Positions 1-36,197 of a stretch of 36,197 nt of DNA are shown in pieces. The translations under genes and the position numbers were made by a program. The stretch lies in NCBI GenBank assembly GCA_903919125.1, contig CAIXGS010000073.1, forward strand, positions 1 through 36,197, written 5' to 3'. The notes beneath the pieces are model-generated. The model was given only the letters and a program-made list of their open reading frames with translations, was not told where the DNA came from and did no database searches. Numbering within the stretch: the first letter of the stretch is position 1; every line of letters begins with the position of its first letter. This stretch comes from an uncultured Spartobacteria bacterium (GTDB taxonomy: Bacteria; Verrucomicrobiota; Verrucomicrobiia; Chthoniobacterales; Chthoniobacteraceae).

Positions 1-310
1 CCCAAATCTTCACCATGTAACTCAATAGACGAAGCGCCATCCATGGGTCTTCTCGACTTTGATGTTCGAAGAGAATGTAGATGAACGCCTCGCCAGACTG
101 AGACGCTATGCTAAAAAGTAAATCACTCTCTGAGCCAGTGAGTTCCGCATCAATGAAACTGCCCGGCTGTTGACGGAGCGTGCGCCAGTCCAGCGAGGTA
201 ACGAGATCGGTGGCGAGATAGTTTTGGAAAAAAGCAGTGGCGTTTTCGAGCTCTGAGAAAGTCGAACGAAACAGTTTATCGTTGGGTTGATGGACGGGTT
301 GGTCGGCCAT
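1..310 (-). CDS. Rpn family recombination-promoting nuclease/putative transposase, 5' part only
   Basis: Reading the minus strand from the ATG at 310 gives an open frame of 103 codons that runs off the left edge of the window. It matches the N-terminal half of the Rpn/YhgA-like family (Transposase_31, PD-(D/E)XK nuclease fold): NDKLFRSTFS near residues 10-19, LDWRTLRQQPGSFIDAEL at 40-57, SDLLF at 62-66, FEHQSREDPWM at 81-91 and LRLLSYMVKIW at the edge. D63 and the E82/Q84 pair fit the expected PD-(D/E)XK catalytic pattern. Family members are nucleases that promote RecA-independent recombination in E. coli and are often multicopy and mobile-associated. No Shine-Dalgarno sequence is visible. 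Whether the gene is intact cannot be judged from this window. Family assignment is firm; activity is inferred. Confidence 0.85.
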   Translation of the reverse strand, partial: MADQPVHQPNDKLFRSTFSELENATAFFQNYLATDLVTSLDWRTLRQQPGSFIDAELTGSESDLLFSIASQSGEAFIYILFEHQSREDPWMALRLLSYMVKIW

Positions 311-653
311 GGCAGCGCGGGGGCAGGCGCGAGGAACTCGCATGGGAGCCGTCCGCCAACCCTGATTCGCGATTGCCTGCAGGACTGGGAGTCTTTATCG
401 GGCGCAGAAGCCGAAGAAAGCTCGGACGTTCCTTTGACGGTCGCTACGGAAGCGGGAAACGACGGACAAGCCTTAACTCAACCACTGGATTCCCGCCGCA
501 AAAAGCAAACCGATTCCGAGCCTTAACAAATGTTCCACAAGCCAATTATTGGGGCGGCGAGCGCAGTTTGCAACATTTGGTGATATCGGAAGGCTAACGA
601 AGGTCCGTTGCAAAACCGTTGTTTCACCGGTTCATTCCGCTAAAGATCAATGA
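311..653. other. Intergenic stretch, nothing supported
   Basis: This gap separates the divergent Rpn-like gene (minus) and the beta-helix gene (plus), so it should carry promoters for both. Short open frames cross it on the plus strand, but their translations are low in hydrophobic residues, match no family I know and overlap each other, so I do not call them genes. No convincing -35/-10 pair, terminator or repeat was found. Confidence 0.5.
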
Positions 654-3266
654 ATGTCCCCACGCTCATTCATTTGCGTTCTTGCGTCACTCGCCCAGTT
701 AGCTCAAGCAGCTTGCGCGACGGAGTGGTTTGTTGATCAGAAAGGAAACGATTCCTGGAGCGGCAGGCAGCCCGCAGCGCCTACCAGCGGCACAGAGGGG
801 CCCTTTGCGACTTTGGATCGGGCGCGCAGTGCAGTCCGCGAAGCTCGTGCCACGGGCGATACATCGCAACAAATCGTCAGCGTGCGGGCTGGAACCTACC
901 GCGTCAGAGAGGCGCTTACCTTAGGAAAAGCGGATTCCGGCGAAGATGGTTCCCCAGTTATTTGGCGCGCCTTTCCGGGAGAAAAGCCAGTTCTCAACGG
1001 CACCGTAGTCCTAGAGGGGTGGACGCCATTGAAGAATGGCATTTTCAAGGCGACATTTCCAAAGACAAGTAAAGGCGTACGCCAACTCCTCTTAAACGGT
1101 GAACGCCAGACGCTTGCCCGATATCCAAATGCGACGCCTGAAGATCCAGTGGCGGGCGGTTGGGCATTTGCCGATGGCCCCCAATGGCCGATGTACGCCG
1201 ACATCCCCGGCGAAGACAAACGCACACTGCAAGTCAGACCTCCTGATTGGCGTCCATGGGCGAAGCCTTCGCAGGTCGAACTCTGCATTTTCCCGCGCTT
1301 CAACTGGTGGAACAATCGGGTGCGAGTGCAGTCGGTGGATCCCACTTCCAACAAGGTAACGCTCGCGGGTGATTGCTCCTATCCGATCCGCAACGGAGAT
1401 CGTTTCTTTTTTCAAAACGCACTCGAAGAGCTCGATATTCCAGGGGAATGGTACGCAGATACGGAGGAGGGAACTCTTTATTTCTGGCCACCGGCGGGCA
1501 GCAAACCGGAGGAAGCAACACCCGTTGTGGCGCAATCTTTGGTAAAGATGGAGCAAGGCGCCCACGACATTGTTTGGCAGGGATTTATCATGGAAGGCTG
1601 CGACGCCTCGGCAATTGTGCTCGCAGAAACTCGGCGGTGTATCGTTGAAAACAACTGGATTCGCGCGGCTGGAGAATGGAACGGACACGGCGTTTCGGTC
1701 TCAAAGGGCGTCGAAAACCGTGTGCGATATAACAAGTTCGAACAAATTGGAAACACGGCTATCACTCTTAACGGTGGCGACATTCCCACGCTGACGGATG
1801 CCAACAACGTGGCTGAGCACAATGAAATTCACCACTTCGGCGTCTATTACAAACAGGGCGTGGGCGTCTCACTTTCCGGGGTGGGCAATAAGGCGCTGCA
1901 CAATCACATTCATCACGGGCCCCGCTTCGGAATCAACCACAACGGGAACCGCAATGAGATTGCATTCAACCATATTCACGACGTCTGTCTGGAGACCGAG
2001 GACACCGGCGCCATCTACTCCAACGGCAGAGACTGGATCACGCCGCGGGGCACAAGCATCAATTACAACTTCATCCACGACGTCCCCGGCTTCTCGATGC
2101 ATAACGGGAAAGCAGTCACACCTAACTTTGCTTGGGGTATCTATCTCGACGACAATTCCGGCGGGGTGAACGTCTTCGGGAACATCGTCACGAAGTGCGG
2201 TCGCGGCGGAATGCACGCACACGGAGCGAGAGACTGCATCGTGGAGAACAACATCTTTTTTGACAACAGAGACTGGCAGTTGGACTTCCACGGCTGGACT
2301 ACCCAGCAAAAGTTTTGGGAAAGACACCTGCCAGAAATGGTAAAGGGTTACGAATCGATGGCAGGAAAAGAGGCGTGGAAAAACATGCGAGGGATGGATT
2401 TGCATCCCAATGAGGCTCCCCTACCCGATGGCCTCACGATGAGAGGCAACCGGTTTGAGAAAAATATTGTGGTGTCGCCCAAACAGGAAGTGCCGGTGGT
2501 GAGCATCTTGCGGGTGCCCTTCACCCATAACGCCTTTGATTCTAATTTATATTGGACGCCGGGCGGAATGGTTCTGACAGGCTTCCAATCGGCGGGCCCA
2601 AACGAGGGAGACAATTTACTCGAACCGTTTTTGGGCGAACCTGGGGAACTACCGAAAGGGTGGCGCTGGAGCACGAAGCCCACGGGAAATCCCCTCGCCG
2701 CCTTGGCGCGTGATGCAACCGGTGTTACCAGCCTCCAGATTTCCGCGGATGACGCGGATTCCAAAAAAGTTCAACCCCTCGTGTTCGGGAACGAGATAAA
2801 TTTGGAGCCCGGTACTACCTATCGTTTAAGCGCGAGGGTAAGGGCAACAGTGCCTGGGAAAGCAGCACTAAGTATGCAGTCTTTTATTTCAAAGGTGTAC
2901 TTTTGGATGAGCCCCAAAAGCGAAGTGGAAGTCTCCAACGACTGGAAGAATCTCGAGTGGGTTTTCGAGGTTCCAGCGCCTGGCAAACCTAACTGGGTTG
3001 AACAAATGAAGCGGTTCTCCCCACGCATCGGATGGCGCTGCAACAATGGCCAGTTAGAGGTCGCCGATCTCCAATTACACCGCGCGTCACCCAAAACCGA
3101 ATGGGACTCTTGGCGCGCCAATGGTGTGGATGCTCACTCCGTTGTCGCAGATCCCTTGTGGGATGACGCCCAGATTTTCTCACTTCAAAAAAATTCACCG
3201 GCTTGGCAACTGGGTTTTCAACAGATTCCCTTCGAACAGATTGGGCCTCAAAATAAAAGACCATGA
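654..3266 (+). CDS. Secreted right-handed parallel beta-helix protein with inserted carbohydrate-binding-like module
   Basis: The 870-residue product begins with a signal peptide (about residues 1-22, hydrophobic core CVLASLAQLAQAA). Next comes the opening typical of secreted PVC beta-helix proteins: FVDQKGNDSWSG, then GPFATLDRARSAVREAR and a VRAGTYRVREALTL strand. Residues about 300-480 hold repeated N-x-I/F-x-H coils (ENNWIRAAG, EHNEIHHFG, HNHIHHGP, FNHIHDV) typical of Beta_helix domains. Residues about 653-813 form a separate beta-rich segment (LEPGTTYRLSARVRA) resembling CBM4/9-like binding domains. The helix family C-terminus (DAHSVVADPLW, SPAWQLGF) resumes after it. Related folds include polysaccharide lyases and glycoside hydrolases, so a polymer-degrading or binding role outside the cytoplasm is inferred; no catalytic residues were assigned. 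The start is set by the signal peptide. Confidence 0.85.
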   Translation: MSPRSFICVLASLAQLAQAACATEWFVDQKGNDSWSGRQPAAPTSGTEGPFATLDRARSAVREARATGDTSQQIVSVRAGTYRVREALTLGKADSGEDGSPVIWRAFPGEKPVLNGTVVLEGWTPLKNGIFKATFPKTSKGVRQLLLNGERQTLARYPNATPEDPVAGGWAFADGPQWPMYADIPGEDKRTLQVRPPDWRPWAKPSQVELCIFPRFNWWNNRVRVQSVDPTSNKVTLAGDCSYPIRNGDRFFFQNALEELDIPGEWYADTEEGTLYFWPPAGSKPEEATPVVAQSLVKMEQGAHDIVWQGFIMEGCDASAIVLAETRRCIVENNWIRAAGEWNGHGVSVSKGVENRVRYNKFEQIGNTAITLNGGDIPTLTDANNVAEHNEIHHFGVYYKQGVGVSLSGVGNKALHNHIHHGPRFGINHNGNRNEIAFNHIHDVCLETEDTGAIYSNGRDWITPRGTSINYNFIHDVPGFSMHNGKAVTPNFAWGIYLDDNSGGVNVFGNIVTKCGRGGMHAHGARDCIVENNIFFDNRDWQLDFHGWTTQQKFWERHLPEMVKGYESMAGKEAWKNMRGMDLHPNEAPLPDGLTMRGNRFEKNIVVSPKQEVPVVSILRVPFTHNAFDSNLYWTPGGMVLTGFQSAGPNEGDNLLEPFLGEPGELPKGWRWSTKPTGNPLAALARDATGVTSLQISADDADSKKVQPLVFGNEINLEPGTTYRLSARVRATVPGKAALSMQSFISKVYFWMSPKSEVEVSNDWKNLEWVFEVPAPGKPNWVEQMKRFSPRIGWRCNNGQLEVADLQLHRASPKTEWDSWRANGVDAHSVVADPLWDDAQIFSLQKNSPAWQLGFQQIPFEQIGPQNKRP

Positions 3267-3367
3267 TCCGAGCCTAAGCCAACCCAATCACGCTTCAAAC
3301 GTCGCACCCTTTTTCCAGATAACTCCTTCTGCTTTAGCACGGCGCTGAGCGCCACTAATCTCATCCC

Positions 3368-5044
3368 ATGGCAACGCCCGCGTTCACCTACCAAGACCTT
3401 TTTCAACTCAGCCCTGAACACACCAAATACCGTTTCCTTTCCAAGGAAGGTGTGTCCCTGTCGGTGTTCGAAGACCAAGAGGTTCTCAAAGTCGATCCCT
3501 CGTCCCTCACCTTTCTCGCCAGACAAGCCTTCCACGACTGTTCTTTTATGTTGAGGGAGAGCCATCTCCAACAGGTGGCGGCGATTCTACAAGATCCCGA
3601 AGCGTCCACCAACGACCATTACGTGGCACTGACATTGCTCAAAAATGCGGAAATCGCCGCTCAAGGAATTCTTCCTTTTTGTCAGGACACGGGTACGGCC
3701 ACCGTGATTGGAAAAAAGGGACAGCAGGTGTGGACGGGCGTGGACGACTCGGAATGGATTTCCCGAGGTGTTCACGAATGTTATACCGAAGAAAACCTGC
3801 GCTACTCTCAAACTGCGCCATTGGATATGTATCAAGAGGTGAACACGGGCAACAACTTGCCCGCACAAATTGATTTGTATGCCACTACCGGAGAGCAGTA
3901 TGAGTTTTTGTTTGTAGCCAAGGGAGGCGGATCAGCAAACAAGACCTTCCTTTTTCAGGAGACGAAGGCGCTGCTCAACCCGAAAAATCTGGAAGCGTTT
4001 TTCCTCCAAAAAATGCTCTCTTTAGGAACCGCCGCCTGTCCCCCATACCATCTTGTTTTTGTGATAGGAGGAACCAGCGCGGAAGCCTGCTTGAAGACCG
4101 TCAAGCTCGCCTCAGCCAAGTATCTCGATAACCTTCCCACTAGTGGAGATGCCCATGGGCGCGCATTCCGCGATTTAGAAGCGGAAAAGCTCGCATTACA
4201 TCTAGCTCAGACCACGGGTATTGGAGCGCAATTTGGTGGCAAATACTTTGCGCTGGATGTGCGAGTAATCCGCTTGGCCAGGCACGGCGCGAGTTGTCCA
4301 GTAGGAGTTGGCGTCTCCTGTTCCGCAGACCGCAATATCAAAGCGAAGATTAATCGGGACGGAATCTGGCTGGAACAACTGGAAGCCGAACCCGGTCGCT
4401 TCATCCCAGAATCGCTGCGCCTCATAAAGAGCGACAGCGGCGTGCACATTGACCTCAACCAACCGATGTCCGCTATTCTCGCCGAACTCTCGAAACATCC
4501 AGTCACAACACGCGTCTCGCTGAGTGGCCCGCTAGTCGTTGCACGGGATATCGCCCACGCGAAACTAAAGGAGCGTGTCGATGCAGGCTTGGGATTACCC
4601 GATTATTTTTTGAAGCATCCCGTCTACTACGCAGGCCCAGCAAAGACGCCCAAGGGCTACGCCTCGGGAAGCTTTGGCCCCACAACGGCCGGTCGAATGG
4701 ATAGTTACGTCGAACTTTTTCAGAGCCTCGGAGGCTCGATGGTCATGCTTGCTAAAGGCAACCGCAGCGCTCAAGTGACCGACTCTTGTAAAAAGCACGG
4801 GGGATTTTATCTCGGAAGCATCGGCGGACCGGCAGCGATTCTGGCAAAGGAAAACATCAAACATGTCGAGGTCCTCGAATTTGCAGAGCTCGGAATGGAG
4901 GCTGTCTGGAAAATTGAAGTGGAAAACTTTCCCGCCTTCATTCTTGTCGACGACAAGGGTAACGACTTTTTCGCAAGCGGATGTGCCAAGTGCCTGTCTG
5001 CGCACGCAACAACGACTGCTGGCGTGACGAGCAAATCCGGATAA
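3368..5044 (+). CDS. fumA: Fumarate hydratase, class I (iron-sulfur), FumA/FumB type
   Basis: The 558-residue protein is a full-length two-domain class I fumarase, interconverting fumarate and malate in the cytoplasmic TCA cycle. The N-terminal alpha domain carries [17 protein letters not shown]. The conserved run [13 protein letters not shown], then [16 protein letters not shown] and [17 protein letters not shown], follows. The region [18 protein letters not shown] precedes the C-terminal beta domain with [16 protein letters not shown] and [15 protein letters not shown]. By my count the three expected [4Fe-4S] ligands fall at C105, C224 and C318, the same positions I recall for the E. coli enzymes. 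The gene starts at an ATG preceded by CCC with no Shine-Dalgarno match; a small hairpin (3341-3353) lies just upstream. The next gene begins 33 nt downstream, so the two may be co-transcribed. Function is near certain; the symbol reflects similarity to FumA/B. Confidence 0.95.
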
Positions 5045-5077
5045 GGTTCCCGAAGTTTGTCCGGAAAATGTGATCCC

Positions 5078-6133
5078 ATGGAAAGCCCTCAAAGCCGCCG
5101 CCAATTTCTCAAAGAATTTCCCGTTCGCTTTAGCGCAGCGGCCGTTGCCGGATTGTATTTGAGTGAAGGACTTTTGTTTGCAGATAACCAACCGGTTTCC
5201 ACAGCTAAGGCTAACCTGCAAAAGCCCATAGAGCCGATGCTCCCAGAGAGTCATCTGTTGGACGAGACTTGGCCTTCACTCGCGCCTCCATTATACCCCG
5301 AGCCTTGTCAGATCACTGGAGTTGCAATCGCCAAAGACGGAACAATCCTCGCCTTGAATCATGGCGAAAATCATTCGGACCCCGCTTTGGGTTATTTAAA
5401 AAACCTCATCAAAAAACCGGCGGTGCTGGTGATCGATCCAAAAACCGGAAAGCTTCTGCGCTCATGGGGTAGCAATCTTTTTATACTTCCCCACCACATC
5501 AGCGTGGACGCCGCTGGGAACGTCTGGGTTGTTGATGGCGCCCTAAAGAGTGTTTTCAAGTTCGATGGAAACGGCGTCAAGCTTCTGGAAATCAAAGGCG
5601 CAGACGTAGGCTTTCAAATGCCCACGGACGTCGCGTTCTTTAAAGATGGCTCCTTCTTGGTCACAGATGGCTCAATCACCAAACGTGCGCTGCGTTTCGA
5701 CGCCGAAGGAACGCTGCTCGGAGAATGGGGAGAGAAAGGTGAGGGACTCGCGCAATTTCACACGCCTCATTCGATTGCGATTGATGATTCCGACTTAGTG
5801 TATATCGCGGACAGAGAGAACCGTTGGGTTCAAGTGCTCGATGCGGAAGGCGAGCTCAAGGCCACTTGGAGGAGGCTCGGCCGCCCGAGTTGCGTGCGTT
5901 TCCACTCGGGCTCGATTTGGGTGCTGTCAAACTTCAACGCAGCAAAAGGAATTGTGCGACGCTTCAATCTAAAGGGAGAACTCTTGGAGGCCTTCCACAC
6001 GAAGCCCGCCGCGAGCAAACGAGACTTTGAATGGCCACACGGCTTGGCGGTTACCGAAGGAGGCAACACCGTCTATGTTGGCTTCATCCTGACCAGCCGG
6101 CAAGTTGTGCGCTACAGGCGGAAGCAAAACTAG
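5078..6133 (+). CDS. Tat-exported NHL-repeat/six-bladed beta-propeller protein
   Basis: I start the gene at the ATG at 5078 rather than an in-frame TTG 21 nt upstream, because the product then begins MESPQSRRQFLKEFP with a twin-arginine motif (SRRQFLK) followed by a hydrophobic stretch (AAAVAGLYLSEGLLF). The roughly 350-residue mature part has repeated propeller blades: ITGVAIAKDGTILALNHGEN, HHISVDAAGNVWVVDGALK, MPTDVAFFKDGSFLVTDG, FHTPHSIAIDDSDLVYIAD and WPHGLAVTEGGNTVYVGF. These are NHL-type repeats similar to peptidyl-glycine alpha-amidating lyase-like propellers. Export folded through the Tat system is inferred, and the substrate is unknown. It follows the fumarase gene by 33 nt. Its TAG stop overlaps the stop of the convergent acyltransferase in the palindrome CTAG. 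Confidence 0.8.
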   Translation: MESPQSRRQFLKEFPVRFSAAAVAGLYLSEGLLFADNQPVSTAKANLQKPIEPMLPESHLLDETWPSLAPPLYPEPCQITGVAIAKDGTILALNHGENHSDPALGYLKNLIKKPAVLVIDPKTGKLLRSWGSNLFILPHHISVDAAGNVWVVDGALKSVFKFDGNGVKLLEIKGADVGFQMPTDVAFFKDGSFLVTDGSITKRALRFDAEGTLLGEWGEKGEGLAQFHTPHSIAIDDSDLVYIADRENRWVQVLDAEGELKATWRRLGRPSCVRFHSGSIWVLSNFNAAKGIVRRFNLKGELLEAFHTKPAASKRDFEWPHGLAVTEGGNTVYVGFILTSRQVVRYRRKQN

Positions 6134-7308
6134 CTTTTACGCGCGGCGTAAAGCCGATCCGTCAGAGCGTTAACAGCCTTCTCCAAAGCGATACTCCCCG
6201 CGCTCAATACCCAAAGCACTCCAACGCTGAGCAGGAGGAACTCCCAAACCGACCAGCTTTTAATCCTCTGTCCCAGCCATGTAACCAACGGTTGATGCGT
6301 GAGAAAAAGCCCAAAGGAATAGGTGCCAACCAGGCTCAACCATTTGCTCGCGAACGCCGATTTCTCGATTAGCCCGCACAGGCCGACGACAACGAGGGTG
6401 CAGCAAATAGCGGTGTAACAATCCGCGAAAATGTACGCGGATCCCGTTTGGAATTGGGGAGCGAGCGCATACAGGGCTAAGCCGAAAACAACCGCCCGTG
6501 GTCCCAAAAGCCAGCGCTCGACGAATGTGCGATCCCTCAAATGGCTAATCCCCAGTATCATCCCAATCGCAAATTCAGGAAGCCTTGAGAGAGCATTCGC
6601 CCCCAGAAGCCAAAGACCATTCGCTTTCCATTCCACCAGAAGCATATACCGCATTCCAAAACCAATTACTGCCGCCCCTATTCCGAAGCGGACCAAGCCA
6701 AACCTGCGCATTGCTACGAACAACACTGGGAAGATCGCGTATAATTGGATCAGCATTGAAAAGTACCACCACGCCGCATTCCCATATAAAAACGTGGTCT
6801 CTAAGTTTATCCAGCGCAGACCAGTAAGACTCACCAAGAAGCGGCTGTCTATCGGCTCCAGCCAGGTAAAAGGCATCAGGAGTAGCAGCAAGTGCGCACA
6901 CCAATACATCGGGTAGAGCCGCACAAAGCGGGCCTCATACCAACCCCGCCACTCGATCCGCCCTTTCTCCGCGCGCCGCCACGTGGCAGTTGCAAGCGAC
7001 CATCCGCCGAGTAGTACAAATAAACCCACCGCGTGAAACCCCACCTGCGACACAGCCAACCAAACCATGTTTCCCAAAGCCGCAGCGCTAGAACCCAGAG
7101 AATCCCAAGCATGAGTCCCAATGAGGTCGCTCAAAAAATGACCCGACATCGGAGACGGAATACCAGGGGGCGCATCCGTATCCACATAGTTCGTAAAGAA
7201 GTGGAAATAAACCACCCAAAGAATTCCGACGCCCTTCGCTAGATCAATCCATACCAGCCGTTTAGTCGGTTGCGAAATGACAGTAGAGCTGGCGACGGTT
7301 TGTTCCAT
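6130..7308 (-). CDS. Acyltransferase family 3 membrane protein
   Basis: The 392-residue protein has the opening of acyltransferase 3 proteins (RLVWIDLAKGVGILWVVYFHFF), where the histidine about 36 residues in is the candidate catalytic residue. About ten hydrophobic segments follow, for example SQVGFHAVGLFVLLGGWSLA, WYFSMLIQLYAIFPVLFVAM, WLLGPRAVVFGLALYAL and FLLLSVGVLWVLSAGSIALE. Members acylate exported sugars, lipids or peptides at the cytoplasmic membrane. The substrate here is unknown. It lies 114 nt downstream of the transglutaminase-like gene in the same direction, so it could be the last gene of that cassette, but the gap and lack of a known functional link leave this open. Its stop codon overlaps that of the convergent propeller gene. 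Confidence 0.85.
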   Translation of the reverse strand: MEQTVASSTVISQPTKRLVWIDLAKGVGILWVVYFHFFTNYVDTDAPPGIPSPMSGHFLSDLIGTHAWDSLGSSAAALGNMVWLAVSQVGFHAVGLFVLLGGWSLATATWRRAEKGRIEWRGWYEARFVRLYPMYWCAHLLLLLMPFTWLEPIDSRFLVSLTGLRWINLETTFLYGNAAWWYFSMLIQLYAIFPVLFVAMRRFGLVRFGIGAAVIGFGMRYMLLVEWKANGLWLLGANALSRLPEFAIGMILGISHLRDRTFVERWLLGPRAVVFGLALYALAPQFQTGSAYIFADCYTAICCTLVVVGLCGLIEKSAFASKWLSLVGTYSFGLFLTHQPLVTWLGQRIKSWSVWEFLLLSVGVLWVLSAGSIALEKAVNALTDRLYAARKS

Positions 7309-7422
7309 TAGAGCGATTGGGGCTGACTCGTTTCAGTCGGTACGACAGTGACTTTGTTAATCGACGACCTGCAGAAATGGAAACTCCTAAAGCGGTTTTT
7401 CAAAGATAACGGAATCTCTCAC

Positions 7423-8268
7423 TCAAGCCCGCTCTTCAATGTGGACGCTCACCCGCATCGCGCGATCTGCAATCCCCCAGAAGGTGCCTCGTACCGGAGC
7501 GATGTCTTGGTAATCGCGCCCGACGGCGAGGACGACATAGTGTTCGCGAGTAAGACAGTTGTTGGTTGGATCCAAACCGTGCCATCCCCCTCCGGGGACC
7601 CAAACTTCCACCCAGGCGTGTGAGGCATGGGCGCCTCGAAGGTCACGCCGCATCGCGTCGTAAACATAGCCGCTGACATAACGAGCTGGAATCTGGACTG
7701 ACCGACAAAGCGCTAACAATAGATGCGTGAAGTCCTGGCACACACCCTGACGACTTTGAAAAAACTGAGTGGATGTAGTGAACACATCGGTTACTCCTGA
7801 AACGTATCTAAACTCGTGAAACACAAACCCCATTAGCGCCTTAGCGAGCTCAAAAATATTGCCGTGCGAATGCCTGACATCTACGGCGGCCCGCCAGATT
7901 TCCGGCGGAATTTCGACAGGACCGGATGGCTGGAGAAAGGGCTGGAGGCGGGAGTGCTCCTCGGAGTAATCAAACGTACCGAGCGGAACATTCAGCGGCT
8001 CGCCCTCAGCATATCGATCGAGCGTATTTACCGAGCTGGTAGTCTCGATGACCAACTCCTGATGCGGTTCCTCGACCTCAAAATAACTGACTGTGTTCCC
8101 ATAAAAATCAACGAACCGCTGGAGGCGGGTCGAGGGCAAAACGCGCAACAGAAAAAACGGCACATCCTGCCAACGGCTCTGCATGGGAGTCAGTCGCAAT
8201 TCATTGAAATTCCCGTGAACCGGATGCACATAGCGGTACTCGGTGAGATGAATGATCCGTAACTTCAT
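7423..8268 (-). CDS. Transglutaminase-like cysteine protease family protein
   Basis: The 281-residue protein has a bacterial transglutaminase N-terminal domain (MKLRIIHLTEYRYVHPVHGN, residues 1-100) and a transglutaminase-like core. The catalytic triad is visible: C177 in RQGVCQDFTHLLLAL, H217 in ASHAWVEVWVPG and D233 in WHGLDPTNN. It lacks a signal peptide and membrane segments, so it probably acts in the cytoplasm. It is the third gene of a minus-strand run ATP-grasp, alpha-E, transglutaminase. These three families are repeatedly found together and have been proposed (Iyer and colleagues, on amidoligase systems) to make and process a peptide or peptide-like tag. Here the transglutaminase is expected to cleave or cross-link peptide bonds. 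The spacing to the upstream alpha-E gene is 80 nt. The specific substrate is unknown. Confidence 0.92.
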   Translation of the reverse strand: MKLRIIHLTEYRYVHPVHGNFNELRLTPMQSRWQDVPFFLLRVLPSTRLQRFVDFYGNTVSYFEVEEPHQELVIETTSSVNTLDRYAEGEPLNVPLGTFDYSEEHSRLQPFLQPSGPVEIPPEIWRAAVDVRHSHGNIFELAKALMGFVFHEFRYVSGVTDVFTTSTQFFQSRQGVCQDFTHLLLALCRSVQIPARYVSGYVYDAMRRDLRGAHASHAWVEVWVPGGGWHGLDPTNNCLTREHYVVLAVGRDYQDIAPVRGTFWGIADRAMRVSVHIEERA

Positions 8269-8348
8269 GAAATGGAAACCAGTAGCAGCAGTGACCGTTG
8301 GATGTCTGCACCCGCAGCCAAATCCCTAACGGCACGCTGCAACTGAAG

Positions 8349-9377
8349 TTACTGTTGCTGCTGCTGACTCTGGTAATGATATCCCAGCGGATCAAATGTT
8401 GCTGGGTGGATGATATTTTGAGTCGTGTCCTGCGGGATGAGCACGTAGGTCTCGAAAATCGCCTGTGCCGTCTCGTTGAGTGCCACCTGCAGGTCATCAA
8501 TGTAATCATGCAGCCCTCGATCAAGCACGTCCGAGGCGGCTGCAAAGTTCAGGCGAGCCAACAACGCTCCCGCCAATTTCTCACACCGGTTGGAATACCT
8601 ACCGGTCAAAGTGCCCGTGATGTTGTGGAGCATCTCATCCGCCATTCGCACACAGAAGCGCACGGAGCGAGGGAACTCAGTGGAAAGCAGCAAAAGGTCG
8701 AGAACCCGCTCAGCCGAAAACTCGGTCCCGTTCACGCGTCGGTAAGACGCCTGAGCCGAGCATGCTCTCAGAATCGTTCCCCATTCCAGAGCTTCGAGAT
8801 CCGTGTCACTGGGATCAACGGACTGTGCCTTAATATCCAAGAAACGACTTGTTTTGTCGGCCCTCTCCAAAAACTTACCTAATTGAAGAAAGTGCCATCC
8901 CTCTGTGCGGGATAATGTTGCAGATGTTATCCCACCGAACAAAAGCGAGGACTGAATAATTTTTTCGAAGAACGCCTGAGGCGTTGCCTCCAACAATGCA
9001 GCACCACGATCCGAATCAATGAGTAGATACAACTGATTAAGCTCAGACCACATTTCATCGGAAATTTGATCGCGCGCTGTCCTCGCGTTTTCTCGCGCCT
9101 CCCGAATGCAGGATCGGATGGAATCGGGATTCCTTTCGTCGAGCGTGAGGAAATAAGAACTATCACCGGGTTGCGGGTCTGGATATAGGAGACGAAACGC
9201 GCCCTCCATGGCGGTTGCAGCGAGGACGGGACTCCAGTAATCGCCGCCCTTGCGAGCGGAAGAACCGCCTCCGTCCAGCAAAAGCTCTACGCTCACTTGC
9301 ATGAGACGCGCGATGTTTTCGGCCCGCTCAATATAACGGGACATCCAGTAAAGGTGGTCTGCGACTCGAGATAACAT
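8349..9377 (-). CDS. Alpha-E domain-containing protein (DUF403 type)
   Basis: The 342-residue, mostly alpha-helical protein opens with MLSRVADHLYWMSRYIERAENIARLMQ, the signature of alpha-E proteins (PF04168). Further family features include LLFGGITSATLSRTEGWHFLQLGKFLERADKTSRFLDI and EFPRSVRFCVRMADEMLHNI. The function of the family is not established; it is almost always linked to the circularly permuted ATP-grasp encoded just upstream. The ATG lies 14 nt after the ATP-grasp stop, strongly suggesting co-transcription and partnership. The C-terminus ends in a short run of glutamines (QSQQQQQ), encoded by CAG/CAA repeats near 8349-8370, which could be prone to length change. No export signal is visible. 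Confidence 0.93.
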   Translation of the reverse strand: MLSRVADHLYWMSRYIERAENIARLMQVSVELLLDGGGSSARKGGDYWSPVLAATAMEGAFRLLYPDPQPGDSSYFLTLDERNPDSIRSCIREARENARTARDQISDEMWSELNQLYLLIDSDRGAALLEATPQAFFEKIIQSSLLFGGITSATLSRTEGWHFLQLGKFLERADKTSRFLDIKAQSVDPSDTDLEALEWGTILRACSAQASYRRVNGTEFSAERVLDLLLLSTEFPRSVRFCVRMADEMLHNITGTLTGRYSNRCEKLAGALLARLNFAAASDVLDRGLHDYIDDLQVALNETAQAIFETYVLIPQDTTQNIIHPATFDPLGYHYQSQQQQQ

Positions 9378-9391
9378 AAGAAGGTTTTAGG

Positions 9392-10825
9392 TCAGTGTGA
9401 GAGAACCCAAGTATCCTTGCTCCCTCCGCCTTGGGACGAATTTACCACCAAAGAGCCTCTCTTCAGGGCGACCCTGGTCAACCCGCCTGGGAGAACTTTC
9501 GTCGTCTCCCCGCACAAAATAAACGGTCGTAAATCGACGTGCCGTCCCTCGAGCGCGCCGTCAATCAATGTGGGGTGCTGGGAAAAATAGACCACGGGTT
9601 GTGCAATGTAGTTACGCGGCGTGGCCTCTATCCGCACACGAAACTCCTCGATCTCAGCCTTTGTTGCCATCGGCCCAATTAGCATCCCGTAGCCGCCGCT
9701 TTCATTTGCCGCCTTCACCACCAATTCCGGTAAGTGCTCTAAGATGTACTTTCTGTCCTCATCACGCCAAGCGAGGAACGTTGGCACCTGATCTAGAATT
9801 GGTTCCTGTCCAAGATAATACCGGATCATATCAGGCACGTACGCGTAGGTGACTTTATCATCTGCGACGCCCGTACCAATTGCGTTGGCGAGTGCCACAT
9901 TTCCACGGCGAACGGCATCAACCAAACCGGGAACCCCCAGCATGGAGTCCTTGCGGAAGACTTTAGGATCCAAGAAGTCATCGTCAATGCGTCGATAAAT
10001 CACGTCGACTTGCTTCAAACCGTGCGTTGTCCGCATGAACACAAAACCATCCAATACAGCCAGATCCCTACCCTCCACAATCTCAATCCCCATCTGGCGA
10101 GCCAAAAAGGAATGCTCAAAATACGCGCTATTATGTACCCCAGGGGTGAGTAGCACACAATTTGGAAGCGCTGTCTGCCTAGGGGCAATGTATTGCAAGG
10201 TTGCCAGCAAATCTGCCGGATAAGTGTCCACAGGCCGGACACCGGAGCTTCCAAAAAGCTGAGGAAAAAAGCGCTTCATTGCCGCCCGGTTCTCCAACAC
10301 ATAAGACACACCCGACGGGCAGCGACCGTTGTCTTCGAGAACAAGATAACGCCCGTCCCTGTCACGAATCAGATCTGTCCCACAAACATGAATATAGGTA
10401 TTGCGCGGGACCTTGATTCCTACAAATTCGGGGCGGAAATGAGCTGCACTCAGAACTACTTCTTCGGGGATGACTTTATCGGAAAGAATCTTTTGCTCAT
10501 GGTAGACATCGTAAAGAAATAGATTCAGTGCTGTTATACGTTGAATCAAACCGGCCTCCACGGTTTCCCACTCCAGCGCCGGAATTAAGCGAGGCACCGG
10601 ATCAAAGGGAAATACACGCTCCGTACCACGTTCATCACCATACACGGTGAAAGTGACACCGTGCTTGAGGAAGAGCAGCTCCAAGTTCTTGACCTTGTGC
10701 GCTAAATCGGCGGGATCCAGATGGAAAAGACGATCCACAACCGGTTGATAATAGGGACGAACTTGACCATTGCTATCGATGAGCTCGTCGAAGAGGTCCG
10801 CGGGGCGATAAGGTTTAAGGAACAC
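9392..10825 (-). CDS. Circularly permuted ATP-grasp type 2 protein (amidoligase-like)
   Basis: The 477-residue product matches the circularly permuted ATP-grasp family (DUF404/DUF407, CP_ATPgrasp_2). Hallmarks are [17 protein letters not shown] at the start, [92 protein letters not shown], and [12 protein letters not shown] followed by [14 protein letters not shown]-grasp enzymes activate a carboxylate as an acyl phosphate and join it to an amine; peptide-bond formation is therefore the likely reaction, substrate unknown. The start is a GTG at 10825; no in-frame ATG precedes it. It is the first gene of the three-gene cassette, and a terminator-like hairpin at 10933-10956 separates it from the lipoprotein gene upstream. 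Confidence 0.93.
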
Positions 10826-10932
10826 AGGATATCGATTAGCAAATGTCTTGCCACAATACTTAAATCACTGAACATCAGGCAAAACCCTACAGTTCACATC
10901 AACCCACTGGTGTAAAGAAAGCGTCACTTGCT

Positions 10933-10956
10933 AAAAAAACAGCACTTGAAGAGTGC
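10933..10956 (-). terminator. Candidate rho-independent terminator after the lipoprotein gene
   Basis: On the minus strand a short stem GCACT-CTTCA-AGTGC is followed by TG and seven T residues. The stem is only 5 bp, so strength is doubtful. It lies about 42 nt past the stop of the lipoprotein gene and upstream of the GTG of the ATP-grasp gene, a sensible place to separate the two units. A second T-run at 10962-10968 follows a weak 4-bp hairpin just upstream. Confidence 0.45.
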
Positions 10957-10997
10957 AGTCCCAAAAAAAGATTAACGCTACGGCACACGCCGACTCC

Positions 10998-11483
10998 TCA
11001 ATAAGGATTTGGGTAATAACGCTCTTTCGGATCCGTCGCCCGCTGATCCTTGAATATGGGCCCAGGTGTTTTGGAAATTAGTTCCGCTGCCTCAAGGACG
11101 AATTCGGGGTAAATCACATTGCTTGCAGGCTCGTAAATGCCGTCTTTTGAGAAGTGGCCGCGCAAGCGATACTCAAAGTTGTTGTCGGAACCAATTAAGT
11201 TTTGAGCACGATCTGGAGCGAGCACTTTGTCCTCGTTAAACATGACGAGACGAGAATCGGTCCATGACTCGCGGGGACGACGCAAATAACCCCACATCTT
11301 GTAATCGACCTTGTATACTCGTCTGCCAATAAAGTAGTTCCCATTTTTCTCGAGCGGAATGGAAAGCTCCATGGCCTGACGCGCAGCAGCAAGTTCACGA
11401 CGGTTGGCCCCAGACTGACAGGAGACAAGGCTAAGGAGGCCAAGTAGGGTGAGACCACTGAGTGCGCGGGAAAATTGTTTCAT
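10998..11483 (-). CDS. Small predicted lipoprotein, function unknown
   Basis: I start at the ATG at 11483, giving 161 residues, because it places a signal peptide with a lipobox at the N-terminus: MKQFSRALSGLTLLGLLSLVSC, cleavage before the cysteine. An upstream in-frame extension would reach into the mntR gene and is unlikely. The mature part is hydrophilic, with KVDYKMWGYLRRPRESW, a central segment on RAQNLIGSDNNFEYRLRG and a C-terminal ERYYPNPY. I recognise no domain. The gene begins 22 nt after the mntR stop in the same direction, so it is probably co-transcribed with the repressor and possibly under Mn control. A link to metal homeostasis is only contextual. Confidence 0.7.
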   Translation of the reverse strand: MKQFSRALSGLTLLGLLSLVSCQSGANRRELAAARQAMELSIPLEKNGNYFIGRRVYKVDYKMWGYLRRPRESWTDSRLVMFNEDKVLAPDRAQNLIGSDNNFEYRLRGHFSKDGIYEPASNVIYPEFVLEAAELISKTPGPIFKDQRATDPKERYYPNPY

Positions 11484-11505
11484 GCCAGTAGTGCAGAATT
11501 GGGGA

Positions 11506-11973
11506 CTAAACCTTAGGGGCGGCTTTTTTGCGAACCAACTTACGGGGAGGTCCAGTCCGAATCGCAGCAAGCAAAGCGGGTCTGCTCTTGAGATGCTCCG
11601 TAAGACACTCTATGGCGCGGACGGTCTCTGGACTGATGTGATGCTCCATGCCTTCGACATCGTGATGAATGGTCTGGGAATCCAATCCGAGAAGTTGGAG
11701 AAAGTCCGACAGGAGGTTGTGACGGTGTGTTATATTTCTTGCAAGCTCCTCTCCTGCAGTAGTCAACACAAGCCCTCGATACTTTTCGTATTTGAGCAGC
11801 CCTTCTGTATCGAGTTTTTGAACCATGTTAGTAACGCTGGCCTGCGAGATAGAAAGTCTTTCTGCAATGTCCACGACACGCGCGTAACCCTTGGTGTTAA
11901 TGAGCTCGAGGATCTGCTCGAGATAGTCTTCGACCGCGGAGGAAGCGGCGCGTGTGATGGAACGTGGAGGCAT
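11506..11973 (-). CDS. mntR: Manganese-responsive DtxR-family repressor MntR
   Basis: The 155-residue protein has an N-terminal winged helix (VEDYLEQILELINTKGYARV, then DIAERLSISQASVTNMVQKL) and a metal-binding/dimerisation part. Candidate ligands D16, E19, H85, E107, E110 and H111 reproduce the spacing I recall for Bacillus subtilis MntR (D8, E11, H77, E99, E102, H103) with a constant offset of eight. There is no C-terminal SH3-like domain, again as in MntR rather than DtxR. It ends in a basic tail (PPRKLVRKKAAPKV). It is divergent from mntH, its expected target, with 124 nt between the start codons, so repression of mntH by Mn-bound MntR is the natural model. Confidence 0.93.
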   Translation of the reverse strand: MPPRSITRAASSAVEDYLEQILELINTKGYARVVDIAERLSISQASVTNMVQKLDTEGLLKYEKYRGLVLTTAGEELARNITHRHNLLSDFLQLLGLDSQTIHHDVEGMEHHISPETVRAIECLTEHLKSRPALLAAIRTGPPRKLVRKKAAPKV

Positions 11974-12031
11974 AATTCGAGACTAGGGAAGGTTGGAGAA
12001 AGGGTCAATCTGAGGAGAGAAGTAGGAAGTA

Positions 12032-12080
12032 CAAACAAAGTTAGGAGAGACTAATTTTTTATTGTTTGCTTAAGTCATAA
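12032..12080. promoter_or_regulatory. Candidate MntR operator region between mntR and mntH
   Basis: The divergent 124-nt spacer contains a perfect 7-bp inverted repeat, CAAACAA (12032-12038) and TTGTTTG (12062-12068). The right arm leads into TTTGCTTAAGTCATAA (12065-12080), which is one base short of matching the TTTGCCTTAAG core I recall from Bacillus MntR boxes. The surroundings are AT-rich (12053-12063), as expected for a promoter. No clear -35/-10 pair was chosen. This is a suggestion from position and partial similarity. Confidence 0.35.
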
Positions 12081-12097
12081 GAGCCAGACTGATCGGT

Positions 12098-13435
12098 ATG
12101 GCGGCAAACGGGCACTCAGGCGGCGATGCAGATGACTCAGAGAGGCGGAGCCTTCCCGAGGTTTTCGCGAGCGTAAAGGTGCCCCGTAGCAGATTCTGGT
12201 TTAAGCAGTTGCTGGCTTTTACCGGCCCTGGGTACATCATCTCCGTGGGCTACATGGATCCTGGAAACTGGGCTACGGCCATAGCCGGTGGCTCGAAGTT
12301 TGGGTACACGCTTCTTAGCGTGGTCTTCGTCTCGAACCTAATGGCAATGCTGCTGCAGGCGTTGGCTGCCAGACTCGGGATAGCCACAGGCAAGGACCTT
12401 GCTCAAGCGTGTCGCGACGAATATCCCCCAGCGGTGCGGTTGACTCTCTGGTTTTTTTGCGAACTGGCCATTATCGCCTGCGATCTGGCTGAGATAATTG
12501 GTACGGCGCTGGCATTGAAGCTTCTATTCGGGATCCCAATGGGAGTCGGGGCGGTGTTAACCGTTTTAGATTCTCTGCTCGTATTAACGCTCATGCAACG
12601 TGGGTTCCGGTGGCTTGAGGCATTTATTGCCGGGCTTATCCTTCTGATTGCAGGAAGTTTTCTCTTTGAAATTATACTCGCGGCCCCGAAAGCGAGCGAT
12701 CTATTCGGCGGCTTTCTCAATCCTCTGATGCCGTTTTCAAACCCCGAAATGCTCTACATCGCAATCGGGATTTTGGGCGCTACGGTGATGCCTCATAATC
12801 TGTACCTGCATTCCTCTATCGTCCAAACACGGGGATTTGAACGCACACCCGAAGGCAGGAAAAACGCAGTACACTGGGCGACGATGGACAGCAGCATAGC
12901 CCTTGGTTTGGCTCTGTTTGTCAACGGAGCCATCTTGGTTTTGGCGGCCGCTGTTTTCCACGCATCTGGACGAACGGATGTTGTGGAAATTGATCAGGCG
13001 TATTCTCTTCTTACCCCTTTAATGGGAGCTAAACTGGCTGCCACTTTGTTCGGCGTGGCACTTTTGGCCAGCGGACTGAACTCAACGGTGACGGGCACGT
13101 TGGCTGGGCAAATCGTGATGGAGGGATTTCTGAACCTTCGCCTCAAGCCGTGGATGCGGCGACTCCTGACGCGAGGACTGGCGGTAATACCCGTTCTCGG
13201 GGTACTTTTTGTCTACGGTGAACAGGGAACGGGGCGACTGTTGGTGTTCAGTCAGGTGGTTCTATCCATGCAGCTTCCCTTCGCGGTGATCCCGCTTGTG
13301 AGCTTCGTTTCTAACAAGCGCCTGATGGGTGAATTGCAGATTTCTAAAGCAGTTACTTGGCTCGCCTGGACGGTGGCTTTGATTATTGTGGTGCTCAATG
13401 GAATGTTGCTTCGCGAGGTTCTGCGCGGGGCGTGA
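12098..13435 (+). CDS. mntH: Nramp family divalent metal (Mn2+) transporter MntH
   Basis: The 445-residue membrane protein has about eleven hydrophobic segments and the Nramp signatures. The first segment is [20 protein letters not shown] with the metal-binding DPGN at D54-N57. The sixth carries [16 protein letters not shown], with M231-P-H as the second half of the binding site. An [20 protein letters not shown]-like loop follows, typical of bacterial MntH. It would import Mn2+ (and Fe2+) with protons across the cytoplasmic membrane. Its divergent neighbour is mntR, which supports manganese as the substrate. The length is slightly above the about 410 residues of E. coli MntH because of a hydrophilic N-terminus of about 40 residues. 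Confidence 0.95.
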
Positions 13436-13664
13436 CAGGCAACCATCGAAAGTTGATCGGCTTGGAAGCGGGATGCGCCTAACATTTATGCGTGTCTTTG
13501 CGAGTTGAAGACGCCCCATGGCGGGCGATACCTGCTGGACGTTTTTATTTCGCAAAACTTTGGTGTTACGAAAACTTATATCCTTGGCTAATAAATGTAG
13601 CCGCGATTGTAGCCGAATTGAGCGGAACGGGTCGCGCCTTCTGGCTCCTAAACGTAGGCCCCCC

Positions 13665-16600
13665 ATGAAACATAATCTCACCTTTCTATCTTTCACGCTG
13701 GCGGCGTTCACTGCATTGGAGCTAACCGCTGCTGATTCGCTCCCACACTCTTCGCCAGCAGGACCCCGTGCGATTACCACCCCCGCCGCAAACGACGATG
13801 TCCGGAAGGTCACGGAGACCTTCGCCGCTCGCGGTATACAACGCGACGACACGCCTCCCACTTCGCCTGAAGACTCGCTGCGAACCTTTAGCGTTCGAGA
13901 GGGGTTCGCGCTGGACCTCATGGCAGGCGAGCCAGATGTGATGCAACCGCTTTACATGAGCTGGGACTCACGGGGCCGCATGTGGGTACTAGAATATTTG
14001 CAGTACCAATTTCCAGCCGGTCTAAAAGTCATCAGCTACGACCAACATTTGCGCGCGCAATTTGATAAGGTTCCCGAACCGCCTCCCAAAGGCATAAAGG
14101 GCGCTGATCGCGTTTCTGTCTTTGCGGATTCAAAAGGCAGTGGCTTTTTTGACTCACACAAAGTGGCGTTAACTGGGCTGAACATGGCGACGGCTGCCAT
14201 TAAGGGGGCCGGAGGCATTTGGGTGATGAACCCACCGTACCTGTTGTTTTACCCAGACGCGAACGACGACGATATTCCAGACGGAGATCCGCAGGTATTG
14301 CTAAGTGGGTTTGGCATGGAGGACACCCATTCCATGGCGAATAGTCTACGCTGGGGGCCGGACGGCTGGCTTTATGGTGCGAATGGAAGCACAACGACGG
14401 GAGACGTTTCCTCGGTGGTTAGTAAACACGTAAAGTTCCAAGGACAGCACATCTGGCGTTTCCATCCAAAGACCAAAATCTTCGAGATATACGCCGAGGG
14501 AGGAGGAAACACCTTTAGTACAGAGATTGATGCGCAGGGTCGCGTATTCAGCGGAACCAACGGCAAGGATCGCGGGATGCACTACGATCAGGGCATGAGC
14601 GGGACCAAGGCATTTGGAAAACATGGTCCGCCGCTAAACCCGTATGCATTTGGATATTTCGAACACATGGAAACCAAAAGCGACGGCAAACGTTTCAGCC
14701 AAGCTCTAGCGGTTTACGACGGCGGGCTCATGCCTGAACTCGAGGGACGCATTCTTGCAGCCAATGCGATGCAGAACCTGTGTTACGTCAGTCGAAGAAT
14801 TCCAAGCACGTCGACATTTCGTACCGAAGACGAGCCAGAGTTGCTCCACAGTTCTGACCGGTGGTTTCGCCCCGTGGACCTAAAGGTCGGCCCCGACGGC
14901 TGCGTATATTTCGCCGACTGGTACGACACTCGCCTGAGCCATGTGCGCCCGATCGACGACTGGAGCAAAAACGATGGGCGCATCTATCGAGTCCGTCCAA
15001 AAGGCGTGGAGGTCGGTCTCAAGCCGTTTAACTTGCACACGGCACCGGTGGTTGAATTGGTCGCGAATCTGAAACACGCGAACAAATGGTTTCGGGTCCA
15101 GTCCGCTTTAGAACTGAATTGGCGTGGAGAGACATCAGCGCTCCCGGACTTGCAGAACCTCGCCTGCGACGTGCGAAATCCCCACGCGCTGGACGCTCTT
15201 TTTGCGCTGCACATGCTGGGCGGTTTGAGCGAGTCCATCGCCATCGAGTTGTTGCAGCATCCGGATCCATACGTCCGGCGCTGGGTGGTGCGTTGCATTG
15301 GAGACGAGGGCGAGACGACCGCGCCGCTTACAACTGCGTTAACTCAACTCGCAGCAAATGAGATGTATCCTGAAGTCCGTACGCAGCTTCTTTGCAGCGC
15401 CAAGCGACTTCCTGCAAAGGTCGCCCTGCCCGTGGTACGCACCATGATGGAACGCGATGCCGATGCCACCGACCAACGCATCCCACTTCTGCTATGGTGG
15501 GCGATTGAGGCCAAAGCAGAGTCGGACAGAGACGCTGTGCTCTCCTTGTTTAAAAATCCGGATGTCTGGAATTTAAAGCTCGCTCGAACTTTCAGCATAC
15601 AAAACCTAGCGAAGCGATACGCACTGGCTGGGGGTAAAGAAAACTTTGAGTCCTGCGCGAGGCTTCTTTCTCTTGCGACGCGAAACGAGGACCGGAGCCT
15701 CGTCATCGAAGGAATTGCGGCTGCTTTTGAAGGCGGTAAAATGCCAGAGCTCCCAGCGACTCTATCGGACGCAGTCGAATCGCACATGAAGAGCCAGATG
15801 GACGGCGACCTCGCTCTGGCCGTGAAAACTGGAAGCTCGGATGCTTTCAAGAAAGCACTGGGCATTGTGGCCGACAAAAAAGCGCCGATGGCAAACCGCG
15901 CTACTTTGATTAGGGCGCTGGCAGAGGTCGGCGGAGAGAAGGCCGTTCCGGGAATGCTCGGTATTTTATCAAGCAGTGGTGAAGTCGGGTTAAAGAAAGT
16001 CGTCCTCTCGGAAGCAGCGCGCTTTGACGAGCCAAAGATCGCACAAACGGTTGTAACGGGCTACGAGTCGCGCTTTGCGGGTGAGCCTGGACTGCGCGAC
16101 GCCGCGATTCGGATGCTTGCGGCTCGCAAAGAATGGGCGCAATTGTTACTCAACGAAGTGGACAACCATCGAGTGAAAGCCGCCCATGTGGCACCGGACG
16201 TTCTCCAACAAATCGCGCTTTACCACGACGCGGCGATTGACGCACTGATCCAAAAGCACTGGCCACCGGCGAATCTCAAACTCAACAACGCTCAAAAGCT
16301 CGCAGAGTTGCAGAGGCTCAAATCACTAGCGCAGACCGTTCAAGGAGACATGGAAAAGGGACATGAGCTTTTCACGCAACGCTGCTCGGCGTGCCACACA
16401 CTTTTTCACGAAGGTGGAAAAGTGGGTCCAGAACTGACAGGCTACGAACGCAACAACATGGACTTTTGGCTAGTGGCAATTCTGGAACCGAGCCTAGAAA
16501 TTCGAGAAGGCTTTGGCGCCTACATTTGCAAACTGAAAGATGGCCGGATTCTGATGGGAACCATCGACAAACAGGATGCGGGCGGCGTGGTCATCAAGGA

Positions 16601-16745
16601 TGTTGCGGGACAACGGCACACGCTCCGACAGTTGGATATCGAGAGCCTTGAGGCTTCGCCGACTTCCCTCATGCCGGAGGGCCTTCTAGGCGGGTTAAAT
16701 GACACACAACTCAGTGACTTGTTCGCGTATTTACGAAAGCCGTAG
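13665..16745 (+). CDS. PVC-type heme-binding CxxCH dehydrogenase with HEAT-like repeats
   Basis: I start at the ATG at 13665, giving 1026 residues and a signal peptide (MKHNLTFLSFTLAAFTALEL); an in-frame ATG 147 nt upstream would bury that signal. Residues about 66-440 form the N-terminal propeller typical of planctomycete/verrucomicrobial proteins (FALDLMAGEPDVMQPLYMSW, RGRMWVLEYLQY, LRWGPDGWLYGANGS, GPDGCVYFADWYD). Residues about 460-890 are helical, HEAT-like (DPYVRRWVVRCIGDEGE). A C-terminal cytochrome c domain has the heme site CSACH at 907-911 followed by GGKVGPELTGY and LEPSLEIREGFGAY. A periplasmic quinoprotein- or sugar-dehydrogenase-like role passing electrons to heme is inferred. 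A decayed copy of its 3' end lies at 19934-20060. Confidence 0.92.
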   Translation: MKHNLTFLSFTLAAFTALELTAADSLPHSSPAGPRAITTPAANDDVRKVTETFAARGIQRDDTPPTSPEDSLRTFSVREGFALDLMAGEPDVMQPLYMSWDSRGRMWVLEYLQYQFPAGLKVISYDQHLRAQFDKVPEPPPKGIKGADRVSVFADSKGSGFFDSHKVALTGLNMATAAIKGAGGIWVMNPPYLLFYPDANDDDIPDGDPQVLLSGFGMEDTHSMANSLRWGPDGWLYGANGSTTTGDVSSVVSKHVKFQGQHIWRFHPKTKIFEIYAEGGGNTFSTEIDAQGRVFSGTNGKDRGMHYDQGMSGTKAFGKHGPPLNPYAFGYFEHMETKSDGKRFSQALAVYDGGLMPELEGRILAANAMQNLCYVSRRIPSTSTFRTEDEPELLHSSDRWFRPVDLKVGPDGCVYFADWYDTRLSHVRPIDDWSKNDGRIYRVRPKGVEVGLKPFNLHTAPVVELVANLKHANKWFRVQSALELNWRGETSALPDLQNLACDVRNPHALDALFALHMLGGLSESIAIELLQHPDPYVRRWVVRCIGDEGETTAPLTTALTQLAANEMYPEVRTQLLCSAKRLPAKVALPVVRTMMERDADATDQRIPLLLWWAIEAKAESDRDAVLSLFKNPDVWNLKLARTFSIQNLAKRYALAGGKENFESCARLLSLATRNEDRSLVIEGIAAAFEGGKMPELPATLSDAVESHMKSQMDGDLALAVKTGSSDAFKKALGIVADKKAPMANRATLIRALAEVGGEKAVPGMLGILSSSGEVGLKKVVLSEAARFDEPKIAQTVVTGYESRFAGEPGLRDAAIRMLAARKEWAQLLLNEVDNHRVKAAHVAPDVLQQIALYHDAAIDALIQKHWPPANLKLNNAQKLAELQRLKSLAQTVQGDMEKGHELFTQRCSACHTLFHEGGKVGPELTGYERNNMDFWLVAILEPSLEIREGFGAYICKLKDGRILMGTIDKQDAGGVVIKDVAGQRHTLRQLDIESLEASPTSLMPEGLLGGLNDTQLSDLFAYLRKP

Positions 16746-16965
16746 AGGCGACAGTTTGGTACCATTGTCTCCAAAGACGTAGAATCATTCTCCGTGGACA
16801 GTTTAGTGTCAGCGGCAGAACCGCCCTGACCCTTCCCCGACTCGCGATGCTTGATCCCAGGTGAATATAAACCTAATGATTCGCTTAGGACGATGAGCGT
16901 TTCCGCCCCATTTTTAAACTGCGCAACCACCCCAAACACTTACTCACGCAGGTGAGGCGCACACC
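16746..16965. other. Intergenic stretch before the photolyase gene
   Basis: No gene is supported here. A good Shine-Dalgarno match, GGTGAGG at 16951-16957, sits 8 nt before the photolyase ATG; this is one of the few clear ribosome binding sites in the window. Confidence 0.5.
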
Positions 16966-18555
16966 ATGAAAGCGACACGAAGTGTGGTTTGGTTTAAGCG
17001 CGACCTGCGGATACACGACCATGCGCCCCTTGGTGCGGCCCTCTTCCATGCCGATGCCTTAGCGTTATTTATCATCGAGCCAGAGTGGCTGCAAAGTCCT
17101 GAGTGTGACGCCAGCCATGTCGACTTCGCTCTGGGGTGTTTGAAAGAACTGCGCGTGAATCTCGCGGAGCGAAACATGCCTCTTCTGGTGCGCGTGGGCT
17201 CGGCCGTGGAGGTATTGTCGGAGCTGCTCTCTATGGTGCCGTTCACCCACTTGCTAAGCCACGAGGAGACGGGCCCAGATTGGTCGTACACGCGTGACAA
17301 GTCCGTGGCGAATTGGTGCGCTTCGCGACAGATTGTTTGGCAAGAGTTTACACAGACCGGCGTAGTGCGCAGGCTGGGGAGCCGGCAGGGATGGGCTGGG
17401 CGCTGGCAGGCGCGAATGAGTGCCCCTTTGTGCACTCTGGACAAAGCATTTACCGCCGCAGTGACGCTGAGCCAGCCGGATTTACCCACCGTCGCCAGCT
17501 TGGGATTGGTTCCCCACAAAAGGACATTGCAACCCAGTGGGGAAAAGGCAGCGTTGCGCACGCTGGAAAGCTTTTTGCAGGAACGCGGCCGCAACTACCG
17601 CAAGGCTATCTCCAGCCCGTTGAGCGCGGAAAACGGCTGTAGCCGCCTCAGCCCGTATCTGGCATTCGGAGCGCTCTCCATGCGTGCGGTGCACCACGCC
17701 AGCGAGAGGACAATTGCTCACACGCCCGACCGCGCAATGGCCTTCGCATTGCGCGGCTTCACTGGACGGCTTCGGTGGCATTGTCATTTTATGCAAAAGC
17801 TTGAGGACGAGCCTGAGATTGAATTTCGCAACTTCGCGCGCGTTTGCGATGGGCTGCGAGAAAACGAATTCAACGACGCCTATTTCTCGGCCTGGTGCAC
17901 GGGCCGCACCGGCTACCCGATGGTGGATGCCTGCATGCGCTCGCTGGTGGCCACCGGATGGCTCAACTTTCGCATGAGAGCGATGCTTGTGAGCTTTGCG
18001 AGCTACCATCTGTGGCTGCACTGGCGGCAGACCGGCTTGTTTCTGGCGCGACAGTTCTTGGACTTCGAGCCTGGGATTCACTGGAGCCAGATGCAGATGC
18101 AAAGCGGCACAACGGGCATCAACACCCTGCGCATCTACTCCCCCACCAAGCAAGCGCGCGACCACGACCCGCAGGGCCTGTTCATCCGTCAGTGGGTGCC
18201 CGAACTTGCCCGCGTACCGCTTTCCTTTCTTGTCGAGCCTTGGAGAATGGACTCAATCGAGCAGCGCCTGAGTGGCTGCGCAATTGGCGTTGACTACCCT
18301 GCCCCCATCGTTGAGGACAAGGCGGCGACCAAGGCTGCCAAAGACCGAATGTATGGCTTACGCAAGTCCAGCCGGGCGCGGGAGGAGGCGCAAGAGGTGC
18401 AGGAGCGGCATGGCTCTCGCAAGAGTGGCCTTCCACCGTCAGGTTCACGGCGCAAAGCTCCGCCTCAACGCGCGACCAAACCTTCGCCGAAGACGACTCC
18501 ACCGCCATCGCAGCAAGAAGACTTGTTCACCTGGTCTAGCGTGTCAAACCCGTGA
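16966..18555 (+). CDS. Cryptochrome/deoxyribodipyrimidine photolyase family protein
   Basis: The 529-residue flavoprotein has the N-terminal photolyase alpha/beta domain (SVVWFKRDLRIHDHAPLG; LLSHEETGPDWSYTRDKSV) and a C-terminal FAD-binding helical domain: RNYRKAISSP, SRLSPYLAFGALS, GRTGYPMVDACMRSL, TGWLNFRMRAMLVSFASYHL, then GINTLRIYSPTKQARDHDP near residue 383. It should repair UV-induced pyrimidine dimers or sense blue light. The last about 65 residues are rich in K, R, P and S (RKAPPQRATKPSPKTTPPPS), look disordered and may aid DNA contact. A clear Shine-Dalgarno sequence (GGTGAGG) supports the start. The stop overlaps or abuts a DUF2256 gene, a frequent companion. Exact subclass (CPD, 6-4 or cryptochrome) was not determined. 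Confidence 0.9.
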   Translation: MKATRSVVWFKRDLRIHDHAPLGAALFHADALALFIIEPEWLQSPECDASHVDFALGCLKELRVNLAERNMPLLVRVGSAVEVLSELLSMVPFTHLLSHEETGPDWSYTRDKSVANWCASRQIVWQEFTQTGVVRRLGSRQGWAGRWQARMSAPLCTLDKAFTAAVTLSQPDLPTVASLGLVPHKRTLQPSGEKAALRTLESFLQERGRNYRKAISSPLSAENGCSRLSPYLAFGALSMRAVHHASERTIAHTPDRAMAFALRGFTGRLRWHCHFMQKLEDEPEIEFRNFARVCDGLRENEFNDAYFSAWCTGRTGYPMVDACMRSLVATGWLNFRMRAMLVSFASYHLWLHWRQTGLFLARQFLDFEPGIHWSQMQMQSGTTGINTLRIYSPTKQARDHDPQGLFIRQWVPELARVPLSFLVEPWRMDSIEQRLSGCAIGVDYPAPIVEDKAATKAAKDRMYGLRKSSRAREEAQEVQERHGSRKSGLPPSGSRRKAPPQRATKPSPKTTPPPSQQEDLFTWSSVSNP

Positions 18556-18557
18556 AA

Positions 18558-18725
18558 ATGGGATTCAAAGGCAACAAACAATTTCTGCCAAGCAAGCCGT
18601 GCGCGGTGTGCGGCCGCACCATGACGTGGCGCAAGTCTTGGTCCAAGAATTGGGACTCCGTACTCTATTGCTCCGACAAATGCCGCGCCAAGAAGACCTG
18701 TGCCAAACACCACACCAGTCTATAG
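18558..18725 (+). CDS. DUF2256 domain-containing small zinc-finger-like protein
   Basis: This short gene encodes 55 residues beginning MGFKGNKQFLPSKPCAVCGR. The DUF2256 pattern is clear: LPSKPCAVCGRTMTWRKSW, KNWDSVLYCSDKCR. Two CxxC-like pairs, C15/C18 and C38/C42, suggest a single zinc-binding site. Function is unknown, but the family is commonly encoded next to cryptochrome/photolyase genes. A GTG at 18552 is in frame and would overlap the photolyase TGA as GTGA, so translational coupling is likely whichever start is used. The tail KKTCAKHHTSL is basic. Confidence 0.9.
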   Translation: MGFKGNKQFLPSKPCAVCGRTMTWRKSWSKNWDSVLYCSDKCRAKKTCAKHHTSL

Positions 18726-18881
18726 TTTCGAGTCGGCCCAAACCGTGATTAGACGCCGCGTCCAAACCCTCCACCCTTGCCAGAAAATTCCGCTAGATTC
18801 GCCATAGTGTCACGAGACTGGGACGCCCCTCTCAGGCTTCAGCTCCGTCTGGAATAAAAGATTTCAGCGCACTCGCACCCT

Positions 18882-19250
18882 TCAGGAATTCCAACTGAAC
18901 ACACCCAAGCGGATCAAGTAGCCCTGCACCACAAACGCATTTAGAAGCAAGCACACCAATGCTTGGAGGAAACCCGCGGGAGGATCCTTAATTTTCCAGC
19001 GTACTCCCATTGCGACAATCATCATCAAACTCAAACCCGTAGCCGCCATCAGCGCGCACACTGGGTACACGTATCCTAAAAAAAGTCCGATCGCAGCGGC
19101 CATCTGAAGCGCGCCCGTCAGCACCCGCAGCTTGGGAAGCCCGTAACGCAGAAACTCAGCCCGCATGGCCTGTGTGGTAAGACACCCGATTCCGTACACC
19201 AAAAAACCAACCGCAGAAATGGCTTGGGCGGTTTCCAAAAGATGGTTCAT
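18882..19250 (-). CDS. DoxX-like small membrane protein
   Basis: I start at the ATG at 19250 (122 residues), since the extra 22 codons upstream are hydrophilic and would precede the first membrane helix. Four hydrophobic segments are visible (AISAVGFLVYGIGCL, VLTGALQMAAAIGLFLGYVY, ALMAATGLSLMMIVAMGV, LVCLLLNAFVVQGYLI). The motif FLRYGLPKLRVLTGAL followed later by KIKDPP fits the DoxX_2-like family. Role unknown; related proteins are linked to redox and thiol stress in some bacteria. It is divergent from a second DoxX-like gene of identical length, with 68 nt between start codons. Confidence 0.75.
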   Translation of the reverse strand: MNHLLETAQAISAVGFLVYGIGCLTTQAMRAEFLRYGLPKLRVLTGALQMAAAIGLFLGYVYPVCALMAATGLSLMMIVAMGVRWKIKDPPAGFLQALVCLLLNAFVVQGYLIRLGVFSWNS

Positions 19251-19318
19251 TGTCCGGAGGTAAACGAATTGAGGGACAGCTCCTTGAAGCCGATCCGAGC
19301 ACTTAGAATGACCCACAA

Positions 19319-19687
19319 ATGAAAATTGTATCTCTTATTATTCAAATCATCGTTGCCCTCGGTTTGTTGAACGTTTGGTTGCTCCGCTTTAACCGGCCCA
19401 CCCCATACAGGGGAGGAGGCTCTCGCTCGATGCCGGAAGAATTTGCAGCATACGGACTCCCGAAATGGCTTCTGTATGTCGTCGGAGCGCTCAAGGTTTC
19501 ATGCGCACTCTGTCTTTTAGCAGGAATCTGGATTCAAGCACTGGTGCTGCCCGCAGCCGCTTTGATCGCGGCCTTAATGTTGGGGGCGATTGCGATGCAT
19601 TTAAAGGTCAATGATCCGTTCATTAAGTCGGTGCCCGCTGGAACCGTACTGGCGCTCACGGCGTTCGTACTGGCGAACGCACTTTAG
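19319..19687 (+). CDS. DoxX-like small membrane protein, divergent paralogue
   Basis: The 122-residue protein has four hydrophobic segments (SLIIQIIVALGLLNVWLL; LLYVVGALKVSCALCLLAG; LVLPAAALIAALMLGAIAM; GTVLALTAFVLANAL). It shares with its neighbour the motif AYGLPKWLLYVVGALKV and a later LKVNDPF, matching YGLPKLRVLTGAL and KIKDPP. A glycine-rich loop (YRGGGSRSMPEEF) sits between helices 1 and 2. The pair probably arose by inverted duplication or is a functional heteromer; this is inference. Downstream lies a MITE-like inverted repeat rather than an obvious terminator. Confidence 0.78.
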   Translation: MKIVSLIIQIIVALGLLNVWLLRFNRPTPYRGGGSRSMPEEFAAYGLPKWLLYVVGALKVSCALCLLAGIWIQALVLPAAALIAALMLGAIAMHLKVNDPFIKSVPAGTVLALTAFVLANAL

Positions 19688-19724
19688 ACGGTTTTGGCCG
19701 TCGGTGAATCCCGAGGGACAGACA

Positions 19725-19829
19725 CGAATGGCACTTAGTTAAGGGCGTCTTTCGTGGGATTTTTACATCAACGAAAAGGAGTGCCGTACTGCGATCGCCC
19801 GAAAAAGCGTCTTAGCTAAGTGCCATTCG
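19725..19829. mobile_element. MITE-like inverted-repeat element
   Basis: Two 19-bp arms face each other with one mismatch: CGAATGGCACTTAGTTAAG at 19725-19743 and the complement of CGAATGGCACTTAGCTAAG at 19811-19829. Looser similarity extends a further roughly 15 bp inward on both sides (GCGTCTTTCGTGGGAT versus GCTTTTTCGGGCGAT). The word GGGACAGA flanks the element as a direct repeat (19715-19722 and 19829-19836), which could be an 8-bp target-site duplication. It is too short to code for a transposase. The whole could also fold as a long RNA hairpin. Confidence 0.55.
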
Positions 19830-19933
19830 GGACAGAGACTTGCCCTCCGACGTCAGGTGAGGCTGATGCAACCTCTACAGGAGTTGCCGCTTATTTTGTG
19901 GGAGTGCATCCGCATTGCCAACGCCAAGGGCGT

Positions 19934-20060
19934 TGAATCTTCCAGCCTAGGGTTGGGCCGACGTCCCTCATGCCAGAGCGTCTTCTGGGTGGGTTAAGCG
20001 ATTCACAACTCATTGATGCGCTCGCATACTTACGAAAGCTGCAAAGGCGACAAGTTGATT
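19934..20060 (+). pseudogene. Remnant of the 3' end of a PVC-type heme-binding CxxCH protein gene
   Basis: Translating from 19961 gives TSLMPERLLGGLSDSQLIDA then LAYLRKL, which parallels the C-terminus of the intact gene at 13665-16745 (TSLMPEGLLGGLNDTQLSDL then FAYLRKP). Hand alignment of 19960-20052 with 16661-16753 gives about 78% nucleotide identity with no gaps, including bases past the intact gene's stop codon. The copy has lost that stop (TAG to CAA) and is preceded by an in-frame TGA at 19934, so it is non-functional. It may mark a deleted paralogue. Confidence 0.75.
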
Positions 20061-20313
20061 CCGTGGCGCAGTCAAAACTTAAGCCCCGCAGGCTTTTACA
20101 AGCCTTTTACAAAATCATTTCAGAACGTTAGCTGTTTTTTAACGTTTCAGCAGGCAAGTTGGCAAAAGGTGTTGGCAAAGATTTGTTGAGCCCCCACGAT
20201 GCACGCGCCCTACTTGATTCACGACTTATAGAATGGGCCATTGAGGGAGGCGTGTATACAGGGTGGGTCTGTAGCTTTCTGTCCGTTAAACAACGCAATT
20301 TTATTATAGTCTA

Positions 20314-23300
20314 ATGATGAGTAAATTTTGGGTTTCCATCCAGATAGCGTTGCTCGCCTCCTTACTTTTAGGGGCCCCGCAATCTTATAGCCATGACCTT
20401 TCAGTTGAGCAAGGGCATGCACTTGACCCGTCGCTCCGTATGTCAGGGCTTAAGCTGCACCGCCCCCACGAGGCAACGTCAGGCGTTGCAGCGAGTCGAC
20501 TCGATGGAGTGTTGCGCGGCAGCGGGGACCGGAGCGTGAGTGCTTTGCAGCGAAACCGAACAGCGCCGGCGGTTCGTGGATTTATGTCGAGCAGCCTCAT
20601 GCGGGCGTTGCTGACTCCCTTGTACTCCGGCTTCTCACTGATTGGAGCCACGTCCTCCCAGCCCGGCAACGCGGCTTTAATGGCTGCTTCGTTCGCGCCC
20701 TTTAAACCAAAAGTCCGTTACTCTTGGGATGAGAGTTTCTTCTACGAGGAGTCCGATAATCTTCCCAACGGAATGCCCAACAAGATGGTGGGGATCACCT
20801 CTTGGCAGCAGCAGATTCCGCTTCCAGCCTCCTACTTTGCTGGGACGACGAACCCAGAGAAAGACACCGCTTCGTTGGGATACGGCCAGCCAAATTATTG
20901 GAGGCTACCATTGGTGCCTACTGTATCGACGTCCCCAATTGCGATTTCGCAGGGCAACTTTCAACGGGGAGCGGTCGCACTGGCCTCCAACGGAATCGCG
21001 ATTTTTAACCCCAAAAATAACAGAGGAGAAGTCTCCTATGAAATGGGGGAGTTGGATGCCTACGGGGGCCATTGCGGGTTAGCTGATGATTATCATTACC
21101 ACATTATTCCGACGCATTTACTAAGTGCTTTTGGCGGCGTACTCACAAACGACAAACCCGTCGCATGGGCCCTCGACGGCTACCCCATCTACGGTTTTGT
21201 CGAGCCGGATGGCAACCCGATGGCAACGCTTGATGGCGACGGCGGGCACGATGTTGGCAACGGCTGGGGTTACCACTATCACGCCATTGGTACGACCGCC
21301 ACCGATGCCAGTCATCCTTACGGTACGCCGCAAAGCCCGTACCTGATGAACGCATTTCATGGCAACGTTGTGAATTACGGTGGGCAGGTGGACGGACAGC
21401 CAGAGGTCAGTGCTATTCGTGCCTCTGGAACTTGGGGGTACGACGCCAAAGCGGTTAGTGGTGCTTCAATTACACAATTTAAAAATCCCGTCGCCCTGGC
21501 CACTGACGGATCCGGCCACTTGAGTGAAGACACCTCCGCTAATGCAGTTGCCAAAGATGATCAATATCTGATGCGCATCCTCGTTGCCGGGACTTTGTAT
21601 GACCAATGCTGGCGTATCGACCGGGCGGCTATTTCCAAAACGCTAACGGTAACTTGGCGGATGCCGTCAGCAACCCCAGTGACACACACTTATACCGACA
21701 ACGGAAACCGACTCACTTCTTACACAACCGCTGGTTCGAGCATGCTCAAGCTCCCAGACACCAGCCAAATTGCCGACACCACCGCGACCTTTGGTGAGGA
21801 CGCGGATTACTCCATCAACCCGCAGTCTTTTACCGACAACAACAACGGGACGGTAACGGACAACGTCACCGGACTGATGTGGCAGAAAACTGACAACGGC
21901 GAATCCACTTGGGAAACGGCTTTGACCAATGCATCGACTTTAACACTTGGCGGCTACAAAGACTGGCGACTACCGACTCCCTCCGAGCTCTTCAGTATTT
22001 TCAATCACAACAACGGCAATCCCGCAGCCCTTGATACGACCTACTTTCCCAGCAACCCTTCCGGGGCAGCGGAATACTGGTGGAGCAGTGATGTGTACGG
22101 CTCAAGCACGACGTCCGTGTGGTGCTCCAACTCGGGCGGTGGACTCGGCGGCAAACCCAAGACAGAAACGCTTACGGCTGGCGGCTCTTACCGGTACAGC
22201 GCGCGCTACGTGCGCGGCGCCAGTCCAACCAACTCTCACAACTACCTCAACAATCTTGATGGCACGATCACCGATTTGGACACGGGTTTGATGTGGACCC
22301 AAGTTCCGGCCTCGGCCCGCACGTGGGAGCAGGCCTTGGCATACGCCGAGGGTTTGACGTTGGCAGGCGCCTCGGACTGGCGGCTGCCAAACATTAAGGA
22401 ACTACAGACGCTCACCGATTACACGCTCGCCACGGCGACTTCGGCGACAGGCATCAAGCCGAGCATCAATCGCACGATGTTTGCGAAATCCCTCACCGGT
22501 TGCAGTACGACACTTGGCAGCGGCACGGTGATTTGCGCAGACACAACGGGGTTGCTAGTGGGGATGCCTCTCGTCGACATCGTCAACGCCGGCAGCCTGT
22601 ACTTCGCGTCGACCATTCCGCCCACCGTGACTGCCGTGACGAGTGGTACCTCTTTCACAATGAGTAGCAACGCTCTTAAAACTGGGAGCGGGCTTACGTT
22701 AAAGGCGCTCGCACTGCCAACCGCCTACTGGTCGTCGACATCTCTAAAGGGAGATACAACCAACGCGTGGCTTTTGGAAACCGGCATCAACAACTCGGTG
22801 CTCGCGAGCAATGGCCCGACGCGCACCGCGCAAGGAATTATCAGCCACGAGGCGAAGACTTCCTCGTATCCGGTGTTGGTGGTGCGCACCACGTCCGTCT
22901 CCACACAAATCGCGGTTTCTCAAAGCGGCACTGCGCTTACCGATGGAGTTAGTACGATAGGATTCAGCGCGGCGGGAGCAAAGGCGTTCACCGTGCAAAA
23001 CAACGGGGTGACTTCGTTGGTCCTCAACGGAGTGAGCGTCGATGGAACAGATGCGACCAAGTTCACGCTTTCGGGTGCGCCTGCTTCCGGCACGACTCTC
23101 GCCGCTGGCGGTAGCCTCACTTTCAACGTCTTCTTCGGAAACGCAAGCGCTGGGGCTACCTACACCGCAGCGCTTCACGTTGCCAGCAGCGACTCCTCGG
23201 TGGGAGCGGCCTTTGACGCGGCATTGAGTGGCAACATTCCCGTGATTACATCTGCGGCCACGACCCCGTCCGTGGTCAGCAGCGCGGATTCCCCCTACGT

Positions 23301-25686
23301 CACAGCGACAATCACGACACCCACGAATAAAACGCTCCGTTCAACAGCGCCGGTGCAATTGACTTACAGTGTCGGCCCAATCACGACCGGAACCGTTTTT
23401 AGCGAAACGATGGCAAAAGCTGTGGCGAATCCATGGACTGGGACTAATGCCGACAACGCTTGGGACGTCGTTAGCACCGCTGGGGCTGGTAATATCCAAC
23501 AAACCTCGGCGAGCAATCATACCACCGTCGGCTCAGGCACCTGCGCATTGATGTTTTCTAAGGGGGCAACCACTGCGGGAGGTTCACAAACGCAGGTGAC
23601 CACCAGCGGTTCTATTGCAGCGGCTGGACTGGTGGGATCCACCTATCCAGCGTTTGTAGAGTTCTGGTTGCAGACGGTGAATGCGGTTGCTGGGTATGGC
23701 TGGACCTTCCAACTGGCCCCCTCGGGCAGCGACTTCACCACACGGCTTAGCGAGCTCGATGGCGGGACACATGGTTATCAAAGCTACCACTACGACTTGT
23801 TGGATACGGACCGCGTGTCGACATTGAAAATGCGCTTTCAGTTCACAGGCAACGGAACCGGAGGACCAACAGGTTCAAATGTATACATCGATGATATTAT
23901 CGTCAAAACCACGACGGGTATTCCCCCTGTGTCCGTGACGATGTACGACGACGGCCTCCACGGCGATGGCGTAGCTGGCGACGGCGTCTATGGCGCGCAG
24001 ATTCCCGCGCAGGCGCTCGGGACGACCGTGAGTTATTCGGTCGCCGCGAATTACATCGACGGCTCCTCCACCTCGCTTGCCTCTGCAGGCAGTTACACCA
24101 CGACTGCGCTGGTGAAAATCGCGCCCTCCTTTTCCCAGCAACCCGCCGATTTTCGAATGATAAAAGGAACAGCGACGACCCTCGCACTTTCCGCGCAGGC
24201 CACCGTTGCAGGCGCGGTCGACACATGGCTGCTGCTTGCCGTGGGGCAGGACATTCCGATTCTTTCTGGGACTGTGGCTTCAGGAGGCAAATTCAGCGTT
24301 CCCCTTCGCTCGATAACCACCAGCGGTGACTACTTCATCCGACTATCACGCGCTTACGAAGGCGATTCAAAAGCCACCACCACCGACTCAGTTCCCTTCC
24401 ATATCGACGTTCAGACTTGGGACACCGTTGCAGCATCTTACGAAGCGCTGATCTTGGACTCAAACCATGTGCTCAATGACGGTGCCGTCTACCGCGGAAT
24501 TCTGAATGTGACCATCACTCGATTTGGATATGCGTCGGGAAGACTGCGATTCAACGAGCCCTTGCCAATCTCCAATGCTCCCGATTCCGCTTTTAGAAAT
24601 TACGCCCCAGTCATTCGCACCTTTGCCGCCGCGTTCACCCCTGTGGAGGGAAATCCATCACTGATGCAGTGCACCCCAAAATTGGGCACAGGTACCGCCG
24701 CAGGGCGAGAGGAGATGGTTTTGCAATTGGACTTAACGACGACGCCACCCACTTTGAACGCAACTGTGAAACATTCGGTTGCAGTCGTTTACGGAGGGAC
24801 CACGGCGTCCTCCACGAGCGTCGCTGCAAATTGTCCGCGCTTGGTCACAAATCTGACCAACCTTCCGAGCACCTTGAGCGGCGTGCCCGGTCGTTATGTG
24901 TTGGCTGCCGATTTCCCGACAGACCGAGCGCATATCTTCTTGCAAGCGTGTTCAACAGGCAGGCTGCTTTGGAGTACCCGGCGATTCGGCTACACAGGGA
25001 CTGGAAGTACAGCCCTTTTTGTAGAGGGAGATACCACTTTCGGCGCCAACATTTACGAAGCTCAAACTACACCTGTGAAGCTCACTAGCTCACAGCTTGT
25101 CCGGAGTTGGCTGGGGAGAATTCGCTTTCTTAAATCAGACGCTGGAAGTTGGGGAGCTGCCATTAATTCCAACGAATTGCCCAATGGTCTCGAACTCCAA
25201 TCCTGCTATCTCACAAGTGCAAGCGGGCTGATTTCTTACAAGGTCGAAAACTCGAATTGGGCACGGATTCAAAAAGTAAACTTCTCGGCACGAAACGGTT
25301 GTTTATGGAGCTTGCAAGCCGACTCCTCCTCTTTTCTAAGGACCCCAACCCAGTTGAAGCTTGAGCTCCTAAATTCGCCCAAAAGCCTAGATACACCGCC
25401 AGAAGAATCCCTATGGAATGTCACGATATCTAGCGCCGGTGTCGCAATCTGCGCTCGGACGATCGTCAATGGAGTGCCCCCTGGGTTGATGCTCCTACGG
25501 GTGGACCGCTCGAGTGGCGAGTTTTTGGGGACCTACATTCCTAATGAAGGAACCAGCCGCTACAGGGTTTACGGCGTCACGCTGGATCCAGTGAGTAGTC
25601 CATCTATCCGCGCCGCGGGTTGGGTGGAATATGGGACGGCGCCGTTCATCTCCTCAGGTTCTTGGACATTACAAAACAGGCCTTAG
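20314..25686 (+). CDS. Giant secreted YHYH / Lcl_C (DUF1566) / Ig-like multidomain protein
   Basis: The 1790-residue protein starts with a signal peptide (FWVSIQIALLASLLLGAP). Residues about 130-360 form a YHYH domain: DDYHYHIIP near 258, WALDGYPIYGF near 285, GWGYHYHAIG near 316. Two Lcl_C/DUF1566 domains follow: about 505-640 (DNNNGTVTDNVTGLMWQK, YKDWRLPTPSELFS) and about 644-860 (NLDGTITDLDTGLMW, ASDWRLPNIKELQTL). Next come an HYDIN/choice-of-anchor-like domain (about 864-972), a jelly-roll-like segment (about 1020-1205), a DDGLHGDGVAGDGVYGA module (about 1210-1265), an Ig-like region, and a C-terminal part typical of verrucomicrobial exoproteins. No PEP-CTERM or LPXTG anchor is seen. A cell-surface or extracellular binding role is inferred; the precise function is unknown. 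No Shine-Dalgarno precedes the tandem ATGATG start. Confidence 0.85.
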   Translation: MMSKFWVSIQIALLASLLLGAPQSYSHDLSVEQGHALDPSLRMSGLKLHRPHEATSGVAASRLDGVLRGSGDRSVSALQRNRTAPAVRGFMSSSLMRALLTPLYSGFSLIGATSSQPGNAALMAASFAPFKPKVRYSWDESFFYEESDNLPNGMPNKMVGITSWQQQIPLPASYFAGTTNPEKDTASLGYGQPNYWRLPLVPTVSTSPIAISQGNFQRGAVALASNGIAIFNPKNNRGEVSYEMGELDAYGGHCGLADDYHYHIIPTHLLSAFGGVLTNDKPVAWALDGYPIYGFVEPDGNPMATLDGDGGHDVGNGWGYHYHAIGTTATDASHPYGTPQSPYLMNAFHGNVVNYGGQVDGQPEVSAIRASGTWGYDAKAVSGASITQFKNPVALATDGSGHLSEDTSANAVAKDDQYLMRILVAGTLYDQCWRIDRAAISKTLTVTWRMPSATPVTHTYTDNGNRLTSYTTAGSSMLKLPDTSQIADTTATFGEDADYSINPQSFTDNNNGTVTDNVTGLMWQKTDNGESTWETALTNASTLTLGGYKDWRLPTPSELFSIFNHNNGNPAALDTTYFPSNPSGAAEYWWSSDVYGSSTTSVWCSNSGGGLGGKPKTETLTAGGSYRYSARYVRGASPTNSHNYLNNLDGTITDLDTGLMWTQVPASARTWEQALAYAEGLTLAGASDWRLPNIKELQTLTDYTLATATSATGIKPSINRTMFAKSLTGCSTTLGSGTVICADTTGLLVGMPLVDIVNAGSLYFASTIPPTVTAVTSGTSFTMSSNALKTGSGLTLKALALPTAYWSSTSLKGDTTNAWLLETGINNSVLASNGPTRTAQGIISHEAKTSSYPVLVVRTTSVSTQIAVSQSGTALTDGVSTIGFSAAGAKAFTVQNNGVTSLVLNGVSVDGTDATKFTLSGAPASGTTLAAGGSLTFNVFFGNASAGATYTAALHVASSDSSVGAAFDAALSGNIPVITSAATTPSVVSSADSPYVTATITTPTNKTLRSTAPVQLTYSVGPITTGTVFSETMAKAVANPWTGTNADNAWDVVSTAGAGNIQQTSASNHTTVGSGTCALMFSKGATTAGGSQTQVTTSGSIAAAGLVGSTYPAFVEFWLQTVNAVAGYGWTFQLAPSGSDFTTRLSELDGGTHGYQSYHYDLLDTDRVSTLKMRFQFTGNGTGGPTGSNVYIDDIIVKTTTGIPPVSVTMYDDGLHGDGVAGDGVYGAQIPAQALGTTVSYSVAANYIDGSSTSLASAGSYTTTALVKIAPSFSQQPADFRMIKGTATTLALSAQATVAGAVDTWLLLAVGQDIPILSGTVASGGKFSVPLRSITTSGDYFIRLSRAYEGDSKATTTDSVPFHIDVQTWDTVAASYEALILDSNHVLNDGAVYRGILNVTITRFGYASGRLRFNEPLPISNAPDSAFRNYAPVIRTFAAAFTPVEGNPSLMQCTPKLGTGTAAGREEMVLQLDLTTTPPTLNATVKHSVAVVYGGTTASSTSVAANCPRLVTNLTNLPSTLSGVPGRYVLAADFPTDRAHIFLQACSTGRLLWSTRRFGYTGTGSTALFVEGDTTFGANIYEAQTTPVKLTSSQLVRSWLGRIRFLKSDAGSWGAAINSNELPNGLELQSCYLTSASGLISYKVENSNWARIQKVNFSARNGCLWSLQADSSSFLRTPTQLKLELLNSPKSLDTPPEESLWNVTISSAGVAICARTIVNGVPPGLMLLRVDRSSGEFLGTYIPNEGTSRYRVYGVTLDPVSSPSIRAAGWVEYGTAPFISSGSWTLQNRP

Positions 25687-25732
25687 AAGCCCTAGCAACG
25701 GTTCCTCAGAATCATTCATCTGGTATCGTGAA

Positions 25733-25760
25733 TTGACCTTTCACTCGCCTCCTGTATCCT
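25733..25760 (+). promoter_or_regulatory. Candidate sigma-70 promoter for ndk
   Basis: TTGACC (25733-25738), a 16-nt spacer and TATCCT (25755-25760) resemble a housekeeping promoter. The ATG of ndk starts 9 nt after the -10 element, so the transcript would be nearly leaderless, which would fit the lack of a properly spaced Shine-Dalgarno sequence. Confidence 0.4.
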
Positions 25761-25768
25761 CTAAAAGG

Positions 25769-26194
25769 ATGTCACAAGAAACAACTTTAGTATTACTCAA
25801 ACCCGATGCAGTTAGCAAACAACTCGTCGGACAGGTCCTGGAGCGCTTCCAGAGCGCCGGCCTCAAAATTCGCGGCCTTAAAATGCTCCAATTCGGAGAC
25901 GCACTCCTACGGGAACATTATGCGCATATCGCGGAAAAGCCGTTCTTTCCGGAGGTCCAGAATTTCATGCAACAGACTCCGGTGATTGCACTCGCGTTGG
26001 AGGGTGAAAACGCCATTGCGCACGTTCGCGACCTGCTTGGTCCTACAGATTCCAAGAAGGCTGACAAAGGCACCATTCGCGGTGATCTCGGCGTGGATGT
26101 GATGATCAACGTCTGCCATGCTTCCGACTCGACAGATGCGGCCGCCGCAGAGTTGAAGCGTTTCTTTGGCGAAGGCGAATTGTTCCACTATTAA
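25769..26194 (+). CDS. ndk: Nucleoside diphosphate kinase
   Basis: The gene starts at the ATG at 25769, giving 141 residues, the usual length; upstream in-frame codons lie in the tail of the giant gene. The product begins SQETTLVLLKPDAVSKQLVG, with the nucleotide-binding lysine in LLKPDAV. The catalytic histidine is H117 in INVCHASDS, which takes the place of the more common NxxHGSDS. RGDLGVD and a terminal GELFHY are also family-typical. It transfers the gamma-phosphate between nucleoside triphosphates and diphosphates through a phosphohistidine. The gene stands alone, with its own candidate promoter. Confidence 0.97.
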   Translation: MSQETTLVLLKPDAVSKQLVGQVLERFQSAGLKIRGLKMLQFGDALLREHYAHIAEKPFFPEVQNFMQQTPVIALALEGENAIAHVRDLLGPTDSKKADKGTIRGDLGVDVMINVCHASDSTDAAAAELKRFFGEGELFHY

Positions 26195-26582
26195 CACTAG
26201 CGAATCGCGGTTCGCATTGTCTGAAGAGACGATCCCCAAAAATTGGGCGTCCCCCTGACCTTGGGCTGTATCCGGCGTCGCTCTGGGTACAGCCCGTCCC
26301 CTTGCTCCACTTGGGAAGGTTTGCCTCTTTTGTGCTGAGTCTGTCGCCCGCACCTCCATTTTACGCTGCCAAGGAGGACACCGCAAAGGATCGGTGTGCC
26401 AGACCTTCAAGATCACATCCCGCGATTTCTTCGGTAGAAGTGTTACAAGAGGCGGTGGAGTGGAGTCGTTGCGTAGGGGTTCAGCAGGCTTCCATTTTGG
26501 GGGATAAGGCGCTGCCCCGCATGCTGTTCGACTACCAGCCGTAGTACTGAACCATTTGGGCACCTTTACCAGAGACACGCAG

Positions 26583-26666
26583 GGGACAGACGCTCCGAAA
26601 AACATCTCCAGCAATCTCATACTTTTGAAGTTCCGACACCGAGGTGCAGGGGGCGAAATCTGTCCC
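26583..26666. repeat. GGGACAGA/TCTGTCCC inverted repeat
   Basis: Exact 8-bp arms at 26583-26590 and 26659-26666 face each other across 68 nt. The same word GGGACAGA flanks the MITE-like element at 19725-19829, so the two sites may reflect one family of mobile or REP-like repeats. An 8-bp match alone is weak evidence. Confidence 0.35.
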
Positions 26667-26770
26667 TTTATTAGCGAAACATCTGTTTAAGATAACTTAT
26701 TCTAATGAATATAAACTGATACGTTGGAAAAAGATGTCCGTTATCACTGTCATTTTAATCCAAACAAAAC

Positions 26771-26819
26771 TTACATGTAGACTGTTCTATCTGGCAGCGA
26801 ACAAAGGCGTCACATGTAA
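26771..26819. promoter_or_regulatory. Inverted repeat upstream of the VIT1/CCC1 gene
   Basis: TTACATGT (26771-26778) and ACATGTAA (26812-26819) are exact inverted copies; the downstream arm ends 21 nt before the ATG. It could be a dimeric regulator site or an RNA stem sequestering the start region. No known Fur or MntR consensus is matched. Confidence 0.35.
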
Positions 26820-26840
26820 CGCCTGCTTTAAGCAACTCCC

Positions 26841-27536
26841 ATGGAAACACATATCCACACTGAAAAACATTTCACTGCAGGCGACATCGTGCGCGACATC
26901 GTCATCGGGATGTCGGATGGGCTCACGGTCCCCTTCGCGCTCGCTGCTGGACTGAGCGGCGCTCTAAGCCAGACGCACGTCATCGTAACAGCGGGACTCG
27001 CCGAGGTGACGGCCGGCGCGATCGCGATGGGGTTGGGAGGCTACCTCGCCGCACGGGGGGACGCGGAGCATTACGCGAGTGAAAAGGCACGGGAGGAGCA
27101 CGAGGTTAAAACTGTGCCCCAAGTGGAGGCGATTGAAGTGCAGGAGATTTTCAAAACCTACGGCCTGAGCGAAGCGGAAAGCGCAAGCGTGGTTGCCTCC
27201 TTGAAACAGCGTCCTGAGGATTGGGTGAATTTTATGATGCGCTTCGAACTGGGACTGGAAGAACCGGAACCGTCTCGCGCGTGGAAGAGCGCCCTAACCA
27301 TCGCACTTGCCTATGTCATCGGTGGAATCGTCCCGTTGAGCGCGTACGTATTTCTTGAGAATGCGCAGACGGCCCTAACAGTCTCCGCGGCGATCACGCT
27401 GGTTGCATTGGGAGTTTTTGGCGGCGCCAAAGGACACTTTACGGGTGTACCGGTGCTCAAGAGTGGCTTCCAGACCGTCTGTATCGGGGGCTTGGCCGCT
27501 GCAGCAGCTTTCTTGATCGCCCGTTGGATTTCGTAA
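26841..27536 (+). CDS. VIT1/CCC1 family Fe2+/Mn2+ transporter
   Basis: The 231-residue protein begins METHIHTEKHFTAGDIVRDI, followed by the family signature VIGMSDGLTVPFALAAGLSG. AEVTAGAIAMGLGGYLAARG forms the second helix with conserved acidic and glycine residues. A cytoplasmic metal-binding stretch (AEHYASEKAREEHEVKTVPQVEA) follows, then three further membrane helices (SALTIALAYVIGGIVPLSAY; ITLVALGVFGGAKGHFTG; VCIGGLAAAAAFLIARW). Members export Fe/Mn from the cytoplasm or load it into compartments. Together with mntR-mntH it makes a second metal-homeostasis locus in this window. The ATG is preceded by CCC without a Shine-Dalgarno sequence. The convergent DUF255 gene ends 10 nt away. Confidence 0.93.
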   Translation: METHIHTEKHFTAGDIVRDIVIGMSDGLTVPFALAAGLSGALSQTHVIVTAGLAEVTAGAIAMGLGGYLAARGDAEHYASEKAREEHEVKTVPQVEAIEVQEIFKTYGLSEAESASVVASLKQRPEDWVNFMMRFELGLEEPEPSRAWKSALTIALAYVIGGIVPLSAYVFLENAQTALTVSAAITLVALGVFGGAKGHFTGVPVLKSGFQTVCIGGLAAAAAFLIARWIS

Positions 27537-27546
27537 ATGCAGTCCG

Positions 27547-29763
27547 CTACTCGCGCCGATCCAACAGCGCCTTCAATTCAGACGCCTCGGTCACGGGCGC
27601 GCGGCATGCGAAGCCTTGGCACACATACGCCGCCGCTTTCCCAGCGACTGGCTGCATCTGGGCAGCGAGCGCGAGCTGCGGACTCAACGTCTCTGCCCCA
27701 AGAAGACTGCCCGCATGCAACACAACGGTCTCGGAGAGATACCTACCACGCACCGCCTTCAAAAGCGCCTGAGTGTCCGCCGAGCCCAAATCACCAGCGA
27801 TAACAATCTGGCGCCAAGGATGAAGCAACCCACCCATACTATGCAGCATTTGAGGTAGCGCGCTCGGCATCTTCTGCAGAATTCCTCCAAAGGCGTTCAC
27901 GGTCTGCTCGGCCTTCCGATGAAACTCATCGCGTCCAGTCAGCTCTGAAAGTCGCAGCAAATTACGAACAGAGACCGAGTTGGAAGAAGGCTCTGCACCA
28001 TCGTTGTCATCTTTAAGCCGGACTAAGATCGACGAATCCTCCGCTGGACTGCTGAAATAGCCTCCGCCAACCGAATCCCAAAAAAGTTCGTCCTGAGCCA
28101 TCTGCAGATCTAACGCCCAACGAAGCCAATCCTGATTAAAGTCCGCCTCGAACAGGTCCAAGAGTCCCTGCACGAGAAAAGCGTAATCCTCAGCGAAGCC
28201 TGGTATGGTTCCCGCACCGAGCCGGTAAGTACGCAGCAGTCGGCCATTTTGCCAGAGCGTCCCTTTTAAGAAAAGTGCAGCCGCCCTGGCACCCTCGAGG
28301 TAGGCCGATTCCCCGAGCGCACCATAGCCTCTTGCCAATGCGGAAATCATCAGTCCATTCCACGCCGTGAGGATTTTATCGTCGCGATGGGGACGGGGTC
28401 GACGGGCGCGTTCGCGCAGCAAAGTCGCGCGACAACGTGACAGAAGCGCTTCCGTCACCGACTCGTCGCGTCCACTTTCGCGGGCGGCTTCCGTTGGTGA
28501 AAGACGGCGCACCAGCGTATTTTTTCCCACAAGCTCCCCATGTGGGTCGCTTCCTTTTGGGGAATTGCCAGCCTCTTCAACCCCATAAACGGCGTTAAAA
28601 AGCGGCGCGTCGCTTCCCAACAACGCGTCTATTTCCGCCTTGGTCCAAACATAAAACACGCCTTCGCCGTGCTCCGGTTTACCTTCTTGAAACAAAGAAT
28701 CCGCATCCTCGGCGGAATGAAAGCCGCCGGTAGGATCGCGCATCTGACTCAGAACATAGTCTAATGTGGTTCGAGCCGCGCTGGTACAAAGAGCGTCGTT
28801 ACTTAGTTGGGCAGCCTCGAGGTAGGCGCTCACAAGTTGAGCCTGATCGTACAGCATCTTTTCGTAATGCGGCACATGCCAGACGCGATCGACCGAATAG
28901 CGGTGAAAGCCGCCGCAGAGCTGATCGTGCATTCCGCCCAAAGCCATTTTCCGCAGAGTATTAAGCGCCATCCCCATAGCAACTTGTCCGTCGCGCGATT
29001 GGGCTCCAGCGCGATCGGCGTATTGTAAAAGAAAATGCAAGGATGCGGGCCGCGGAAACTTGGGCGCGTAACTGAAGCCGCCCTCTTCCTCATCGTATTG
29101 TCTCAAAAACGTTTGAAATGCAGTTTCCAAGTGAACGGAGGAAATCGCTCCAGAACCGTCCGCAGGATGCTCCTGTTTCGCAAGAGCGGCAATGGACTCG
29201 GCGGCTGTCTGGGCGATGCGCGCGCGGTCGTTGGTCCAAGCAGCATGGATACGACGAAGAAGATTGGGAAAGCCGGGGCGATTAAACCGGTCTGCAGGCG
29301 GAAAGTAAGTTCCTCCATAGAAGGGCTGGAGTTGCGGCGTCAGCCAGACACTCATAGGCCACCCTCCGGAGCCGGTAGTGGCCTGAACATAACTCATGTA
29401 AAGCCGATCCACATCGGGGCGTTCCTCACGGTCTACCTTAATACAAACAAAATGTTTGTTGAGAAGCTCAGCAGTAGCCATATCCTCGAAGGATTCGTGG
29501 GCCATCACATGACACCAGTGGCAAGTGGAATAGCCGATCGAGAGAAAGATCGGCTTGTCCTCTCGCCTCGCCCTTTCAAACGCAGCCTCACCCCAAGCGA
29601 GCCAATGCACTGGGTTCTGAGCGTGTTGCAGAAGATAAGGTGACTTTTCTAAAGATAGAAGGTTGCGGGAAGCCTGAAGATTCACGATAGGTTCAGCACT
29701 TTGAGTTATGGATGGTTCGGAAAAAAATACACATAATATGAGCAAACACGTCACAGATCGCAT
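27547..29763 (-). CDS. Exported thioredoxin domain-containing protein (DUF255/YyaL-SSP411 type)
   Basis: The 738-residue product has a signal peptide ([20 protein letters not shown]) and then the DUF255 thioredoxin-like domain. Typical sequences are [40 protein letters not shown] with the redox motif CHWC at C81-C84, [15 protein letters not shown] and [11 protein letters not shown]. The rest resembles a six-hairpin glycosidase-like toroid ([53 protein letters not shown]). The family (human SPATA20, bacterial YyaL) is widespread but without an agreed function; the signal peptide here suggests an extracytoplasmic version. Its ATG overlaps the candidate ATG of the divergent amidase within CATG at 29761-29764. 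Confidence 0.93.
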
Positions 29764-30517
29764 GAATGGAGAAGTTACGTCTTGCGGCTTCGCACAACAC
29801 GCTCATTTCAGAGCCTTCTGGAAGCAGGATAATTTAAAGCACTTAGCACCTCTGTTAACCGCGGCTATTGCGCTTTTATTGGGAGCCTGCGCGGCAGAGG
29901 AAACTTCTTCCCGCGTCCGAAACACCAGTCGCACGTTCACCACAGTCGTGTTGGATCCAGGCCACGGCGGCTACGATTCTGGAGCACGCATACGCAAAGG
30001 CCCTCTTGAAAAGGATCTCACCCTTGATGTCGTGCGCAGACTCGCGCCAAAACTTCGGGATGCGGGCTTCCGTACCATTATCACACGCAAAAGTGATGTC
30101 TTTATTCCCCTAGATACTCGCTCACAAATATCTGCTCCCGAAAAAAATGCGGTCTTTGTCAGCGTACACTTTAACGATGGCGGACGCTCTCCTGCTTACG
30201 GCGTCGAAAGCTACTATTTCTCGCCGGAGTCCAAGCAAATGGCCAATCGTATGGTCCGCATTTTCGCCGCCACAACCGGCACCCCGGATCGCGGAGCGCG
30301 CGTTGCAAGATTTCGAGTCCTGCGCACCAACCGAAACCCAGCAGTGCTGATGGAGTGCGGGTACCTCTCGAGTGGACGCGAGGCCGGCTTCATCACTCAA
30401 CCACAATACCGCGAGAAAATTGCGCTGGCTCTCGCCAAGGGCATCATCGAACAACGCGGTGGCCCACTCAATAGTCACGAACCTGCGAAGCTGCACATCG
30501 ACATTCCGGCCTACTAA
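29762..30517 (+). CDS. N-acetylmuramoyl-L-alanine amidase (Amidase_3), predicted lipoprotein
   Basis: The product has the Amidase_3 core: [16 protein letters not shown] with zinc ligand H68 (counting from the ATG at 29762), the glutamate of [22 protein letters not shown] with the second histidine, and the catalytic glutamate in [11 protein letters not shown]. It would cleave the amide between MurNAc and the peptide stem of peptidoglycan. Before the domain lies a hydrophobic segment ending in a lipobox ([13 protein letters not shown]), suggesting an outer-membrane or periplasmic lipoprotein. The start is uncertain: the chosen ATG leaves about 27 polar residues before the hydrophobic stretch, and two more in-frame ATGs lie at 29708 and 29738 inside the opposite gene. 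No start nearer the signal was found. Confidence 0.9.
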
Positions 30518-30542
30518 AACTCAATCACCTCAAACGACCCCT

Positions 30543-31232
30543 TCACGCCGACTCGCCCATTGCGCGCAACACCGACGCCGTGTCATCCAAGTCAACGAAT
30601 AGTGCATCTGGCTCGTGAAAAGCGAGTTGCTCAACAGTAAAACTACCAGTAGCGACCGCTATTGCTCGGGCCCCGAACGCCCTTGCGCAACTGATGTCAT
30701 GCGGTGTGTCCCCTATGACGTAGGTACGCTCCGAGGCAAAAGCCACAGAGTGAAGTTCGTTCCCACGCTTTAGCGCGAACTCACCCAGTGCATTACGATC
30801 ATGATGATCGTCGGCAAAAGCCCCGAATTTGAAGTGTTTATCGACCCCGTAATGCTGAAGTTTGATCCGCGCTCCTCTTTCTAAATTGCCAGTCAGCAAC
30901 CCCAGACTCACGTGTTGTCTCACCGCAAGCGCCTCGAGAAGCCGGACAACCCCAGGAAGCACACGTCCAACACGAAGCGGTATCTGTTGCTGTAAATGGC
31001 GCAGGTACCCTCGGAAATAGCGCTGCAAATTCTCCTCACTCACTGCAAGTCCGTGCTTCGCGAAAACCTGACGAGCAATCCCAGAATCTGTGCGCCCCGA
31101 AATTTCGATACCAGAAAGATCCTCATGCAGAGAAAATTCCTCCTCAAACCCCAACCGCAGGGCATATTCCCCTGCCCCACCGCTAGTTAAAATAGTGCCA
31201 TCGATATCAAAGAGAACCAGCGTGTTTTTCAT
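30543..31232 (-). CDS. HAD family hydrolase (phosphoglycolate phosphatase-like)
   Basis: From the ATG at 31232 the protein starts MKNTLVLFDIDGTILTSGGA, with the HAD motif I aspartates D9 and D11. A helical cap follows (GIARQVFAKHGLAVSEENLQ). Motif II is GLLTGN, and motif IV is YVIGDTPHDISCARAFGARA. The layout matches small-molecule phosphatases of the PGP-like subfamily; substrate unknown. A GTG at 31238 is an alternative start, only 2 nt from the stop of the preceding exported-protein gene, which implies co-transcription with it. The convergent amidase ends 25 nt away. Confidence 0.88.
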   Translation of the reverse strand: MKNTLVLFDIDGTILTSGGAGEYALRLGFEEEFSLHEDLSGIEISGRTDSGIARQVFAKHGLAVSEENLQRYFRGYLRHLQQQIPLRVGRVLPGVVRLLEALAVRQHVSLGLLTGNLERGARIKLQHYGVDKHFKFGAFADDHHDRNALGEFALKRGNELHSVAFASERTYVIGDTPHDISCARAFGARAIAVATGSFTVEQLAFHEPDALFVDLDDTASVLRAMGESA

Positions 31233-31240
31233 CGTCACTT

Positions 31241-31735
31241 TTATTTGGAGGCTGGAGGATTGGGGAGAACTTTCACCACCGGATCAGCCCCGCCACCGCT
31301 GGAGCGGGATACAGAAACGATTGCACCCTTTGAGTTAAACTGTTCGATGCGCGTCATTCGATTTTTGGAATCGTAATAGAAAACCAACTTAGAGAGAAGG
31401 TTATCGCGGGGATCAAAGATTTCTTCCTCTTCGATTCGCCCCTTGAGACAAAGGTATTCATGCTTGGAAACGAGACGGTTCCCGCCATCGTATTTTAGAG
31501 CCCGCTTCGGATGAAAGTCTTCGTCAAGCTCCCGCAGCAATCGGGATATCACTGAGCCGGAAGAATCTCGGAGAACCTCCTCCACTCGCAGCTGATGGGG
31601 ATCAATTTTGACAGTGAGGACAGTTCCATCCGTATTGCGAACCACTCGCGAAGTAGGCTGATTGTAAGTAACTTGCGCAACGGAAATGTGCGCAAAGGCG
31701 AGGATCAAAAAAATTCTGAAGACGAGAGATTTCAA
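31241..31735 (-). CDS. Small exported protein of unknown function
   Basis: The 164-residue product begins at a TTG codon with a signal peptide (KSLVFRIFLILAFAHISVAQ). No ATG lies near the signal. The mature part is beta-rich and repetitive in feel (VRNTDGTVLTVKIDP, EVLRDSSGSVISRLLRELDE, YDGGNRLVSKHEYL, FDPRDNLLSKLVFYYDSKNR and MTRIEQFNSKGAIVS), resembling YD/RHS-like or antitoxin-YwqK-like strand repeats, but no family is certain. It lies between a glycosyltransferase gene (59 nt upstream) and the HAD gene (tightly spaced), so the three probably share a transcript. Confidence 0.7.
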   Translation of the reverse strand: MKSLVFRIFLILAFAHISVAQVTYNQPTSRVVRNTDGTVLTVKIDPHQLRVEEVLRDSSGSVISRLLRELDEDFHPKRALKYDGGNRLVSKHEYLCLKGRIEEEEIFDPRDNLLSKLVFYYDSKNRMTRIEQFNSKGAIVSVSRSSGGGADPVVKVLPNPPASK

Positions 31736-31794
31736 AACCGAATTTGGGTTAAATGGAGCGTGGAAAATAAGGAAGAAAGTGAAAACGAGGAGAC

Positions 31795-32952
31795 CTAAAG
31801 AGGATCAGATACACTAACAATTTCTGGGCTGGTAGGTTGCATCAACTCAATTGCTTCTTCAGAAACAGGAACGGGCAATAAACCATCTAATGCACGACAC
31901 ACAGACAGGGAGGGAATCTCACTCATCGGGGCACCCATTGCATCTGGAAAAAATTCGACCGTAACATCAAGAGGAGCAGATGCCTGAATCACCCGTGAGA
32001 AAGGATGTCGCGGGTGCCATTCAAACGGGTTAGTCGGCCCGAAAAGGCTAACCTGCGGAATCTTAAACGCGGAGGCGATGTGCATTACTGCGGTGTCGCT
32101 CGTCACGACGACCGCGCTACGAGCTGTAAGCGCCGTCAGCAAAGTGAGATCAAGCTGCCCAGCAAGTACAACGAACGGAAGAGGCAAAGGGCCACTCCCC
32201 AGCATCGCTAGCGCAGTCTGGATGGCTCGCAAATGCGTCTGCTCTTCGGAGTCCGAGCCCCCAGTGAGGATGCAAGGCAATCCGTGGTGATATTGAAGAT
32301 GCAGGATCACCTCAGCCCAACGCTCTGGAAGCCAATACTTTTCAGACTTTGAGGCCCCAGGGTTGACCAACGCAAACCGAGCATTTACACCGCATTCCCT
32401 CAACAAAATCTGCGCGCGGCGTTCAGCAAACGTCGGAACAGTCAGCCTCGGCAACATTTCTGAGCTAGCAAGGTCAACTCCAATAGGCCTAAGTAAATCC
32501 AGCAATTGATCAACAACATGAACTGGTTGAAGCGCGACTCGCACGAACTTCTGATAGATCAATGCCCGCAGAGGCCCTTTGCGAGCCCACTCAAAGGCAA
32601 CGCGGCGCCGTGCCCGTGAGGCGATGGAGAAAAGAGCGGAACGATCCGTCCCAGTAAAGTCTAGGCAGATGTCGAATCGTCCCGTCAGCAAGCGTTTAAG
32701 CAGGGCACGATTAGCTCGTAGCTTCGAATGAAACACTAACACTTCATCCATTCGCGGGAGCATCGGAGCCAGTTCTCCGCAAGTATCTGCAATCACGAGC
32801 GTAATCTTTGCCTTCGGCCATGTTTCCCGCAACAGATGAAGTGCGGGGGTTGTCAGCACAACCTCACTTATCCGCCTTAATTGCAGCACAATAATAAGCG
32901 GCTCCACGCCAAGCGGAGTAGGTGTCAATAGACTGGAGATTAGGCGCTTCAA
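31795..32952 (-). CDS. Glycosyltransferase family 9 (heptosyltransferase-like)
   Basis: The product has the GT9 pattern: PLIIVLQLRRISEVVLTTPA near the N-terminus, LVNPGASKSEKYWLPERWAE in the middle, PCILTGGSDSEEQTHLRAI, then VVVTSDTAVMHIASAF and VSLFGPTNPFEWHP at the nucleotide-sugar site. Members such as WaaC/WaaF add heptose to the LPS core at the inner face of the cytoplasmic membrane, so cell-envelope glycan assembly is inferred. The open frame starts at TTG (32952); a GTG at 32907 would leave two residues before the first strand and is a reasonable alternative. With no ATG in that region, the start is uncertain. Confidence 0.9.
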   Translation of the reverse strand: MKRLISSLLTPTPLGVEPLIIVLQLRRISEVVLTTPALHLLRETWPKAKITLVIADTCGELAPMLPRMDEVLVFHSKLRANRALLKRLLTGRFDICLDFTGTDRSALFSIASRARRRVAFEWARKGPLRALIYQKFVRVALQPVHVVDQLLDLLRPIGVDLASSEMLPRLTVPTFAERRAQILLRECGVNARFALVNPGASKSEKYWLPERWAEVILHLQYHHGLPCILTGGSDSEEQTHLRAIQTALAMLGSGPLPLPFVVLAGQLDLTLLTALTARSAVVVTSDTAVMHIASAFKIPQVSLFGPTNPFEWHPRHPFSRVIQASAPLDVTVEFFPDAMGAPMSEIPSLSVCRALDGLLPVPVSEEAIELMQPTSPEIVSVSDPL

Positions 32953-33274
32953 GCAGTGATTCCGCAGCTTTGTAGAAAGTTAGCCGTGTTGCGAGCAGCT
33001 TTCACTCAAGTCGTTAACTTAACCACCACAACCCTGTGGCAACCCACTAAAAACAAAGGCCAATATACCTCGCCTAAGCTAATGAATGACCAATGTCGGC
33101 ACACCACACACTTTCTTTGGCCACATGCACTAATTTGCTTCGATTGGTGCAGCTCAAGCTTTGTGTTACCCACAAATATTTGCTACTTTCACCTAAGTTC
33201 CTTTTGAGCGTGCCTCAATCATTTTCCAAACCTTCACAATTTTAATCCCGACAAGTGAAGGCCCCTCAGAATTT
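32953..33274. other. AT-rich divergent intergenic stretch
   Basis: These 322 nt separate the divergent glycosyltransferase and lipoprotein genes and should contain both promoters. The base composition is more AT-rich than the neighbouring genes. An 83-codon open frame on the plus strand (from 32956) has no hydrophobic pattern or family match and is not called. No clear repeat or operator stood out. Confidence 0.5.
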
Positions 33275-34204
33275 ATGAAATTCCCCCAGTTAGCGGCTCT
33301 CCTCCCAGCCTCATTCCTATTGGCCGCAATACCAATCAGCACTTTGATTTCAGGTTGTTCTTCCGATAGTGGTGCCTACCGCTCCTCTCACGTGCGTCGG
33401 TACGCAGTCCCACCAATGGCCGACCCCGGCCCTCCCAAGCCCCCCAAACAGAGCTCCGCTTCCAAGCGCGCACTCGCTAAGCAAGACGCAGATTCCGAGG
33501 CGTTCGTGGTCTCCGAAGCTCCGTCGGAAAGTCGCGCCATGCAGCCATCTCCCTTTCAAAAACCCGCCTCGCCAGCAGAAGCGCCCCCACGCCTATTCGG
33601 TGAGCCAGAAAAGCAAGCGAATCAAGCTCCACCACGACAGCAGATTCCAACCACGATAACGTCCAAGCCGCAGCCCATAGCCCCTGCGGCAGCTGCAGCA
33701 GCTATCGCGGCATCCACTAGCAAGACATCTCAGCCCTACACAGCCCGACTCGGCTTAATCTCATTGGTAAACAACAGCAGCGATTTTGTTCTAATCAATA
33801 TCGGCACAGCACCAGCGCCGCCGCCGGGATCACGCCTGCAATCCTATTCGCCGCGCGCAGGATCAACCGCCGCCGAGCTCAGCGTGAGTAACTACCAACG
33901 CCGCCCGTTCCTGATTGCAGACATTATTTCCGGCGATCCAAAGGTAGGGGATTCCGTCGTCGAGGTTTCCCGTTCGGGCGCGACAGTCGCGCCAAGCACC
34001 TCACAACGATCAACCACTTCCTCCCCTTTGGTTAACCAGGAGCCTCGTAGCAGGTCAAAAACAGAACCGAAAGACAACAGGTTGTGGTCCAATTCAGATA
34101 GCAACTCTCCGTCCCCTACCATATTCTTCGATCCCGACCAAAGAACACCCAACGGTGGTTCAGAAGCAATTATTCCCGGACTTCCGATGCGCCGAGGAAA
34201 CTAG
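33275..34204 (+). CDS. Proline/serine-rich predicted lipoprotein, function unknown
   Basis: The 309-residue protein has a lipoprotein signal (FPQLAALLPASFLLAAIPIS then TLISGCSS), with cleavage expected before the cysteine. Residues about 45-140 are low-complexity, rich in P, S, A, Q and K (PGPPKPPKQSSASKRALAKQ), and end in an alanine run (PAAAAAAIAAS). A folded segment about 150-235 (ARLGLISLVNNSSDFVLINI; RPFLIADIISGDPKVGDSVV) is beta-rich, with spacing suggestive of a small barrel where a sequence element often repeats in verrucomicrobial proteins. The tail is again disordered. A weak GAAGG 13 nt upstream of the ATG may serve as ribosome binding site. Role unknown; an envelope linker is possible. 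Confidence 0.72.
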   Translation: MKFPQLAALLPASFLLAAIPISTLISGCSSDSGAYRSSHVRRYAVPPMADPGPPKPPKQSSASKRALAKQDADSEAFVVSEAPSESRAMQPSPFQKPASPAEAPPRLFGEPEKQANQAPPRQQIPTTITSKPQPIAPAAAAAAIAASTSKTSQPYTARLGLISLVNNSSDFVLINIGTAPAPPPGSRLQSYSPRAGSTAAELSVSNYQRRPFLIADIISGDPKVGDSVVEVSRSGATVAPSTSQRSTTSSPLVNQEPRSRSKTEPKDNRLWSNSDSNSPSPTIFFDPDQRTPNGGSEAIIPGLPMRRGN

Positions 34205-34283
34205 AATGTCTGAGTTTCCTGTCTGAGTTTTATCGAAAAAAAGTTGCTCAGTTAGAGCACACCAAATCTCATTCGTCTACCGT

Positions 34284-34300
34284 GCCGAATCGGATTCGGC
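34284..34300. terminator. Candidate bidirectional terminator hairpin
   Basis: GCCGAAT-CGG-ATTCGGC is a perfect 7-bp stem with a 3-nt loop, placed between the convergent lipoprotein and nuoC genes. On the plus strand it is followed by GCGTTTAAAAACC, which lacks a proper T-run; on the minus strand no T-run follows. Position supports termination, sequence only partly. Confidence 0.4.
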
Positions 34301-34316
34301 GCGTTTAAAAACCAAT

Positions 34317-34883
34317 TTAACCTCGGGCACGAGGTTCGCGATCTTTGGCAGTCGCAGTACTGGAAACAGTTACAAACGGACCACCTTCTAGCGGCGCCGC
34401 ATCACTGAAGGCCACATCGGGCATTTCACTAGGCTTCCCTCCGAGCGGAAAATCTTTGCGCAAAGGATTAAACGGATACCCGTCCCACATTAAAATGCGC
34501 CTTAAATCTGGGTGTCCGTGAAAGCGAATCCCGTACATGTCAAAGGCCTCACGCTCATGCCAGTCGGCCGTCGCCCAAACGTTCGTCACCGTTGGCAGCT
34601 CCAAATTGTCCTCAGAAAGGCGGACCTTAAGCCGCAACCATTCTCCATTCATCAGACTATAGAGCTCGTAGATCACTTCAAACCGGGGATCTTCTCCCAA
34701 ATGATCCGCTCCACTCAGATCCACAAGATAATCGAAATGAAGAACATTTTTACAAAAGGCACAGATCTCACTGATCTGCGCAGCCTCAACTGTGAGACTA
34801 GTTTCTCCACGAAACTCAACTTTGGACAAAACTTTGAACTGCGACTCAACTGCGGAGATCGCAGCCTTTGGAGAATGACTCAT
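34317..34883 (-). CDS. nuoC: NADH-quinone oxidoreductase subunit C
   Basis: The 188-residue protein matches the 30-kDa hydrophilic subunit of complex I: FDYLVDLSGADHLGEDPRFE, VIYELYSLMNGEWLRLKVRL, then PTVTNVWATADWHEREAFDM and YGIRFHGHPDLRRILMWDGY, followed by NPLRKDFPLGG. It sits in the peripheral arm next to NuoB and NuoD and carries no cofactor. It follows nuoB by 67 nt. Unlike a usual nuo operon, no nuoD follows; the next gene is convergent. Length is normal for a stand-alone NuoC. Confidence 0.96.
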   Translation of the reverse strand: MSHSPKAAISAVESQFKVLSKVEFRGETSLTVEAAQISEICAFCKNVLHFDYLVDLSGADHLGEDPRFEVIYELYSLMNGEWLRLKVRLSEDNLELPTVTNVWATADWHEREAFDMYGIRFHGHPDLRRILMWDGYPFNPLRKDFPLGGKPSEMPDVAFSDAAPLEGGPFVTVSSTATAKDREPRARG

Positions 34884-34950
34884 AGATAAAATTAAATACT
34901 CAAAACAAAACGCCTAGGAGATTGCACCGGACTTCACAGAGGCTAACTCA

Positions 34951-35478
34951 TTAGCCGACTGCCTCTTCAAACAAGCCCCGCTTCTGGTCGTATAGCGCAG
35001 GTTCTTTAGCAATCTTGCGCTGCAAACGCATGAGACCTTCCAAGAGAGCCTCTGGCCTCGGAGGACAGCCGGAAATATAAACATCGACTGGGATAAGATG
35101 GTCGATCCCTTGCAACACCGAGTACGAACGATACATTCCTCCACTAGAAGCACATGCTCCCATTGCGATGCACCATTTAGGCTCGGGCATCTGATCCCAA
35201 ATACGTTTCACCGCCAAAGCCATCTTATAAGTCACAGTCCCAGCGACTATCATCACGTCACTTTGACGAGGCGAAAAACGCATCACCTCGGAACCAAAGC
35301 GCGCAATATCAAAGCGAGCTGTCGCAGACGCCATGAGTTCAATCGCACAGCACGCCAGCCCCATAGGCATGGGCCACAGCGAGTTCTTACGCATCCAATT
35401 CATGGCTGCGTCGAGTTGAGTAAAGACGACGTTACCTTCAATTTTTGAATCGTAAGCGACAGGTGTAAGATCAGCCAT
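34951..35478 (-). CDS. nuoB: NADH-quinone oxidoreductase subunit B
   Basis: The 175-residue protein is the PSST-type subunit carrying cluster N2. Ligands are visible at C43-C44 ([15 protein letters not shown]), C109 ([16 protein letters not shown]) and C138 ([16 protein letters not shown]). [20 protein letters not shown] is also diagnostic. It passes electrons to quinone at the base of the complex I peripheral arm. nuoA does not precede it: the upstream DNA is the terminator and 5S gene of an rRNA operon on the same strand. A 7-bp hairpin (35511-35534) lies about 33 nt upstream of the ATG in the leader. Confidence 0.97.
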
Positions 35479-35510
35479 AGTACAAAGGTTAAAGACAACA
35501 GAACGAAGGG

Positions 35511-35534
35511 CAAGCCTGCAATCAGAAAGGCTTG
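35511..35534 (-). promoter_or_regulatory. Leader hairpin upstream of nuoB
   Basis: CAAGCCT (35511-35517) and AGGCTTG (35528-35534) form a perfect 7-bp stem with a 10-nt loop in the short leader between the rRNA terminator and nuoB. It lacks a following T-run. It may be a 5' UTR structure or chance. Confidence 0.3.
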
Positions 35535-35592
35535 TTGAAACTTTCGAGGGTCAGGCGCTCCATGAGTCTGACAAGTGTTCCCCTTACCCCCC

Positions 35593-35635
35593 AAAAAAAG
35601 GCCGCCCCGTTCGGGCTTTCACCTGAACGGGGCGG
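35593..35635 (-). terminator. Strong rho-independent terminator of the rRNA operon
   Basis: On the minus strand CCGCCCCGTTC (35635-35625) pairs perfectly with GAACGGGGCGG (35612-35602) around a 12-nt loop, and the stem is followed by CC and seven T residues (35599-35593). It begins 5 nt past the 5S 3' end. An 11-bp GC-rich stem plus T-run is a textbook intrinsic terminator and should shield nuoBC from rRNA read-through. Confidence 0.92.
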
Positions 35636-35639
35636 GGAT

Positions 35640-35755
35640 ACTGGCGACGTCCTACTTTCGCACAACCTATAGAAGCACTATCATCGGGGCTGCAGCGTTT
35701 CACTTCCGTGTTCGGAATGGGAACGGGTGGGGCCACTGCGCTAGGGTCACCAGAG
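35640..35755 (-). rRNA. rrf: 5S ribosomal RNA
   Basis: On the minus strand the sequence contains the conserved 5S core CCCACCCGTTCCCATTCCGA, followed by ACACGGAAGTGAAACGCTGC and, near the 3' end, GCGAAAGTAGGACGTCGCCAG. The terminal helix CTGGTGAC/GTCGCCAG pairs 5' and 3' ends. Length is about 115 nt. Ends are estimated from this helix and may be off by a few bases. Confidence 0.95.
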
Positions 35756-36112
35756 GATTAAGCACACACGTTTGACATCTCTCCAAACGCGCTTACTCAA
35801 GTTCTCTAGCAACCAACAACTAATCACCAACAACTAAGAACAAAGAACCAACAACAAAGAACACTCCCCGCCCGTATTCCTTGACGACTGCATACATACT
35901 TTTTGAGGTTAGAACCAAACTTATGTCCGGTATCAGCAAGCTATCTTAGTAAGCTTTTAATAAGCTAATTCGGTAAGTATTTTTCGACTCTGCCTATCTT
36001 GTTGAAGCTTATGTTATCGGTTCACCGGACGGACCGGGGCGGCGTGTTTTGCTTATGAAACACGCCGCTCCTCGGAGCCGGTTTTCCTTTGTTTATCAGG
36101 ATGAATCGAAGA
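35756..36112 (-). other. 23S-5S internal transcribed spacer
   Basis: The roughly 355-nt spacer is unusually long and contains no tRNA that I could fold. It has a CAA-rich, low-complexity segment (35810-35865 on the plus strand) with two exact copies of ACCAACAACTAA (35812-35823 and 35826-35837), an AT-rich middle, and a strong hairpin near the 23S end (36039-36068). Confidence 0.75.
36039..36068 (-). other. Strong hairpin in the 23S-5S spacer, likely processing stem
   Basis: GCGGCGTGTTT (36039-36049) and AAACACGCCGC (36058-36068) form a perfect 11-bp stem with an 8-nt loop. No T-run follows on the minus strand, and 5S lies downstream, so it is more likely an RNase III-type processing structure than a terminator. 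Confidence 0.5.
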
Positions 36113-36197
36113 GAACTAAGCCGAACGGAATATTAGTACCACTGAGCTGAACGTATTACTACGCTTGCACCCGTGGCCTATCAACGTGGTGGTCTTC
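36113..36197 (-). rRNA. rrl: 23S ribosomal RNA, 3' end only
   Basis: The minus strand from the window edge reads GAAGACCACCACGTTGATAG, then GCAAGCGTAGTAATACGTTC, AGCTCAGTGGTACTAATATT and CCGTTCGGCTTAG, the conserved end of domain VI of bacterial 23S rRNA. The 3' boundary near 36113 is estimated from the usual end just after GGCTTA. The rest of the gene lies beyond the window. Confidence 0.93.

Follow-up and report, generated by a model that had tools for sequence, protein, structure and literature searches.

An IS4-type MITE that inserts specifically into a dispersed, probably TIRYT-type repeat in an uncultured Spartobacteria bacterium

The locus described here raises the question of whether a pair of inverted arms enclosed by direct repeats, lying downstream of a small membrane-protein gene, represents a mobile element or a local transcriptional signal and, if mobile, where the element ends and what determines its position. 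The window, which is the whole stretch of 36,197 nucleotides that was analysed, is part of contig C73 of a 4.34-Mb draft genome (87 contigs, 95% complete). The inverted arms and the flanking direct repeat described in the original prediction are both present at this place, and the arms, separated by a 67-nt spacer and differing by one mismatch, correspond to 18-bp terminal inverted repeats (TIRs; Table 1). A 19th base pair had been assigned to the arms but C19725/G19829 belongs to the flanking repeat, where its pairing is coincidental. Likewise, the direct repeat had been recognised as an 8-bp sequence, which is the perfect core of an 11-bp duplication containing one mismatch, and the element, placed by the prediction at 19715–19836, is confined to the segment between the two duplications. 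The chance of an 18-bp inverted repeat with no more than one mismatch within ~100 bp is ~0.003 per 36-kb window (hand calculation). No open reading frame of 80 aa or more lies inside the element. The decayed gene copy mentioned in the prediction is real, as 19957–20052 matches 16658–16753, the C-terminal end of ORF 13518–16745, at 79%.

Table 1. Features of the element and its immediate surroundings, in window coordinates.
Feature	Position	Strand	Remark
MITE, IS4-type, 103 bp, no coding capacity	19726..19828	+	13 two-ended copies; 41 TIR matches
Left TIR, 18 bp, GAATGGCACTTAGTTAAG (A-end)	19726..19743	+	
Right TIR, 18 bp, GAATGGCACTTAGCTAAG on the minus strand (B-end)	19811..19828	-	
Interior, 67 bp, asymmetric; makes A-end and B-end distinguishable	19744..19810	.	
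Left 11-bp target-site duplication, GGGACAGACAC	19715..19725	+	
Right 11-bp target-site duplication, GGGACAGAGAC, one substitution	19829..19839	+	
TT beyond the right duplication, continuing the target motif GGGACAGACAC-TT(T)	19840..19841	+	
Upstream small membrane-protein ORF, 122 aa	19319..19687	+	Left duplication starts 28 bp past its end

The element is a real non-autonomous transposon, present in about 20–25 copies in its own genome. A search for other genome copies, as the original prediction had advised, revealed a multi-copy family, with 41 matches to the TIR (up to 3 mismatches) in the 4.34-Mb genome versus 1 for a reversed-pattern control. Thirteen two-ended copies were extracted (12 measuring exactly 103 bp, the other 97 bp), displaying a mean pairwise identity of 88%. 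All 13 are bordered by an 11-bp duplication whose two copies differ by 0–3 bases and are direct repeats, rather than the inverted pair that defines a REPIN or BIME. Most duplication pairs have diverged by 1–3 bases, and the copies are thus not fresh. A few copies were also identified in the congeners G004, G008 and G009. At the position orthologous to the window locus, G001 can be aligned almost as far as the flanking repeat, beyond which the sequences differ, while the alignment with G011 reaches the end of the upstream gene, and the element is absent from both. The many genome copies and the absence from the orthologous locus of a sister species bear out the MITE reading of the original prediction and are the reverse of the single, conserved terminator-like structure that it had named as contrary evidence; a conserved local terminator is thus excluded. 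A conserved structure past the small membrane-protein gene, either a functional RNA or a terminator hairpin, is extremely unlikely, in spite of a strong hairpin (-45.9 kcal/mol, z = -4.3) located shortly past the stop codon, since the site has neither a U-run nor a terminator call, no Rfam match was obtained, the orthologous locus lacks the hairpin and the copies occupy ~20 unrelated genomic contexts. The copy number and the lack of the element at orthologous loci refute this possibility as its primary identity, although the inserted transposon could act secondarily as a transcript hairpin.

The original prediction overlooked that the duplication is 11 bp long, is near-identical at nearly every copy and represents a genome-wide target repeat. 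Thus, 37 of 38 element ends directly adjoin GGGACAGACAC, in forward or reverse-complement form, with up to 3 mismatches, compared with 0.33% of random positions. The motif was found in forward and reverse orientation in ratios of 10:8 at the A-end and 8:7 at the B-end. A motif owned by the element would have one polarity, and its independence of the element interior means that it is not part of the element. Genome-wide, GGGACAGACAC occurs 180 times, versus 1 occurrence for the control, and is mostly unoccupied. The 55 unoccupied sites examined share CGCAG-GGGACAGACAC-TTT, with a T next to the core in 54 of them, and occupied sites often retain CGCAG beyond one copy of the duplication and TT(T) beyond the second. 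Retention of the flanking context together with an 11-bp duplication is what insertion into a pre-existing repeat predicts. The 11-mer is the duplicated target and not the end of the element, which inserts specifically into pre-existing CGCAG-GGGACAGACAC-TTT.

A similar association was observed in 28 other genomes, where GGGWCAG, with no more than one mismatch, directly borders 97 of 107 distinct ends (random positions, 0.47%), a value that is slightly biased by a few loci found with a motif-containing query, the pattern-based searches having been made with queries devoid of the motif. Tandems of the form [element]-GGGTCAG-[element] were identified in G083, G022 and G081, and tandem insertions with a shared duplicate would follow from regeneration of the target at each insertion. 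Tandem IS4-type elements and MITEs sharing a single GGGWCAG duplicate were noted at loci L195, L196, L197, L131 and L133. The GGGWCAG tails look genome-specific, which is only suggestive in chunks chosen around element matches.

Spreading of the copies between GGGACAGACAC repeats through assembly artefact or homologous recombination, with no transposition involved, would account for the many copies that lie near other repeats and contig ends, and for the gene that is cut beside the repeat at one locus (C76). However, the 13 two-ended copies have mostly different flanks, 12 of them measure exactly 103 bp and all carry short duplications, and the same pattern recurs in separate genomes and with full-length insertion sequences (IS), such that this explanation is extremely unlikely. 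The prediction had advised a search for an empty site; the joined flanks of 11 sites searched in 11 congeners gave partial matches only, and a clean empty site, comprising both flanks and a single motif, was not found among them. C76, the best candidate for an empty site, was rejected, as its left and right flanks lie apart in G006, which indicates rearrangement. Its left flank consists of a nucleotidyltransferase-like gene, which G001, G006 and G008 carry uninterrupted at this point, and its right flank is located elsewhere in G006 with a degenerate motif. In the element's own genome (G000, C76:318170-318294, L010) the nucleotidyltransferase-like gene is cut right beside GGGACAGACAC, and on the other side of the cut is sequence that in G006 lies 3' of a vapC-like PIN gene. 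C76 is a rearrangement breakpoint at the target repeat. The rearrangement hotspot proposed in the prediction was not demonstrated for the window locus, though a gene remnant adjoins it.

Full-length IS that might own the ends were sought through a DDE_Tnp_1 search of TIR-carrying genomes, and the hit in G083, a genome of the same order, was then used as query. The G083 IS measures 1599 bp and has perfect TIRs (GAATGGCGGTAAGATAAG). Its transposase matches NF033592 (transpos_IS4_1) with 206 bits versus a cut-off of 115, as well as PF01609 and PF13006, with Nterm_IS4 above the Pfam cut-off, and displays a readable YREK motif (Y-x2-R-x3-E-x6-K, YAERWGVELHFHQIK). Intact IS of the same order in G022 (1552 bp) and G036 (1864 bp) are flanked by perfect duplications of CGGACTGACCC and GGACCTGTCCC, respectively, and, outside the order, relatives from Nitrospira and a gammaproteobacterium present TAGCCTGTCCC and GGGCCAGGGCT, respectively, twice. 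When reverse-complemented, the duplications begin with GGGTCAG (G022), GGGACAG (G036) and GGGACAG (Nitrospira). Elements with similar ends and unrelated duplications include those from Marinobacterium (CACTCAGATCC), Chroococcidiopsis (CTCTCTGAAGA), Acidovorax (GTATTAAGGC) and Acaryochloris (ISAcma16, TIR CAATGGCACTGACTTA; duplication AACCCTAACTC). The duplication is 10–11 bp long throughout the relatives with similar ends, and the combination of similar ends with unrelated 10–11-bp duplications means that the ends stop at GAATGG and do not include the repeat. GGGWCAG specificity is thus restricted to some members of the group.

The GAATGG ends are of the 5'-NA type described for the IS4 family, in which target duplications are about 10 bp (PMC2266710), and the 11-bp duplication fits the IS4-family range (10–13). 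The TIR of Escherichia coli IS4, TAATGCCGATCAGTTAAG, matches GAATGGCACTTAGTTAAG at 13 of 18 bases; the IS4 copy examined has a 12-bp duplication, and the transposase identity is 26%. The window element therefore shares with IS4-type elements duplications of ~11–12 bp, and its matching full-length elements encode a DDE transposase with Nterm_IS4 and YREK. In contrast with IS4 and ISAcma16, whose duplications are unrelated sequences, the window element comprises 103 bp, has no gene and uses one target repeat. IS with matching ends, which the original prediction had recommended looking for, are thus present in related genomes but were not found in the genome of the element itself. In this 95%-complete draft, where repeats break the 87 contigs, neither an IS4 transposase, nor Nterm_IS4, nor a homologue of the G083 transposase was detected. 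The only DDE_Tnp_1 match of this genome, on C11, was rejected as an autonomous IS, as the stretch read contains no matching end. The closest candidate parent, known by one end, is a longer multi-copy element of G039, whose end is ~80% identical to the first 58 bp of the A-end consensus; only this end is assembled, the body contig being absent from the G039 assembly, in which contigs end near 3 kb. The lack of a detected IS4 transposase and the divergence of most duplicate pairs by 1–3 bases suggest that the MITE family may now be immobile in its own genome.

The landing site itself resembles the repeats of another class of mobile elements. The names TIRYT and TIRtrons have been given to tyrosine (Y1, HUH) transposase genes lying between terminal inverted repeats with GGGGWSAS in common (PMC3733652), and most TIRYT belong to subclass 2.1 (PMC6006769); in the open-access literature the term TIRYT was found in these two articles only. 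On contig C36, a Y1 transposase gene (L023:721-1725) encodes 334 aa that match PF01797 with 44 bits, above the cut-off, and NCBIfam REP_Tyr_transpos with 61.9 bits, below the cut-off of 80. This gene is bracketed by inverted GGGGACAG motifs, with GGGGACAGACAC located ~47 bp before the start and inverted GGGGACAGGTGC past the end, and at least two truncated Y1 transposase copies also start behind GGGACAGACAC. The target motif occurs in addition as inverted dimers, as on C80 (GGGACAGACACTTTCT...AGAAAGTGTCTGTCCC). Similar to TIRtron/TIRYT repeats, the landing site thus shares GGGGWSAS, is dispersed, forms inverted dimers in part and has one bracketed Y1 gene. On the basis of this well-bracketed gene and the published consensus, the target is likely, though not proven, to be a TIRYT-type repeat; here such repeats are the target and not the element itself.

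The same observations could be read differently, with GGGACAGACAC as the integral outer part of a 125-bp, REPIN-like mobile unit mobilised by the TIRYT/RAYT tyrosine transposase to which GGGACAG belongs. The motif does accompany nearly every copy, a lone IS4-type end abuts the 3' motif of the Y1 gene whose inverted GGGGACAG motifs are described above, and in a unit on C24 the motifs are inverted around a lone IS4-type end. However, the polarity of the motif is random in relation to the interior (10:8), the motif pair is direct where TIRYT repeats are inverted, IS4 relatives with like ends in other phyla carry unrelated 10–11-bp duplications, and the unoccupied motif is far commoner than the element. 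We consider this interpretation very unlikely and strongly disfavour it.

Taken together, the element is very probably an IS4-type MITE that is mobilised in trans and inserted, in either orientation, into the dispersed repeat CGCAG-GGGACAGACAC-TTT, most likely a TIRYT/RAYT terminal repeat. The copy number, the ends, the 11-bp duplication, the identity of the target, insertion in either direction and the presence of matching IS4-family elements in relatives can be read directly from the sequences. We infer from them mobilisation in trans, reading of the target by the transposase itself and the assignment of the target to TIRYT, while the identity and chemistry of the mobilising enzyme are proposed from knowledge of the family. 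A full-length IS4-type insertion sequence would supply, in trans, a DDE transposase that recognises the 18-bp ends, excises the 103-bp element and inserts it into GGGACAGACAC through cuts staggered by 11 bp, thereby duplicating the 11-bp core. Insertion would take place in either orientation at the short dispersed CGCAG-GGGACAGACAC-TTT, and each event would leave two copies of the landing site, such that the repeats of another mobile element serve as landing sites.

Insertion of IS elements into repeats has precedents. Five IS families, IS4 among them, are known to contain elements specific for dispersed palindromic repeats, and all 10 of the 10 listed copies of ISRm22 (IS4 family, Sinorhizobium meliloti) lie inside dispersed extragenic repeats (REPs) (PMC1525189). 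ISRm22 is a full-length IS in alphaproteobacterial REPs, whereas the present element is a MITE and occupies a GGGGACAG repeat, probably of TIRYT type, in Verrucomicrobiota. IS1397 and ISKpn1 (IS3) and IS621 (IS110) insert specifically into enterobacterial REP/BIME and are, as here, repeat-targeted, but they involve other transposase families and targets and were tested experimentally, while the present case is built on sequence. In the open-access literature we found no account of an IS inserting into TIRYT repeats. The element is otherwise unremarkable as a mini-transposon, but its landing site is unusually strict; unlike the known cases of repeat-specific IS insertion, it is a MITE rather than an IS, and its target is probably TIRYT-type. 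In this way an IS4-type MITE joins the short list of elements inserting into RAYT/TIRYT-type repeats, and the GGGACAG "direct repeats" next to such elements should not be taken for random duplications of the usual kind. A broader proposal, for which we see the case as evenly balanced, is that an IS4-family sublineage and its MITEs are specialised on TIRYT terminal repeats (GGGWCAGNNNN) in several families of one order and possibly in other phyla, following the host's own version of the repeat and regenerating the landing site at every insertion. If so, one selfish element would provide a self-renewing safe haven for another, leading to nested and tandem arrays. The elements with these ends, comprising GGGWCAG-restricted and unrestricted members, form a natural set in which the transposase residues responsible for reading the target could be compared.

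Additional repeats were observed around these sites. A second family displays the same TIR with a different interior (GGCGCTTTTAGCGCGCCTGTCTCCTTCAT) and is represented in G000 at C24:20654-20752 and from C79:44568 onwards, and at L034 in G009; the C24 unit is enclosed by inverted GGGACAGACAC motifs, an arrangement that resembles capture of an IS4-type end by a TIRYT-type unit. In G001 and other congeners, the target motif often has as its neighbour a further high-copy repeat (TCACGCTTTCAGG...GATGCCGGAGGCATCAAAGCCATTA), which is found at many G001 contig ends. In the window, the downstream flank (19838–19963) is part of yet another multi-copy repeat, with copies in C56, C79, C12, C53 and C30.
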